The notes under the pieces were generated by a model. That model worked only from the letters and a program-made list of their open reading frames with translations. It was not told where the DNA came from and searched no databases. This document shows positions 1-64,000 of a stretch of DNA of 64,000 bases, piece after piece (the stretch's first letter is position 1; every line of letters begins with the position of its first letter). This DNA comes from Dechloromonas sp. (GTDB taxonomy: Bacteria > Pseudomonadota > Gammaproteobacteria > Burkholderiales > Rhodocyclaceae), in the NCBI GenBank assembly GCA_011391255.1, contig JAABQV010000006.1, positions 109,044-173,043 of the forward strand. Reading direction: 5' to 3'. Position numbers and translations under genes: made by a program.

Positions 1-795
1 TTCAATCGAATAATCACCTTCAAGGATCGGCGGATCTTCGAGATTGTTTGACGGCAGGAAGCCGAGCAACTTGCGGCAGAGCGCGATGGCATGCTGGTCA
101 TCATCGGCAATGAAATGAATAACGCCGGAATGAACCATGTGCGAGTCGGGCCCGCCGAGTTCGTCGGCAGTCACCGTTTCGCCGGTCACCTGCTTGATGA
201 CCTGCGGCCCGGTAATAAACATCTGCGCCTGCCGGGTCTGGATGATGAAATCGGTCAGCGCCGGGCTGTAAGCCGCGCCGCCGGCACAAGGACCGCAAAT
301 AAGTGAAATTTGCGGGACGGCGCCGGAAAGCATCACATTGGCGTGAAAGACCTTGCCGTAACCCGACAGGGAAGCGATGCCTTCCTGCACCCGGGCGCCA
401 CCGGAATCGTTAATAAAGACAAAGGGCGAACCGGTCTTCAGCGAGGACTGCATGATCTCGGCGACCTTGATCGAGTGCATCTCGCCCGCCGAACCGCCGG
501 CCACCGTGAAATCCTGACTGGCCAGATGCACCAGATGGCCGGCAATCGATGCCGCACCGGTGATCACGCCGTCGGCAGGAAAGACCTTGTCAGCCATGCC
601 GAACAGAGTCGCCCGGTGGCTGGCGAACTGCCCGATCTCTTCAAAGCTGCCGGCATCGACAAGGGCGGCAACCCGTTCGCGGGCGGTCAACCGCCCCGAC
701 TGGCGATGTTTTTCCTGCTTGTCGGCACCACCGCCGAGCGCCGAAAGATCACGGCGACGGCGTAGTTCATCAATTTTGTCCTGCATGTTACTCAT
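1..795 (-). CDS. acyl-CoA carboxylase / decarboxylase carboxyltransferase subunit (partial, runs off left edge)
   Basis: Reverse-strand translation MSNMQDKIDELRRRRDLSALGGGADKQEKHRQSGRLTARERVAALVDAGSFEEIG...FVFINDSGGARVQEGIASLSGYG...ICGPCAGGAAYSPALTDF; typical carboxyltransferase signatures; open at the window start. Confidence 0.9.
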   Translation of the reverse strand, partial: MSNMQDKIDELRRRRDLSALGGGADKQEKHRQSGRLTARERVAALVDAGSFEEIGQFASHRATLFGMADKVFPADGVITGAASIAGHLVHLASQDFTVAGGSAGEMHSIKVAEIMQSSLKTGSPFVFINDSGGARVQEGIASLSGYGKVFHANVMLSGAVPQISLICGPCAGGAAYSPALTDFIIQTRQAQMFITGPQVIKQVTGETVTADELGGPDSHMVHSGVIHFIADDDQHAIALCRKLLGFLPSNNLEDPPILEGDYSIE

Positions 796-807
796 GGCAA
801 TTCCTGT

Positions 808-2307
808 TTATTCGCTGACCGGGGCAACCGAAACGCGGTGCGAACGGCCGTTTAGTCGAACATCGTAAGTCACCGGCGTAGTTAGTGGCGGCGGCCCGGC
901 TGCCGGCTCACCGGGTTTGGCCGGCGCTAGCGGATCACGTCCGAGATTCTTCGGTCCCTGCGCGCGGGTGGCAAAAAAATCAGTGGCAACCTGCGGGAAC
1001 ATCGCATAAGTCAGGACATCCTCTTCGCTGCCATCGGTGCCCGGCAGCGCAGCGGCCGCTGCCTCCAGGGTGGCCCATTCGGGCTGCAAAAGATCGGCCG
1101 GACGGACTTCGATGGCTTCCTTGTGCGCCTGCTGCGCCGACTGCGCGAGCACCTGCGGATCGCGTTCGCCCGGCGCCTTGCCGTAGTACCCGAGCATCAG
1201 GTCGGCGAACTCGCTGGAGATCACCTTGTAGCGCCCCATCAGCACATTGAACACGGCCTGGGTGCCGACAATCTGGCTGGAAGGCGTCACCAGCGGCGGA
1301 AAACCGGCGTCCTCACGGACTCGCGGCACCTCGACCATGACTTCCTGGAGACGGTCGGCGGCGTTCTGCTGCTTGAGCTGGCTTTCCATATTGGAAATCA
1401 TGCCGCCCGGTATCTGACTGTCGAAAATATCAGTTTCAACACCGTGGATATTCGACATGAACGCCTGATAGCGCGGGCGCAAGCCGGCAAAGTGATCCTT
1501 GATGCGGTGCAGGCAGGCCTTGTTCAGTCGCGCTTCGTAGCCGGTGCCTTCGAGCATTTCGACCAGACTTTCGGTCGGATTGTGGCCGGGGCCGAGGCTC
1601 AGCGAACTGATCGCGGTATCAACCCCGTCGGCGCCGGCCTCGATCGCTTTCATCAGCGACACCAAGGTAACGCCGGTGGTCGCATGGGTATGGACATGCA
1701 CGCGGACATCCTGACCACAGCGATCCTTGATGCCTTTGACAATATCGTAGGCCGGCTGCGGCTTGAGCAGCGCCGCCATGTCTTTCAGGCAGATCGAATC
1801 GCAGCCCAGCTCAACCAGGCGCTCGGCCATTTCGATGAAGGTTTCGGTCGTATGCAGCGGGCTGACGGTATAACAGATCGTGCCCTGCGCATGCTTGCCA
1901 TTGCGGCGGACGGCATTGACCGACTGGCGAATGTTTCGGATATCGTTGAGGGCATCGAAGACGCGGAAGACATCCATGCCGTTTTCAGCCGCCTTGTCGA
2001 CAAAGCGGTCAACGACGCCGTCTTCATAATGGCGGTAGCCGAGCAGGTTCTGGCCACGCAGCAACATCTGCAGGCGCGAGTTGGGCAGCAGGCGGCGGAA
2101 AGTGCGCAGGCGCTCCCAGGGGTCTTCGTTGAGAAAGCGGATACAGGCGTCAAAAGTCGCCCCACCCCAGCACTCAACCGACCAGTAGCCGGCCTGATCA
2201 ATGTCGGCACAGGCCGGCACCATGTCTTCCAGCGCCATGCGGGTCGCCAACAGGCTTTGGTGCGCATCGCGCAGGCACAACTCGGTGATGTCGATAATCT
2301 TGCTCAT
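808..2307 (-). CDS. oadA: oxaloacetate decarboxylase alpha / pyruvate carboxylase subunit B-like carboxyltransferase
   Basis: ORF 808-2319; MSKIIDITELCLRDAHQSLLATRM...YEDGVVDRFVDKAAENGMDVFRVFDALND...VHVHTHATTGVTLVSLMKAIEAGADGVDTAISS; adjacent to carboxyltransferase subunit. Confidence 0.87.
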   Translation of the reverse strand: MSKIIDITELCLRDAHQSLLATRMALEDMVPACADIDQAGYWSVECWGGATFDACIRFLNEDPWERLRTFRRLLPNSRLQMLLRGQNLLGYRHYEDGVVDRFVDKAAENGMDVFRVFDALNDIRNIRQSVNAVRRNGKHAQGTICYTVSPLHTTETFIEMAERLVELGCDSICLKDMAALLKPQPAYDIVKGIKDRCGQDVRVHVHTHATTGVTLVSLMKAIEAGADGVDTAISSLSLGPGHNPTESLVEMLEGTGYEARLNKACLHRIKDHFAGLRPRYQAFMSNIHGVETDIFDSQIPGGMISNMESQLKQQNAADRLQEVMVEVPRVREDAGFPPLVTPSSQIVGTQAVFNVLMGRYKVISSEFADLMLGYYGKAPGERDPQVLAQSAQQAHKEAIEVRPADLLQPEWATLEAAAAALPGTDGSEEDVLTYAMFPQVATDFFATRAQGPKNLGRDPLAPAKPGEPAAGPPPLTTPVTYDVRLNGRSHRVSVAPVSE

Positions 2308-2561
2308 AGCTTTGCTCAAAGGTTGGACGGCAAATGTCAGAAACCGTCAGTTCTCACGCACAAAACGCTGGTTCAAGTCTCTAACACGGATTATATGATG
2401 CATTGCAGCAATGCTGCCAAATTGAGCATGCGACGTTGGCAACAAGCGTTCTTTTTTGGCATACCCATGCTTTGCGACAGGCATCAGGGCGGCTACGCTA
2501 AAATCAGTGAAATTCACTCAGTGCAACGGAAGCCGCGTCGCCCATTTTTTCGCCGAAAGCC

Positions 2562-3053
2562 ATGACAGCCAACCACCATCTCCCCCGCCGTTCATCAGAA
2601 GAACAAGCCCTCCTTGAAACCCAGTTGCGCGAAACGTTCGAGCAGCGCATGTGCTTCAATGAGTTACTCGGCTTCAAGGTAGCCTCTTTCGACCCGGCAG
2701 CGCCGGCACTAACGTTTGCCATGCGTCCGGATTTGATTGGCCATTACCTGCACGGCCGCCTGCATGGCGGAGTGATCTCTACCGCCCTCGACACGGTCGC
2801 CGGTTTTGCCGTCACCGTTGCGATAGCCGAGAAATTCAATAATGAATCCGCCGAGCAGATAGCCCATCGCTTCGGCCGGGTTGGCACCATTGATCTGCGT
2901 GCCGACTATCTGCACCAAGGCGTCGGCAAAAGCTTCCTGGCCAGCGGCAGGATTACCCGCCTGGGTGGCCGCATCGCTTCCGTTCAGATGACGCTGGTAA
3001 ACGATACCGGCCTTTTGATTGCTACTGGCGGCGCTTCTTACGTTGTCAGCTGA
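2562..3053 (+). CDS. PaaI/YigI-like hotdog-fold thioesterase family protein
   Basis: ORF with ...HYLHGRLHGGVISTALDTVAGFAVTVA...; hotdog thioesterase signature. Confidence 0.75.
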   Translation: MTANHHLPRRSSEEQALLETQLRETFEQRMCFNELLGFKVASFDPAAPALTFAMRPDLIGHYLHGRLHGGVISTALDTVAGFAVTVAIAEKFNNESAEQIAHRFGRVGTIDLRADYLHQGVGKSFLASGRITRLGGRIASVQMTLVNDTGLLIATGGASYVVS

Positions 3054-3098
3054 TTCGTACAAATCGAGGCGAGACCACCCTGAATCTGTAATCTGTTC

Positions 3099-3836
3099 TC
3101 AAACTGATATAACAACTTTCTGATAAAGACCGCCAAATCGACAAACTTTGACAATGCTTCGCGGAACCAGCCTCGGTTGGAGATAACTGCTGATCTCTTT
3201 TCGCCACAGATCGCAAGCAAAGGGCTCCAGTGCAACCAAAATCACTTTCATGACATAGCGAAGCGGGTTGCTCCACCCCGGCTTGTGATAGTCGACAATA
3301 ACAACTTTTCCGCCTGGCCTTGTTACGCGGATGGCCTCGGCCAGCGTGGCTCGCCGGACAGCTTCAGGCTGCTCGTGCAGCAGGAAAAATAGCAGGGTCG
3401 AGTCAAAACTGGCGTCTGGAAATTGCAGATGGCTGGAATCCTGATGATGCAGGCGAACGCGAGCATCAGGCACCAGCTTGGAGCGCAGGTTATCAAGCTG
3501 AATCGGCGCAACGTCGATCACATCCAGCGTTGCCTTTTTACCCATCCGGTTGGCAATCTGTTGTGTAAAGTCGCCGTACACACAGGCCAACTGCAGGATT
3601 TTTTGATCACTTGCGTCACCTAAATCATTCAGCGCAAGGTCACGCAATTTTCTGAAATTACCCCAGAGAATCAGATTAACCAGCCATTCGCGCTCAAATA
3701 AACGTACCGCATTGGGGTGAAGGTATGCCCACCAGTAGGTCGTTTCAAGATATTCCGGAATACTTGGATCAGAGCCAGTGCGAGGCAGATGTTCAAGGGG
3801 GGAAAGGGCGGCGACGCATTCAGCGCTTTGCTTCAT
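3099..3836 (-). CDS. rquA: rhodoquinone biosynthesis methyltransferase RquA-like
   Basis: ORF with P-EYLETTYWWAYLHPNAVRLFEREWLVNLILWGNFRKLRD and the atypical SAM motif ILQLACVYGDFTQQIA, which I recognise as RquA-type rather than UbiE/UbiG-type. Confidence 0.82.
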   Translation of the reverse strand: MKQSAECVAALSPLEHLPRTGSDPSIPEYLETTYWWAYLHPNAVRLFEREWLVNLILWGNFRKLRDLALNDLGDASDQKILQLACVYGDFTQQIANRMGKKATLDVIDVAPIQLDNLRSKLVPDARVRLHHQDSSHLQFPDASFDSTLLFFLLHEQPEAVRRATLAEAIRVTRPGGKVVIVDYHKPGWSNPLRYVMKVILVALEPFACDLWRKEISSYLQPRLVPRSIVKVCRFGGLYQKVVISV

Positions 3837-3911
3837 TAATGGTTTTCTCTTGTTGTTCGTAAGCCGGGCAGAAGCATAACCCTGGTTCTGCCCGTTAGCA
3901 GCTGTGACGCG

Positions 3912-4523
3912 TCAACCTTTCTTGTTGTGCTCTCCTTCGCCACCTTCCCAGCCGGTCAGCATGGCTTTTAGATGGGCAGTCACTGTGTGTCCAGTCGTGA
4001 TGAGGTAGACGTGGGCAATGAAGAACGCCAGCATCATGAAGGCACCTATCGTATGGATTAGAGCGATCGTAGCCAGATCCAGGCTCTGACCGAGCCCTGC
4101 AAGCTCGTTGTAATACAGGTAGAGCAAACCGGAAATCCACAGGATGGGATTGATCAGCACCTTGACCGCCAGGTAGGCCTGGGCCTGCATGGGGTTGTGC
4201 TTGCGGCCACGGGTAACGACGAAAGGATGCGGCTCACCCTGAAATATCCCCCAGGCGTAGTGACGGAATACCTTGTCTACGCCCTTCATCGTCGGAATAT
4301 ATTGCCGCCATTCGCCGGTGATAAAATGCCAGAAGATAGCGAACACCCAGAGAACGATGAGTGCCCAGGCAGCAAACGTATGAACCTGATGGGCCAGCAA
4401 AAAGCCAAGCAAGTTATAGGTTCCATGAATTTCGAAACCGGTAATCATCATGCCGATGACCAGAAATGCTTGCGTCCAGTGCCAGAAGCGCTCGAAGCGG
4501 GTAAAGATGTAAATGCGTTCCAT
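3912..4523 (-). CDS. cytochrome b/b6-domain membrane protein (thiosulfate reductase/formate dehydrogenase gamma-like)
   Basis: MERIYIFTRFERFWHWTQAFLVIGMMITGFEIHG...AHQVHTFAAWALIVLWVFAIFWHFITGEWRQY; multiple TM segments with conserved His. Confidence 0.82.
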   Translation of the reverse strand: MERIYIFTRFERFWHWTQAFLVIGMMITGFEIHGTYNLLGFLLAHQVHTFAAWALIVLWVFAIFWHFITGEWRQYIPTMKGVDKVFRHYAWGIFQGEPHPFVVTRGRKHNPMQAQAYLAVKVLINPILWISGLLYLYYNELAGLGQSLDLATIALIHTIGAFMMLAFFIAHVYLITTGHTVTAHLKAMLTGWEGGEGEHNKKG

Positions 4524-4539
4524 GATGGTTTCCCCGAAA

Positions 4540-6162
4540 TCAGTGCTTGCGACGCAGAAAGCGGATCAGCCCGTGCAGTAACACACCAGCCAGCGTGCCG
4601 CCGACGGCGAGCCAGCCGAACAGGTTCAGCAAACTGTTGGCATCGCGTCCAGGAATGTAGATGCCTTCGATCTTGTCAAGGCGCCCACCTTTGGCATGGC
4701 ATTCATTGCAACCCACAGCTTTTTCCTTGGGCGCAACCATGTGCGTGATCGGCCAGGACATGTCGGTCTTGATAAAATCATACTTGCCGGAGTATGGAGT
4801 ACCGGACGCTTTCATGCCGGTATCGATAGCCTTCTCCCAGCCAAAGTTCTTCCAGTACGCCGTGTCATCGTTACCCGCCGTATGGGGCGTAACCAGCGTC
4901 TTGTTCTCCGAGTCGAACGGCTGCGACCCACGGAACACCTTCATCGGCCAGATCAGCGACTCGCCATCACTGGCGCTACCGCCCATCTTGTTGATGTGAG
5001 TAACGCCTTCGTTCTTGTCAATTTTGTCGCCAAGCAGGGTATAGGTTACTTTGCCGTTGAACCAGGCGTACTCTGGGGTGACGTTCTCACCCAACGTGAA
5101 GTCGCCTTTCTTGGAGTCGTAAATAACCTGGCCCTTGTCATTTTTTTTGATGATTGGCTTGCCCTCTGGTGTCAGCTGGCCGGCAGTCGACCAGTCCCAA
5201 GTCATCTTGGTAGCAACACCACCGCGGGCGATGGCCGGGATATGGCAAGTCTGGCAAGCCACTTTGTCGGTGTGGTGGTTTAACTTGCTTGCCAAGCCAG
5301 CATCCTTGTGCGGCGCCTGACCATGGCATGACTGACAAGTCGCAGGGTTGCTTTTATCTTCTTTGCCACGGATGTGAGCACCACCTTTGTCCTTGCCGAC
5401 AGGTGTGTATCGGCTGCCCGGAACCTCATGGCTGGATGTCTTGTGGCAGGTGCCACAGGTGAAATCCAAACCCGTGGCATCCATGTGAACATCAAGATCC
5501 TTGTCTGGAGAGGCCAGTGATGAATCCATGTCGCCATGCTTAACGCCATCGCCACCACCACCAAAGAAGTGACAAGCACCGCAGGTATCACGGCTGGACT
5601 TACCAACCTTCTGCCCAATCTTGGTCAGGTCAACACCTTTGGCGATCTTGCCCGACCCCGGAGGGATTTCGGTGTCCTTGTAGGGTGGGTGACCGGCCAA
5701 CCCCGGCAGTTTGCGATATGACCCAGTGGTGTCGTGGCAAGCCAGGCAATCGACGTTTTCTTCGGACTTGAAGTCAAAACTGGCATCCTTCCAGCCGTAG
5801 CCGACATGGCAACTGCTGCAAAAGGCAAGATTCGAAGGTACTGATATACAGAAGTTATTAATAACATTCTTCTTGCCAAGCCGTTGCTGATTTTCCGGAT
5901 TCAGAAAATCCCAAGTCCAGTGCTTGGTACGGTGAACCTGCTTGGCCGCCTCGGTATGGCAGGTGAGGCAAGCCTTGGTCAGTTCCGGACCGGAACTGAA
6001 GGTCTTTTGCAATTCCTTGAACTTGCCATGATCCGCTGTCGAGTCCATCTTGACTGATGGCGGTGCGCCGGCGAAGGCATTGCCGGCAACCAGCAAGACA
6101 GCCAGCAGCCTGGTAGCGTCTGGACACAACTGCGCCAGACGCCTGAATAGCACGTGCTTCAT
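4540..6162 (-). CDS. octaheme c-type cytochrome, tetrathionate reductase (OTR) family, with C-terminal TM anchor
   Basis: Eight CxxCH motifs counted: CLTCH, CSSCH, CLACH, CGACH, CGTCH, CQSCH, CQTCH, CNECH; N-terminal signal; C-terminal TM LLNLFGWLAVGGTLAGVLLHGLIRFLRRKH. Confidence 0.88.
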   Translation of the reverse strand: MKHVLFRRLAQLCPDATRLLAVLLVAGNAFAGAPPSVKMDSTADHGKFKELQKTFSSGPELTKACLTCHTEAAKQVHRTKHWTWDFLNPENQQRLGKKNVINNFCISVPSNLAFCSSCHVGYGWKDASFDFKSEENVDCLACHDTTGSYRKLPGLAGHPPYKDTEIPPGSGKIAKGVDLTKIGQKVGKSSRDTCGACHFFGGGGDGVKHGDMDSSLASPDKDLDVHMDATGLDFTCGTCHKTSSHEVPGSRYTPVGKDKGGAHIRGKEDKSNPATCQSCHGQAPHKDAGLASKLNHHTDKVACQTCHIPAIARGGVATKMTWDWSTAGQLTPEGKPIIKKNDKGQVIYDSKKGDFTLGENVTPEYAWFNGKVTYTLLGDKIDKNEGVTHINKMGGSASDGESLIWPMKVFRGSQPFDSENKTLVTPHTAGNDDTAYWKNFGWEKAIDTGMKASGTPYSGKYDFIKTDMSWPITHMVAPKEKAVGCNECHAKGGRLDKIEGIYIPGRDANSLLNLFGWLAVGGTLAGVLLHGLIRFLRRKH

Positions 6163-6192
6163 GTTTTTCCCCCCGGAAAACGGTGTTCTAGA

Positions 6193-7389
6193 TTACTTCT
6201 TTTCGACGATGCTGTAGCTACCGTCCTTGTTCCACTTGATGTCAGCATCAAGGAAGTAAGTTTTTAGCGCCGGCTTGTAGAGCTTGGCCATGTCATGGGC
6301 TTCGCCGCTACGTCCACCCGCGCCGCAAAAGAAAATAATCGGCTTATCCGACGGCAGTTCATCGATACGTTTTTCCAGCGAGTTGACCGGGAAATTGACG
6401 GCGCCTTTGAAGGTGCCGGTAGCGACTTCAGCCGGATCGCGGACATCGATCAGATGAACGCTGGTCGGTGCTTCCTTGTACATTTTCTCAAACGAAGGAA
6501 CACTGATTGTGCCGCTTTCCTTGCCCGCCTGGATTGCTGGCGGAGCCGGCTTGGCTGCGCTTTCAGCCGTCGGGCCGGGACCGTAGAGCTTTTCCCAGGC
6601 CGGGTAGCCGTCAGGAACAACCTTGACTGAGGTATAGCCCAGTTTCACGGCCTTGGTGGCAGAGTCCGAGCTCAGTTTACAACTCAGACCTTCGCAGTAG
6701 AAATAAAGCTGTGAAGCCTTGTTAGCCGGCAGACGGTCAACCATTTTGTCGAACTGCAGGTCAGGAATATTAATGGCACCAGGAATATGGCCCTTGTCGA
6801 ACTTGCGCTCCTTGGGGCGCGAGTCGATCAAGGTCATCGGAGCCTTTTCATCCATTAATTTCTTGATGAAAGGCACACTGACCGCGCCAATATGGCCGTT
6901 CTTCAGCCAGTCCGGATAGCCCTCGGCATAAACCTGAATATTGGTGTAGCCGAGCTTTTCAGCACGGAAGGCCGAATTGTGACTGAGCATGCATTCGGGG
7001 CCGTCACAATAGAAAATTAACAAGGTGTTCTTGTCTTTTGGTAACTGATCGACCAGTTTGTCAAACTGGGTGTCCGGCAAATTCATTGCCGTCGGGATGT
7101 GACCTGGATCATATTTGCGGGCCGCCGGGCGCGAGTCGATGATCTGGACGCCTTCCGGCTTGGGCAGAATCGCATGCTTGGCGACAAAATCGGCTTGAAC
7201 CAGCTTGGGATACCAATTGGCCTTGGGTTGGACAACGGCTTCTTCTGCAGCTAAAACGACAGAAGGGAAAACCGTCGGTACAGAAAAAATGGCGGCCAGC
7301 AACGCTGCAACCGCAAGCGGGTGATTTGATCTCATGATGAACTCCAACAAAATGGGTGGCTTGAAAGCCAAAATAGAGAGGTGGTTCAA
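6193..7389 (-). CDS. secreted protein with three rhodanese-like domains
   Basis: Three repeated LIDSRP/LIDVRDPAE blocks with candidate Cys loops YCDGPECMLS, YCEGLSCKLS, FFCGAGGRSG; signal peptide. Confidence 0.88.
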   Translation of the reverse strand: MNHLSILAFKPPILLEFIMRSNHPLAVAALLAAIFSVPTVFPSVVLAAEEAVVQPKANWYPKLVQADFVAKHAILPKPEGVQIIDSRPAARKYDPGHIPTAMNLPDTQFDKLVDQLPKDKNTLLIFYCDGPECMLSHNSAFRAEKLGYTNIQVYAEGYPDWLKNGHIGAVSVPFIKKLMDEKAPMTLIDSRPKERKFDKGHIPGAINIPDLQFDKMVDRLPANKASQLYFYCEGLSCKLSSDSATKAVKLGYTSVKVVPDGYPAWEKLYGPGPTAESAAKPAPPAIQAGKESGTISVPSFEKMYKEAPTSVHLIDVRDPAEVATGTFKGAVNFPVNSLEKRIDELPSDKPIIFFCGAGGRSGEAHDMAKLYKPALKTYFLDADIKWNKDGSYSIVEKK

Positions 7390-7395
7390 CCAGCC

Positions 7396-7800
7396 TTAAC
7401 TGCAGCTGGCCGGGGCATCACCATCCTTGGCGCCCTTGAGAACAAAGGCCTTGAGGTCGTCAAGGAGTTCTTCGTCAGGCACATCAGCGAACTTCTCGGC
7501 TGCCTTGTTCTGCGCCTTGATGCTGGCGCGGTAGCTCTTGCTGAGATATTGCTTCATCGAGTCCTTGCCCTTGGCGTGCTTGTCTGCCTTGAGATAGGCG
7601 ACCCACTCGGCCTTGGTCATTGTACTCGGGGCGATCGACCCGCCCGCCTGGGCAGCGTGACAGGCAGTACAAACACTACGGTAATAGACGCGACCACGTT
7701 TCCAGTCAGCATCGTAGGCAAAGGCGAAAGATGTGGCACAGGCCAAACCAAGGGCCACTGCCGAGCGAAATATTGCTTGCGTTTTCATACCAGCCTCCAA
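7396..7800 (-). CDS. monoheme c-type cytochrome
   Basis: Signal peptide and CTACH heme motif; MKTQAIFRSAVALGLACATSFAFAYDADWKRGRVYYRSVCTACHAAQ. Confidence 0.82.
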   Translation of the reverse strand: MEAGMKTQAIFRSAVALGLACATSFAFAYDADWKRGRVYYRSVCTACHAAQAGGSIAPSTMTKAEWVAYLKADKHAKGKDSMKQYLSKSYRASIKAQNKAAEKFADVPDEELLDDLKAFVLKGAKDGDAPASCS

Positions 7801-7840
7801 TATAAGTCAATGATTTTTATGGATATTAATATTTTGAAAA

Positions 7841-7871
7841 GGGTACCAATCAAAATTTTTGATTGGTACCC
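7841..7871. repeat. 31-nt perfect palindrome (15-bp arms, 1-nt centre) upstream of the cytochrome c gene
   Basis: GGGTACCAATCAAAA-T-TTTTGATTGGTACCC read directly. Confidence 0.9.
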
Positions 7872-7922
7872 AACTCCCTCATTGATCATACCTCTGGGGT
7901 ATTAACTATTGCTTAAATAAAT

Positions 7923-7936
7923 ATGATCTAAATCAA
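7923..7936 (-). promoter_or_regulatory. candidate FNR/ANR-type box
   Basis: ATGAT-CTAA-ATCAA, 9 of 10 matches to TTGATnnnnATCAA, upstream of the cytochrome c/sulfur module. Confidence 0.45.
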
Positions 7937-8004
7937 ACATCGTGCAAATTTAAGCGATCTAAGGCAAGCCGGACATGCCAATTCGGCAGATCGCCGAATG
8001 CACC

Positions 8005-8427
8005 TTAGAAGGTCAGCGCTTTTACATTTGCTTGAAGCATGTATGAAGCGATTTCGGATGGCTTGGCGACGGAAATGCCTTCAAGCAGATCAGTTAGCTT
8101 GAGGTCGCTGTTTGGCAGGAATAGTGCGCATACCTCAACTTTCGCGCCACCCTTCATCAGCCCTTGAAGCATCTGATTCGGCGTCACGTTGCGCGGCTTG
8201 AGCACGCCACCTTCTTTACCCTTGACTGCCAGCTGGCCGCCTTCGCTGCAAAGCAGGACACGAACGGGACTTTTCTGCTCCATTGCCTGAGCCGCCAAAA
8301 CCATCGCCACGCCCTGAGTTTGCGTAGTGCCCGAGTTGATCATGAGCAGAAGCTCAGGACTGCTGTCGGCGATCGCCGGAAGCGCGCACGATAGTCCAAG
8401 GACGAGAGCAATAATCTGTTTTTTCAT
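8005..8427 (-). CDS. secreted DsrE/DsrF-like family protein
   Basis: MKKQIIALVLGLSCALPAIADSSPELLLMINSGTTQTQGVAMVLAAQAMEQKSPVRVLLCSEGGQLAV; DsrE-like fold pattern and sulfur gene context. Confidence 0.65.
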   Translation of the reverse strand: MKKQIIALVLGLSCALPAIADSSPELLLMINSGTTQTQGVAMVLAAQAMEQKSPVRVLLCSEGGQLAVKGKEGGVLKPRNVTPNQMLQGLMKGGAKVEVCALFLPNSDLKLTDLLEGISVAKPSEIASYMLQANVKALTF

Positions 8428-8449
8428 GGTGTTTCCCCTAAGGATCAAG

Positions 8450-9694
8450 TTAGAAAAGCGTAAATTTACTCGTCGATTCATTGTAGCGAACCAATCCGTA
8501 CCAGATTAGCAAGAGCCCGCCAGAAACCAGCAATGCCCAACCCCAGCCACCCATCATTTCCGGCAGATAAGCCTGAAATCCTACCCGGGTCATCTCAAAG
8601 GTTTCGAGATTGCTCTCGTCGATCGCTGTGATATTGAACTTCTTGAACAATGAACTGGCGACAGAGCCAATCCAGGCGAAGAAAAACATCGCCACCCAAA
8701 GCTTGATGTGCCCTTCGCCCATGCGCCATAAGCCACCAGAGGCACAGCCACCGGCGAAGATCATGCCAATGCCGAAGATGAAACCCCCCATAAGCGAACC
8801 AATCCAGAACGTCGGTGGAATGGCAACATAGGGATCGATGACTTTCTTTTCGAACAACAATGCGGCGATCGGTATCCCTATCGCGAGGGCCAGCATCACT
8901 GCTTTTGTCATGTCACCCTCGGCCGTAACGAAGGGTTCACGGAAAGCGCGGGCAAAGCACAGCCGTGAGCGGTGCATGACGAAACCGATTGCAAACCCGG
9001 CAAGGATGATTAGCGCACGAATCGCTAACTGCTCGTTCCCGGAACCGTACCAACTAGTGGCCCAGAGCATGACGCCAACCAGAGTTATCAGACCAGCCAG
9101 CGGGTAGAATTTTTTAACTGCCGGCGGCACAACCAACGAAGGCGGTGGCTCGGTGCCCCACTCGATATTTTCCAGCGTCCACAACAGGAGCTTGACGCCG
9201 AGGGCCGCCCCCAGCAACAGGCCAGCCCACATTGCCCAGCCGGCCGGCGATGAGTGCAGCACCGGGTTGAAAAAACCGCCGGTTGTACAACCTCCGGCCA
9301 AAGCTGCGCCGATACCCATCATGCCGCCACCCAGCGCCGCCCAGAGAAACTCTTGCTTGGGCGGGAGATTCGGCGCAAATTGCCTTGAGAGCAATGCCGC
9401 TGTAAATGCACCCAAAACAAGCAGCGAATTCATCAGGGACATCCGGTGCGTCAGGAAGCCGTCCAGTTCCGAGGGTATGCCGAGCGCCGGGCCAAGGCCG
9501 ATCAAATTGTTGATCCAGTCGCCCCAGAATTTGACACCGCCAAAGACCCCCCAGAACGTGCCATTTACCATCAGGCCGAAAATAACCAGAAGCAGAAACA
9601 TGGCGCCAAGAAAAGGTGACCATTCGTTAACAAAAACCTTTTGGTAATCCGACTTGAATCCACTAACCCAAACATTACCAGCTTCGTTTGCCAT
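8450..9694 (-). CDS. YeeE/YedE (TsuA-like) sulfur-compound transporter
   Basis: Multi-TM ORF with GGCTTGGFFNP, SRLCFARAFREP and GGCASGGLWRMGEGH Cys motifs. Confidence 0.87.
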   Translation of the reverse strand: MANEAGNVWVSGFKSDYQKVFVNEWSPFLGAMFLLLVIFGLMVNGTFWGVFGGVKFWGDWINNLIGLGPALGIPSELDGFLTHRMSLMNSLLVLGAFTAALLSRQFAPNLPPKQEFLWAALGGGMMGIGAALAGGCTTGGFFNPVLHSSPAGWAMWAGLLLGAALGVKLLLWTLENIEWGTEPPPSLVVPPAVKKFYPLAGLITLVGVMLWATSWYGSGNEQLAIRALIILAGFAIGFVMHRSRLCFARAFREPFVTAEGDMTKAVMLALAIGIPIAALLFEKKVIDPYVAIPPTFWIGSLMGGFIFGIGMIFAGGCASGGLWRMGEGHIKLWVAMFFFAWIGSVASSLFKKFNITAIDESNLETFEMTRVGFQAYLPEMMGGWGWALLVSGGLLLIWYGLVRYNESTSKFTLF

Positions 9695-9819
9695 GCCCGC
9701 CTCCATGAATAACAGCCAAAACAGCACAATCACTGAACTTCAGTGTACCCCCGGGCAGCATTGAATAGCGATTCGACTGTCAATACCCCGGCAGATCGAG
9801 CTCTGACCGCTACCGCAAA

Positions 9820-10944
9820 TTATAGAATCGGCAGCCCTTGCTGCTCGCCCCGCTCATAAACGACATTAGCCCGACCAACAATCAAAGGATCAAGATTGCC
9901 GATATGCTCGTTATCCTTGTTCTGGTAGGGCAGTTTATGCAAAACGTAGCGCATCGCGTTAAGCCGCGCGCGCTTTTTGCAGTTGGACTTGATCACCGTC
10001 CACGGCGCGTCAGCAGTATCCGTATGGAAGAACATGGCTTCCTTGGCTTTGGTGTAATCATCCCACTTGTCGAGTGAGGCGAGGTCGATTGGTGATAGCT
10101 TCCACTGCTTGAGCGGGTGCACCTTGCGCTCGCCAAAACGCCGGCGCTGCTCTTCGCGGCTAACCGAAAACCAGAACTTGATCAGGTGTGTCCCGTTACG
10201 GACCAGCATGCGCTCGAACTCCGGCGCCTGACGGACAAACTCGGCGTATTCCTGAGCCGAACAAAAACCCATGACGTGCTCGACTCCCGCCCGGTTGTAC
10301 CAGGAGCGATCAAGCAGAACAATCTCGCCGCGGGTCGGCAGATGCTGCACATAACGCTGAAAATACCACTGTCCCTGCTCGATCTCGCTCGGTTTTTCCA
10401 GCGCCACAACGCGTGCACCGCGCGGGTTCAAATGCTCCATCAGGCGCTTTATGGTGCCGCCCTTACCGGCTGCATCACGCCCTTCAAACAGAATGACAAC
10501 CTTCTGCCCGGTTTCCTTGACCCAGGCTTGCAACTTGAGCAATTCGACCTGCAGGCGGTATTTCTGGCGCTCGTAATTGCGCCGCTGCATCAGGTTCTTG
10601 TACGGGTAGCCACCATCGCGCCAGTCCTTGACCAGCTCTTCATCCGGGTTCAGTGCCAGGTCTTTACTCTTGACGCCCTGCTGCTGCAATAAGCCACGCA
10701 GCAAAGCCACTGATTCATCAATCGGCATGCCGGAAATAACGTCACGCATGGCACCCAATTTTGACTCCTGGGCGCCGTCGACCGCAGCATTCACGGCAAA
10801 TCCTTCAATACCGTTCTTGCTCAGATCAGGCGGGATGTCGCCCTTGGCTACGGCGCGGTTTTGGACGCGCGGCGATGCCGCTTTTTTTACCATTGCCGGC
10901 TTGGGGGAATCCGCAATTTTTTTTGTAACCATGCCTGTCTCCAT
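9820..10944 (-). CDS. ppk2: polyphosphate kinase 2 family protein
   Basis: FEGRDAAGKGGTIKRLMEHLNPRGARVVAL...LLDRSWYNRAGVEHVMGF; PPK2 Walker and lid motifs. Confidence 0.92.
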   Translation of the reverse strand: METGMVTKKIADSPKPAMVKKAASPRVQNRAVAKGDIPPDLSKNGIEGFAVNAAVDGAQESKLGAMRDVISGMPIDESVALLRGLLQQQGVKSKDLALNPDEELVKDWRDGGYPYKNLMQRRNYERQKYRLQVELLKLQAWVKETGQKVVILFEGRDAAGKGGTIKRLMEHLNPRGARVVALEKPSEIEQGQWYFQRYVQHLPTRGEIVLLDRSWYNRAGVEHVMGFCSAQEYAEFVRQAPEFERMLVRNGTHLIKFWFSVSREEQRRRFGERKVHPLKQWKLSPIDLASLDKWDDYTKAKEAMFFHTDTADAPWTVIKSNCKKRARLNAMRYVLHKLPYQNKDNEHIGNLDPLIVGRANVVYERGEQQGLPIL

Positions 10945-10990
10945 CGAATTACTCGAAAGAGACTATTTCACGGCAAAGCGCTGCTTTTGT

Positions 10991-11446
10991 CTAGTCCAGA
11001 AACTCAGCGGGTATCACTGCCCGCAGTACCGTTTGCGTCTCGCCTTGGCGCGTGCGATTGGATAACCACCAAAGCGCCCCTTTTTTGATCGTCCAATCTG
11101 ATTCGTAACCAGCCAGGAGCAAGGAAGCCATGCGCCCCAGCGAAGGCTGGTGGCCAATAATCAAAACCGAACCGCTGGCCGCCGGCCAGTTTGATGCAGC
11201 AATCAATTCGGAAACACAGGCCTCGGGGGCGATCTTGCGTACCGTCTCAAAAGGCATTTTGAGGGCTTCAGCCGTTTGCCGCGTGCGCACCGCCGGGCTC
11301 GCAATAATGCGTAAATCACGCGGCTGATGCTCCCTTATCCATTTGGCCATGACGCGCGCCTGCTTTTCCCCGCGCTCAGTCAGGCGGCGCTTCATGTCAT
11401 CCTCGCCATCTTCGGCTTCAGCGTGTCGCCAGAGCAGCAGGTCCAT
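10991..11446 (-). CDS. sixA: phosphohistidine phosphatase SixA-like
   Basis: MDLLLWRHAEAEDGEDDMKRRLTERGEKQARVMAKWI...LIIGHQPSLGRM; histidine phosphatase RHA motif. Confidence 0.87.
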   Translation of the reverse strand: MDLLLWRHAEAEDGEDDMKRRLTERGEKQARVMAKWIREHQPRDLRIIASPAVRTRQTAEALKMPFETVRKIAPEACVSELIAASNWPAASGSVLIIGHQPSLGRMASLLLAGYESDWTIKKGALWWLSNRTRQGETQTVLRAVIPAEFLD

Positions 11447-11545
11447 ATTGGTTTCCCTCGAAAAAGCCGGCATCTTGTTCCCCGAATGTTACGGCAACAT
11501 TTCAGCGGCCTTGGCATCATTGAGCAAGTGATAAGATCAATTATC

Positions 11546-12046
11546 ATGAACGAACTCGAAATCCTGGCCGAAAAAGTCGGCAACGAATTACTCAGCCGTG
11601 GCGAGTGGCTAACCACCGCCGAATCATGCACCGGCGGCTGGGTGGCGCAAAGTATCACCGCCATTGCCGGCAGCTCCGGCTGGTTTGAGCGTGGCTTTGT
11701 GACCTACTCCAACGCCGCCAAGATTGACATGCTGGGCGTTACCGAAACGACGCTGGAACGTCACGGCGCAGTCTCCGAAGCAACCGCTCGCGCCATGGCG
11801 CAAGGTGCTTTGGCACACAGCGGCGCCAACTGGGCGGTCAGCATTACCGGCATTGCCGGGCCCGGCGGCGGTTCGCCGGAGAAGCCTGTCGGCACCGTCT
11901 GCTTTGCCTGGGCATCAAAAGAGGGTGGCTGCGAAGCGCAAACCTGCCATTTCAACGGCGAGCGCGCAAAGGTTCGTGAGCTATCGGTGCGCCATGCGCT
12001 ATTCAGCTTGCTTCAGCGGCTATCAAGCACGACGTTGAATGCATGA
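11546..12046 (+). CDS. pncC: CinA C-terminal family nicotinamide-nucleotide amidohydrolase (PncC)
   Basis: MNELEILAEKVGNELLSRGEWLTTAESCTGGWVAQSITAIAGSSGWFERGFVTYSNAAKIDMLGV...SITGIAGPGGGSPEKPVGTVCFAW; internal ATG start chosen within ORF 11327-12046. Confidence 0.92.
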   Translation: MNELEILAEKVGNELLSRGEWLTTAESCTGGWVAQSITAIAGSSGWFERGFVTYSNAAKIDMLGVTETTLERHGAVSEATARAMAQGALAHSGANWAVSITGIAGPGGGSPEKPVGTVCFAWASKEGGCEAQTCHFNGERAKVRELSVRHALFSLLQRLSSTTLNA

Positions 12047-12102
12047 GGCACTGATTCCCCATTGGTTGCGGTCAACCGTCAAAAACAGCCAAAAATTTGT
12101 GC

Positions 12103-13248
12103 TTAGTGAATAAAACGTCCGTCACGGCTGACGATCGATAGATCAACAAAGCGCGAGCCTTCATGATCGCCGGGCGCGTAGCGCACACCAAGCCCGCCGA
12201 GGTCATAACGCGATGACTCCAGCGAGCGGATCAACCCGGCTCGCGTCAGATCGCCGCCAGCTGCGCGCAAGCCCTTGACCAAGGCCTTGGCTGTCAGGTA
12301 ACCCTCAAGGGCGCCATAACTAAACTCCTGCCTGCTGTTCGCTTTCAGCAAGGCATCCTGATACTCACGCGAGATCAGATGCTTGCGCTCGGCCGGGCTC
12401 GGCACCACCTGTGAAAACACCATCCCCGCTGCCTGCGGGCCAAGGGCACTGGCGATCTGCGTTGAGCCTGAATTGACACCCATGAAATTAGTCTTCAGCC
12501 CGGCCACGCGAGCCTTCTGGATAAACTTGAGGTAAAAGTCACTAGAGCCGTGGTTGAACAACATATCCGGTTTTTGGTCGGCGAGCAGCTTGAGCATCGT
12601 ATCAATCTCGCCATCCTTGGCATCGCCCTTGAATGGAATCGCCACGGCCAACTGCATTCCCAACTCAGCGCCGATGGCTTTGACGTTCTCCAGATGACTG
12701 CGCCCGACTTCTGAGTCCGCATGCAAAAACCCCACCGTTTTCAGGCCGATTGTCTTTCCCCACTGCATCAAGGCACGAAATTCATCGCGATGTTCAGCAC
12801 GAACCGGAAAAACATAAGGCTGATAGGGGCGGCGCATGGTTGGAGAACCGGCCATTGGGCCGAAGAAAGGCACCTTGAGTTCGCTGGCCACCTTCATCAC
12901 GCCATTCGATGGGCCGCCCTCAATCGAACCAAACAGAATGAAAGCGCCATCTGCAACCAACTGCCGGGCATTGGCCTCGGCCTTGGCGCTACTGTTTTCA
13001 TCATCCAGCACGCGCAGCACGATTTTGCGGCCATTGATCCCGCCAGCTGCGTTAGCCGCATCGAGATACAAACGAACCCCCTCAGCAGCGGCCAAACCGT
13101 AAGAATTTTTGCCGCCCTGCAACGCAATACTCTGGCCGATGACGAGTTCTTTTTCGCTGACACCGGTTTCGGCAAAGCTGACCTGAATCCCAATCGCGCT
13201 GCAAGCGGCGGCAATCCATAATTGACGGAGAAAAGAGAGTTTGGTCAT
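12103..13248 (-). CDS. ABC transporter periplasmic ligand-binding protein (LivK-like)
   Basis: Signal peptide then GVSEKELVIGQSIALQGGKNSYGLAAAEGVRLYLDAANAAGGINGRKIVLRVLDDE; Peripla_BP_6 style. Confidence 0.87.
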   Translation of the reverse strand: MTKLSFLRQLWIAAACSAIGIQVSFAETGVSEKELVIGQSIALQGGKNSYGLAAAEGVRLYLDAANAAGGINGRKIVLRVLDDENSSAKAEANARQLVADGAFILFGSIEGGPSNGVMKVASELKVPFFGPMAGSPTMRRPYQPYVFPVRAEHRDEFRALMQWGKTIGLKTVGFLHADSEVGRSHLENVKAIGAELGMQLAVAIPFKGDAKDGEIDTMLKLLADQKPDMLFNHGSSDFYLKFIQKARVAGLKTNFMGVNSGSTQIASALGPQAAGMVFSQVVPSPAERKHLISREYQDALLKANSRQEFSYGALEGYLTAKALVKGLRAAGGDLTRAGLIRSLESSRYDLGGLGVRYAPGDHEGSRFVDLSIVSRDGRFIH

Positions 13249-13281
13249 AGGTGCTCCTTAACGGCAGTTTTGTCAGTCAGT

Positions 13282-16200
13282 TCAGCTCGGCAACGGCTCA
13301 AACAACGCAGCCAGATCATCAGTACCAAATTTAACATCAACACTGCGATCCTCGGACAAAATCCCCGCCGCCAACTCCGCCTTGCGTTCCTGCAAGGCGA
13401 GAATTTTCTCTTCGATACTGCCGCCGACAATCAGCTTGTAGACGAACACCGGCTTGTCCTGACCTAGTCGATGAGCGCGGTCAGTGGCCTGGTTTTCAAC
13501 CGCCGGATTCCACCACGGATCGTAATGAATCACGGTATCGGCAGCGGTCAGATTGAGGCCGACCCCACCGGCTTTCAGGCTGATCAGGAAAACCGGAACT
13601 TCGCCCTCCTGGAACTTGCGGATCGGCGCTTCGCGGTCGGTCGTATCGCCAGTCAGGATCACGTAGCGAATCCCGGCAAGATCCAGCTCATGCTCAATCA
13701 GCGCCAACATGCTGGTGAATTGCGAGAATACGAGGATGCGGCGGCCTTCATCGACCAGCTCCGGCAGCATCGCCATCAACAGATCGAGCTTGGCACGCTC
13801 CTTGACCTTTTTGGCGGCATTTGCCTTGACCAGGCGCGGGTCGCAGCAGACCTGGCGCAACTTGAGCAGGGCGTCAAGAATGACGATCTGGCTGCGGCTA
13901 AAACCCTTGATGGCGATTTCTTCGCGCACCTTGGCGTCCATCGCCGCCCGCACGGTTTCGTAAAGGTCGCGCTGGCTGCCTTCGAGCTCGACGCTGCGCA
14001 CGATGATGGTTTTCGGCGGCAACTCTTGCGCCACATCTTCTTTTTTGCGGCGCAGGATAAAGGGGCGAATGCGCCGGGCCAGCAACTCGCGGCGCTGCTT
14101 GTCGCCGACCTTTTCGATTGGCGTCCGCCAGTGCTTGGTGAATTGCCGGTTATCACCGAGGAAGCCGGGCAGGAGAAAGTCAAACTGGCTCCACAACTCG
14201 CCGAGATGGTTCTCCAGCGGCGTACCGGTGATGCACAGGCGATGCCGCGCAACAATTTTGCGCACTGCTTCAGCGCCCTGACTGCGGGCATTTTTTACCG
14301 TTTGCGCTTCGTCGAGAATGAGCAGGTGGTAGCTGTGCTGCATTAACTCATCGGCGTCGCGCCAGAGCAGCGGATAGGTGGTCAACACGACGTCGCTGCT
14401 GGCGATTTCTTCAAAGCGGCTCTTGCGCTCCGGGCCGTGCAGCGAAAGCACCTTGAGGCTCGGCGCGAAACGCGCGGCTTCGTTCTTCCAGTTGAAAATC
14501 AGCGAGGTCGGCAGAACAATCAGCGCCGGTTTATCGAGGCGACCGGCTTCTTTTTCGAGCAGCAGATGCGCCAGCGCCTGTGCCGTTTTACCGAGCCCCA
14601 TGTCGTCAGCCAGAATGCCTGCCAAGCCCTGCTCGCGCAGGAACTGCAACCAAGCCAGGCCTTCTTTCTGGTACGGCCGCAATTCGAGGCAAAGGCCTTG
14701 CGGTGGATCAATCTGGGTAATACCTTGCGCACCACGTAACTTGTCGGCGAGCGCCAGAATGTCGCCCTGCCCCTTGAATTGCCAGCGGCTGGTGTCGTTA
14801 AGGTCGGCCAGACGCGGCGCATCGAAACGCGAAACACGCAGGGTATCGCCGCCGCTAAAGCCGTCAAAGAGATCAATCAAGGTCGCCGCCAGCGGCTTGA
14901 TACGCCCGGCCGGCACGCGCAAACGTTTGCCACCCGGCGTGTGCAACTCAACCGGATCATCGTCGGGAATCAAGACCAGTTGCAGCGAATCAAGCCAGCG
15001 GCCGTCACGGCGAAACAGTGCCGCCAGCAGGGGTGCCAGTGGCAAGCGCTGGCCTTCGACAATAATCCCCATGTCGAGGTTGAACCAGCCATTGTCGGAC
15101 TCGACCAGATCGGCTTCCCAGCCCTCGACCTCAAGCACATGGTGGCGGAAATCTTCGGGGAAATTAATCTGCCAACCCGCTGCCTTCAGGAGTGGAAGGT
15201 AGTGTTCAATGAAAAACGGCCAGTCACTTTCATGCGCCAGTCCGTAAATACCGTCTGGCGGATGGCCGAAGGTGTACAGCGTATGACCCGGAATTTTTTC
15301 CAGCCCGCTCTCGGCCAGCGCGCTGAGTGCCGCCGTCTCGGCTTCCGGACGGCGCTTGAGGCGAACCGTTTCGCCCTCGGGCAAGGTGATGAATTCCTGC
15401 CGGCTATCCGGACGAATGTCGGCATCGGCATAACGGAAAACCACCTTGGCAACATCAAACGGCCCGCCGCTATAGCTATGCGGATAATCGCGCCAACCCC
15501 GGTAGCCATGGGTGTGCACCGTATCAAGTTGAAGAATTGCCTGGAGCGGCGCATCAATCAGACGCAGACGGGCGCCGGCATCCTCTGCCGGCGCTGGCAA
15601 TTCGGGCGCCAACTCGGAGAGAGCCTCGGCAACCAGCACCGCCTCGCGCGCCGACAGCGGCGGCAGATTGAACAGCCGGTTGATGACCGCCGGATTGCCG
15701 CTGACCTCAAGCGGCCCCATCTCACCCTCAGTCAAATCGAGGTACCAAGGCGGGTCGACCGTAACAATGATTTCGGCCGCCGGCTCCGGGCGCAGCGAGG
15801 GTCGCTGAAAACCTTTTTGATCAATCTGCCAGCCGACACTCGCCGGCCGCTGCCCGCCTGCCTGCAACGGCAAGCCAAGATCATTCTCGGCATAGAGGCG
15901 ATGACTTTGCAGCATGCGCTGGAGGATTTCAGCCCCTTTTTTCGGGCCCAGACCAAACGCCCGCAATGGGCTCTCGTGACTACGCTCGGCCCAAATCAGA
16001 CGGAGGATGACGAGGTCCTCTTCGTTGACGAACTGCGGTGGCGTGACCAGCGCACGATCAACTTTCCACCACTCCTCGGCACTCTCGGGAAATTTACCCT
16101 TGCGGATTTCAACGCCAAAATGGCGCTGATCGGACGACCACTTAAGGATGTAAAAAAGTTGCTGGCGGGTGGTGCTTGGGCGCGCTTTTTTCTTGGCAAC

Positions 16201-16560
16201 CGCAATCGAAGCCCGCCGCAGATCTTCAACCCAGGAGAGCACGCCGGTGCTGACGCGATCCGCCTTAGGGGCACTTTCATCGACGGCGCGGAGCATAACG
16301 GCCGCCACATGCTTGCAGTGATGGCCAACCGGACAAGTGCAGGCGCTGATCAACATCACCCCGCCGCGCGACTCGATCAGGCGGACAACCACGGCGTAGG
16401 GGGCTTTGGCGGTTCCCGGCACGATGGCACGAATCGCCATCGGCTCGACTTCGAGCTCGCGCACCAGGTCAACATAGGGCTCCGCCTTGGCGATAGCACG
16501 CTTGTCAAACCAGCCGAGCACCCCATCTTTGGTGAGGTCGTTGAATGAGTCTATTGCCAT
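13282..16560 (-). CDS. SWIM zinc finger + SNF2-family helicase
   Basis: SWIM-type CTCPVGHHCKHVAAVMLRA at N-terminus; LADDMGLGKTAQALAHLLL, LLILDEAQTVKN, GGVGLNLTAADTVIHYDPWWNPAVENQATDRAHRLGQ helicase motifs. Confidence 0.92.
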   Translation of the reverse strand: MAIDSFNDLTKDGVLGWFDKRAIAKAEPYVDLVRELEVEPMAIRAIVPGTAKAPYAVVVRLIESRGGVMLISACTCPVGHHCKHVAAVMLRAVDESAPKADRVSTGVLSWVEDLRRASIAVAKKKARPSTTRQQLFYILKWSSDQRHFGVEIRKGKFPESAEEWWKVDRALVTPPQFVNEEDLVILRLIWAERSHESPLRAFGLGPKKGAEILQRMLQSHRLYAENDLGLPLQAGGQRPASVGWQIDQKGFQRPSLRPEPAAEIIVTVDPPWYLDLTEGEMGPLEVSGNPAVINRLFNLPPLSAREAVLVAEALSELAPELPAPAEDAGARLRLIDAPLQAILQLDTVHTHGYRGWRDYPHSYSGGPFDVAKVVFRYADADIRPDSRQEFITLPEGETVRLKRRPEAETAALSALAESGLEKIPGHTLYTFGHPPDGIYGLAHESDWPFFIEHYLPLLKAAGWQINFPEDFRHHVLEVEGWEADLVESDNGWFNLDMGIIVEGQRLPLAPLLAALFRRDGRWLDSLQLVLIPDDDPVELHTPGGKRLRVPAGRIKPLAATLIDLFDGFSGGDTLRVSRFDAPRLADLNDTSRWQFKGQGDILALADKLRGAQGITQIDPPQGLCLELRPYQKEGLAWLQFLREQGLAGILADDMGLGKTAQALAHLLLEKEAGRLDKPALIVLPTSLIFNWKNEAARFAPSLKVLSLHGPERKSRFEEIASSDVVLTTYPLLWRDADELMQHSYHLLILDEAQTVKNARSQGAEAVRKIVARHRLCITGTPLENHLGELWSQFDFLLPGFLGDNRQFTKHWRTPIEKVGDKQRRELLARRIRPFILRRKKEDVAQELPPKTIIVRSVELEGSQRDLYETVRAAMDAKVREEIAIKGFSRSQIVILDALLKLRQVCCDPRLVKANAAKKVKERAKLDLLMAMLPELVDEGRRILVFSQFTSMLALIEHELDLAGIRYVILTGDTTDREAPIRKFQEGEVPVFLISLKAGGVGLNLTAADTVIHYDPWWNPAVENQATDRAHRLGQDKPVFVYKLIVGGSIEEKILALQERKAELAAGILSEDRSVDVKFGTDDLAALFEPLPS

Positions 16561-16562
16561 GT

Positions 16563-18083
16563 TCAGTTGATCAGTTTGGCGGCGAGCAAGGCCAGTAGAA
16601 GGGCGACAATGATCAGCCAGCGATTTTGTTGCTGCTGGGCAAGGATCAGGCGCTCAAGTTGCGGTGCGAGATCGGTCTTTGGGGGCTGAGACAAGGACTG
16701 ATGAACCAAGCGCGGCAATTGAGGCAAGCGGCGCGCCAGATAAGGCGCTTCCTGCTTGAAGTTGCGCAGCAGTCCGCGCCAGCCCATCTGCTCACTCATC
16801 CAGCGCTCAAGGAAGGGCTTGGCGGTTTTCCACAGATCCAGTTCAGGATCGAGCTGACGGCCGAGACCTTCAATATTGAGCAGCGTTTTCTGCAGCAGAA
16901 CCAGTTGTGGCTGGATTTCAACATTGAAGCGGCGCGAGGCCTGGAACAGGCGCAGCAACACTTTGCCGAAAGAAATATCTTTCAGCGGACGGTCAAAAAT
17001 CGGCTCGCAAACTGCGCGAATCGCCGCCTCAAACTCATCAACCCGCGTATCGGCAGGCGCCCAGCCGGATTCAATGTGCGCTTCGGCAACCCGCTTGTAG
17101 TCACGCCGGAAGAAGGCAAGGAAATTCTGCGCGAGGTAGTTTTTGTCGTTGTCGGTCAGCGTACCGACGATGCCGAAATCAAGCGCAATGTAACGCCCGT
17201 CCGGGGCAACAAAAATATTGCCGGGATGCATGTCGGCATGAAAAAAACCATCGCGGAACACCTGAGTGAAGAAAATCTCGACCCCGGACGCCGAAAGTTT
17301 GCTGAGATCAACACCGTCGTCGCGCAATTTATCGATCTGCGAAATCGGCGTGCCGCTCATGCGCTCCATCACCATCACCGTCGACGTGCACCAGTCCCAA
17401 TGCACCTCCGGCACCAGCAGCAAGGATGAATCAACAAAGTTGCGGCGCAACTGGGAGGCATTGGCCGCCTCGCGCATCAAGTCGAGCTCGTCGTGCAGGT
17501 ATTTGCCAAACTCGGCAACCACTTCCCGTGGCTTGAGACGTTTGCCATCTGACCAGAGCATTTCGAGCAGCATGGCGAAGGTATCGAGCAGACCCAGATC
17601 GTGGTCGATCACCCCGAGCATATTGGGTCGCAAAATCTTGACCGCGACTTCGTGACCGCCGTCCTCTTCCTTGAGGCGGGCAAAATGTACCTGGGCAATC
17701 GAGGCCGAGGCAATCGGCGTCGGGTCAAAAGCAGCGAATACCTCACTCGCCGGACGCCCGTAGGCCTTTTCGATTTCCGCCAGCGCCAGATCCGACTCAA
17801 ACGGCGGGACGCTGTCCTGCAGCTTGGCCAACTCGTCGGCAATGTCCGCCGGCATCAGGTCGCGACGGGTTGATAACACCTGACCGAATTTAACGAATAT
17901 CGGCCCCAGCTCCTCCAGAGCCAGGCGCAAGCGCTCGGCACGCGGCGCCGAAAGATCGCGCCAGAACTGCAATGAATTGGCCAGCCTGACCAGCCGCCCG
18001 CTGGGTTCGTGTTCAAGCACCAATTCGTCGAGGCCGTAGCGACTGGCGACGGAGGCAATCTTGAGCAGGCGAAACAGGCGCAT
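16563..18083 (-). CDS. ubiB: UbiB/AarF-family ubiquinone biosynthesis kinase-like protein
   Basis: [37 protein letters not shown]...[29 protein letters not shown]-terminal TM. Confidence 0.93.
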
Positions 18084-18379
18084 GGATAGGGCAGGAGCAA
18101 AAGAAGACGATGTTAACACGCGCGCGCCTTTGCCTGCTTGCCAACCGTGCGCAAGAGAGTGATCGAAAGAGGGGGGAGATGATTCAGGTTGCCGCGTAAT
18201 ATGTGCTGCACCTCAAGCCGAAGAAAGAAATGCGGCAACGAGTTGAGGCGTCGTTCAAGCTTTCGGTGATCTTGTGAGCTGCTTGATGATGCCTGCTCAG
18301 CAAGTGATTCGCTCCCGTTCCAAATAAGCGCTATGATCAATTCAGATATCATCAGGACACCAAGCTGGATTGATTTCAT

Positions 18380-20758
18380 ATGCGCCGTTTTTTCGATTTG
18401 TTTATCTTTTTTCTTGCGCTTTGCCTGACGCCCCTGTGTGTGGCGGCGCCCCCCGTAAATGCAGCCTCTCCAAATGCGGCAGATGCCAGTCATAAGCGGG
18501 TACTGATTCTCTATGCCTACAACAACAACGTTCCTACGCTGCAAGAAATCACTGCCGGCATCGGCCGTGTCCAGAAAATCAGCAATTTGCGCTCGGCCGA
18601 CTTCGTTCACGAATATTTGGATATCACGCCACCCAAGTTTCCTGAACACGGTTCCAAGCTCGCCGAGTTGTTACTGAACAAATACGCCGGACAAAAATTC
18701 GACCTGATCGTTACTTACAGTACCGAAGCGCTGAGTTTTCTCCTGAACAAAGGCAAGGAGCTGTCCCCCGGCAGTCCCTGTATAGCGATTTTTGCAGCAA
18801 TCGACCAGGTAACCTGGCAAACCGAGAGAAAGGTGACGTACATCCCTTTGGCGTTGGATCCGCGTGGTACTTTGGAACGAGGGCTGGAACTCTTCCCAAA
18901 AACCCGCAAGGTGCTATTTATCTCGGGGGCTGCCGCGATCGACAAAATCTTTGAAGCGAAGGCGCGCAGTGAATTTGCGGCATGGCAAGGTAAGATCGAA
19001 TTTGAATACACGAGCCAACGTCCCGTCGAAGAACTGATGAAAGATGTGGTTCGCCAGCCACCCGACACGCTCATTATTTTTGCCAACCTTGCATCCGATA
19101 TCACCGGTCAATCCTTCGTTCCCCGCGACTTAGTAAAAATATTGGCCGGCATTTCGAATGCACCGGTTCTCAGCATGGTTTCCACACAAATCGATACGGG
19201 CGTGATCGGCGGTTCCATGGTTGATGTGGAACAGATTGGCGTGATGATCGCCAATTCGATGGTGGCGCTTGAAAGTGGCAGACCGCTAGCGATCGAACCA
19301 ACCTCCAGTTTCATCAGGCCGATGTTCAATTGGACGCAGATCAAGCGTTGGGGCGTTAATCCGGATCATCTTCCCGCTGAAAGCATATTCATAAATCGCC
19401 CGCTGACCCTTTGGGGGCAATACAAAGCTGAGGTTATTACGGCAGTGGCGCTGATCCTGATTCTCAGTGCCATGACTATTGCGCTGGTCATTCAGAACCG
19501 TCGGCGAAAATTTGCCGAACTGTCGGTGCGTGAAACGGCGGCGCTTCTAGCCACTGAGCGCGACACATTGGAAGCGCGAGTGATCAAGCGCACGGCGCAT
19601 CTTGCCGAAGCGCTGGAGTTCAATGAAACCATGCTGCTCAACTCCCCTGTGCCAATGGGTATTTATGCCGAAAGCGGCCAATGTGAGTTGGTAAATGAAG
19701 CAATGGCTCAATTGGCGGGGATGACAGTTGAGCAGTTGATCGCGCAGAATTTCCACGAAATTGCCTCGTGGAAAACAACCAGTCTGCTTGGCGACTGCCT
19801 GACAGCCCTGAAAATTCACACGCCTCAGCAGCGCGATGCGCATCTTTTCACCTCAGCGGGCAAAGAGATCTGGTTTGAGTACCGGATTCTGCCGAGAAAA
19901 GTGAAAGGAGAGGTTCATCTACTGATTCAGTTCTTCGATTTAACGGAGCACAAAGCTCAGCAATTCGAACTTGAACGGCGTGTTGTTGCACGAACGGCAG
20001 AACTGGCCACCGCCAAGGAAGAAGCTGAATCTGCCAATGCCGTCATAACTCGCTTCCTGGCCAACGTTTCTCATGAAATGCGTACACCAATGAACGGCAT
20101 TCTGGGTTCTGCCGAGCTGGGAAAAATGAAAGTTGGCAAAGTTTCTGACGAGGTTATCAGTCACTATTTCGACAGGGTTCTTGATTCAGGAAAGCGCCTG
20201 CACAAGCTCAACGAGTCCCTGCTCAGCCTTGTGCAGGATACGGTCAACGAACAATCCGAAATCAAGGAAAACGATTTGGTGATGATTGAACCTGAATTGT
20301 TGGCGATACAGGCCATCGCCCTGATGGAAAAAGCCGCTGCCAGCCGGCAGCAGAAAATTGTGCTGGAAAAAACATCGACGACCCCGATGATTCCGGGTGA
20401 TGAGCTGCGCCTGCGTCAGGTCCTGGAACATTTGCTAAGCAATGCATTGCGCTATTCAGAGGAGCAGACAACCGTCACAATCAGGATTCAGGACGTGCCT
20501 GAATCCCCAGAGAATCCCGCCAGCATTTCCATCCAAGTGATCGATCAGGGCTGCGGGATTCCCGAAAAAGAATTGAACGCGATCTTTGAGCCATTTTACG
20601 AAAGCTCTCGAACCGCAACAGGGGCAGGTGTAACGGGGCTGGGCTTACCGATCAGCAAGAACATTGTCGGGCGCCACAAAGGCACCTTGACTGCAACAAA
20701 CCGGCCCGAAGGTGGCGCCATATTCGAAGTAACCTTGCCGCAGCTCCCCAAGGCATAG
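18380..20758 (+). CDS. hybrid sensor: ABC-substrate-binding-like periplasmic domain + PAS + histidine kinase
   Basis: N-terminal signal and ABC_sub_bind-like region, TM near residue 350, PAS, H-box NVSHEMRTPMNG, N-box NALRYSEE, G-boxes DQGCGIP and GLGLPISK. Confidence 0.85.
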   Translation: MRRFFDLFIFFLALCLTPLCVAAPPVNAASPNAADASHKRVLILYAYNNNVPTLQEITAGIGRVQKISNLRSADFVHEYLDITPPKFPEHGSKLAELLLNKYAGQKFDLIVTYSTEALSFLLNKGKELSPGSPCIAIFAAIDQVTWQTERKVTYIPLALDPRGTLERGLELFPKTRKVLFISGAAAIDKIFEAKARSEFAAWQGKIEFEYTSQRPVEELMKDVVRQPPDTLIIFANLASDITGQSFVPRDLVKILAGISNAPVLSMVSTQIDTGVIGGSMVDVEQIGVMIANSMVALESGRPLAIEPTSSFIRPMFNWTQIKRWGVNPDHLPAESIFINRPLTLWGQYKAEVITAVALILILSAMTIALVIQNRRRKFAELSVRETAALLATERDTLEARVIKRTAHLAEALEFNETMLLNSPVPMGIYAESGQCELVNEAMAQLAGMTVEQLIAQNFHEIASWKTTSLLGDCLTALKIHTPQQRDAHLFTSAGKEIWFEYRILPRKVKGEVHLLIQFFDLTEHKAQQFELERRVVARTAELATAKEEAESANAVITRFLANVSHEMRTPMNGILGSAELGKMKVGKVSDEVISHYFDRVLDSGKRLHKLNESLLSLVQDTVNEQSEIKENDLVMIEPELLAIQAIALMEKAAASRQQKIVLEKTSTTPMIPGDELRLRQVLEHLLSNALRYSEEQTTVTIRIQDVPESPENPASISIQVIDQGCGIPEKELNAIFEPFYESSRTATGAGVTGLGLPISKNIVGRHKGTLTATNRPEGGAIFEVTLPQLPKA

Positions 20759-20919
20759 CTTGCGAATTGATGGCAGATGACGAACGTTTGCCGAGCAGCT
20801 TTGCGGTCAGGCAACCACATCTCTCCAAACCAGCCGATCAGCATTCGCTTGAGATTGAGACGCCGCCCCTCGTTTTCGCAATTCCATACGCCTAGGGAAA
20901 CACTGATTTAATCGATTTT

Positions 20920-20986
20920 GTCATTCCCGCGCAGGCGGGAATCCATGAAAATCAAGGCACTGGATTCCCGCCTGCGCGGGAATGAC
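20920..20986. repeat. intergenic inverted-repeat element (REP/MITE-like)
   Basis: 26-bp perfect arms GTCATTCCCGCGCAGGCGGGAATCCA / TGGATTCCCGCCTGCGCGGGAATGAC with 15-nt loop; second family copy at 63367-63427. Confidence 0.93.
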
Positions 20987-21148
20987 TAATTAATCAGCGC
21001 CTCCTTAAGCTCCCTGGATAACCGCGCAAAGGCTTCTCTGGAAGCCCGATTTGCAACATCAGCGGCATTACAAACCATCACAAAGCACGCAACGCGCAAG
21101 TATTTGGCGGGCGTATAATCGCGCCTTTCGAATTTTCGCAGCAGATTA

Positions 21149-22912
21149 ATGGCCAAAGACGTCAAATCCCAGCTTACCTCCCTCCTGCAACAGGCTTTAG
21201 AGCGCGTTGCACCGGAGGCCGGCAACACCACGATTTATCTTGAGCGCCCGCGTGACCCAACGCATGGCGATTACGCAACCAATCTGGCGATGCAACTGGC
21301 CAAGGCGCTGAAAAAGAACCCGCGCGAAATCGCCATGCAACTGGTCAGCGCGATTCCGGTTTCGGTGTTGGTACAAAAGGCAGAAATCGCCGGTGCCGGT
21401 TTCATCAACTTCACCCTCGACCCGCGCGCCAAGCTCCAGGCTGTGCGCGCCGTACTGGTTGATGGCGATAATTTCGGCCGTAGCACGCAGGGCGGCTGGC
21501 AGAAGGTGCAAATCGAATTCGTCTCAGCCAACCCGACCGGCCCGCTGCATGTGGGCCACGGTCGCGGTGCCGCCTACGGCGCTTCGCTGGCCAGCCTGCT
21601 GACCTTTGCCGGCTGGGATGTCACGCGCGAGTACTACGTCAATGATGCCGGCCGTCAGATGGACATTCTCGGCTTGTCGACCTGGCTGCGTTACCTTGAA
21701 CAAAACGGAATTGGCATCCCTTTCCTGCCGAACGCCTATCAGGGCGATTACGTCCGCGACATGGCGGCGCAGATGGGCGCTGCGCACGGGCAAAAATTCG
21801 TCCGCCAGGCCACCGATATCCTGGCTGGCACACCCGGTTTGCCGGAAGCTGATCGTACCGATGACGAAGCCAAGCGCCAGCGTGACCAGCATCTTGACGC
21901 GCTGATTGCTAACGCCAAGGAACTGCTCGGTGCCGACTGGGCTTACGTGCATCAGCATGCGCTCTCGGAGCAACTGGCTGACTGCCGCGACGATCTCGAA
22001 GAGTTCGGCGTCGATTTCGATGTCTGGTTCTCGGAAAAAGCCCTGTTCGATACCGGCCTGGTTGCCCGCTGTGTTGATCTGCTGGAGAAGAAGGGGCATC
22101 TCTATGTACAGAACGGCGCCCGCTGGTTCCGGTCGACGACTTTTGGCGACGAAAAAGACCGTGTCGTGCAGCGTGAAAACGGGCTTTACACCTATTTCGC
22201 CTCTGACATCGCCTACCATCTGAACAAGTTCGAGCGCGGTTTCGACAAGGTTATCAACATCTGGGGCGCCGATCACCACGGCTATATTTCCCGCGTCAAT
22301 GGCGCAATTACTGCGCTTGATCTTGATGCGAACAAACTGCAGGTCGCGCTGGTGCAGTTTGCAGTGCTTTACCGCAACGGCCAGAAGGCCTCGATGTCGA
22401 CGCGCTCCGGCGAGTTCGTCACGCTGCGCGAGCTGCGCAAGGAAGTCGGCAACGATGCCTGCCGCTTCTTCTACGCCCTGCGCAAGTCGGATCAGCATCT
22501 CGATTTCGACCTCGACCTGGCCAAGAGTCAGACCAACGAGAACCCGGTCTATTACATCCAGTACGCGCACGCCCGCATCTGTTCGGTGCTCAACCAATGG
22601 GCAGGTGATCTCAGCAGCCTGGCCGAAGCCGAACTCAGCCGTCTCGACAACCCGCGCGAGCTGGCTATTGCCAACAAGCTGGCCGAGTTCCGCGATGTGA
22701 TCGACACTGCCGCGCGCGATCTGGCACCGCATTTGATTGCCTTCTACCTCAAGGATCTGGCCGGCGAGTTCCACGCTTGGTACAACGCCGAACGCATGCT
22801 GGTCGATGATCCGGTGCTGCGCGATGCACGCGTCGCACTCGCCGCTGCCGTGCGTCAGACGATTCGTAACGGACTAGGCATTCTCGGCGTCAGCTGCCCG
22901 GAATCCATGTAA
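21149..22912 (+). CDS. argS: arginyl-tRNA synthetase
   Basis: EFVSANPTGPLHVGHGRGAAYGASLASLL and KMSKS-like KASMSTRSGEFVTLREL. Confidence 0.96.
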   Translation: MAKDVKSQLTSLLQQALERVAPEAGNTTIYLERPRDPTHGDYATNLAMQLAKALKKNPREIAMQLVSAIPVSVLVQKAEIAGAGFINFTLDPRAKLQAVRAVLVDGDNFGRSTQGGWQKVQIEFVSANPTGPLHVGHGRGAAYGASLASLLTFAGWDVTREYYVNDAGRQMDILGLSTWLRYLEQNGIGIPFLPNAYQGDYVRDMAAQMGAAHGQKFVRQATDILAGTPGLPEADRTDDEAKRQRDQHLDALIANAKELLGADWAYVHQHALSEQLADCRDDLEEFGVDFDVWFSEKALFDTGLVARCVDLLEKKGHLYVQNGARWFRSTTFGDEKDRVVQRENGLYTYFASDIAYHLNKFERGFDKVINIWGADHHGYISRVNGAITALDLDANKLQVALVQFAVLYRNGQKASMSTRSGEFVTLRELRKEVGNDACRFFYALRKSDQHLDFDLDLAKSQTNENPVYYIQYAHARICSVLNQWAGDLSSLAEAELSRLDNPRELAIANKLAEFRDVIDTAARDLAPHLIAFYLKDLAGEFHAWYNAERMLVDDPVLRDARVALAAAVRQTIRNGLGILGVSCPESM

Positions 22913-22924
22913 GGGAATATCACC

Positions 22925-23563
22925 ATGAGCCGCGACACAAAACCACGAAAATCCCAACCATCCCGGAAGAAATCTGGCGGCGGCACCCTGATCGGCATGT
23001 TCATCGGCCTCGTTCTGGGCGTCGGTGCGGCAGCCGGCGTCGTCTGGTACATGAACAAGTCACCCTTGCCCTTTATCGACAAATCGCCACCACCACGTAC
23101 TGAGCAAGCCCTTGGTGCCGATGGCAAGCCGTTACAACCAATGGCTTTGCCGGGCAAGCCGGGCGACCCGATTCCGGAAAAACGCTTCCAGTTCTACGAC
23201 ATCCTGCCGGGCAAGGCCGACGCCGTGCCGGACAAGCAGGGTCAGCCTGCCGTCGCCAAGGAAGAGGCCAAAAAAGAAGAGCCGAAGAAAGACGATAAAA
23301 AGGTAGAAGAAGCCAAGGAGAGCAAGCAGCCACTCTTCCTGCAAGCCGGCTCTTTCAGCACCGCACAGGATGCTGACAACCAAAAAGCCAAACTCGCGTT
23401 TATGGGGGTAGAGGCTGTCGTGCAACAGGTGATGGTGCAGGACAAAACCTATTTCCGCGTCCGCGTCGGCCCCTACAACAAGATTGATGAATTGAACAAA
23501 GTGCGTACCGAGCTTGCCAAATTCGGTATCGAATCGCAACTTGCCAGAAACACCAAGGAGTAA
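22925..23563 (+). CDS. SPOR domain-containing protein
   Basis: N-terminal TM, Lys/Glu-rich linker, C-terminal FLQAGSFSTAQDADNQKAKLAFMGVEAVVQQ...YFRVRVGPY SPOR motif. Confidence 0.9.
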   Translation: MSRDTKPRKSQPSRKKSGGGTLIGMFIGLVLGVGAAAGVVWYMNKSPLPFIDKSPPPRTEQALGADGKPLQPMALPGKPGDPIPEKRFQFYDILPGKADAVPDKQGQPAVAKEEAKKEEPKKDDKKVEEAKESKQPLFLQAGSFSTAQDADNQKAKLAFMGVEAVVQQVMVQDKTYFRVRVGPYNKIDELNKVRTELAKFGIESQLARNTKE

Positions 23564-23566
23564 TCA

Positions 23567-24223
23567 ATGAAGCTTGATCGTCGCCACTTTACCGCCGCAA
23601 TTTTCGCCTTGTTTACGGCGTTGACCGTAACAAGTCCGGTGCTTGCCCAGACCGAGGGCAAGGATTACACAGCCATCTCACCGGTGCAGCCGACCGACGA
23701 CGCCAGCAAAATCGAGGTTATTGAGTTCTTCAGTTACGGCTGCCCGCACTGCAGCGAGTTTCATCCGCTGGTTTCTGCCTGGTCAGCCAAGCTTCCTGGC
23801 GACGTGGCTTTCAAGCGCATCCCGATCACCTTCGGGCGCGGCGCCTGGGCCAACATCGCCAAGCTCTATTACACACTGGAAGCAACCGGCGACCTCGCCA
23901 AGCTGGATATGGAGGTCTTCAAAGCCATTCACGACCAACGCATCAATTTGTTTGATGAGAAGACCCTGACTGATTGGGTGGTCAAGAAAGGTGTTGATCC
24001 CAAGAAATTTGCCGAGACCTTCAACTCCTTCGGCGTCATGAGCAAGGTCAAACGCGGCGACCAACTTGCTCAGGGACACAAGATTCAGGGTGTTCCGGCG
24101 CTTTCCGTCGATGGCAAATACCTGGTGGGCGGCAAGGATTTTTCTGACCAACTGGCGATTGCCGACAAGCTGATTGCCAAGGCACGCAGCGAGAAACCCG
24201 GAAAACCCCCCGGCAAAAAATAA
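23567..24223 (+). CDS. dsbA: thiol:disulfide interchange protein DsbA-like
   Basis: Signal peptide; EFFSYGCPHCSEFHP CxxC motif; VQGVPALSVDGKY cis-Pro loop. Confidence 0.92.
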   Translation: MKLDRRHFTAAIFALFTALTVTSPVLAQTEGKDYTAISPVQPTDDASKIEVIEFFSYGCPHCSEFHPLVSAWSAKLPGDVAFKRIPITFGRGAWANIAKLYYTLEATGDLAKLDMEVFKAIHDQRINLFDEKTLTDWVVKKGVDPKKFAETFNSFGVMSKVKRGDQLAQGHKIQGVPALSVDGKYLVGGKDFSDQLAIADKLIAKARSEKPGKPPGKK

Positions 24224-24997
24224 TTGGCCCTCAAAGTCTTCATTACAGGCGCCTCGTCGGGTATCGGCGAGGCGCTTGCCGTTTACTACGCGGCAAAAGG
24301 CGCCACACTTGGTCTCGTGGCACGCCGTAGCGAGTTTCTGGCGACGCTCAATCAACGTCTTGGTGGTCAGCACGCCTGTTACGCGCTGGATGTCAGCGAT
24401 CCAGCGGCACAGCACGCCGCAGCCAGCGACTTTATCGCGCGTTTTGGGGCACCGGATATCGTCATCGCCAACGCCGGCGTCTCGGCCGGCACGCTAACCG
24501 AGTTTGAAGAAGATCTGGAGGTGTTCCGGCGCATCATGGACACCAATGTTTTCGGCATGGCGGCCACCTTCGCCCCCTTTATTCCAGCGATGAAAACGGC
24601 TGGTGGCGAAAGGCGGCTGGTTGGCATCGCCTCGGTCGCCGGCATTCGCGGGTTGCCCGGTGCCGAAGCGTATTCAGCCTCAAAGGCAGCGGCGATCACC
24701 TATCTGGAAAGCCTGCGCCTGGAAATGCGCCCCTGCGGCATCAAGGTTGTCACCATCGCACCGGGCTACATCGCGACGCCAATGACTGCGGTCAACCCGT
24801 ATTCGATGCCCTTTTTGTTGCCCGCCGAGCAAGCTGCCGAACGCTTCGCCAGCGCCATCGAGCGTGGCCTGACCTACACCGTGATCCCCTGGCAAATGGG
24901 TGTCGTCGCCAAACTCTTGCGCCTCTTGCCGAACTGGCTCTACGACCGATTATTTACCAACGCCCCGCGCAAACCGCGCGGCTTGCCGCTCTCGTAA
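24224..24997 (+). CDS. SDR family oxidoreductase (TTG start)
   Basis: FITGASSGIGEALAVYYAAKG, IANAGVS, YSASKAAA; starts immediately after the dsbA stop. Confidence 0.9.
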   Translation: MALKVFITGASSGIGEALAVYYAAKGATLGLVARRSEFLATLNQRLGGQHACYALDVSDPAAQHAAASDFIARFGAPDIVIANAGVSAGTLTEFEEDLEVFRRIMDTNVFGMAATFAPFIPAMKTAGGERRLVGIASVAGIRGLPGAEAYSASKAAAITYLESLRLEMRPCGIKVVTIAPGYIATPMTAVNPYSMPFLLPAEQAAERFASAIERGLTYTVIPWQMGVVAKLLRLLPNWLYDRLFTNAPRKPRGLPLS

Positions 24998-25080
24998 AAC
25001 GCCGGGCGGCATGTTGTGCGACGCATAAGTTGATGGCCCACGGCAGCTTGAAGTGATGACCGACGATAAATATAAGCTAT

Positions 25081-25293
25081 TCAACTTAAGCATTCAGCTT
25101 CAAATCCAGCATCAACGATGGCCTGGGTGATGTCATCAGAACTAACGAATTTGCCGTGCTCAATACATGCTTCTCCTTTTTCCAGCGAAATCTCGATGTG
25201 GCCGATATTTGGTAGATCTTGAATTGCATTAGCCAAGGTGCGGACAGAGGACTCGTCTTTCAGGCCTGTGATTTTGAAAGTCAGATTTTGCAT
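25081..25293 (-). CDS. heavy-metal-associated (HMA)-fold small protein lacking the CxxC motif
   Basis: MQNLTFKITGLKDESSVRTLANAIQDLPNIGHIEISLEKGEACIEHGKFVSSDDITQAIVDAGFEAECLS; beta-alpha-beta-beta-alpha-beta pattern with GFEAE end. Confidence 0.6.
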   Translation of the reverse strand: MQNLTFKITGLKDESSVRTLANAIQDLPNIGHIEISLEKGEACIEHGKFVSSDDITQAIVDAGFEAECLS

Positions 25294-25500
25294 GGTTCGT
25301 CCGTCTGTTTTTAGGTTCTGGTGACTTCTGGCAACAAGCTCTATGAGAAGTTCGCGAACTGGATTAGCGTTTTGGGGAGTCTGGCTGCATATTGATGAGG
25401 TGGTGGAATGCCTCCACACAAAATTTCTGACAGGCTCAACCTGCCAATTCACACATTCGGCCAGATGCCGCCGTAGCGACCGCCAAAAACAGATACGTTT

Positions 25501-25534
25501 GAACGGCAGGTAACTCATCAGATACCTGCCGTTC
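25501..25534. repeat. 12-bp perfect inverted repeat with 10-nt loop
   Basis: GAACGGCAGGTA-actcatcaga-TACCTGCCGTTC. Confidence 0.85.
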
Positions 25535-25723
25535 AGCCCACGCCCTTCTTTGGTAAGGCCATTGCGTTCCTGCAAGGCTATTCAAAGAGGCTCATCACAG
25601 AGGGTGGCTGCGTGATTCGTACTGAGCGTGATCGGTTCAAAAGGTAAGACAGTAAGACACAAGTCTGTCGTCGGATTGCAGCCATCCAGACAACAAATCA
25701 CCAACCTGTTGCCTTGAATAAAC

Positions 25724-25752
25724 TTCCTTACTATAATTGAATTCGTAAGGAA
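25724..25752. promoter_or_regulatory. candidate operator/-10 for the toxin-antitoxin operon
   Basis: TTCCTTAC-TATAATTGAATTC-GTAAGGAA: 8-bp perfect arms enclosing a TATAAT hexamer, 15 nt before antitoxin ATG. Confidence 0.55.
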
Positions 25753-25767
25753 TAAAAGGAGATTCAA

Positions 25768-25986
25768 ATGTCAAGTGATGCCACACTGAGCAGTAAGGGT
25801 CAAACAACAATTCCCAAGGAGATTCGGGATAGTCTTTCCATGAAAGCTGGAGACCGGATGACGTTCACGTTGATGCCCGACGCCACAGTAATCATGCGGG
25901 TGAAAACAAAAAGTGTCACCGAACTGGCAGGTTTGTTACATAAAAAAGGACGTAAGCCCGTTCCGATTGAGCAGTTGTCACGTTGA
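25768..25986 (+). CDS. AbrB/MazE-type antitoxin
   Basis: MSSDATLSSKGQTTIPKEIRDSLSMKAGDRMTFTLMPDATVIMRV; swapped-hairpin AbrB motif. Confidence 0.88.
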   Translation: MSSDATLSSKGQTTIPKEIRDSLSMKAGDRMTFTLMPDATVIMRVKTKSVTELAGLLHKKGRKPVPIEQLSR

Positions 25987-26381
25987 TGCTGGGAGTTGAT
26001 ACGAATGTTCTCGTTCGTTTCCTGGTAAGGGATGACGAAGACCAGTTTGAGCGGGCACAAAAGCTGATCAAACTTGAAATCGCAGCTGGGCGCCGCGTTT
26101 TCGTCAGCCTGTTAGTTCTCCTAGAAACCGAATGGGTGCTACGAAGCCGATACAGCCTGCCAAAGAATCTCATCATTGAAGCCATCTCGCGCTTGCTTGA
26201 TGCTGCCGATGTCCGATTCGAAGATGAGCCGGCCATCGAGGAGGCTCTTTTTATCTGGAAGGAGGCGACTGCTGATTTCGCAGATTGTCTGATCGGCGCC
26301 AAAAATCGACGGCTTGGGTGCAGAGCGACAGCAACCTTTGATACGAAGGCTTCCAAGTTGTCAGTGTTTATAGCGGCCTAA
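25986..26381 (+). CDS. VapC-type PIN domain toxin
   Basis: MLGVDTNVLVRFLVRDDEDQFERA...ETEWVLRSRY...DFADCLIG...TFDTKA; PIN acidic residues; overlaps antitoxin stop. Confidence 0.9.
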   Translation: MLGVDTNVLVRFLVRDDEDQFERAQKLIKLEIAAGRRVFVSLLVLLETEWVLRSRYSLPKNLIIEAISRLLDAADVRFEDEPAIEEALFIWKEATADFADCLIGAKNRRLGCRATATFDTKASKLSVFIAA

Positions 26382-26531
26382 CGATAATCCGCTAAACGTG
26401 ATCACATCGCGTTTACTGGAAGCGTTACGACCGCGTCGTCGGTCAGCTTTTGCGGTACGTAAGCTGGGTTAAAAAGAACCACGCTGAGCCAGGTCAATCT
26501 GTTCGGAGAGTTATCATCGCAAAGCCGCCCG

Positions 26532-26897
26532 CTATCGGGCCTTCAATTGCTCAACTTCGGCATAAAACGCTGGCGAAAACTCAGCAATCAAGGTTTCGAT
26601 ATTGCGTACCTGATGCTGAATCGTGAGTACGACAATTCCCTCTGGGGTCTGCTCATAGATCAAAAAACGCTGGCGGGCCGGCACCATCAAGAAGGGGGCT
26701 GAGCGGTGTTGCCGCAACTCGCCTATTTCAGGGCGTGCCGCAGCCTTATGCATAACCGCATAGAGTTCAGCGACGTAGCGCTCGGCGACCTCGGCACCCC
26801 ACTCACGAAGTGATCGAGCATGAATATTACGCAGCTCACGAGCCGCGTTTCGAGTCAGAAAAAACTTGGCTGGCACAGCGTGCTTACTGCCAGCCAT
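26532..26897 (-). CDS. RelE/ParE family toxin
   Basis: FFLTRNAARELRNIHARSLREWGAEVAERYVAELYAVMHKAAARPEIGELRQHRSAPFLMVPARQRFLIYEQTPEGIVVLTIQH. Confidence 0.87.
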   Translation of the reverse strand: MAGSKHAVPAKFFLTRNAARELRNIHARSLREWGAEVAERYVAELYAVMHKAAARPEIGELRQHRSAPFLMVPARQRFLIYEQTPEGIVVLTIQHQVRNIETLIAEFSPAFYAEVEQLKAR

Positions 26898-27165
26898 TAC
26901 TTTCCTTCAGTTCAAGCATCGCCATATCGGCTTTGAAATCACCGCTTGATGCAAACACGCGACCCGTTGCCAAATCCTGATAGCCCGTAAGGATCGCGTC
27001 CTGAAGCAGTTGCCCGTCACGCCGTTCCATATCGCGGCGGATCAGGTCACGCACATATTCACTCGGCGTCTCATAGAGGCCGGATTTACCTACCATGCGC
27101 TCAACAAATTCAGATAATGGTTGAGACAGGCGAGCATTAATACGTTCGTACATGAGCACCTCCAA
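26884..27165 (-). CDS. ParD-type (CopG/RHH) antitoxin
   Basis: INARLSQPLSEFVERMVGKSGLYETPSEYVRDLIRRDMERRDG; overlaps toxin gene by a few nt. Confidence 0.87.
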   Translation of the reverse strand: MEVLMYERINARLSQPLSEFVERMVGKSGLYETPSEYVRDLIRRDMERRDGQLLQDAILTGYQDLATGRVFASSGDFKADMAMLELKESNGWQ

Positions 27166-27206
27166 ACTTTTCTTTAGGTAACAATTGTCGCACCAAACAG
27201 CACTAC

Positions 27207-27225
27207 TGTCGCAATAGATGCGACA
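27207..27225. promoter_or_regulatory. candidate operator upstream of parDE-like operon
   Basis: TGTCGCA-ataga-TGCGACA with an additional TTGTCGCA half-site at 27185-27192. Confidence 0.45.
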
Positions 27226-27290
27226 ACCTTTGTCTGTAAATCAGGGCTTCTTGTCGCCACAAATGCTAGGCAAGGGCATTCCGTTTGCTT

Positions 27291-27309
27291 AACTCTCAGC
27301 GTGAGAGTT
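27291..27309. repeat. 8-bp perfect inverted repeat
   Basis: AACTCTCA-GCG-TGAGAGTT. Confidence 0.7.
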
Positions 27310-27606
27310 ATTGAGAGCCTTCCGGCTTGACGAAACCGTAAATTCGCCTTCATCACTAATCGCGCGTGAGCACTGTGGGCCGTCCATTCGGCCGAGGGTG
27401 GCAGAAAGTGTACTGGCGTTGCATCAAGCTGATGCGCTGGGGCTGGCTTACGCTCAGTTAATGTCACTAAGCAACCTGCAGTTCGTTTTATCAGGTATGC
27501 CAGCGGGAGCTGAGCCTGACAATGGCTTAGAAGGCGCCAAAATCAGTCGGCAGCGTTCGCAGAATGGGGTAAAAGAAAGCAGTGCCCATGCTTAGTCGGT
27601 AAATGT

Positions 27607-27715
27607 ATGCCAACGCTTCCTGCTTGGTCCGATTCGCTAAGTGTTGGCAACGAGGTGCTCGATGAGCAGCATCGTCAGTTGATTATATTTTTCAACCGGG
27701 TGGCTGATTTCTCGG
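27607..27715 (+). pseudogene. 5' fragment of a bacteriohemerythrin gene
   Basis: MPTLPAWSDSLSVGNEVLDEQHRQLIIFFNRVADFSA; W..L.VGN..LDEQHRQLI hemerythrin N-terminus, then abrupt junction with SDR-derived sequence in another frame. Confidence 0.72.
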
Positions 27716-28057
27716 CTGCCCGGTGCCGAAGCGTATTCAGCCTCAAAGGCTGCGGCGATCACCTATCTGGAAAGCCTGCGTCTGGAGATGCGCCCCTACG
27801 GCATCAAGGTTGTCACCATTGCGCCAGGCTACATCGCAACGCCAATGACTGCGGTCAACCCCTATTCGATGCCCTTTTTATTATCCGCCCAGCAGGCCGC
27901 CGAGCGCTTTGCCAGCGCCATCGAGCGCGGCCTCAGCTACACCGTCATTCCGTGGCAGATGGGCGTCGTCGCCAAGGTACTGCGCCTATTGCCGAACTGG
28001 CTCTACGACCGTTTATTTACCAATGCCCCGAGAAAGCCGCGCGGTTTGCTGGGTTGA
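27713..28057 (+). pseudogene. truncated 3' copy of the SDR gene at 24224-24997
   Basis: Translation RPYGIKVVTIAPGYIATPMTAVNPYSMPFLLSAQQAAERFASAIERGLSYTVIPWQMGVVAKVLRLLPNWLYDRLFTNAPRKPRGLLG closely matches the upstream SDR C-terminus; DNA similarity visible from 27713. Confidence 0.9.
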
Positions 28058-28120
28058 TGGTCAAACCAAGCCCTAATGCGTCGCGTCAATGTAACAATCG
28101 CGCAATACAATCGCGCGTCC

Positions 28121-28813
28121 ATGCCAACTCGCCATCGCCACCTTCTTTTTAGCCTGTCGATTTTATTGACCGGCTCCGCTCATGCGGCGCGTCCGATGAT
28201 CACCGACGACGCACGACTGACCGATGCCGGCGCCTGCCAGGTCGAGTCATGGGTGCATGGTCATGGCAAGCAGCGTGAATACTGGGCTTTGCCAGCCTGC
28301 AACCCCGGCGGCAACTTTGAGCTGACGCTTGGCGGTGCACAGGCTCACACAAACGGCATCGCTGAGAGCGGCGCTGTCGTCGTGCAAGCCAAAACACTAT
28401 TCAAGCCGCTGGCAACAAATGGCTACGGTATGGGTCTGGCTGCCGGTTACGCCACCCAACCCGGCAATGGCCAATCGGGTTCGCCCTACTTCTACATTCC
28501 GGTCAGTTTTTCCTTGGCCGATGACCAGCTGGTCATCCACACCAACGTCGGCAGCCTGCGCGAACGTGAGACTCACAATCACCGGCTGACCTGGGGCGTT
28601 GGCGGTGAGTTGCAGACCACCTCCCGGCTCTACGTTATTGCCGAGAGCTATGGCCAAAACAAAGGCGGCACCTTCTTCCAGACCGGGTTACGTTTTTGGG
28701 CTGTACCCAATCATGTTCAGATCGACACCACCTTCGGCAGCCAGTTCGGCCATCTTGCCGAACAACGCGCGTTCTCGATAGGACTGCGCCTGATTAGTCC
28801 GCACCTGTTCTAA
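28121..28813 (+). CDS. secreted / possible outer-membrane beta-barrel protein of unknown function
   Basis: MPTRHRHLLFSLSILLTGSAHAARPMITDDARLTDAGACQVESW...; signal peptide, alternating strands, C-terminal aromatic residue (LISPHLF). Confidence 0.65.
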   Translation: MPTRHRHLLFSLSILLTGSAHAARPMITDDARLTDAGACQVESWVHGHGKQREYWALPACNPGGNFELTLGGAQAHTNGIAESGAVVVQAKTLFKPLATNGYGMGLAAGYATQPGNGQSGSPYFYIPVSFSLADDQLVIHTNVGSLRERETHNHRLTWGVGGELQTTSRLYVIAESYGQNKGGTFFQTGLRFWAVPNHVQIDTTFGSQFGHLAEQRAFSIGLRLISPHLF

Positions 28814-28833
28814 ATCAGTCAGTACCCGTTCAC

Positions 28834-30072
28834 TTAGTCGAGATTCCACAATTGGTGCGCATCCAGCATCAGGCGGTAACGCAACTCCAGCGCATCCAGC
28901 TGCAACAAACGCGCAGCCAGTTGCGCCTCATTGGCCAGCCGGCGATTCGCCAGCAAATCGTTGAGACTACCTTCACCCAACTGGTAGGCGCGCGCCGTCA
29001 TTTCGGCAGCACGGGTCAGGTTTCCGGCAGCGCTGCGACTGGCTTGCCAGGTACTCCGGGCGGCATTGGCGGCGTGGTAGAGCGCCGCCGATTCAGCGCT
29101 GATTTTCTGTAGCGCGCCAGCTTCCCGATAGCTGGCCGCATTGGCCTGGGCGAATGCGGCATCGCTGGCTGAACGGCGCGCCCCACCGGGCAAGGGAATA
29201 CTGATGTAGGCACCGAGAATGCGATCCTCGCCGCCGCGCTCACTGGAGAGATGAACGCCCAGCGTTGGATCGGCGATTTGATCTCGCCGGGATCGGCCGG
29301 CCAGTGCTTGCGCCCTTTGCGTTTCACCGCGCGCAATGCCGAGTTCGTGGCTGTGCTCAATGATGGCATCCAGCCACGATCGTTCGCTACCGGCGATGGC
29401 GGCTGGTTCAGCGATCGTTGCCGGCTCAGCCAGCGGCAAGCCGGGAAAACGGCGGCGCAGGTCTTCCGCGGCACCGCGCTCGCGCACTCTTGCCTGAGCC
29501 AGCTGTGCATCAGCCTGCGCTTGCGCTGCTTCGCTCTGAATCGACTCCAGGCGCGCCGCATCACCCAGTTGCTGGCGGCGCTTAACGGCGGCGGCTTGCT
29601 TTTCCAGCAAGGCAAGTTGCTCGGCCCACTGTTTGGCGGTAGCGTTTTCCTTGAGCCAGACGAACCAGGATTTGAGCAGGTTGCGGCTGATTTCGTGCAG
29701 CGCATCGCCCTGCACCGTTTCAGCTACTGCGACACCAGCCGCACCAATCTCAGCATCCAGCGCAGCCTTGCCGGGCAGGCGCAACGGACGCTCAAGGGCA
29801 GCATTCCATTCGTTGAATCGCTCACCCTGACCAATGAGTGGGTCGCTTTTGCGCTGCTGGCCGCCGAGACGAATACTCCATTCATGCTGCCCGGCTATCA
29901 ATCGGCTGCGATTAGCCTCCTCCGCCTGCAATTGGCTACCGGCCGCTTGCACGCCCGGGTTGGCGCGCAGCACACGGGCGACAATGTCGGCCGGCGGCAA
30001 GTTGGGTAATGGCTCTTCAGCCAGCGCGGCGCTACTCAGGATGACCAATAAAAGAGAAGCGAGTTTGTTCAC
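28834..30072 (-). CDS. TolC-family outer membrane efflux protein (CzcC-like)
   Basis: Signal peptide, long coiled-coil repeats, position in RND operon. Confidence 0.87.
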   Translation of the reverse strand: MNKLASLLLVILSSAALAEEPLPNLPPADIVARVLRANPGVQAAGSQLQAEEANRSRLIAGQHEWSIRLGGQQRKSDPLIGQGERFNEWNAALERPLRLPGKAALDAEIGAAGVAVAETVQGDALHEISRNLLKSWFVWLKENATAKQWAEQLALLEKQAAAVKRRQQLGDAARLESIQSEAAQAQADAQLAQARVRERGAAEDLRRRFPGLPLAEPATIAEPAAIAGSERSWLDAIIEHSHELGIARGETQRAQALAGRSRRDQIADPTLGVHLSSERGGEDRILGAYISIPLPGGARRSASDAAFAQANAASYREAGALQKISAESAALYHAANAARSTWQASRSAAGNLTRAAEMTARAYQLGEGSLNDLLANRRLANEAQLAARLLQLDALELRYRLMLDAHQLWNLD

Positions 30073-30371
30073 AGGCGCCCCATCTCAATCACCGGCAATA
30101 GCCAGAAAAACACATTGGCACGCGGCAACTCCTGTTTGATCAGGGCGAGCACCGCGCGCATCGATGCCTCCGGGCCGGCAGTTTGAATCTGTACACGCGG
30201 CGAGTGGCCGCTGACCAGTTCGCCCGGCTCAACCAGCTGGACGACGGCGCCGTGACCATTGGCCGCACCGGAGGTAAAACCACGCACCAGATCGGGTCGG
30301 CTCAACAACAAATCCTCAACTTGCCGGGCGAGATCGTTAGGCATCACCAACGAGAGCAGGACATCAGACAT
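30069..30371 (-). CDS. DUF3240 (PII-like) family protein
   Basis: MSDVLLSLVMPNDLARQVEDLLLSRPDLVRGFTSGAANGHGAVVQLVEPGELVSGHSPRVQIQT; position between CzcC- and CzcA-like genes. Confidence 0.72.
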   Translation of the reverse strand: MSDVLLSLVMPNDLARQVEDLLLSRPDLVRGFTSGAANGHGAVVQLVEPGELVSGHSPRVQIQTAGPEASMRAVLALIKQELPRANVFFWLLPVIEMGRL

Positions 30372-33300
30372 GGATTCCCTCCGGGAAATTGGCGGTGCGT
30401 TTGACACCGAAGCGACGGAACAGGATTGGCAGCAAAACCAGGGTTAGCGCGGTCGAGGTCAGCAAACCGCCGATCACGACGATGGCCAGCGGGCGCTGCA
30501 CTTCCGAACCGGGACCGCTGGCAAAGAGCATCGGCATCAGGCCGAAGGCGGCAATGCTGGCGGTCATCAGCACCGGGCGCAGGCGGCGTTTGGCACCTTC
30601 AACAACGACTTCGGCAACCGGCAGGCCACGCGCCAGCAATTGATTGAAGTAGGTGACCATGACGACACCGTTCAAAACCGCAATGCCAAGCAGCGCGATG
30701 AAGCCGACCGAGGCCGGCACCGACAGATATTCGCCAGCCAGCAAGAGGCCAAAGATGCCGCCGATCATCGCAAAAGGAATGTTGGAAAGCACCAGCAAGG
30801 CCTGACGGACCGAGCCGAAAGTTGAAAAAAGCAGGAAGAAGATCAACAGCAGCGCCACCGGCACAACGATCATCAACCGTGCCGCTGCCCGCTGCTGGTT
30901 CTCGAACTGGCCGCCCCAAGCCAGACGATAGCCTTGCGGCAGTTTGACATCGCGGGCAACGCTGGCTTTGGCGTCTTCAACAAAACCGACCAAGTCGCGG
31001 TCACGGACGTTGGACTGGATGACCACGTAGCGCTCGGCATTCTCGCGGTCAACCTTCACCGGGCCGTCGATTCTTTGAATTTTGGCGACACTAGCCAGCG
31101 GCACGCTGCCGCCAGCGGGGAGACTGAGCCGCAGGGCGGCGAAATCGGCGGGCGATGAGCGCAGACTTTCAGGGCCGCGCAAAACTACCGGAATGCGCCG
31201 CCCCTGCTCAATCACGGTGCCGACATTGCGGCCTTCGAGCAGCGCTTTGAGGTCGTTCTGGATGTCGTCAACATTGAGCCCGAAACGCCCGGCGGCCAAA
31301 CGGTCGACGGCAATTTTCAGATACTGGACGCCGTCGTTTTTCAGCGTGAAGGTGTCTTCGGCACCGGGCACTTTTTTGACCGTGTTTTCGATGTCGACCG
31401 CAAGACTGTTCAGCGTGGCGAGATCGGGGCCATAAACCTTGATCGCCAGATCACCGCGCACCCCGGTCAGCATTTCCGAAACTCGCATGTCGATCGGCTG
31501 GGTAAAAGAGAAGCCGACGCCGGGGAAATCGGCCATCACCGCCCGCAACTGATCGGCCAGCCAGGCCGGATCGGGCTGGCGCCAGGTCTCGCGCGGCTGC
31601 AATACCATGAAGGTATCAGTCTGATTGAGGCCCATCGGGTCGAGGCCGAGTTCGTCGGAACCGGCACGCGCGACGATGGCTTTGACCTCCGGCACCTGCG
31701 CGAGGATGGCCTGCTGCACGCGGCTATCGACGGCGATGCTTTCCTCCAGACCAATCGACGGCAGCTTTTCCAGTTGCATGATCAAGTCGCCCTCATCCAT
31801 CGTTGGCATAAAGCTTTTGCCGAGCAGCATGAAGGCGCCGCTGGCCGCGAGTAGTGCAATCAATGCGCCAACAATGTATGGCCGGCTATGGCTGAGCGCC
31901 GAAGTCAGTACTCGCTCATAAGCTGCCGAGAGCTTTTTGACCAGCCACGGCTCGTGATGAACGCCACGCTTGATCAGGTAGGAAGCAAGCACCGGCACCA
32001 CCGTCAGCGAGAGCAGCAGCGAAGTGCCTAGCGCGAACACAATGGTCAGCGCAACCGGCCCGAACATTTTGCCCTCCAGCCCCTGCAAGGTCAGCAGTGG
32101 CAGGAAGACGATGATGATGATGACAATGCCCGAAGTCACCGGCGCGGCAACTTCGCGGGCGGCGCGGAAAATCAGGTGCAGGGTCGGCAGGTTGTCAGGC
32201 GCTTCGGCGAGCTGGCTTTCAACGTTTTCGACGACGACCACCGCGGCATCGACCAGCATCCCGATAGCAATCGCGAGGCCGCCGAGGCTCATCAGATTGG
32301 CCGACAAACCAGCCATGCGCATCAGAATAAAAGTAGCAAGCGCCGAGAGCGGCAACATCAGCGCCACCACCAGTGCCGAGCGCAGATTGCCGAGGAAGGC
32401 GAGGAGCAGCAGAACGACCAGCACGATGGCTTCAAGCAGCGCCTTGGCGACCGAGCCGACCGCCCGTTTGACCAGATTGCTGCGGTCGTAGAAGGCGTCG
32501 ATGGTGATACCGGGCGGCAAGGAAGGCGCGATTTCTGCCAACCTGGCTTTGACCCCGGCGACAACACTCTGGGCATTCGCCCCACGCAGCCCGAGCACCA
32601 ATCCCTGAACCGCCTCACCTTTGCCGCTCTTGGTTACCGCCCCATAGCGCGTCAGCGCGCCGAGGCGAACTTCGGCGACATCGCCGACACGAACGATATT
32701 TCCCTCTTTGGCCTGTAAAACGATGGCTTTTACGTCGTCGACCGTAACAATTGCCCCTTCGGCGCGCACTAGCAGCGCCTCTTCGCCATCATTCAGGCGA
32801 CCGGCGCCGTCATTACGGTTGTTGGCTTCAAGCACCGTCTGCAAATCCTTCAGCGCCAGGCCGCGTGCCGCCAGCAGTTGCGGGTTGGGCACCACTTCAA
32901 AAGTACGCACTTCGCCGCCCAGACTATTGACATCTGCCACGCCGGGAATGGTGCGCAATTGCGGGCGGATCACCCAGTCGAGCAGGGCCCGCTTGTCGGC
33001 CAGCGAGGCATCACCTTCAATGGTGAACATGAACATTTCACCAAGCGGTGTCGTGATTGGCGCCATGCCGCCGCTGACACCCGGCGGCAGATTGCCCATC
33101 GCCGCCGCCAGCCGTTCGCCAACCTGCTGGCGCGCCCAGTAGATGTCGGTGCCGTCCTCGAAATCAATCGTGATGTCGGTCAGCGCGTACTTCGACGTCG
33201 AGCGCAGCAGGCGCTGGCGCGGGATGCCGAGCAACTCCTGCTCAACCGGCACCGCGAGGCGCGTTTCAACCTCTTCCGGCGTCATCCCCGGCGCCTTGAG

Positions 33301-33450
33301 GATGATTTTGACCTGCGTTGTCGAGACATCGGGGAAAGCATCAATCGGCAAACCGATGAAAGCCTGGACGCCGGCGCCGATCAGCATGACCGTCAGCACC
33401 AACATCAATAGGCGCTGGGTCAGCGAAAACTTGATCAGGGCTTCGAGCAT
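30364..33450 (-). CDS. CzcA/CusA-family heavy-metal efflux RND permease
   Basis: 1028 aa; MLEALIKFSLTQRLLMLVLTVMLIGAGVQAFIGLPIDAFPDVSTTQVKI; MLVDAAVVVVENVESQL; HAE/HME-RND architecture. Confidence 0.93.
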   Translation of the reverse strand: MLEALIKFSLTQRLLMLVLTVMLIGAGVQAFIGLPIDAFPDVSTTQVKIILKAPGMTPEEVETRLAVPVEQELLGIPRQRLLRSTSKYALTDITIDFEDGTDIYWARQQVGERLAAAMGNLPPGVSGGMAPITTPLGEMFMFTIEGDASLADKRALLDWVIRPQLRTIPGVADVNSLGGEVRTFEVVPNPQLLAARGLALKDLQTVLEANNRNDGAGRLNDGEEALLVRAEGAIVTVDDVKAIVLQAKEGNIVRVGDVAEVRLGALTRYGAVTKSGKGEAVQGLVLGLRGANAQSVVAGVKARLAEIAPSLPPGITIDAFYDRSNLVKRAVGSVAKALLEAIVLVVLLLLAFLGNLRSALVVALMLPLSALATFILMRMAGLSANLMSLGGLAIAIGMLVDAAVVVVENVESQLAEAPDNLPTLHLIFRAAREVAAPVTSGIVIIIIVFLPLLTLQGLEGKMFGPVALTIVFALGTSLLLSLTVVPVLASYLIKRGVHHEPWLVKKLSAAYERVLTSALSHSRPYIVGALIALLAASGAFMLLGKSFMPTMDEGDLIMQLEKLPSIGLEESIAVDSRVQQAILAQVPEVKAIVARAGSDELGLDPMGLNQTDTFMVLQPRETWRQPDPAWLADQLRAVMADFPGVGFSFTQPIDMRVSEMLTGVRGDLAIKVYGPDLATLNSLAVDIENTVKKVPGAEDTFTLKNDGVQYLKIAVDRLAAGRFGLNVDDIQNDLKALLEGRNVGTVIEQGRRIPVVLRGPESLRSSPADFAALRLSLPAGGSVPLASVAKIQRIDGPVKVDRENAERYVVIQSNVRDRDLVGFVEDAKASVARDVKLPQGYRLAWGGQFENQQRAAARLMIVVPVALLLIFFLLFSTFGSVRQALLVLSNIPFAMIGGIFGLLLAGEYLSVPASVGFIALLGIAVLNGVVMVTYFNQLLARGLPVAEVVVEGAKRRLRPVLMTASIAAFGLMPMLFASGPGSEVQRPLAIVVIGGLLTSTALTLVLLPILFRRFGVKRTANFPEGIHV

Positions 33451-34532
33451 TATTCTTTACCGACGCCGGTCAGCATCGCCTTGAGACCGGCAACACCTTT
33501 CACAGCGACCCGCTCACCGGCCTTGATGCCGTCAATCTGCACACTGTCGCCACCTTGACTAACCACTCGTACCGGCCGGGCGACGAAGTTGCTTTCCTTG
33601 TCGCTGCCGGCGCCCTGCACGAAGGCGAGCGTTGTGCCCTGATTGCGTACCAGCGCAGATGCCGGCAAGCGTGGTAACGAGCCGGCCAGTGCGGCGATTT
33701 CGACTTCCACAACTTGCCCCGGCCGCAGCGTTTCGGCGCCGGCGCTAACGGCAGCACGCAGCAAAACGGTCTGACTCGCCGCATCAACCGCGCGGCCAAT
33801 CGCAATCAACTTGCCGCTGACCTCGCTATTGGCAATCTTGATCGTCGCGCCTTCGCGCAAGGTCGCCGCCAGCTCTGCCGGCACTTGGATTTCCAGCCAC
33901 AGCGGGGTGAGTTTGGCGATCCGGTAAATCAACGTCGCGGCTTCGACGCGCTGGCCGAGTTGCACGCCTTGCTCAAGCACGACGCCATCAATTGCTGCGG
34001 TCAAGGCCAGCGAGCCGCCCAATTTACCCGGCGCCACCCCGGCCAGCGCCAACCCCTGCTTGCGTTCGCCAGACTGAGCAGCGGCTTGTTGCGCGGCTGA
34101 GCGGGTTGCCTGGAGGCGGGATTCGGCAATCAGGCCTTCGGCAAAAAGCTGCTCGTCGCGCTTCAGATTCTGCTGCATCAAGGCTGACTGGCTGCCCGAT
34201 TGCAAGGCATCGCGCTGCAATTCCAGCGCCTGCGGGCTGGCCAGGTGAGCCAGCACCTGCCCGCGCTTGACGCTTGCCCCGGTCGCCACCGCCAGCATTT
34301 CCACCATCCCGGAGACTGGCGCGGCGACGATGCGCATCTGCTCATTCGGCACGCGGACCTGGGCTGGATAGCTACCGGCACGGGCGGTGGAAGCCTCGCC
34401 AACGACGATGGTTTCGATCCCCAGTGCCTTTATTTGTGCTGGCTGCAGCGTGATCTGCCCATCTGCCGCCGACAAATGGGCGCTTGCGGTCAACAGCAGA
34501 AAAGTGGCAAAAATTGATGGTCGATGCAACAT
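33450..34532 (-). CDS. efflux RND periplasmic adaptor (CzcB-like)
   Basis: Signal peptide and membrane-fusion motifs; directly upstream of the RND pump. Confidence 0.9.
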   Translation of the reverse strand: MLHRPSIFATFLLLTASAHLSAADGQITLQPAQIKALGIETIVVGEASTARAGSYPAQVRVPNEQMRIVAAPVSGMVEMLAVATGASVKRGQVLAHLASPQALELQRDALQSGSQSALMQQNLKRDEQLFAEGLIAESRLQATRSAAQQAAAQSGERKQGLALAGVAPGKLGGSLALTAAIDGVVLEQGVQLGQRVEAATLIYRIAKLTPLWLEIQVPAELAATLREGATIKIANSEVSGKLIAIGRAVDAASQTVLLRAAVSAGAETLRPGQVVEVEIAALAGSLPRLPASALVRNQGTTLAFVQGAGSDKESNFVARPVRVVSQGGDSVQIDGIKAGERVAVKGVAGLKAMLTGVGKE

Positions 34533-34637
34533 GAGCGGCTTTCTTTGAGGTTTAGCCGTCAGTTTAGAAAGCCAATCTTAAGTAACGCTTAATCAGAGGT
34601 GCACTTTGAATTTGAACTCCCGCGCTAAAATGAGCAC

Positions 34638-34841
34638 ATGCTGAATCTCACCATCAATGGCGAAGCCCGCCAGTTCCCCCAAAATCTTACCGTCCTTGCG
34701 CTGATCGAAACACTCGGTTACGCCGGCAAGCGCATCGCCATTGAGCGCAATGGCGAAATCGTCCCCAAGAGCCAACATGCCAGCACTGCGCTGGCTTCCG
34801 GCGACAAACTTGAAATCGTTGTCGCCGTCGGCGGCGGCTAA
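34638..34841 (+). CDS. thiS: sulfur carrier protein ThiS
   Basis: MLNLTINGEARQFPQNLTVLALIETLGYAGKRIAIERNGEIVPKSQHASTALASGDKLEIVVAVGGG; C-terminal GG. Confidence 0.95.
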   Translation: MLNLTINGEARQFPQNLTVLALIETLGYAGKRIAIERNGEIVPKSQHASTALASGDKLEIVVAVGGG

Positions 34842-34856
34842 GCAAAGAGAAAGCCC

Positions 34857-35639
34857 ATGAATCAACTAACTATTGCCGGCACCACCTATCCTTCACGCTT
34901 ACTGGTCGGCACCGGCAAGTACAAGGATTTCGCCGAAACCCGTGCGGCGATTGATGCCTCCGGCTCGGCCATCGTCACGGTGGCGATCCGCCGCATGAAC
35001 ATCGGCCAGGATGCCAGCCAGCCCAATCTGCTGGAAGCCCTGCCGCCCTCGCAATTCACCATCCTGCCCAACACCGCCGGCTGTTACAACGCCGACGATG
35101 CGGTACGCACCCTGCGCCTCGCGCGCGAACTGCTCGACGGCCATCCGCTGTGCAAGCTGGAAGTATTGGGCGACCCGACCTCGCTCTTCCCGAACATGCC
35201 GGAAACCCTGAAAGCCGCCGAAACGCTGGTCAAGGATGGCTTTCACGTCATGGTCTACTGCTCGGATGACCCGATCCAGGCCAAAATGCTCGAAGAAATC
35301 GGCTGTGTCGCGGTGATGCCGCTGGCTTCACTGATCGGTTCCGGGATGGGCATTTTGAATCCGTGGAACCTGCGCCTGATCATCGATAATGCCAAGGTGC
35401 CGGTGATTGTTGATGCCGGCGTCGGCACCGCCTCGGACGCGGCGATTGCAATGGAACTCGGCTGCGACGGCGTGCTGATGAATACCGCCATCGCCCACGC
35501 CAAAAACCCGGTTTTGATGGCCAGCGCCATGAAAAAAGGCGTCGAAGCCGGCCGCGAAGCGTATCTCGCCGGCCGCATGCCGCGCAAACTCTACTCGGCT
35601 GATCCCTCGTCACCGACTTCCGGATTGATTGGCTCGTGA
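34857..35639 (+). CDS. thiG: thiazole synthase ThiG
   Basis: [43 protein letters not shown]...LEVLGD...[31 protein letters not shown]. Confidence 0.96.
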
Positions 35640-36364
35640 GTCTTCCCGGCAGCCCCCTCTCCCCGGCCCTCTCCCCCGAGGGGGGCGAGGGAGTAGTGGA
35701 TCACGGCCACATCAAAAGCTACGTGCGGCGTGCCGGTCGCATGTCGACGGCCCAGGAAAAGTACTATGCCGAAATGATGCCGAAAATCGGCATCCCCTAT
35801 AACGCGCAGCAAATTGACCTGCTTGCGGTCTACGGCCGGAATGCCCCGAAAATTCTTGAAATCGGCACCGGCATGGGCGAAACCACAGCCAACATCGCCG
35901 ACGCCCGCCGCGACAATGACTATCTGGGTGTCGAGGTGCACGTTCCCGGCATTGGCGCCCTGTGCAAACAGATCGCCGAGCGCGAGCTAAGTAACCTGCG
36001 GATTTGCGCGCATGATGCGGTTGAGGTGGTGCGCGACATGCTGCCGGAAGCTTCGCTTGATGGTGTTCATGTCTTTTTCCCCGACCCCTGGCACAAGGCA
36101 CGCCACAACAAACGCCGGCTAATCCAGCCGCCGTTTGTCAAACTACTTGCTTCACGCTTGAAGCCTGGCGGTTATTTCCATTGCGCGACTGACTGGGAAG
36201 ACTACGCCCAGCAAATGCTGGAAGTGCTCTCCGGCGAGGCGACATTAACCAATACCGCCGAAGGCTTCGCGCCGCGCCCCGATTACCGCCCGCTGACCAA
36301 ATTCGAGAATCGTGGTTTGCGTCTCGGTCACGGCGTTTGGGATCTTGTTTTTACCCGTCGCTGA
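35636..36364 (+). CDS. trmB: tRNA (guanine-N7-)-methyltransferase (start uncertain)
   Basis: [16 protein letters not shown]...[12 protein letters not shown]...[25 protein letters not shown]; first ~20 codons overlap a palindromic repeat. Confidence 0.93.
35653..35693. repeat. palindromic repeat element at the thiG-trmB junction
   Basis: ccctctccccggccctctcccccgaggggggcgagggag; related C/G-rich element at 58779-58820. Confidence 0.7.
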
Positions 36365-36436
36365 TTGCCGCAAACGATTCTGCCGGGCGTATGATTGATG
36401 TTAATTTCCGTAAAAAATAGTGGAGGCTATTTAATA

Positions 36437-37057
36437 ATGAAATATTCCAAAAACAGTGTTGGCTCGCATCTGATCCCGATTGCTTCGATTTTACTTGGGC
36501 TGTTTTCAATCCCCGCCAGCGCGGCTGATCGCAGCGGCAAGGAAGTCGTCGATACGGTTTGTGCCGCCTGCCATATCAGCGGCAAGGATGGCGCGCCCAA
36601 GCTCGGCGATCAGTCTGCCTGGTCGCAACGCGCTTCAAAAGGCCTCGACAAACTGACCAAGAACGCCATCGAAGGCGTGCGCAACATGCCGGCGCATGGA
36701 GGTCAGGCCGCATTGACCGACCTTGAAATGAGCCGCGCTGTCGGTTACATGGTGAGCGGCGGTAAAGCTGCCGATACCAACAAAGCTTACAGCTCACCCA
36801 AGACACGCAGCGGCGAACAGGTCGTCAAAGAGCGCTGCCAGGAGTGCCACGCGGATGGTAAGCAGGGTGCGCCAAAATTTGGCGACATGGAGGCCTGGAA
36901 GCCGCGCCTCAGAAACGGCGTCGATCCGCTGGTCAAATCCGCCATCGGCGGCCATAACGGCATGCCGGCACGCGGCGGCCTGGCCAACCTGAGCGACGCC
37001 GAGATGAAGTCAGCCGTCGAATACATGGTCGGTCTGACCGGCGGCGCCAAGAAGTAA
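36437..37057 (+). CDS. diheme cytochrome c5-like protein (two tandem heme domains)
   Basis: CAACH and CQECH motifs in two similar halves, signal peptide. Confidence 0.9.
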   Translation: MKYSKNSVGSHLIPIASILLGLFSIPASAADRSGKEVVDTVCAACHISGKDGAPKLGDQSAWSQRASKGLDKLTKNAIEGVRNMPAHGGQAALTDLEMSRAVGYMVSGGKAADTNKAYSSPKTRSGEQVVKERCQECHADGKQGAPKFGDMEAWKPRLRNGVDPLVKSAIGGHNGMPARGGLANLSDAEMKSAVEYMVGLTGGAKK

Positions 37058-37155
37058 ATGTAGCAGGACGACATCGTTCTTCCGGCCAGCTTGACGAACC
37101 TCGACCCATGTCCTCGTGAGATGGGTCGGGGTATTTCTTTTTATGCCATCCAAAC

Positions 37156-38103
37156 ATGGCGCTTTCAGATCCGGATTGTTTCAATATGTGGTTCAAGAAT
37201 CTCCAGCTTTACCGTCTGCCAACGCCATGGTCTATCGAACTGGCGAAATTTGAAGAACTCCTCGAACGCGGCCCCTTCGTCAAATGCCCGAGCAACCAGC
37301 CGATGTCACGTGGCTGGACTTCCCCGCGCCAGGACGGCGCACTGGTTTTCTCGCTCGGTGGCCAATGGCTGATCGCGCTGGCTGTCGAACAGCGCCTGCT
37401 GCCCTCCTCGGTGGTCAATGAAGAGGTCAAGGAACGCGCGGTGTTAGTCACCGAACAGCAGGGTTACGCACCCGGCCGCAAGCAATTGAAGGAAATGCGC
37501 GAACGCATCACCGAAGAACTGATGCCGCGCGCCTTTACCCGCCGCCGCAATACCTTCGTCTGGATCGACCCGCAAAACGGCTGGTTCTGTGTCGATGCAT
37601 CAAGCCCCGGCAAGGCCGAAGAAGTCATCGAACACCTGCGCCATTGCCTCGACGATTTCCCGCTGACCATGCTCCATACCCAGCTCTCGCCGGTCTCGGC
37701 GATGGCTGACTGGCTGGCTGGCGGCGATGCGCCGGCCGGGTTCACCATCGACCGCGATTGTGAGCTGAAAGCCATCGACGATGAAAAATCAGCAGTGCGT
37801 TACGTGCGTCACGCCCTCGACGGCGACGATATCGAAGCGCAGATAAAGACCCACCTCGCCGCCGGCAAGCTGCCAACCAAGCTGGCATTGACCTGGGACG
37901 ACCGCATCTCCTTCATCCTCAGCGAAAAGCTGGAAATCAAGCGCCTCGCCTTCCTTGACCTGCTGAAAGAACAAGCCGAGAAAACCGCCGAACATGCCGA
38001 CGAGCAGTTTGATGCCGACTTTGCGCTGATGTCCGGCGAGCTCGCCCGCTTCCTGCCGCAACTCGTTGCAGCACTCGGCGGCGAAGTCGTCGAGGGCCAA
38101 TGA
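37156..38103 (+). CDS. rdgC: recombination-associated protein RdgC
   Basis: MWFKNLQLYRL-type N-terminus, LVFSLGGQWLIALAVEQRLLPSSVVNEEVKERA. Confidence 0.93.
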   Translation: MALSDPDCFNMWFKNLQLYRLPTPWSIELAKFEELLERGPFVKCPSNQPMSRGWTSPRQDGALVFSLGGQWLIALAVEQRLLPSSVVNEEVKERAVLVTEQQGYAPGRKQLKEMRERITEELMPRAFTRRRNTFVWIDPQNGWFCVDASSPGKAEEVIEHLRHCLDDFPLTMLHTQLSPVSAMADWLAGGDAPAGFTIDRDCELKAIDDEKSAVRYVRHALDGDDIEAQIKTHLAAGKLPTKLALTWDDRISFILSEKLEIKRLAFLDLLKEQAEKTAEHADEQFDADFALMSGELARFLPQLVAALGGEVVEGQ

Positions 38104-38507
38104 AGCCGGCTGAACACTGCCCTTGCGGCTCGAATCGCGCTTACTCAGCCTGTTGCGGTCGACTGCATTTAGGCTCCGAAAATGCGTTGACCGCCGAAGC
38201 CCTGATGCGCTCGCGCTACTGCGCCTACGCCCTCGGCCTTGAACCCTATTTGCTCGCCACCTGGCACGCCTCAACGCGCCCGGCCGAACTCAATCTGGCG
38301 GCAGAGGGTGGCACCAAATGGCTGGGCCTCAATATCAAAAGCCATCAGCTGATTGACAGCACGCACGCCACCGTCGAATTCATCGCCCGCTACCGAATTG
38401 CCGGACGCGGCTACCGCCTCTACGAGATCAGCCGCTTCGTCTGCGAAGACGGCTGCTGGTTCTACGTCGATGGCGACATCAATCCTCAAGAAAAGAATCA
38501 CGAATGA
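38100..38507 (+). CDS. YchJ family / SEC-C motif protein
   Basis: HCPCGSNRAYSACCGRLHLG...ALMRSRYCAYALG. Confidence 0.9.
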   Translation: MKPAEHCPCGSNRAYSACCGRLHLGSENALTAEALMRSRYCAYALGLEPYLLATWHASTRPAELNLAAEGGTKWLGLNIKSHQLIDSTHATVEFIARYRIAGRGYRLYEISRFVCEDGCWFYVDGDINPQEKNHE

Positions 38508-40183
38508 TCATCCTCAGAAACGTCACCCTGCGCCGTGGCACCAAGACCTTGCTCGACAAGACCTCGGTCACCATCAATCCCGGCGAAAAGGTTGGCCTGG
38601 TTGGCCGCAACGGCGCTGGCAAATCGACCCTCTTCGGGCTGATCAACGGCACGCTGCATGAGGATGGCGGCGACTTCTCGATGCCCAGCGCCTGGCGCAT
38701 GGGCCAGGTCGCGCAGGACATGCCGGAAACCGACCAATCGGCGACCGACTTCGTCATCGACGGCGACGTGACCCTGCTTGCCGCGCGCAACGAAGTGGTC
38801 GATGCCGAAGCCAGCGACGACGGCATGCGCATGGCCGAAGCCTACATGGCGCTGCACGATGCCGGCGATTACGATGCCGCGTCGCGCGCCCAGGCGCTGA
38901 TTCTCGGCCTCGGTTTCAGTGTCGCCCAGCTGGAAAACCCGGTGGACAGCTTCTCCGGCGGCTGGCGGATGCGCCTGCAACTGGCGCGCGCCCTGATGTG
39001 CCCGTCCGACATCCTGCTGCTCGACGAACCGACCAATCACCTGGACCTCGATGCTCTGGTCTGGCTCGAAGCCTGGCTCAAGCGCTATCAGGGCACGCTG
39101 GTCATGATCAGCCACGACCGCGAATTCCTTGATGCCATCACGCAAGTGACGGTGCACATCGACAACGCCAGGCTGGTTCGCTACGGCGGCAATTACAGCA
39201 AGTTCGAGGACATTCGCGCCGAACAGATGCTGCTGCAACAGGCGACGGTAGCCAAACAAGCCGAGAAAATCGCCCATCTGCAATCCTTCATCGCCCGCTT
39301 CAAGGCCAAGGCGAGCAAGGCCAAGCAGGCGCAGAGCCGGGTCAAGGCACTCGATCGCATGGAAAAGATCGCGCCGGTGCTAGCCGATGCCGAATTCACC
39401 TTCGAATTCAAGGAGCCGGTCAACCTGCCCAACCCGATGCTCTCGCTGGTCAACGCCAGTGTCGGCTACCCGCCACCGGAAGACGCGCCGGCTGGCACGC
39501 CGCCCACCGTCATCGTCAGCGGCATCAACCGCTCGGTGATGGCTGGGCAACGGATTGGTATTCTTGGTGCCAACGGTCAGGGCAAATCAACCCTGGTCAA
39601 AACCATCGCCCGCGATCTCGGCATCGTTGCCGGCGAAGTCACCGAAGGCAAGGGCCTCAGCATCGGCTACTTCGCGCAGCAGGAACTCGACGTGCTGCGC
39701 CCGCAGGACAACCCGCTCGAACACATGGTCCGCCTCGCCAAGGAAGCCATCGCCGCCGGGCGCAGCAATGTCCCAGGCCGCGAGCAGGAGCTACGCAACT
39801 TCCTCGGCACCTTCAATTTCGGTGGCGAAATGGTCAAGCAGGCTGTCGGCACCATGAGCGGTGGGGAAAAAGCTCGACTGGTGTTGTGCATGATCGTCTG
39901 GCAACGCCCCAACCTGCTGCTCCTTGACGAGCCGACCAATCACCTTGATCTATCGACGCGTGAAGCGCTCGGCATGGCGCTCAACGAATTTGAAGGCACA
40001 GTGATGCTGGTCAGCCACGACCGCGCCTTGCTGCGTGCCGTGTGCGACGAATTCTGGCTGGTCTCCAAAGGCGGCATCGAGCCGTTCGAGGGTGATCTGG
40101 AGGATTACCAGCGCTATTTGCTGGATGAGGCGAAGCGGGTGCGGGAAGAAGCGGCGGCGGCACACAAGCTGCGCGGCACCTGA
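38504..40183 (+). CDS. ABC-F family ATPase (YheS-like)
   Basis: Two ABC cassettes: GRNGAGKSTLF, LLDEPTNHLDLDALVWLE, GANGQGKSTLVK, TMSGGEKARLVL. Confidence 0.93.
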   Translation: MIILRNVTLRRGTKTLLDKTSVTINPGEKVGLVGRNGAGKSTLFGLINGTLHEDGGDFSMPSAWRMGQVAQDMPETDQSATDFVIDGDVTLLAARNEVVDAEASDDGMRMAEAYMALHDAGDYDAASRAQALILGLGFSVAQLENPVDSFSGGWRMRLQLARALMCPSDILLLDEPTNHLDLDALVWLEAWLKRYQGTLVMISHDREFLDAITQVTVHIDNARLVRYGGNYSKFEDIRAEQMLLQQATVAKQAEKIAHLQSFIARFKAKASKAKQAQSRVKALDRMEKIAPVLADAEFTFEFKEPVNLPNPMLSLVNASVGYPPPEDAPAGTPPTVIVSGINRSVMAGQRIGILGANGQGKSTLVKTIARDLGIVAGEVTEGKGLSIGYFAQQELDVLRPQDNPLEHMVRLAKEAIAAGRSNVPGREQELRNFLGTFNFGGEMVKQAVGTMSGGEKARLVLCMIVWQRPNLLLLDEPTNHLDLSTREALGMALNEFEGTVMLVSHDRALLRAVCDEFWLVSKGGIEPFEGDLEDYQRYLLDEAKRVREEAAAAHKLRGT

Positions 40184-40211
40184 GCCAGGGAAAGCAAGCC
40201 CGGCAGAATTA

Positions 40212-40244
40212 GAAGGCGGAATCTGAACAGATTTCCGCCTTTTT
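40212..40244 (+). terminator. rho-independent terminator after the ABC-F gene
   Basis: aaggcgga(a)tctg-aa-cagatttccgccttttt hairpin with U-run. Confidence 0.8.
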
Positions 40245-40354
40245 AATGGGCGCTACTTGAAATCTCGAATGAGTACTCGGTGCCCTAAGCGGGCAGCCGA
40301 TAATTTTTCAGCAATGGTAGCCTCAGACTGCAAGGAGCCATTCAATCAAGAATG

Positions 40355-40383
40355 AAAAACGGGAGCCGCAGCTCCCGTTCTGT
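40355..40383. terminator. candidate rho-independent terminator for the PEP-CTERM gene
   Basis: aaaaACGGGAGCcgcaGCTCCCGTtct hairpin just beyond the 3' end of ORF 40403-41050; A-run on + gives U-run on the minus transcript. Confidence 0.7.
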
Positions 40384-40402
40384 TGTGATGCTGTAGTACA
40401 GA

Positions 40403-41050
40403 TCAGGCGGCCTTTCGTCTTTTCGAGACCATCGTGAAGCCAAACAAAGCAGAACCAAACAACCAGACCGCGGCAGGCAACGGCACCGCACTCACATAAG
40501 AATCTGAATTCCCTCTCTGGCCAATGGCTTGCACATGGAGTCCAATTCTGAAGGTGTTATTGTTGAGCGCTGCAATCAGGCCGTTGAAATTATTCCCGGA
40601 GGCAAAACTCCCAAGGAACGTAACCCACTCATTACTACTATTGACACCATTAGACACGACAGGAGCATTCGAGTCTCCAGAGTAATCTGCATTGAAGCCA
40701 ATTCCGTTTCCGGAAGGCAAATTATGCGGTCTAGCAGAGTTGTCAAACAAAACGCCAGAAGATGCCGAAGAAAACACGATATCGGTAAATAAAGCCGATC
40801 CGGGTGAATTGATGTCGTCAAAGTAGATATCGGCTATCGAAGAGCTGATCCCTACATTGTTGCGAAATGTGAAAGACGCTTGATTCCCGACTGCCAAGAC
40901 TTCCACTGACAATTGGCCAGATAGGTTGCTGTTCCCGTTGTTCGTGATGTTCGTGAACCCGTAGGTCGACGCAGATGCGCTTTGCATAGCCAGCGTGTAG
41001 ATGGTTGCTGCAGCGAGCAGCAGAAACTTAATAGTCTGTATGGCTTTCAT
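40403..41050 (-). CDS. PEP-CTERM-type sorting-signal secreted protein (VPLPAAVWLFGSALFGF)
   Basis: Signal peptide, Asn/Ser-rich body, C-terminal VPLPAAVWLFGSALFGFTMVSKRRKAA. Confidence 0.85.
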   Translation of the reverse strand: MKAIQTIKFLLLAAATIYTLAMQSASASTYGFTNITNNGNSNLSGQLSVEVLAVGNQASFTFRNNVGISSSIADIYFDDINSPGSALFTDIVFSSASSGVLFDNSARPHNLPSGNGIGFNADYSGDSNAPVVSNGVNSSNEWVTFLGSFASGNNFNGLIAALNNNTFRIGLHVQAIGQRGNSDSYVSAVPLPAAVWLFGSALFGFTMVSKRRKAA

Positions 41051-41328
41051 TGTTTACCTCCTAGATATTGAGTCATACTAGTAAAGTGCACAATTTCCTT
41101 CAATAGTCCGTTCGACTAAAGCCGGAAGCAATAGGAACTGCCACACTTGGCGTGGCTCCCTCAGTTAATTTCTATAGGTACTTCGCGGTCAGACGAACGT
41201 CCACTACGCTGCATTGCCGACATTGACCTGAAAACAGTGACTGTCTCTTGTTGGCCGGGAGTACGCATTTGCATGGCGCACCGAAAGCCAGTCTCGCTTA
41301 CCCCTATGCTTAATCGGATTTACCCAAT

Positions 41329-42189
41329 TCACCCAACATAAGCACTAACCCTCACCGCCACGTTCAATATCGGGCTCAGATTGGGGGGCCCCAGATAACT
41401 TCCGGCAACCGGCGGTACGGCTTCCGGGTGGCGGGCGACGGCTGTTGCGATATGCCGGTTGCCGGTGACTTCGCCGCTGGTCGGGTCGAATCCTTTCCAG
41501 CCGGCGCCGGGCAGGTAAACCTCCGCCCAGGCATGGGTTGATCCGCTGCTGCCATCATTGAGCGTGGTGTTGAGGTAGCCGCTAACAAAACGACTGGCGA
41601 GACCGAGGTGGCGGCAGGCTTCGATGAACAGTGCGGCAAAATCGCGGCATGAACCGCTTTTGCTGGCGAGCGTGAAGGCCGGGGTCTGGACGCCGGGCTC
41701 TTCGCGCATTTGATAGCAAAACTGGCTGGTGATCGCGCGATTCATCTGATCGAGCAAGGTAAAAGTCTGGATCGGCCTGATGATTCCCAGGCTAGCGAGC
41801 CAGTCCTGCACTGGCAATTGATCGGCGGGATAAACCGCTTGCCGGAAAGGCGCCAGTTCAGCCTGCTCCTCATTTTCATAGGCAAATGGGTGGTTGACCG
41901 CATAATCGTCGATCAGAAAATCAAACGGATTGTCGTCGTAATGCTGAATCACCACATTGCTGGTAATCAGCAGGCGCTCAGTCATTTCACTGAAACGCAC
42001 GACAGCGACCGAGTTGTCGAGCACATCGCGTTTCCATTGCACGACATGCGCAGGAAAAATATCGATGACGGAGGACTCGATCCTGATCTGGTGACTCTCC
42101 CTCGGGTGCAACAGTAGCCGATGCGGCTGCAGGGACACCGGCGCCGCAAACCGGTACTCGGTGACATGGCTGATATTGAGACGCTGCAT
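41329..42189 (-). CDS. transglutaminase-like family protein
   Basis: ISHVTEYRFAAPVSLQPHRLLLHPRES...SKSGSCRDFAALFIEACRHLGLASRFVSGY...HAWAEVYLPGAGWKGFDPTSG catalytic C-H-D. Confidence 0.93.
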   Translation of the reverse strand: MQRLNISHVTEYRFAAPVSLQPHRLLLHPRESHQIRIESSVIDIFPAHVVQWKRDVLDNSVAVVRFSEMTERLLITSNVVIQHYDDNPFDFLIDDYAVNHPFAYENEEQAELAPFRQAVYPADQLPVQDWLASLGIIRPIQTFTLLDQMNRAITSQFCYQMREEPGVQTPAFTLASKSGSCRDFAALFIEACRHLGLASRFVSGYLNTTLNDGSSGSTHAWAEVYLPGAGWKGFDPTSGEVTGNRHIATAVARHPEAVPPVAGSYLGPPNLSPILNVAVRVSAYVG

Positions 42190-42276
42190 GGGGTTGTCTT
42201 TCCGTTATCTCCCGGCCAGGTTCGGCACCGGGGACTAATTGTAGCGAACGTACACTTCTGGCGCCTGATCAACAAC

Positions 42277-45200
42277 TCAAGCGCGAATCACTGCAACCTG
42301 CATTTGCAATTCGCGCAGCAATTCCATCGTTGAGTCACGCGCCGCAAGTAGCTCGGGAATCAAGGCACGGCAGTCATTGAGCCGCCCTTCGCGCCAAGCG
42401 TTATCAATACGGCCGGCGATTTCGTGTAGTCGCCGGTGGGTCGGCTCGATGTCTGCAAAAACCGGGTATGGCATATAACGGATCTGTGTTTGGCCGTAAT
42501 ACCAGCGCCCGAAATCGCACGCCGTCACATCGTCAGGGTTTTTGTTCTGTATCGGTTGCCCCTCGTTGGCGGCATAAACAATTTGCGCAACCCAATTTCG
42601 CATCTGAATTTCTGCAATCAGCAACGGATAATCAATGCTTCCCCAATGCAGGTGGCGAATTGATTCCCACAGCGGATCGGGGCGCCAGTTTTTAACCCAG
42701 CCGGGTAGTGCGTCTGCTTCCATTGGTTTGGCGATGCCATAGCCTTGCGCGTGGTCGCAATTCAATTGCATCAACAACCTGCCATGCTCAGCAGTTTCAA
42801 CCCCTTCAGCAATCACCTCGCGCTGGAATGCATTGGCCAAACCGATGACCCCCTGAACGATCACCAGATTGTTGAAATCGCTAAGAATCTCGCGCACAAA
42901 ACTCTGGTCGATCTTGATCGTTTTCGCCGGCAGTCGCTTCAAATAGGTCAGCGAGGAATAGCCGGTACCAAAATCATCCAGTGAGAAATTGACCCCAAGC
43001 TCGCGACAGTCGTCGATCACCCGCGAGGTCTTTACAACATCCTCCAGCGCTGCCGTTTCGAGAATTTCCAGCTCGAGCAGTGTCGAAACTGTCGGATGTC
43101 TCTGCAATGATCCTTTGAGCTTCTCAACAAAATCGGGCGACTGCAGCTGCCGGCCGGCCAGATTGACACTGACTGGCACCTCAAGCCCCGCCTCCCGCCA
43201 GGCTTCCATTTGCGTCAGCGCGGTCTCGATTACCCAGTCACCGATCCACTTAATCAAGTCGCCATCTTCGACAAACGGCAGAAACTCGATCGGCGGCAAC
43301 AGCCCGCGCTCGGGATGCTGCCAACGGATCAACGCTTCGGCACCAATCACCTTGCCGATGCGCATATCAACCTTGGGCTGGTAATACAGAACGAACTCGC
43401 CATCATCAAGCGCCTGATGAATCCGGGCGACGTGATCGTGGCGGCTGCGCGTGAAACGATCCTGTTCGGCATCGAATATCTGGAAGCAGTTCTTGCCCTC
43501 CTGCTTGGCCCGATACATCGCCTGATCGGCGTGGCGCAACAAGGTATCCGGATCCTGATCGTCGTGCGGAAAGATAGCGACGCCGACACTGGCCGAAATA
43601 CTGACGACTTCAGGCAACATGTTCAGCGGCAAGGAAACTTGCTTGAGCAGGCGTTTGACCGCACTCTCGCACTCTCCAATGTGCGCAAAACCAAGCAATA
43701 GCATGACGAATTCGTCACCGCCCAGACGCGCCACCGTATCGCCGCCGCGCAACATTGAGCGCATGCGGTTAGCCATTTCGACAAGAACGCTATCCCCGGC
43801 CTCATGACCCCAGGTGTCGTTGATTGGTTTGAAGCCGTCAAGATCAAGGTAGCAAACGGTCATTAGCGTCTGCGAACGGCGAGTCTGGGCAATCCCCTGA
43901 ACCAGGCGGTCGGCAAGCAGGGTGCGGTTGGGCAATTCGGTCAGCGCGTCGTAATACGCCATCTTGGTCAATTGCTTTTCCTGAGCCTTGATCCGCCCGA
44001 TATCAGAAAAAACCGCGACATAATTACTTAGTTTGCCGAACTGATCGCGCACCGCCGAAATTGAAAGCAGTTCCGGATAAACCTCGCCGTATTTGTTACG
44101 GTTCCAGATCTCACCGCGCCAGTTGTCGGATTCGCTAATGCTTTTCCACATTGCCTGATAGAACGCCAGATCATGCCGACCCGACTTGAGCACTCGCGGA
44201 TTACGACCAATCACTTCGCTGCGCTCCCATCCGGTAATCCGGGAAAATGCCGGATTAACGTCAAGGATGTTCCCGGAGGCATCGGTCAGGGTAATTCCGT
44301 CATGTGCGCTGCGAAATGCCGTGGCATGCAGGGTCAATTGCTTTTCAACTGCCAACTGCGCAGCGTAACGTTCGCTTAGTTCGCCGTGCGCCTGCGCCAG
44401 AGAACGGCGGGTAGTGTCGAGCCGGATAAAAAGCCAGGCAAGAAAGGACGTGAGCAACAAGGCGAGCACATAAAGCGCGCTGCGGTAACGACTAGCCATG
44501 GCATGGGCACTGGCATGGCCCTCTTCGTAAGTGCGATTGAGACTTTGCAGAAACTCGTCACTACGGAGGCCGGCGATTTCCTGCATCAGCGTATCGAGCG
44601 CCAGCCGCCGCGAACTTATGGTTTCGCCGTGACGAACAATATTAGTGATAGTCGCCTGAAGATCCCCTGACAAACTCAACTCATCAATTTCAGCTTGCGC
44701 TGCTTTTATTCGGGCCAGTCCATCCCGACTGGGGGTGTGCGAAAAAGCGAGCACTTCGCGGGTAAATTTATCAACGTGGTCGAGCGTCTCGTTATTCTTT
44801 GAATAATGTCCGGAATTTTCGAGGAACTCGCGGGTGATTACCGGAAAAATAGCCAACGAGTTGCGCAATACCGAGTTATCGCGCTTGAACTGATCAACCA
44901 GATCAGCCTTGCGTGCCAACATGTAGTCCAGGGTGCGCGCAATATCGCTAACCAATTCGCGATCCCTGTCTGCAAGAAAATCCGGCACATCGAACGCAAA
45001 CTTGACCGCCTGTGCGGCGCCTTGCATGTAGGCGGTCAGTGCATCGTAGTTTCGAACCTGCTCGAGGCGATTGGCCATCAACTGCCCATCAACCCGCGCA
45101 TCAAGCTCACGCAGGTCGCGCAACTCCTGGGTGTAAGCAAAATGACGTTCCGCCGAAACACTTTCCGCCTTGAAATACACCCAGCTCAGAGCAATCACGA

Positions 45201-45288
45201 GAAGCAGCATGATACCGACGCTGGCCAGTCTTCCCTGGTTGCCGATGAATGATGCGCGGAAACTCACTGTAGCGTTCGCCCCTGCCAC
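42277..45288 (-). CDS. membrane c-di-GMP enzyme: DAHL-like sensor - PAS - GGDEF - EAL - CZB-like
   Basis: RLGGDEFVMLL, GAEALIRWQHPERG, DDFGTGYSSL; C-terminal DDVTACDFGRWYYGQTQIRYMPYPVFADIEPTHRRLHEIA resembles a CZB zinc-binding domain. Confidence 0.88.
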   Translation of the reverse strand: MAGANATVSFRASFIGNQGRLASVGIMLLLVIALSWVYFKAESVSAERHFAYTQELRDLRELDARVDGQLMANRLEQVRNYDALTAYMQGAAQAVKFAFDVPDFLADRDRELVSDIARTLDYMLARKADLVDQFKRDNSVLRNSLAIFPVITREFLENSGHYSKNNETLDHVDKFTREVLAFSHTPSRDGLARIKAAQAEIDELSLSGDLQATITNIVRHGETISSRRLALDTLMQEIAGLRSDEFLQSLNRTYEEGHASAHAMASRYRSALYVLALLLTSFLAWLFIRLDTTRRSLAQAHGELSERYAAQLAVEKQLTLHATAFRSAHDGITLTDASGNILDVNPAFSRITGWERSEVIGRNPRVLKSGRHDLAFYQAMWKSISESDNWRGEIWNRNKYGEVYPELLSISAVRDQFGKLSNYVAVFSDIGRIKAQEKQLTKMAYYDALTELPNRTLLADRLVQGIAQTRRSQTLMTVCYLDLDGFKPINDTWGHEAGDSVLVEMANRMRSMLRGGDTVARLGGDEFVMLLLGFAHIGECESAVKRLLKQVSLPLNMLPEVVSISASVGVAIFPHDDQDPDTLLRHADQAMYRAKQEGKNCFQIFDAEQDRFTRSRHDHVARIHQALDDGEFVLYYQPKVDMRIGKVIGAEALIRWQHPERGLLPPIEFLPFVEDGDLIKWIGDWVIETALTQMEAWREAGLEVPVSVNLAGRQLQSPDFVEKLKGSLQRHPTVSTLLELEILETAALEDVVKTSRVIDDCRELGVNFSLDDFGTGYSSLTYLKRLPAKTIKIDQSFVREILSDFNNLVIVQGVIGLANAFQREVIAEGVETAEHGRLLMQLNCDHAQGYGIAKPMEADALPGWVKNWRPDPLWESIRHLHWGSIDYPLLIAEIQMRNWVAQIVYAANEGQPIQNKNPDDVTACDFGRWYYGQTQIRYMPYPVFADIEPTHRRLHEIAGRIDNAWREGRLNDCRALIPELLAARDSTMELLRELQMQVAVIRA

Positions 45289-46292
45289 TCGCCGGTCAGG
45301 GTGCGCAGAAAGGCAGTGATGGAATCAACCTCAGCCATGGTGAGCTTCCGTCCCAGCTGATAGCGGCCCATTAAGACAACGGCCTCTTCCAGAGTACGTG
45401 CTGAAGCATCGTGAAAATATGGCTCAGTAAGCGCGACATTACGCAGACTGGGCACCTTGAAAACGTGGCGATCCTCCTCCCGGCCAGTAACATTGAAGCG
45501 ACCGAGATCGACATTTTTTGGCTCACGTCCGGCAAAGTAATCGTCCATCACGCCAAAGCGCTGGAACATGTTGCCGCCAATCCCGGCACCCTGATGGCAA
45601 CTGGCACAACCGTAATCAAGAAAATGCTGGTAACCGGCTTGCTCAAGATCATTGAGCGCGGTTTTCTCCCCGCGCAAAAAGCGGTCAAAGCGACTGTTCG
45701 GCGTCACCAGGGTGCGTTCAAAAGCAGCAATGGCATTGACGATATTTTCACCAGTGATCCCATCCGGGTAAATTTTTGCGAAATCGCGCCGGTAATTTTC
45801 GTCCTTGTTCAGCTTTTCGATCACTTCTGACCAGTTCGAACCCATCTCGATTGGATTGTGCACCGGCCCCTTTGCCTGCGCTTCCAGGCTGGCGGCTCGC
45901 CCATCCCAGAACTGGACAAAATTCAGCCCGCTGTTAAAAACGGTAGGCGTATTGATCGCGCCCAATTTTCCGTCAATGCCAACGGAAACAGGTAATTGGT
46001 CATCGCCGGCACGCGAAAGATCGTGGCAGGAGATGCAGGCAATCGTGTCGTTGTGCGATAGTCGCTGATCAGAAAAAAGGCGCTGCCCCAAAAGCACTTT
46101 TTCAACCGGCTGGTTATCCGGCAGTGGCAGTGGCAGCAATGCCGCTCCCGACGGCAAGATACTCTGCGACAAAGTGCTCGGCGCTGCATGATTGGTGCTA
46201 CCACCCGGCAACTTGTCCGAGGCCACCCAAACCAGCGCCCCGCCGAACAAAGCGGCAAGGATCAGGGCAATCAGGTATTTGCGCGGCATCAT
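45264..46292 (-). CDS. MauG/cytochrome c peroxidase-like diheme protein
   Basis: CISCHDLSRAGDD and CASCHQGAGIGGNMFQRFG; FKVPSLRNVALTEPYFHDASA. Confidence 0.92.
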   Translation of the reverse strand: MMPRKYLIALILAALFGGALVWVASDKLPGGSTNHAAPSTLSQSILPSGAALLPLPLPDNQPVEKVLLGQRLFSDQRLSHNDTIACISCHDLSRAGDDQLPVSVGIDGKLGAINTPTVFNSGLNFVQFWDGRAASLEAQAKGPVHNPIEMGSNWSEVIEKLNKDENYRRDFAKIYPDGITGENIVNAIAAFERTLVTPNSRFDRFLRGEKTALNDLEQAGYQHFLDYGCASCHQGAGIGGNMFQRFGVMDDYFAGREPKNVDLGRFNVTGREEDRHVFKVPSLRNVALTEPYFHDASARTLEEAVVLMGRYQLGRKLTMAEVDSITAFLRTLTGEWQGRTLQ

Positions 46293-46357
46293 CAACAAAT
46301 TATATATCTCTGCATGCCAGAAAAACCGGCTATGGTATTTTATGCCGTTGCGCCCGC

Positions 46358-46780
46358 TCAGGCCGCCAGCGCCTTTCTCAGCCCACGCATCAGGCTGCCC
46401 AGCACGGGCAGTTTCATGTACAACTCCTCCGCCGTATCCCAATAATCGCGGTGGTAGTTAACCTTGCCTTCGAGATCAAAGCGCAGATGCGAAACACCGC
46501 GCATGGCCTGCATCCCGCCTTTGCCCCAGCTGCGCACTCGAAAATTGAGCACCCAGACCAACATCACCCCGTTTTCGGCGACGATGGTTTCGCTAACCTC
46601 AAACTTTGGATCGGCTACTTGCTGATACATGTGGCTAAAGATTTTCTCGATCGCCCGAACCCCATGGACTTCGTTGAACGGGTCTTTGAAATAGGCGTCA
46701 CTACTGTAAAAATCGGCGAAGCGGGTAACGCTCTCCGGTGTCAGTTCCCGGTAAAAGCGGATCAGATCATCAAGCGCCAT
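46358..46780 (-). CDS. NTF2/SnoaL-like family protein
   Basis: MALDDLIRFYRELTPESVTRFADFYSSDAYFKDPFNEVHGVRAIEKIFSHMY. Confidence 0.85.
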   Translation of the reverse strand: MALDDLIRFYRELTPESVTRFADFYSSDAYFKDPFNEVHGVRAIEKIFSHMYQQVADPKFEVSETIVAENGVMLVWVLNFRVRSWGKGGMQAMRGVSHLRFDLEGKVNYHRDYWDTAEELYMKLPVLGSLMRGLRKALAA

Positions 46781-46781
46781 T

Positions 46782-47537
46782 TCAGCCTCCAGTGCTGCGA
46801 CGAATCAACGGGAAATACCAGCTGTAGGGTAGCGCTGCCATGAACTTCATGAACAAGGTGAACCGCTTGGGGAAATGGATTTCAAATTTACCCTGTTTAA
46901 AGCCGTTGACCGCAGCAATCGCCGCTGCCTCTGGTGTCATCAGTGCCGGCATGTCGAAATCATTCTGCGCCGTCAATTGGGTGGCGACAAAGCCGGGATT
47001 GATCAGCCAGACGCCAATATTTTTTGGCAGGAGATCAAGGTGCAGCACTTCGGCAAAGTGAATTAGTGCCGCCTTGCCTGGCCCGTAGGCGAGCGCCTTG
47101 GGCAAGCCGCGATAGCCGGCAACACTGGCGACAAAGGCAATGCCGCCACCGCTCTGGAGATCAGGTAAAACGGTGGCGGTCAGGCGCATCGCGGCAAGAA
47201 AATTGACCTCGATGATTTTCTCGGCACGCGCCAGATCGAAATTGTCGGCGCGCATCGGCACGTAATCACCGGCCAGATAGATGACCAGATCAAGGCCGCC
47301 CAAGGCAACGAGCAAGCTGTCACGGGCGGCTGCAAGACTCGCCGTAGCAGTCGCATCGCAGGGCAGAATCAAAGCGTCGGGAATATTCAGCGCCTGTAGC
47401 TTTTCTGCGCTGCGTGCCGACAAAGCCAAGCGCGCACCGCGCCCGGCCAGTTCATGCGCCAGCGCCGCACCGATGCCGCTGGAAGCACCGACCAGCCAGA
47501 CCCGCTTGCCCTTCCAGTCGGTGATTTTCGGGTTCAT
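46782..47537 (-). CDS. SDR family oxidoreductase
   Basis: WLVGASSGIGAALAHELAGRGARLALSARS...VASVAGYRGLPKALAYGPGKAALI. Confidence 0.9.
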   Translation of the reverse strand: MNPKITDWKGKRVWLVGASSGIGAALAHELAGRGARLALSARSAEKLQALNIPDALILPCDATATASLAAARDSLLVALGGLDLVIYLAGDYVPMRADNFDLARAEKIIEVNFLAAMRLTATVLPDLQSGGGIAFVASVAGYRGLPKALAYGPGKAALIHFAEVLHLDLLPKNIGVWLINPGFVATQLTAQNDFDMPALMTPEAAAIAAVNGFKQGKFEIHFPKRFTLFMKFMAALPYSWYFPLIRRSTGG

Positions 47538-48058
47538 CGCTTGACGAAAGTCAGAGTAATCTCGCCAAGATTGAAGCCCCATTTGCTCATATAAGAGCGG
47601 TTGAGCATGACCTTGTCGTCCATCAGGAACATCCAGTCGTCAAAATCGACATGATAGGTTTTGCCATCGACCGGCAGCGCCAGCACATAACGCCAGCGCA
47701 AGGCATTGCCGGAGACTTCGCCGATGGCTTCGCCGACGACATCATCCGCCGTGCCGATGAAGCGGCCATCGGCTTGCTTGGTCAGCGTCCACACGCGGCG
47801 CGAAGTGGTGCCGTCAGCCCATTTGAAACTTTCGTCGAGAACGCCGACATCACCGGTCCATTTGGCGTCGATGACGACATGGAAGCGTTTTTGCACTTCG
47901 CCGGAGCGCCCCTGGAAAATACCCCAAGCGTCGAGCGTACCGTTGAGGTAAGTTTTCAGGTCAAGCGCCGGCGTTTCCGCCTGGTATTGCTCAACGCCTT
48001 TGCTGGCACAACCGGTCAGGCCGACAAAAAGGGCGGCGGCAGCGAGTAAAAATTTCAT
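47534..48058 (-). CDS. DUF3833-type lipoprotein
   Basis: MKFLLAAAALFVGLTGCASKGVEQYQAETPALDLKTYLNGTLDAWGIFQGRSGEVQKRFHV; lipobox GCAS. Confidence 0.83.
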   Translation of the reverse strand: MKFLLAAAALFVGLTGCASKGVEQYQAETPALDLKTYLNGTLDAWGIFQGRSGEVQKRFHVVIDAKWTGDVGVLDESFKWADGTTSRRVWTLTKQADGRFIGTADDVVGEAIGEVSGNALRWRYVLALPVDGKTYHVDFDDWMFLMDDKVMLNRSYMSKWGFNLGEITLTFVKR

Positions 48059-48060
48059 GG

Positions 48061-49278
48061 TCAGATCTCCAGAGAATGGCGCCAGCGCCAGAGCAACAGC
48101 CCGGCCAGCGCCTTGAACAGCAACGGCAAAAGGGCATAAGCAAAAGTCAGTGCCGGCAAACCCGTAGCGCCACCCGGCAGATAGCCAAGGAGCGCCAGCA
48201 AGGGTAATGAAAGTCCGGCAGCGAGCGCCAGATTCAGTTTGGCGACGAGGTTCCAGACGCCGAAACAGGCACCGGCCTGCCCCTGGCGCTCGCCGATATC
48301 GGCAGCAATCGCCGCCGGCAAAGTCAGATCGGCGCCGAGGGCGATACCGGAAGCGAGGCAAATCAGCGCAAAGGGAATCAGATCGCCGCTGCCCAACAGG
48401 CTGGCACCGCCAAAAGCAACAATCGACAAGGCCATCGCCACCCCCCAGGCGACGACCCGCCCGTACCGCGCCGCCAGCTTGACCCACAGCGGCAGGCTCG
48501 CCGCGCCCGAGATGAAATACAGCGCGAGTAGCGGGCCACTGGCCGATTCAAGCTGCAAGACGTCGGCGACAAAGAAGAGAAAGAGTGTCGCCGGCAATGC
48601 GGCAGCGATGCCGTTGAAGACAAAAACCAGCAGCAGGCGTCGAAAGGCCTGATCGCCGATGACGCGGCGCAAACTGGGCAGCAACGGCTCGGCCGAGGCG
48701 ACAAAGTGTTGGCCGGCACTAACAAGACCAAAGGTAATCAGCGCCGCCACCAGCAATACCGGCGGCAGTATCCAGGCCAGCCGTGCAACGCCTTCAACCA
48801 TAGTGACGGCAATGACCACCGGCAAAACGGCGGCAAGAATCACGCCGATCAGGCCGAAACCTTCGCGTGCTGCGGTCAACCGCGTTCTGGTGCCGGAATT
48901 TTCGCCGATGTCGGCGCCCCAGGCCTGATAGGCGACCGATGCCGCCGAGAAGCCGATGTAGGTCAGCGCCAGCGAGCCGAGCAACCAGAGCCCGGCGTCC
49001 TGTGCCGGCGGATTGAGCAGGGCGACAAAACCAAGGGTGAAAGGAATCAGCGCCACTGCCACCATCTGCGGTCGCTTGACGCGGTCGGCCAGCCAGCCCA
49101 GCCAGGGGTCGATGCCGGCATCGAACAAGCGGGCGCCGAGCAAGATCGCGCCGAGCAGGGCGAGGTTCATGCCGGCTGCCTCGGCATAGAAGCGCGGGAC
49201 GTGCACATAGATCGGCAGGGCGGCAAAGGCCAGCGGCAGGCCGAGCAGGCCGTAAGCGAGAATGCGCCCGCCGGTCAT
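48061..49278 (-). CDS. MFS transporter (GPH/MelB-like)
   Basis: 12-TM-like ORF with LLGARLFDAGIDPWLGWLADRVKRPQMVAVALIPFTLGFVALLNPP. Confidence 0.87.
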   Translation of the reverse strand: MTGGRILAYGLLGLPLAFAALPIYVHVPRFYAEAAGMNLALLGAILLGARLFDAGIDPWLGWLADRVKRPQMVAVALIPFTLGFVALLNPPAQDAGLWLLGSLALTYIGFSAASVAYQAWGADIGENSGTRTRLTAAREGFGLIGVILAAVLPVVIAVTMVEGVARLAWILPPVLLVAALITFGLVSAGQHFVASAEPLLPSLRRVIGDQAFRRLLLVFVFNGIAAALPATLFLFFVADVLQLESASGPLLALYFISGAASLPLWVKLAARYGRVVAWGVAMALSIVAFGGASLLGSGDLIPFALICLASGIALGADLTLPAAIAADIGERQGQAGACFGVWNLVAKLNLALAAGLSLPLLALLGYLPGGATGLPALTFAYALLPLLFKALAGLLLWRWRHSLEI

Positions 49279-49279
49279 C

Positions 49280-49795
49280 TCAGCCCGGCCGCTGAAGTAG
49301 CAGCGTCCGCAATGCCGGCGCACTGGTTCGCGGATCTAACCAAATAGCGAAAAAGGCGCGGGCAAAGGCCGGATCATCAACCGCAGCAATGAAGCGGTCG
49401 TTGTAAAAGAAGCGGGCGCCTTCCGGCAGATGAACACCGACGATGCGATCACCGTCTTTGACATCCGGGAATATCTGCGCCATGCGCTCGCCCCAAATCT
49501 TGAGCGTGCCTTCATCGGCGATCTTCAAATTGCGCATCTCGGTGACGCTGGCGTCGGCAATTTTCAGCCCGTCGAGGTTGCGCTTGTAAGTCAGACCAAG
49601 CGCCAGTGGCGGCTTCAGCGGATCGTCGCCTTTTGCCCACAGGGTTGCCTCATAGACGAGAAACCCCCAGCGCCGGAACTCACCAGTGCCCCAACGCTGG
49701 AGACCGCCAGTCAGCACATCAAGGCGCGGGTTGGCTTGGGCTGCCGGCAACAAAGCCAGGCCGGCAGCCGCCAGGACAAAATCACGGCGCCGCAT
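49280..49795 (-). CDS. chalcone isomerase-like family secreted protein
   Basis: MRRRDFVLAAAGLALLPAAQA...; GFLVYEATLWAKGD...LGLTYKRNLDGLKIADASVTEMRNL. Confidence 0.8.
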   Translation of the reverse strand: MRRRDFVLAAAGLALLPAAQANPRLDVLTGGLQRWGTGEFRRWGFLVYEATLWAKGDDPLKPPLALGLTYKRNLDGLKIADASVTEMRNLKIADEGTLKIWGERMAQIFPDVKDGDRIVGVHLPEGARFFYNDRFIAAVDDPAFARAFFAIWLDPRTSAPALRTLLLQRPG

Positions 49796-50981
49796 GATCA
49801 AGCTCGAAATGAACAACGTCGACCGATCCGGCGAGGAATCCTGCCTCGCAGTAGCACAGGTACATGCGCCACAAGCGGCGGAAGGTTTCGTCAAAACCCT
49901 GGGCGGCAATCTGCGGCCATTTTTCTTCAAAACTGACCCGCCACTCAGCCAGCGTGCGCGCATAGTCGATACCAAAAGCGTATTCGTTGCGCACAATCAA
50001 GCCCTGTTTGGCGGCAGCCGCCCGGAAGGCCGAGCGCGAAGGCAGCATGCCGCCGGGGAAAACGTGCTGCTGGATGAAATCGGTGCCCTTGCGGTATTCG
50101 CCGAAAATATCGTCACGAATCGTGATGCTCTGAACCACCGCCCGGCCACCCGGCTTGAGCGCCTTTTTCAGGGTCTTGAAATAGCTCGGCCACCAGCGCT
50201 CGCCGACTGCCTCAAACATTTCAATGGAAACGATATGATCGAATTGCTCCTTGATGTCGCGATAGTCCTTCAAGAGCAAATTCGCTTCGGGCACGCGTTC
50301 CTGGGCATAGGCCAACTGCGCTGGCGACAAAGTAACGCCAGTGGTTTGAAGCCCTTCAGCAACTGCCATTTCGGCGAAACCGCCCCAGCCACAGCCGATT
50401 TCCAGCACATGCTGACCTTGCTCGGCGCCGAGCCGGCGCAGGATACGGCGATACTTGGCGCGCTGCGCCGTTTCCAGATCACCACCATCGACTGCCCGGT
50501 AGAGAGCGCTTGAGTAGCTCATGCTTGGGTCCAGCCACAGCTTGTAGAAATCATTGCCGAGATCGTAATGCGCCATGATGTTCTTGCGGCTGCCGGTCTT
50601 GCTATTATTGTTCAGCAGGTGGCGGACACGCGCCATCAGCAGCGAAGTCCAGCGACCATAGACGGCACGGCGCAGGACATCGCGGTTTTTCGCCAGCAGG
50701 GTCATCACGCCGGTCAGATCAGGGCTATCCCAGGCGCCGTCAATGTAGGCTTCAGCAAGACCGATATCGCCACGCGCGAGAATCTGGCTGAAGATGATTT
50801 CATCGTGCACGTGCATGCTGACACCGTGCTCCCCTTCGCCAAAAATCTGAATGCCGCCATCCGGCAGACGAATTTCCAGACGGCCAAAACGGATTTGCTC
50901 GAGCAGCTGAAAAACCAGCCGCGTATCACGTGCCGGAGCAGCCGCCTGACGGTCGGCCTGACGCAGAATCATGGTGTTCAT
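49782..50981 (-). CDS. cfa: cyclopropane-fatty-acyl-phospholipid synthase family methyltransferase
   Basis: NIMAHYDLGNDFYKLWLDPSMSYSSALY...VLEIGCGWGGFAEMAV...IVSIEMFEAVGERWWPSYF...FIQQHVFPGGMLPS. Confidence 0.93.
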   Translation of the reverse strand: MNTMILRQADRQAAAPARDTRLVFQLLEQIRFGRLEIRLPDGGIQIFGEGEHGVSMHVHDEIIFSQILARGDIGLAEAYIDGAWDSPDLTGVMTLLAKNRDVLRRAVYGRWTSLLMARVRHLLNNNSKTGSRKNIMAHYDLGNDFYKLWLDPSMSYSSALYRAVDGGDLETAQRAKYRRILRRLGAEQGQHVLEIGCGWGGFAEMAVAEGLQTTGVTLSPAQLAYAQERVPEANLLLKDYRDIKEQFDHIVSIEMFEAVGERWWPSYFKTLKKALKPGGRAVVQSITIRDDIFGEYRKGTDFIQQHVFPGGMLPSRSAFRAAAAKQGLIVRNEYAFGIDYARTLAEWRVSFEEKWPQIAAQGFDETFRRLWRMYLCYCEAGFLAGSVDVVHFELDHAAP

Positions 50982-51742
50982 TTTGTCGGTTCCTGTAGGG
51001 GTTGGGGAGGGGTTTTGCCGAAGAAAGGCACACCCTTGAGGTAGAGCTTGAGGGCTTGCCAGTGGATGCGGAACATCACTCCGGCAGTAAGGAAAGGCAT
51101 TTTTGCGAAGGCAGCGAACAGGCTGCGCGCAGTCCATTCACGGGCTTTGCCGGAAATCGCAGTGAGCAGAAGTTCGCCGCCGGCATCGTCGTAATCAATG
51201 CGCGCCAGCAGTGCCGGGCGCTCGAGATAGAAGCGGAAACGGTAGCTGCCCTGCACTTCGCAGAACGGCGAGACATGGAAATCCTTTCGCGCTTCAAGTA
51301 ACTGCCCATCGCTTAGCGGGCTGCGATCCGGGTTGTAGAGCAGGTAACTATGACGCCCGCCAAAGGTGTTGCTGACCTCGGCCAGCACCGCGATCAACTC
51401 GCCATCAGCGTTGCGGCAAAACCAGAGACTGACCGGATTGAAGACATAGCCGAGAACGCGCGGAAAGCATTGCAGCGTGATTTCACCGTCATCCGGCAAA
51501 CCATGTTCACGCAAGCGCGCCTGAATCCACGGCAACAAGGGGCTGCCATCGCGCGGGCCATGGTCTTTTTGGTGAAGGCTGAGCAGGTTGTTGCGGTCAA
51601 CCGAGAAAACGGCACAATTTATTGATGCCAGATCATTGACCGGCACCTGCACGTAAAAAACCGGATAGACAAAGGCATTCACCGCCGGGCGCAAGCGCCG
51701 GTGCATGACTTGGCCGATGATCAAGCGCGGCAGTGTAGCCAT
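50978..51742 (-). CDS. DUF1365 family protein
   Basis: MATLPRLIIGQVMHRRLRPAVNAFVYPVFY...PRVLGYVFNPVSLWFCRNADGELIAVLAEVSNTFGGRHSYLL. Confidence 0.92.
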   Translation of the reverse strand: MATLPRLIIGQVMHRRLRPAVNAFVYPVFYVQVPVNDLASINCAVFSVDRNNLLSLHQKDHGPRDGSPLLPWIQARLREHGLPDDGEITLQCFPRVLGYVFNPVSLWFCRNADGELIAVLAEVSNTFGGRHSYLLYNPDRSPLSDGQLLEARKDFHVSPFCEVQGSYRFRFYLERPALLARIDYDDAGGELLLTAISGKAREWTARSLFAAFAKMPFLTAGVMFRIHWQALKLYLKGVPFFGKTPPQPLQEPTK

Positions 51743-51747
51743 GATCT

Positions 51748-53061
51748 TCAGGCCTCGGCCATTTCCGGCATCTTCCGCGCCGCTGCTTTTTCCTGCCACG
51801 GCGCCTTGATGCCCATGCCATTGACGACGCGCAAGGCCGATTTCAATCCATCCTCATGGAAGCCATAACTGCCCCAGGCACCGGCCAGCCAAATACCGTT
51901 CTCACCCTGCACTTCAGGCAGGCGCTGCTGGGCAGCGATGGCCGGGCCGTCAAAGATCGGATGGGCGTATTCAAATTCGGCAATCACCTTAGCCGGATCT
52001 GGCTCGCGTGCCGGATTCAGGGTAACCACAACCGGCGTCTCGAAGGGCAGGGGCTGCAGTTTATTGATCAGGTAAGAAACCGCCACCGGCTGCTCGCCGG
52101 GCTCGCCGCTGCCGGCAAAGTAATTCCACGCCGACCACAGCTTCTTGTCGCGTGGCAGCAGGGTTTCATCGGTATGCAGCAAGGCGCGGTTGGGCTGATA
52201 ACGGATCGCCGAAAGGATTTCGCGCTGCGCATCACTAGCCGAATAACCAAGAATCGCCAGGGACTGGTCGCTGTGGCAAGCCATCACTACCTGATCAAAA
52301 AGCTCATTTCCACCGGCGTGCGTCACGCGCAACTGCCTCTCCTCGCGACGCACGGCGCTGACCGGGCATTGCAGACGGATATCATCGAGTTGTTCGGCAA
52401 TCCGCCACACGTATTGACGTCCGCCGCCTTTGACCGTGCGCCACAGCGGCCGGTCAAAAATCTGCAGCAAACCGTGGTTCTGGCAAAATTGAACAAAGGT
52501 GGCGAGCGGCGTATCGAGCATCTGGCCGGTCGGGCACGACCAAATAGCCGCTGCCATCGGCAGTAAATACCACTCCGAGAAGGCGCTGGCGTAACGCCCT
52601 TGCTGCAAAAATTCACGTAGGCTGCGCTCATTGCCGGGGTTAGCTGCCAGCCAGGCAACGCTCTCGCGATTGAAGCGCAGGATATCGGCGAGCATCGCCC
52701 AGAACTGACGGCGGACGAGATTGCGCTTCTGACCAAAAACAGTCGCCAGGCTGCTGCCGGCCCATTCAATATCGGGATTTTCAAGGCTAACGGCGAACGA
52801 CATTTCGGTTTCAACGCTCTCCACCCCCAGCAGATCGAACATCGCGATCAGGTTGGGATAGGTTTTTTCATTGAAGACCAGAAAGCCGGTATCGACCGGA
52901 TGAGTTTTTCCCTCGATTTCGACGTCGACCGTATTGGTGTGACCGCCGAGGTAAGAGCCCGCCTCAAACAGGGTCACCTGATGATCACGACTCAGTAGCC
53001 AGGCGCTAGCCAGACCCGAAATCCCGGCGCCGACCACTGCGATTTTTTGTCCGCGTTGCAT
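51748..53061 (-). CDS. FAD-dependent amine oxidoreductase-like protein
   Basis: KIAVVGAGISGLASAWLLSRDHQVTLFEAGSYLGGHTNTVDVEIEG; located between DUF1365 and folE2. Confidence 0.92.
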   Translation of the reverse strand: MQRGQKIAVVGAGISGLASAWLLSRDHQVTLFEAGSYLGGHTNTVDVEIEGKTHPVDTGFLVFNEKTYPNLIAMFDLLGVESVETEMSFAVSLENPDIEWAGSSLATVFGQKRNLVRRQFWAMLADILRFNRESVAWLAANPGNERSLREFLQQGRYASAFSEWYLLPMAAAIWSCPTGQMLDTPLATFVQFCQNHGLLQIFDRPLWRTVKGGGRQYVWRIAEQLDDIRLQCPVSAVRREERQLRVTHAGGNELFDQVVMACHSDQSLAILGYSASDAQREILSAIRYQPNRALLHTDETLLPRDKKLWSAWNYFAGSGEPGEQPVAVSYLINKLQPLPFETPVVVTLNPAREPDPAKVIAEFEYAHPIFDGPAIAAQQRLPEVQGENGIWLAGAWGSYGFHEDGLKSALRVVNGMGIKAPWQEKAAARKMPEMAEA

Positions 53062-53070
53062 AGTGCCTCC

Positions 53071-53871
53071 CTAGGCGTTTGTGCCAAAAATTTCGGCGTA
53101 GGCGGAGTGGTTATGGATTGACTCAAAATTCTCGGAGGCAACCTTCCATTGGACGATGCGCGGCTCTTTCATCAGCCGCAGGGCAATGTCTCGCACCAGG
53201 TCTTCGACGAATTTCGGGTTGTCGTAAGCGCGCTCGGTCACCCATTTTTCATCTGGGCGCTTGAGCAGGCCAAAGACCTCGCACGAAGCCTCTTCTTCGG
53301 CCATTAGAACGAGTTCCTCAATTGCCATCAGCGAATTCAGTTTGGCTTCGATAGTGATGTGGGAGCGCTGGTTGTGCGCGCCATACTCGGAAATCTTCTT
53401 CGAACATGGGCACAGGCTGGTTACCGGGGCAACCACCCGCAGCGTCAGCTCCGGATGGCGGTCGACGGTTTTTTCGATGACCAGACTGACGTCATAATCG
53501 AGCAGGCTTTCAACCCCTGAAACCGGCGCTGCCTTGCGAATAAAGTACGGAAAAGCAATGTCGATGCGCCCGCTTTTGGCATCCAGGCGTAGCAACATTT
53601 CTTCCAGCATGCGGAACAAGCCGTCCTGAGTCAGCAAACCCTTGCGCCCTTCAAGCAATTCGACAAAGCGCGACATGTGCGTACCCTTGACCTCTGGCGG
53701 CAGCCCCACCGACATGCTCAGATTGGCGACAGTACCGAAGGCCTCACCACTAGCCATCTCGATTTGCATCGGGTAGCGCAATCCTTTGACGCCAACCTGC
53801 TGGATCGCCAGGCTGCGCAGATCGGCGAAGGCTTGCACATCGGGCAGATGGAATTTTTCAGGTGCATTCAT
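53071..53871 (-). CDS. folE2: GTP cyclohydrolase FolE2
   Basis: [14 protein letters not shown]...[13 protein letters not shown]...[29 protein letters not shown]. Confidence 0.95.
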
Positions 53872-53900
53872 GGGTCTTACTCCTTGGGCAGAGGGGCGGG

Positions 53901-54458
53901 TTATTTGAGATATTCGTCGATCTTCTTCAGCAAGTCACGATCATCCGGCGAAGTCATCGAGCCGAAAGCAGCAACCTGGGTGGCATCGCGATTAATCAGA
54001 TACTTGTGAAAGTTCCAGCGCGGCTTGCTACCGGTGATCTCGCGCAACTTGATGTAAAAAGGGTTGGCCTTGTCACCCTTGACGACGCTCTTGGCCATCA
54101 TCGGAAACTCGACGCCATAAGTCAGCCGGCAAAAATCGGCAATCTCCTTGCTACCACCCGGCTCCTGCGAGCCAAAGTCGTTGGAAGGAAAGCCGATCAC
54201 CACCAGACCTTTGTCCTTCTGGCGGGCATAAAGTTTCTCCAGCCCATCGTATTGCGAAGTGAATCCGCAATAACTGGCCGTATTGACCACCAGAATGACC
54301 TTGCCCTGATACTGACATAGCGATTGCGGCTTGCCATCTATAAGATTTGGAAAGCTGTGGTTCAGCAACGCCGGGCACTCGCCGGCAAGCGTCGGAGAGA
54401 CGACCCCGACAGAAAGCAGGCCGGCGATCCCAAAATACTTTTTTAGTGCAGAAATCAT
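53901..54458 (-). CDS. glutathione peroxidase-family protein
   Basis: [48 protein letters not shown]...[15 protein letters not shown]-like. Confidence 0.93.
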
Positions 54459-54459
54459 T

Positions 54460-54548
54460 TTTGTCCTAGACAAATTGTTTGCTTAATCGTAAGATAGCAA
54501 TCAAAGACTCCCTTGTCAACGGTTTGTCTAACTTTTGTTTAGGACAAA
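54460..54548. promoter_or_regulatory. divergent promoter region with two palindromic operator candidates
   Basis: TTTGTCCTAGACAAA (54460-54474) and TTTGTCTAA...TTTAGGACAAA (54523-54548) flank the gap between divergent gpx and merR-type genes. Confidence 0.7.
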
Positions 54549-54549
54549 T

Positions 54550-55461
54550 ATGGAAAATATTCATTTCAGCATCGCCGTTGTCGAACGTGACACAGGCCTC
54601 TCAAAAGACGTCCTGCGCATGTGGGAGAGACGTTACGGATTTCCTGACCCACAACGCGACGCCAATGGCGAGCGCGCCTATCCAAGTGCTCAGGTTGAGC
54701 GCCTGCGCTTGATCAAGCGACTCATGGATCAAGGCCACCGGCCGGGCAAACTCATGAACACCAGCGACGAAGAGCTCGGGGCGATGGCTCCGCGCCGTCC
54801 ACAGGTACCTCAAGAGACGAACGGCAGCTCGCCGGCTGAGCTCAATAGTCTGCTTGACCTGATCAAGGGGCACGACGCTGCAGGCTATCAGCAAGCAATG
54901 CAGCAACGGCTGGCGCGCCAAGGAATGCAACGTTTTGTCCAGGACACCGTTGCGCCGCTCACCCGCCGCGTCGGTGAAGCATGGGAGGAAGGTAGTTTCG
55001 AGGTTTTCGAAGAACATCTGTTTACCGAGCTGACCAAACGTCTGCTACGCCAGGCCATTGCAACCTTGCCCGGCAACCAGCGCTCACCACGCGTCTTGCT
55101 AACCAGCGTACCTGACGAGCCGCATGTGATTGGTCTCCTGATGGTCGAGGCGCTATTCACCCTCGAAGGTGCTGATTGCATCCCGCTCGGAACCCAGATG
55201 CCACTACTGGAAATCGCCCGCGCAGCTGGCGCCCATCAGGCAGATATCGTTGCCCTCTCATTTTCGATTGCCTTCCCGCATCGACAAATACCCGGCCTGT
55301 TACAACAACTGCGCATGGTTCTGCCAGCCACCACCGGGCTCTGGGTTGGCGGCGGCGGCGCCTCACGACTCAACAAGATCGACGGTGTAAATCTGCTTGG
55401 CTCACTGGATGAAGCAATTTCTGCGATCACTCGATGGCGGGAAGAACAACGCACCGTTTAG
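54550..55461 (+). CDS. MerR-family regulator with B12-binding domain (LitR/CarH-type)
   Basis: FSIAVVERDTGLSKDVLRMWERRYGFPDPQRDANGERAYPSAQVERLRLIKRLMDQGHRPGKLM; W-EEGSFEVFE-EH (Wx9EH) and EPHVIG (ExHxxG) cobalamin motifs. Confidence 0.92.
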   Translation: MENIHFSIAVVERDTGLSKDVLRMWERRYGFPDPQRDANGERAYPSAQVERLRLIKRLMDQGHRPGKLMNTSDEELGAMAPRRPQVPQETNGSSPAELNSLLDLIKGHDAAGYQQAMQQRLARQGMQRFVQDTVAPLTRRVGEAWEEGSFEVFEEHLFTELTKRLLRQAIATLPGNQRSPRVLLTSVPDEPHVIGLLMVEALFTLEGADCIPLGTQMPLLEIARAAGAHQADIVALSFSIAFPHRQIPGLLQQLRMVLPATTGLWVGGGGASRLNKIDGVNLLGSLDEAISAITRWREEQRTV

Positions 55462-55500
55462 GCTCTAAAATGGCGTTTTGACCGTTTTCAGTTTAATCAA

Positions 55501-55989
55501 ATGACCTACGCCGGCCCCAGCTTTGAAACAAAAATATGCCCGCCCGGGCAGTTGACCGCAACAGTTGCCAAAATTGCCCGGCCGCTGGTATTTACCAATG
55601 GCTGTTTCGATATTTTGCATCGCGGCCATGTCACCTATCTGGCGCAAGCCGCCGCGCTCGGCGCCAGCATGGTCGTCGCGCTCAACAGCGATGCTTCGGT
55701 CAAGCGACTCGGCAAGGGCGATGATCGTCCGGTCAATGGCCTGGCGGATCGCCTGGCGGTGATGGCCTCACTCGGCTGCGTTGCGCTGGTCACCTGGTTT
55801 GATGAAGACACACCACTCCAGCGCATTCTCGAATGCCGGCCGGAGATTCTGGTCAAAGGCGGCGACTGGCCGGTCGAAAAAATCGTTGGCTACAGCGAAG
55901 TGCTGGACTGGGGAGGAACGGTGCATTCCATTCCCTTTATCCATCAAAAATCGACCACCGCACTGCTGGAAACAATCCGCCGCTTATAA
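55501..55989 (+). CDS. rfaE2: D-glycero-beta-D-manno-heptose 1-phosphate adenylyltransferase
   Basis: LVFTNGCFDILHRGHVTYLAQAAALGASMVVALNSDASVKRLGKGDDRPVNG...GGDWPVEKIVG. Confidence 0.93.
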   Translation: MTYAGPSFETKICPPGQLTATVAKIARPLVFTNGCFDILHRGHVTYLAQAAALGASMVVALNSDASVKRLGKGDDRPVNGLADRLAVMASLGCVALVTWFDEDTPLQRILECRPEILVKGGDWPVEKIVGYSEVLDWGGTVHSIPFIHQKSTTALLETIRRL

Positions 55990-57879
55990 AACAACCTGGG
56001 ACCCCAGCTCAACCACGCGGTTGCTGGGAATCTTGAAGAATGCGGTGGCCGAACCGGCGTTGCGGAACATCGCAACAAAAAGCTTTTCGCGCCAGAAGGC
56101 CATCTCGGAATTGAGTCTGGGAATCAACGTTTCCCGACCAATAAAATAGGATGTCTCGAGGGCATTGAACTCCAGTCCACCATTGACGCAAAGATCAAGC
56201 GCAGCGGGAATGTCGGGATCATCCTTGAAACCGTAATAAACAATCACACTCCAGAAATTTTCGCGTAGCGGGCTCACTTCGACACGATCAATTGCCGACA
56301 CATAAGGGACATCGAAGAACTTCACCGAAACCAATACCACCCGCTCGTGCAAGACCTTGTTATGCATCAGGTTGTGCAACATGGCATGCGGCACACCCGT
56401 CGGGTCAGAATTAAGAAACACCGCCGTCCCGCCGACGCGCGTCGGCATTGACATCGACAGCGATTCAAGAAACATCGACAGTTCGAGGCGCTCGCCCTTG
56501 ACTCGCTCGGCGAGCAACTGCCGGCCGCGCTTCCAGGTCGTCATCAAAACAAAGGTGCCCATCCCGGCGACCAGTGGGAACCAGCCGCCATCGGGGATTT
56601 TCAGGATATTGGCGGCGAGGAAGATCAGTTCGACAACCAGGAAGCAACTGAAAAGCGCAATCGCCCGCCACCAGCCCCATTTCCAGGTGCGGGCAATAAC
56701 GACGGTAGCGAGAATCGAGGTAATCACCATGTCCCCGGTCACCGCGATACCATAGGCAGCGGCCAGATTATTCGAAGACCTGAAGCCAAGAACGAGGATC
56801 ATCACGGCAATCGCCAGCCCCCAGTTCACCGCCGGCAAATAAATTTGGCCGGCTTCCTTGTCGGAAGTGTGCTGAACCTCCATACGCGGCACAAAACCGA
56901 GCTGCATGGCTTGCCGGGTCACCGAAAAGGCACCGGAAATTACCGCTTGCGATGCGATCACTGTCGCCAAGGTCGCCAGGCCGACCAGCGGATACAAAGC
57001 CCATTCGGGTGCCGACAGGAAGAATGGATTTTGGGCGGCTTCCGGATCAGCCAGAATCAACGCACCCTGACCAAAATAATTGAGCACCAGCGCTGGCAAG
57101 ACAAAGGCAAACCAGGCACGCGAGATCGGCTTGCGGCCGAAATGCCCCATGTCGGCATAGAGCGCCTCGGCACCGGTCACCGCCAGCACCACATTGCCCA
57201 TCGCCATCAGCGCAGTGGCCTTATTGGCCAGCAAAAACTCGATGCCGTAAAGCGGGTTGAGCGCCTGAAAAATAGCTGGGTGGGCGACCACATTGTGCAG
57301 ACCAAGCACCGCCAGAACACTAAACCAGAGCAACATCACCGGCCCAAAGGCCTTGCCGACGACTGCTGTTCCCTGACGCTGGACATAGAAAAGCGCAAAC
57401 AGCACGAGCAGCGTGATTGGAATAACGAAAGGCTTGAGCACTGGCGTCGCGATTTCCAGTCCCTCGACCGCCGAAAGCACCGAAATTGCCGGTGTCACCA
57501 TACCGTCGCCGTAGAACATGGCAGCGCCCAGGACGCCGACAATCATGATCAGTTTGGTCTGGCGCGGCTTGTTCTGCGCATCGCGCAAGGCCAGCGCAAT
57601 CAGCGCCATGATGCCGCCCTCGCCACGGTTGTCGGCGCGCATGATGAACATCACGTACTTGATCGAAACAATGATGATCAGCGCCCAGAAAAACAGCGAG
57701 AGGCTGCCGAAAATATTGGCTTCAGTCACCGGAATCGGATGATTACCGGCAAATACCTCTTTCACCGCATAAAGCGGGCTGGTGCCAATGTCGCCATAAA
57801 CGACACCGAGCGCCGCGAGCGCCATGACGGCCAGTCGCTTGCCGGTCAGCTCCGGCGAATTTTGTTGCGAAGCCGTCAC
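55984..57879 (-). CDS. kup: Kup family potassium transporter
   Basis: ALGVVYGDIGTSPLYAVKEVF...ADNRGEGGIMALIALA...YGDGMVTPAISVLSAVEGLE. Confidence 0.96.
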   Translation of the reverse strand: MTASQQNSPELTGKRLAVMALAALGVVYGDIGTSPLYAVKEVFAGNHPIPVTEANIFGSLSLFFWALIIIVSIKYVMFIMRADNRGEGGIMALIALALRDAQNKPRQTKLIMIVGVLGAAMFYGDGMVTPAISVLSAVEGLEIATPVLKPFVIPITLLVLFALFYVQRQGTAVVGKAFGPVMLLWFSVLAVLGLHNVVAHPAIFQALNPLYGIEFLLANKATALMAMGNVVLAVTGAEALYADMGHFGRKPISRAWFAFVLPALVLNYFGQGALILADPEAAQNPFFLSAPEWALYPLVGLATLATVIASQAVISGAFSVTRQAMQLGFVPRMEVQHTSDKEAGQIYLPAVNWGLAIAVMILVLGFRSSNNLAAAYGIAVTGDMVITSILATVVIARTWKWGWWRAIALFSCFLVVELIFLAANILKIPDGGWFPLVAGMGTFVLMTTWKRGRQLLAERVKGERLELSMFLESLSMSMPTRVGGTAVFLNSDPTGVPHAMLHNLMHNKVLHERVVLVSVKFFDVPYVSAIDRVEVSPLRENFWSVIVYYGFKDDPDIPAALDLCVNGGLEFNALETSYFIGRETLIPRLNSEMAFWREKLFVAMFRNAGSATAFFKIPSNRVVELGSQVVL

Positions 57880-57885
57880 TTTTGC

Positions 57886-58734
57886 TTAGGTGCCTAGCGC
57901 CGCCTTAAGCGAATGGACTTCTTCTTCTGACTCATCAATGATCTCGGCAAGCATCTCGGGATCAAAAATGGTCTCCAGCATCGAAGTGTCGACGCCGGCA
58001 TCAAATTCAGGATCACGCCAACTCGCTGCGCGATTGGCAATTTTGTTGGCCACGTAAAGCACGTCCGGCAAAGTTTTGATGTCCTTGATCTCGCGGTCGG
58101 TCTCGTGTTCCTGAACGGCGACCAGCACCGATTCCGGCAGACCAAGCGCCGAGAGCAGGGCGTGACCGATGTTGTCGTGCCAGCCAACCAGTAAATCGTA
58201 AAGCGCAGCCTTGTCGGCGATCATTTCCGGGAAGCCGGCCGCGCGCGACATCAGATAAAACACGCCAATGTCGTGCACCAGTCCGGCGAACATCGCTTCA
58301 TCACCATTGATTTTGGCCAGCCTTCTGGCCAGCACCCGGCACAAGGCCGCCACATGAGCGGTGTGCTCCCACAAACGCTGCGAGATGCCCTCGAAAGGTT
58401 GCATCTGCTTGGATTTGAGCAACTGCTCCATAGCGACAGCAAAAGACACTGTGCGCACCGCCTCCATGCCGACCCGCACAATCGCGCTCTTGACGTCGGC
58501 AACTTCACGCCCCGAGGGGTTGAGCGCGACCGAATTGGCCATGCGAATAATCTTGGCGCTCATCAAAGGCTCCGCGCCAACCAGCTTGGAGAGCTTCTCG
58601 ACGTTCAGATTCTCGTCCTTGAGTGCGGAGCGCACCTGAAACGTAATATCCAGAAAGGTCGGGAAGGAAATCTTGTCGCCCGACAAGTCACGAGCGATGT
58701 CTTCAAGAATTTTGAAAGTAATGGCGTTGGTCAT
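57886..58734 (-). CDS. HDOD domain protein
   Basis: LSKLVGAEPLMSAKIIRMANSVALNPSGREVADVKSAIVRVGMEAVRTVSFAVAMEQLL; HD-related domain. Confidence 0.9.
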   Translation of the reverse strand: MTNAITFKILEDIARDLSGDKISFPTFLDITFQVRSALKDENLNVEKLSKLVGAEPLMSAKIIRMANSVALNPSGREVADVKSAIVRVGMEAVRTVSFAVAMEQLLKSKQMQPFEGISQRLWEHTAHVAALCRVLARRLAKINGDEAMFAGLVHDIGVFYLMSRAAGFPEMIADKAALYDLLVGWHDNIGHALLSALGLPESVLVAVQEHETDREIKDIKTLPDVLYVANKIANRAASWRDPEFDAGVDTSMLETIFDPEMLAEIIDESEEEVHSLKAALGT

Positions 58735-58778
58735 GGCTGCGGTGCTTTAGCGTGAAAGTCGCGTAGCGGCTTCATTTT

Positions 58779-58820
58779 CCTCCCCTCACCCGCAAGCGGG
58801 AGAGAGGTCGGGGGAGAGGG
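58779..58820. repeat. intergenic C/G-rich imperfect palindromic repeat
   Basis: cctcccctcacccgcaagcgggagagaggtcgggggagaggg. Confidence 0.6.
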
Positions 58821-58853
58821 AAACGGCAGAGCATTTGCTCAAATCCATGCCCG

Positions 58854-59324
58854 TTAGAACGGGATGTCGTCGCCAAGATCATCAAATGAAGGCTTCGGCT
58901 TGTTTTTGGCCGGGGCCGGGGCGTAGTCGGTTGGCTCACTATCATAGCCACCGCCGCCACCCGATGATGAGGCCGGCGCGCCCATACCCTGACGGGAGCC
59001 GAGCATTTTCATTTCGTCACCCTTGATTTCGGTGGTGTATTTTTCCTGGCCGTCCTTGTCCGTCCATTTGCGCGTGCGCAGGCTGCCTTCAACATAAACC
59101 TGCGAGCCTTTTTTCAAATACTGACCGCAAATTTCAGCCAGCTTGCCAAAGAAAGAAATGCGCACCCATTCGGTTTGCTCTTTTTTCTCGCCAGTAGCCT
59201 TGTCTTTCCAGCTATCGGTACAGGCAATGCTGAAATTACAGATCGCATCGCCAGTAGCCGTGTAGCGCATTTCCGGGTCTCTACCCAAGTTGCCGATACC
59301 AATCCATTTATTGACTGAAGCCAT
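58854..59324 (-). CDS. ssb: single-stranded DNA-binding protein
   Basis: [56 protein letters not shown]...DDIPF acidic tail. Confidence 0.97.
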
Positions 59325-59337
59325 AGCCCGTTCTCCC

Positions 59338-60567
59338 CTAATCAGTATGTGTCGCAACCGGCGTGACGCGCCGCTGCGGGAAATTCATTGAGTTTGCAAC
59401 GACCAGCCAAACCAGAATCAATCCGGTGCAGGCGGCAAAAACAGCATTATCGCCGAAATTCTGGGCAATATACCCACCCGCTGTGCCTCCAATAAAGAGG
59501 CCCATCGCCTGCGTCGTGTTGTAAACACCGAGCGCAGCACCCTTGGCGGCGGGCGGCGCAGTGCGCGAAACCAGCGAGGGCAGCGTCGCTTCAAGCACAT
59601 TGAAAGCGACGAAAAAGAGCAGCAGCCAGAGCGCTAGCGCCCATATGTTTTCATGAAACATCAACAAGCCAGACTGGACTATCAATAACAGGCCGATCGC
59701 CATCAGGAAAATTGGTCGCATTTTGTCTTTGCGCTCGGCAGCGATAATCGCCGGCACCATGATCGCGAACGAGACCAACACCGCCGGCAGATAAACCTTC
59801 CAGTGCGCTGCTGCTTCGAGCCCGCCGAAATCAACCAGGGCATGGGGCAAGACGACGAACATCGCCATCTGGACAATATGCAGGACAAAAATCCCGACGT
59901 TGAGACGGAACAGGTCGGGATCGAGAATCACCCGGCGCAGCGGCAGCTTTTCATGGCCGTGCGGTGGCGGTGCCGGCGGCACTGCCTTGAGCAGCAAAAC
60001 AATCGCCATCAGGGCCAGAACGCCGGTCATGATGAACAGCCCACCCATGCCGATCCAGCCGTAAAGTATGGGGGCGCCGACCAGTGAAAGTGCGAAAACA
60101 AGACCGATCGACGAACCGATCATCGCCATCACTTTGGTGCGATGCTCTTCTCGCGTCAAATCAGCAGCGAGCGCAGTGACCGCCGCCGAAATTGCGCCGG
60201 CACCCTGCAGCACACGACCGATGATGATCCACGTCATATCAGGCGCCGCAGCGGCAACAAAGCTGCCCAGCGCATAGATCAACAGGCCAATGACGATGAC
60301 CAGCTTGCGTCCGAAAATATCTGAGGCAATGCCGAAGGGTATCTGGAAAATTGCTTGTGTTAGCCCGTAGGCGCCAAGAGCAAAGCCTACCAGCGCCAGA
60401 TTGTCGCCGCCGGGCAGGGTTTTGGCATAGACCGAAAAGACCGGCAGAATCAAAAACAGGCCGAGCATGCGCAGGGCAAAAATGGAAGCGAGCGAGGCGC
60501 CGGCGCGGCGCTCCTCGGGGCTCATGCGATCTGTGGGGATGGACATTTTGTTTTGGATTTGTTGCAA
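59338..60567 (-). CDS. MFS transporter
   Basis: [67 protein letters not shown]. Confidence 0.93.
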
Positions 60568-60714
60568 CGCAGCGGGGAATGAATATTAGCAGGTTTGGAC
60601 GCAGCGCCATCTTGTTGCGGTCAACCGCCAAAATGCTCAAAAAATCCGCGTTCGGCGACATAGGCTTGTCATTAAGCCAGTGCTATGCTGAAGCCAATCA
60701 GCAAGGGGATCATC

Positions 60715-61593
60715 ATGAGTGCAAATATTGAAGAACGTCAGGCAAATTACTTATCCGGCTGGCTGGCGCTAATCGTCTGGGTCGCATTTTTTGGTGCGGC
60801 CCTGTGGCAGATCTTTGCCCCCAGCCTGTTGCACGGCCGCACGCCCGAGACAATCGGCGGCTTCCTCGCCCTGCCTGTTCTGATCTTTCTCGCCAAGGGC
60901 TTCATCATCCTTCCGCCCAACATCTCGGCAGTTTTCACCTTTTTTGGTCGTTACGCTGGCAGCCTGCGTGAAGACGGATTTTTCTGGGTCAACCCTTTCT
61001 ACCAGCGCCAGCGTCTTTCGCTGCGAGTGCACAACCTCAACACACCTACGCTCAAGGTCAATGACCGAGCCGGCAACCCGATTGACGTCGGCGCTGTCGT
61101 CGTCTGGCGAGTTTCCGACACCGCCCGCGCGGCTTTTGATGTCGAAGATTACGCCACCTACATCGTCATCCAGAGTGAATCAGCGATCCGGGCCGTCGCC
61201 AGCACGCGCTGGTACGACGGTGACGAACATGGCAACAACTCCCTGCGCGCCGATTTAGACAGCGTCGCCCGCGCCCTCGCCGACACCATCCAGGAGCACG
61301 TTTCGCTGGCCGGCCTCGAAATCATCGAAGCGCGCATTGCCCACCTTGCCTACGCTCAGGAAATCGCCAGCGCCATGCTGCGCCGCCAGCAAGCGACCGC
61401 CGTCGTCGCCGCTCGCACACAAATTGTTGAAGGCGCCGTCGGCATGGTTCGTCTGGCGATCGAACAACTCGAGCGCGAGGGCGTCGTCAAGCTCGGCGAA
61501 GCCGATCGCATCCATCTGGTTGGTAACCTTTTGACCGTACTGGTCTCGGACAGCGAGACGCATCCGGTCATTTCAGTGGACAAGGCGCATTAA
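60715..61593 (+). CDS. SPFH/band 7 domain protein
   Basis: Two N-terminal TMs; VFTFFGRYAGSLREDGFFWVNPFYQRQRLSLRVHNLNTPTLKVNDRAGNPIDVGAVVVWRVSDTARAAFDVEDY. Confidence 0.92.
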   Translation: MSANIEERQANYLSGWLALIVWVAFFGAALWQIFAPSLLHGRTPETIGGFLALPVLIFLAKGFIILPPNISAVFTFFGRYAGSLREDGFFWVNPFYQRQRLSLRVHNLNTPTLKVNDRAGNPIDVGAVVVWRVSDTARAAFDVEDYATYIVIQSESAIRAVASTRWYDGDEHGNNSLRADLDSVARALADTIQEHVSLAGLEIIEARIAHLAYAQEIASAMLRRQQATAVVAARTQIVEGAVGMVRLAIEQLEREGVVKLGEADRIHLVGNLLTVLVSDSETHPVISVDKAH

Positions 61594-61599
61594 AGCCAC

Positions 61600-63330
61600 T
61601 CAAGCGGGCAGAAAATGCGTCAGCACGGCACGGTCCCGCCCTTCGTTCTTGGCTCGGTAAAGGGCATCGTCGGCCTGTTTGATCATTTCGTCCAAACTTT
61701 CTGTCGCATCAGCGAGCACCCCACCAATGCTGTAGGTCAGGCTGACATCGACACCGTGACAATCCAGCCTGGCCTGACGAACGACCTGCAGCAAGTTTTC
61801 GGCAACTGCCTCCAGTTCGGCAAAGCTACCAAGATCGAACATGCCAACCAGAAATTCCTCGCCACCCCAACGCGCAACACCGTCGTAGGCCCTGACAGAG
61901 TCTTTCAAAACCCTCGCCACGCCGACCAGGGCAAGGTCACCAACGGCATGCCCCCAGGTGTCATTGACCCGCTTGAAGAGGTCGATATCGACAATCAGAA
62001 CCCCCATTTTCCCGCCGCTGCGCGCCAGCCGGTTGCGTTCGGCCTCCATGCGCACCAGGATGCCGCGACGATTCAGCAGGCCGGTCAGGAAATCAGTGTG
62101 CGCCATTTGCTCCAGCGTGGCCGTACGCTCCGCCACCTGCCGCTCGAGATCTTCGGTGTAGTTGGCGATGCGCTCGGACATGCTCTTGAAGGTGCGCGTC
62201 AAATGGCCGATTTCGTCAGGCGAGCTGTCGTTCAGCATAGGCCTTGAGTTCCCCTCTGCCAGCTTTTTAGCTGCCCCGTCGAGCCGCGCCAGTCGCCGTA
62301 TCACGCTGCGCTCAAGGATAACGGCCGCGCCCAGCAGAACCAGCCCGAGAGCGACGACGAGAAAAAGCGATGCGGCAGGCAATGCAGAGGAGGCGTTGAC
62401 TGCATCCGGCTGCGTCATGGTCAGGACAAACCACTGGATTTCCGGCACCCAGACCAATCCGGTCAGTTGCCGGCGCCCCTGAACCTGCAACTCCAGCGTT
62501 TGCACCTCGTGCTCACTAGCGATTAGTGAGGCCATGGCCCGGCGCAAGGCATCAGCTTCATGTGGCCGGTCGAGCAGGTCAAAGAGTGTGCTCTGCGATT
62601 CCTTGCCGGCTGCTTTGCGCACTGAAGCGAAGTCAATCACCGAAACATCCTGATGCGCCTGTATCGCACCATTGCGGTCGATCAGAATATTGGTCGCACC
62701 GCCCAGCTCGCTGCTCACCGCGCTGCGAATAAAGTCAGAGAGATCAACCCCACTGCCGGTGACCGCCACCGCCTTGCCTTGCTTATCACGCACCACCGTG
62801 TTGATCCACACCTTGGTCAACCCGAGATGGCGATCCGTATCGACATTCAGCTGGGTGTCCATGACCTTTTCCAGCGTCACGAAAAACCAGCCGTCCTTTT
62901 GCAGCAGGCGTTCCAGGGTGTAACGCGGCTGATCAAGCGCGTGGCCGCCCCGGTCATCGTTAAAGTAATAATTACCGGATGCAGCCAAGGCAAAGAAATA
63001 GCTGCGACTGCGGAAAAAGCTGCGGTAATCCTCAAGCTCGGCAATCGCCCGCTGCCGCTTCAGCGGATCGTCCTCGGCCGCCACCCAGTCACGCAACACC
63101 GGCGAACTGGCCATCTTCTGGGCCAGCGTCACCTCGCGGGTAACGATCCCGAGAATTTTGCTCTTCTCGTACAAAACATTGCGTTCGGCAAAGCGCTGGC
63201 CAAGGATAGTCAGCACCTCATCCGAGTACCAGACGAAAAATTGGTACCCGGCAGCACCTCCCAAAACAAAGATCGTGCCGAAGAGCAGCAGGAAGCGGGA
63301 ATGGAGATTGAGTTTCATCAATACTGTCAT
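61600..63330 (-). CDS. Cache-like sensor - HAMP - GGDEF diguanylate cyclase
   Basis: MKLNLHSRFLLLFGTIFVLGG N-terminal TM, HAMP-like segment, RWGGEEFLVGM active-site motif; upstream in-frame extension is repeat-derived and excluded. Confidence 0.9.
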   Translation of the reverse strand: MTVLMKLNLHSRFLLLFGTIFVLGGAAGYQFFVWYSDEVLTILGQRFAERNVLYEKSKILGIVTREVTLAQKMASSPVLRDWVAAEDDPLKRQRAIAELEDYRSFFRSRSYFFALAASGNYYFNDDRGGHALDQPRYTLERLLQKDGWFFVTLEKVMDTQLNVDTDRHLGLTKVWINTVVRDKQGKAVAVTGSGVDLSDFIRSAVSSELGGATNILIDRNGAIQAHQDVSVIDFASVRKAAGKESQSTLFDLLDRPHEADALRRAMASLIASEHEVQTLELQVQGRRQLTGLVWVPEIQWFVLTMTQPDAVNASSALPAASLFLVVALGLVLLGAAVILERSVIRRLARLDGAAKKLAEGNSRPMLNDSSPDEIGHLTRTFKSMSERIANYTEDLERQVAERTATLEQMAHTDFLTGLLNRRGILVRMEAERNRLARSGGKMGVLIVDIDLFKRVNDTWGHAVGDLALVGVARVLKDSVRAYDGVARWGGEEFLVGMFDLGSFAELEAVAENLLQVVRQARLDCHGVDVSLTYSIGGVLADATESLDEMIKQADDALYRAKNEGRDRAVLTHFLPA

Positions 63331-63366
63331 AGATGTTAAGTGTTTCGTTAAAACAGCTTTGAGTTT

Positions 63367-63427
63367 GTCATTCCCGCGAAGGCGGGAATCCAGTTTGCGT
63401 ATAGATTCCCGCCTTCGCGGGAATGAC
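63367..63427. repeat. inverted-repeat element (REP/MITE-like), second copy
   Basis: GTCATTCCCGCGAAGGCGGGAATC / GATTCCCGCCTTCGCGGGAATGAC, 24-bp perfect arms. Confidence 0.93.
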
Positions 63428-63556
63428 GGCTTTAAAAACAGTTTTGCGGTATTACTTAGCGAATTCATTCTAAGTGAAACTGTCTGAACAAATGCGCACA
63501 AGATCGCTTTGGCCGGGCGTTTTGGGTATTGCGCACTTAATCACCCTGGCACGTAA

Positions 63557-64000
63557 GTTTCAATCCACGCCCCTCGTCGCCGAGGGGCGATGCCATACCG
63601 CAGCAAGTTCGCTTTCTCTCCGAGCCGATGTTTCAATCCACGCCCCTCGTCGCCGAGGGGCGATGCCTGACACCCTGCTGGGCTATGGCATCACCGAGGC
63701 AGTTTCAATCCACGCCCCTCGTCGCCGAGGGGCGATGCAAGGCATCGCTGAAGATTGCCGCGCGTCTGATGTTTCAATCCACGCCCCTCGTCGCCGAGGG
63801 GCGATGCATGAGATATCGATGCGGGAGGCAGTGTGAACAAAGTTTCAATCCACGCCCCTCGTCGCCGAGGGGCGATGCTCGGAGCGCGGCGGCAAGCGGC
63901 TAGAAATTCAGGTTTCAATCCACGCCCCTCGTCGACGAGGGGCGATGCACGGGATTGGAGCCGACCGCACCCGCAACAGCCAGTTTCAATCCACGCCCCT
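63557..64000 (-). CRISPR. CRISPR array, 7 repeats visible (last truncated by window edge), 37-nt repeat, 32-36-nt spacers, type I-C-like repeat
   Basis: Repeat GTTTCAATCCACGCCCCTCGTCGCCGAGGGGCGATGC at 63557, 63630, 63702, 63771, 63842, 63912 (one SNP) and 63983 (partial); reverse complement ends GTGGATTGAAAC, suggesting minus-strand crRNA. Confidence 0.97.

Follow-up and report, generated by a model that had tools for sequence, protein, structure and literature searches.

The core genes of the locus described here, which encode an octahaem cytochrome c of the OTR family, a b-type cytochrome, a monohaem cytochrome c and a triple rhodanese, very probably constitute a conserved sulfur module. 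The gene set is syntenic in related genomes, its OTRs form a single clade with conserved catalytic residues, and it is linked with dsr genes; from these observations we infer the direction of the reaction, the substrate and the order of sulfur transfer. The best reading is that the module is part of sulfur oxidation rather than of sulfur respiration. The component families are already known, and a literature search of open PMC papers found no description of the assembled gene set. OTRs have an uncertain physiological role, and the route of sulfur from the periplasm to the cytoplasm in sulfur oxidisers has been described as poorly understood (PMC11582611). An OTR clade with fixed sulfur-transfer partners, and with an importer present mainly together with Dsr, provides a testable hypothesis on both, and it is a caution against extending the annotation of the Shewanella enzyme to the whole family.

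Layout of the locus

The window analysed was a stretch of 64,000 nucleotides from Dechloromonas sp. All six minus-strand ORFs that a preliminary description had claimed at 3912-9694 were found there, and the family identities it had given were recovered: the cytochrome b, OTR, triple rhodanese and YeeE were matched by Pfam/NCBIfam models and the DsrE-like protein by its fold. The features are as follows.

8450..9694, minus strand: YeeE/YedE-type sulfur transporter, 414 aa (PF04143; TsuA structures 6leo/8k1r)
8005..8427, minus strand: DsrE-fold protein, predicted periplasmic (alignment, PF02635 in the family, Foldseek)
7846..7872, minus strand: hairpin between dsrE and cytC (MFE and z score of a 61-nt segment)
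7396..7788, minus strand: divergent monohaem cytochrome c, cytC (family alignments; PF13442 match weak)
6193..7341, minus strand: triple rhodanese, periplasmic (PF00581, three times)
4540..6162, minus strand: OTR-family octahaem cytochrome c with a C-terminal transmembrane anchor (TIGR04315, 1sp3)
3912..4523, minus strand: PhsC-like b-type cytochrome, cytB, predicted quinone partner of the OTR (PF01292; OTR pairing)
3099..3836, minus strand: rquA, rhodoquinone biosynthesis methyltransferase (NF038261, 296 bits)

YeeE and dsrE are separated by 22 bp, and dsrE lies 216 bp from the cytC-rhodanese-OTR-cytB genes. The 216-bp gap holds a strong hairpin, with a stem of about 14 pairs and a short T run behind it (MFE -23 kcal/mol, z -4.18 for the 61-nt segment), which is probably a terminator or an operator. 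With this gap, the six genes are probably not carried on one transcript, and a single operon is doubtful. In addition, rquA is located 75 bp past cytB on the same strand; it accompanies the module in 2 of 80 other loci and is possibly an operon tail outside the conserved core. A scan of the window for sigma54 sites gave no excess over shuffles, and thus no claim is made on the regulation of the window module; a sigma70 scan fell below expectation.

Conservation of the module among relatives

We used the monohaem cytochrome (cytC) as the bait for synteny, and ORFs were clustered with a codon-position filter against shadow ORFs in GC-rich DNA. Among 38 well-covered cytC loci, the OTR and cytB were present in 38/38 each, the rhodanese in 37/38, YeeE in 21/38 and DsrE in 9/38. 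The module genes were co-located far above chance expectation. This neighbourhood search had been set beforehand as the refutation test for co-occurrence of the six families in related genomes, and such co-occurrence was found. In three genomes (G008, G017 and G065), a cytC-YeeE set was located apart from any OTR, and the OTRs of these genomes belonged to another clade; there was also no OTR nearby in loci L103, L128 and L137. Genes resembling fccAB flanked cytC-YeeE in L159 and were adjacent in G017, and an FccB-like gene lay beside the module in L163.

The module OTRs formed one clade of 40 rows with high support (SH-aLRT 99), far from the Shewanella enzyme. All but one of these rows (39/40) were linked to cytC, and the remaining row ends at a contig end. 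The window OTR grouped with relatives lacking YeeE and dsrA; the window genome has both, with its YeeE-dsrE pair set apart by the hairpin.

The OTR and its cytochrome b

The window OTR scored 632 bits against TIGR04315 (cut-off 375), matched 1sp3 over its whole length (E 1.5e-117) and contains exactly 8 CxxCH motifs. It possesses residues aligned to C64, D150 and K153 of 1sp3, which we take to be the Lys-ligated active-site region with a catalytic role; among the cytC-linked OTRs, C64 and K153 are kept in 87/87 and D150 in 86/87. The Shewanella oneidensis OTR (1sp3) and its soluble kin share TIGR04315, the eight haems and equivalents of these three residues with the window protein; however, they have neither the C-terminal anchor nor an adjacent cytochrome b, and they fall far outside the module clade.

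CytB matched PF01292 (6.7e-21), was most similar to PhsC of a reductase, and was paired with the OTR in 42/42 family loci. According to PMC6449678, tetrathionate was reduced at 93 umol/min/mg, a higher rate than that with nitrite, by an OTR whose gene has a thiosulfate-reductase-type cytochrome b gene as its neighbour; OTRs reduced nitrite and hydroxylamine in vitro, and the characterised OTRs are reductases. These in vitro activities were obtained with artificial donors, so that the direction in vivo may differ. The gene of the Beggiatoaceae OTR BOGUAY_2386 precedes one for a thiosulfate-reductase-type cytochrome b, an order shared with the window, and tetrathionate reductase activity has been measured; unlike in the window, its neighbours are thiosulfate/polysulfide reductase genes, and a rhodanese, YeeE or monohaem cytochrome partner goes unmentioned in the passages covered (PMC6449678).

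The partner proteins

Family alignments of cytC revealed a single CTACH motif, no conserved Met, an invariant His71 and a near-invariant C-terminal Cys129, and a fold search found no close solved relative. The di-haem TsdA was rejected as an identity for cytC, since cytC did not match TsdA and contains a single CxxCH. The rhodanese carries YCxGxxC loops in D1 and D2 and FCGAGGRS in D3, and five Cys are conserved in 76-79 of its 79 relatives. An NCBIfam TsoB match, which could have connected it with the selenoprotein Tso, reflected rhodanese similarity only.

The window DsrE-like protein scored 17.5 bits against PF02635, below the gathering score of 22.7, and had no Pfam match at the default threshold; PF02635 was reached by 14 of the 17 members of its family. 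Its model matched YchN, DsrEFH and TusBCD (Foldseek E 4e-7 to 2e-4), so that the fold supports its assignment as a putative divergent member of the DsrE/DsrF superfamily. Cys60 and Cys100 are invariant in the alignment, and the N terminus is signal-peptide-like. Its phmmer matches to designed PPR proteins were confined to short stretches and were discarded as repeat artefacts.

In YeeE, Cys136, Cys246 and Cys317 align with the three cysteines conserved in TsuA and are invariant in 61 relatives. The protein is not assigned to TsuA itself, since it fell below the NCBIfam TsuA cut-offs (101 bits vs 400, 84 vs 645). Its two halves align in swapped order relative to TsuA. It shares the family and the three cysteines with the SoxT1A/TsuA importers, which import sulfur for cytoplasmic oxidation; these are linked to sox and sHdr, whereas the window YeeE is linked to the OTR module and reverse Dsr (PMC11582611). 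The YTD cluster (YeeE-TusA-DsrE), which belongs to disproportionators and cable bacteria, resembles the window in that YeeE adjoins a DsrE-fold protein and Dsr feeding is proposed, but the window DsrE has a predicted signal peptide, tusA is not adjacent, and the redox partners are the OTR and cytochromes (PMC13293266).

Association with Dsr

We found dsrA in 18/20 genomes with cytC and in 20/131 others (p 5e-11), a difference that was also seen by genus (13/15 with cytC vs 8/53 without, p 5e-7) and in an order-wide draw (9/9 vs 55/291). Within modules, YeeE was present in 26/30 with dsrA and 1/20 without (p 5e-9, or 2e-6 for modules with full flanks). There were only 7 phylogenetically independent pairs for YeeE and dsrA, of which about 4 agreed, 0 opposed and 3 were uninformative (p 0.125). 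Dsr is not required for the core, since cytC occurred without dsrA in 20/50 named genomes. Among hosts of the module, Sulfurisoma sediminicola (L132) is Dsr-positive, whereas Aromatoleum strains (L081-L088) are Dsr-negative. The nirS-like PF02239 showed no association with the module (14/20 vs 80/131, p 0.62) and had no match in the window genome. Thus, the earlier linking of the OTR to sulfur, against nitrite reduction, was borne out.

The term sulfur respiration, under which the locus had been introduced, is not supported: many of the module hosts oxidise sulfur by Dsr/Sox-type pathways, the presence of YeeE goes with cytoplasmic Dsr oxidation, and the host genome has an oxidative-type dsrABEFHCMKLJOP operon, in which dsrA was called by model and the following genes were named from ORFs read in order.

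Proposed mechanism and alternatives

In the mechanism we propose, the cytochrome b would oxidise quinol and pass electrons to the membrane-anchored OTR, which would cut S-S bonds of tetrathionate, polythionate or polysulfide at the Lys-ligated haem. The rhodanese would take over the freed thiosulfate or sulfane sulfur, together with the periplasmic DsrE-like protein in loci that have one. Where the host is a Dsr-type oxidiser, as here, YeeE would bring sulfane sulfur into the cytoplasm, to TusA/DsrEFH/DsrC and reverse DsrAB. CytC might be a second electron partner or, through its C-terminal cysteine, a sulfur-bearing redox carrier. Judged from sequence, we give such reductive, quinol-linked S-S cleavage by the OTR slightly less than an even chance. 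The OTR step may be a reduction that serves sulfur activation more than terminal respiration, and the presence of the importer mainly in species able to oxidise sulfur in the cytoplasm suggests a role for the OTR. More tentatively, and somewhat improbably, the module would be a device so far missing in Dsr-type sulfur oxidisers, one that activates sulfur and hands it over: a quinol-fed OTR would split periplasmic S-S bonds, and the sulfur would move via the C-terminal carrier cysteine of cytC, a new monohaem cytochrome, and a periplasmic rhodanese/DsrE relay onto YeeE for import to reverse Dsr.

A plausible, though not probable, alternative is the oxidative direction, with the OTR acting as a dehydrogenase on thiosulfate, persulfide or sulfide and delivering electrons to cytC and/or via cytB to quinone, while the rhodanese and YeeE move the oxidised product. 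Many hosts are sulfur oxidisers, a dedicated cytochrome c characterises the module, FccAB-like genes adjoin in G017, and TsdA, which is unrelated to OTR, works both ways. However, the characterised OTRs are reductases (PMC6449678), cytB is closest to PhsC, and OTR-cytB pairs without cytC exist in many genomes. It is unlikely that the module respires tetrathionate or another sulfur oxyanion as a terminal acceptor, as the preliminary description had proposed, with sulfurtransferases handling only by-products: although the enzyme family and cytochrome b type are those of measured tetrathionate reductases (PMC6449678), and the neighbouring rquA would give a low-potential quinone, YeeE follows the Dsr oxidation pathway and rquA is rare near other loci.

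It is quite improbable that the module mainly serves FisR-controlled detoxification of reactive sulfur (sulfide/persulfide) rather than energy. FisR-like regulators with C-x10-C-x6-C are found beside modules in L055, L108, L111, L125 and L126, which also counts in favour of the sulfur module as such, and OTRs of related clades are surrounded by genes for persulfide dioxygenase and for FCSD-like and exporter-like proteins; such genes, however, mark other clades. The ties of the module clade are with Dsr and YeeE, and FisR-like neighbours occur in only 4/80 named loci. A nitrite/hydroxylamine reductase placed beside sulfur genes by chance is very unlikely in view of the conserved sulfur synteny, the absence of a nirS-like association and the lack of a PF02239 match in the host, despite the in vitro activity of OTRs on both substrates (PMC6449678).

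In the FisR regulon, sqr-pdo operons are activated by sulfide/sulfane sulfur. The window module, unlike this regulon, has no regulator beside it. Other OTR loci resemble the regulon in having a three-cysteine FisR-like regulator alongside, including the second OTR of the host, which also has a sigma54-like site upstream. The regulator beside the OTR paralog is a sigma54-type activator with an N-terminal C-x10-C-x6-C (positions 53, 64 and 71 in L033), cysteines that presumably correspond to the sensing residues of Cupriavidus FisR.

Organization of the module and its proteins

The six genes of the module all lie on the minus strand of the window, with a gene for rhodoquinone biosynthesis beyond them:

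9694-8450, minus strand, YeeE
8427-8005, minus strand, DsrE-like protein
7788-7396, minus strand, monohaem cytochrome c (cytC)
7341-6193, minus strand, triple rhodanese (rho)
6162-4540, minus strand, octahaem OTR-family cytochrome (otr)
4523-3912, minus strand, b-type cytochrome (cytB)
3099-3836, minus strand, rquA for rhodoquinone biosynthesis; 75 bp beyond cytB

Because the coordinates leave a gap of 216 bp containing a hairpin between dsrE and cytC, while the other gaps are short (22 bp between YeeE and dsrE; 54, 30 and 16 bp within cytC-rho-otr-cytB), two transcription units are more likely than one. The hairpin (7846-7872; 14 pairs, -23 kcal/mol, z -4.2) has arms GGTACCAATCAAAA/TTTTGATTGGTACC that form a near-perfect palindrome, which may be a terminator or an operator. 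The rquA gene is also found directly downstream of the module in an Azonexus locus (L076) and about 3 kb past it in locus L133.

The window OTR, which has eight CxxCH motifs, aligned end to end with the Shewanella oneidensis OTR structure 1sp3 (E 1.5e-117) and retains the residues matching C64, D150 and K153, but it has an extra C-terminal transmembrane helix relative to the Shewanella enzyme. Among 153 OTRs surveyed, this helix was missing in those of the Shewanella type and in a small number of other basal sequences; in three further OTRs it scored slightly below threshold or the sequence was cut. Five cysteines of the triple rhodanese are retained in 76-79 of 79 relatives, and the three transport cysteines of YeeE in 61/61. 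The DsrE-like protein has a DsrE fold, two invariant cysteines and an N terminus resembling a signal peptide; its family is weakly recognized by Pfam. In the monohaem cytochrome c, His71 is invariant and no methionine is conserved, and a cysteine one residue before the C terminus is retained in each of the 11 complete family sequences and in nearly all of 41 sequences. Its predicted model had no close match among solved structures.

Conservation of the module

In the family survey, the OTR was paired with a b-type cytochrome in 42/42 loci. In a subset of these, genes for the cytochrome c, YeeE, rhodanese and DsrE are present as well, with their order and orientation shuffled. A second survey searched another, named collection with the cytochrome c as the bait. 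Among the best 80 of 132 matches, 38 loci had at least 17 kb of DNA, and OTR and cytB occurred in 38/38, rhodanese in 37/38, YeeE in 21/38 and DsrE in 9/38, figures to be read with the caveat that the bait alignment was built from OTR-linked copies. The hosts included Sulfuritalea, Sulfurisoma, Sulfuricella, Sulfurimicrobium, Rhodoferax, Thiobacillus, Aromatoleum, Azoarcus, Dechloromonas, Azonexus, Accumulibacter and a Magnetospirillum. One locus nearly identical to those of Accumulibacter/Propionivibrio lies on a contig labelled Selenomonadales (L126), probably reflecting contamination or a mislabelled MAG.

The transfer half of the module can occur without an adjoining OTR, because the cytochrome c and YeeE lie apart from the OTR, which belongs to another clade, in three genomes (G008, G017, G065), and no OTR was seen near the cytochrome c in loci L103, L128 and L137. 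In G017 (L159:5042-8766), cytC-YeeE adjoins fccAB-like (flavocytochrome c sulfide dehydrogenase) genes and sat-aprBA, far from any OTR.

Association with Dsr sulfur oxidation

The cytochrome c was present in 20 of 151 family genomes, and all 20 had an OTR. The reverse-Dsr marker dsrA was found in 18/20 genomes with the cytochrome c versus 20/131 without (p 5e-11), and, counted by genus, in 13/15 versus 8/53 (p 5e-7). Genomes with an OTR but without the cytochrome c showed no excess of dsrA (7/22). soxB was also enriched with the cytochrome c, less strongly than dsrA, and the nirS-like nitrite-reductase control PF02239 showed no association with it (p 0.62). In an order-wide draw (n=300), dsrA was present in 9/9 genomes with the cytochrome c versus 55/291 without. 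The three genomes drawn from the window's own genus kept soxB and lacked both cytC and dsrA. The window genome itself contains dsrABEFHCMKLJOP, with tusA- and dsrE-like genes ahead of this set.

Among 50 named module genomes, 30 had dsrA. Many of the genomes analysed are draft MAGs, in which absences (e.g. of dsrA in L095) may be gaps. YeeE lay within the module in 26/30 genomes with dsrA versus 1/20 without (p 5e-9), or 19/23 versus 1/16 where both flanks were long enough, whereas DsrE and rhodanese showed no split by dsrA in these 50 genomes. Thus, the core of the module can occur in the absence of Dsr, and YeeE is added together with it. The phylogenetically independent contrast was small, with 7 pairs, of which about 4 agreed and 0 opposed (p 0.125). 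The window OTR is nested in a clade whose remaining members lack YeeE and dsrA; despite this, both are present in the window genome, where YeeE-dsrE forms a block of its own upstream.

Proposed function

In vitro, OTRs are known to reduce tetrathionate, nitrite and hydroxylamine, and a Beggiatoaceae OTR with an adjoining thiosulfate-reductase-type cytochrome b gene reduced tetrathionate at 93 umol/min/mg, above its nitrite rate (PMC6449678). A YeeE-family protein is known to supply periplasmic sulfur to cytoplasmic oxidation (PMC11582611). On these grounds, and with direction and substrate inferred, the OTR would most likely be a membrane-anchored S-S reductase receiving electrons from quinol; thiosulfate or sulfane sulfur from it would enter a periplasmic rhodanese/DsrE relay, and in Dsr oxidisers YeeE would import the sulfur. 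The main rival is that the OTR works oxidatively, with the monohaem cytochrome as its electron acceptor. For a sulfur reductase, a low-potential quinone such as the rhodoquinone expected from rquA would be fitting.

Phylogeny of the OTRs and the second OTR of the host

In the phylogenetic tree, the module OTRs formed a single clade of 40 sequences (SH-aLRT 99), 39 of which have a linked cytochrome c gene; the locus of the remaining one (L051) is cut by its contig end. Shewanella-type OTRs, in contrast, fell outside this clade and have neither the anchor nor the cytochrome b. In a sister clade (L038, L042, L044, L052, L063, L071, L072), a porin-like protein of about 600 aa lies alongside the OTR, with a 105-aa secreted protein in six of the seven loci and a divergent rhodanese additionally in L044 and L052. 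In 12 loci with other OTR copies (L050, L053, L057-L059, L061, L065, L067-L070, L073), a DUF302-like protein is encoded ahead of the OTR, and yet another clade is surrounded by persulfide dioxygenase and cytochrome bd genes.

The window genome encodes a second OTR, in a clade whose neighbours are FisR-like regulators and genes of FCSD-like or exporter-like type:

L033:6759-10456 (contig C60, ~42.8-46.5 kb), second OTR and cytochrome b, convergent with a FisR-like sigma54 activator

Sulfane-sulfur-modified FisR is known to switch on sigma54-dependent sulfide-oxidation genes (PMC8469610, PMC7315123). The regulator beside the second OTR has cysteines C53, C64 and C71, and a sigma54-like site, TGGCACAAAACTTGA, precedes the start of the OTR by 35 bp. 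This second OTR, of a clade other than that of the module, is likely induced by sulfane sulfur. The same type of regulator also adjoins module loci L055, L108, L111, L125 and L126.
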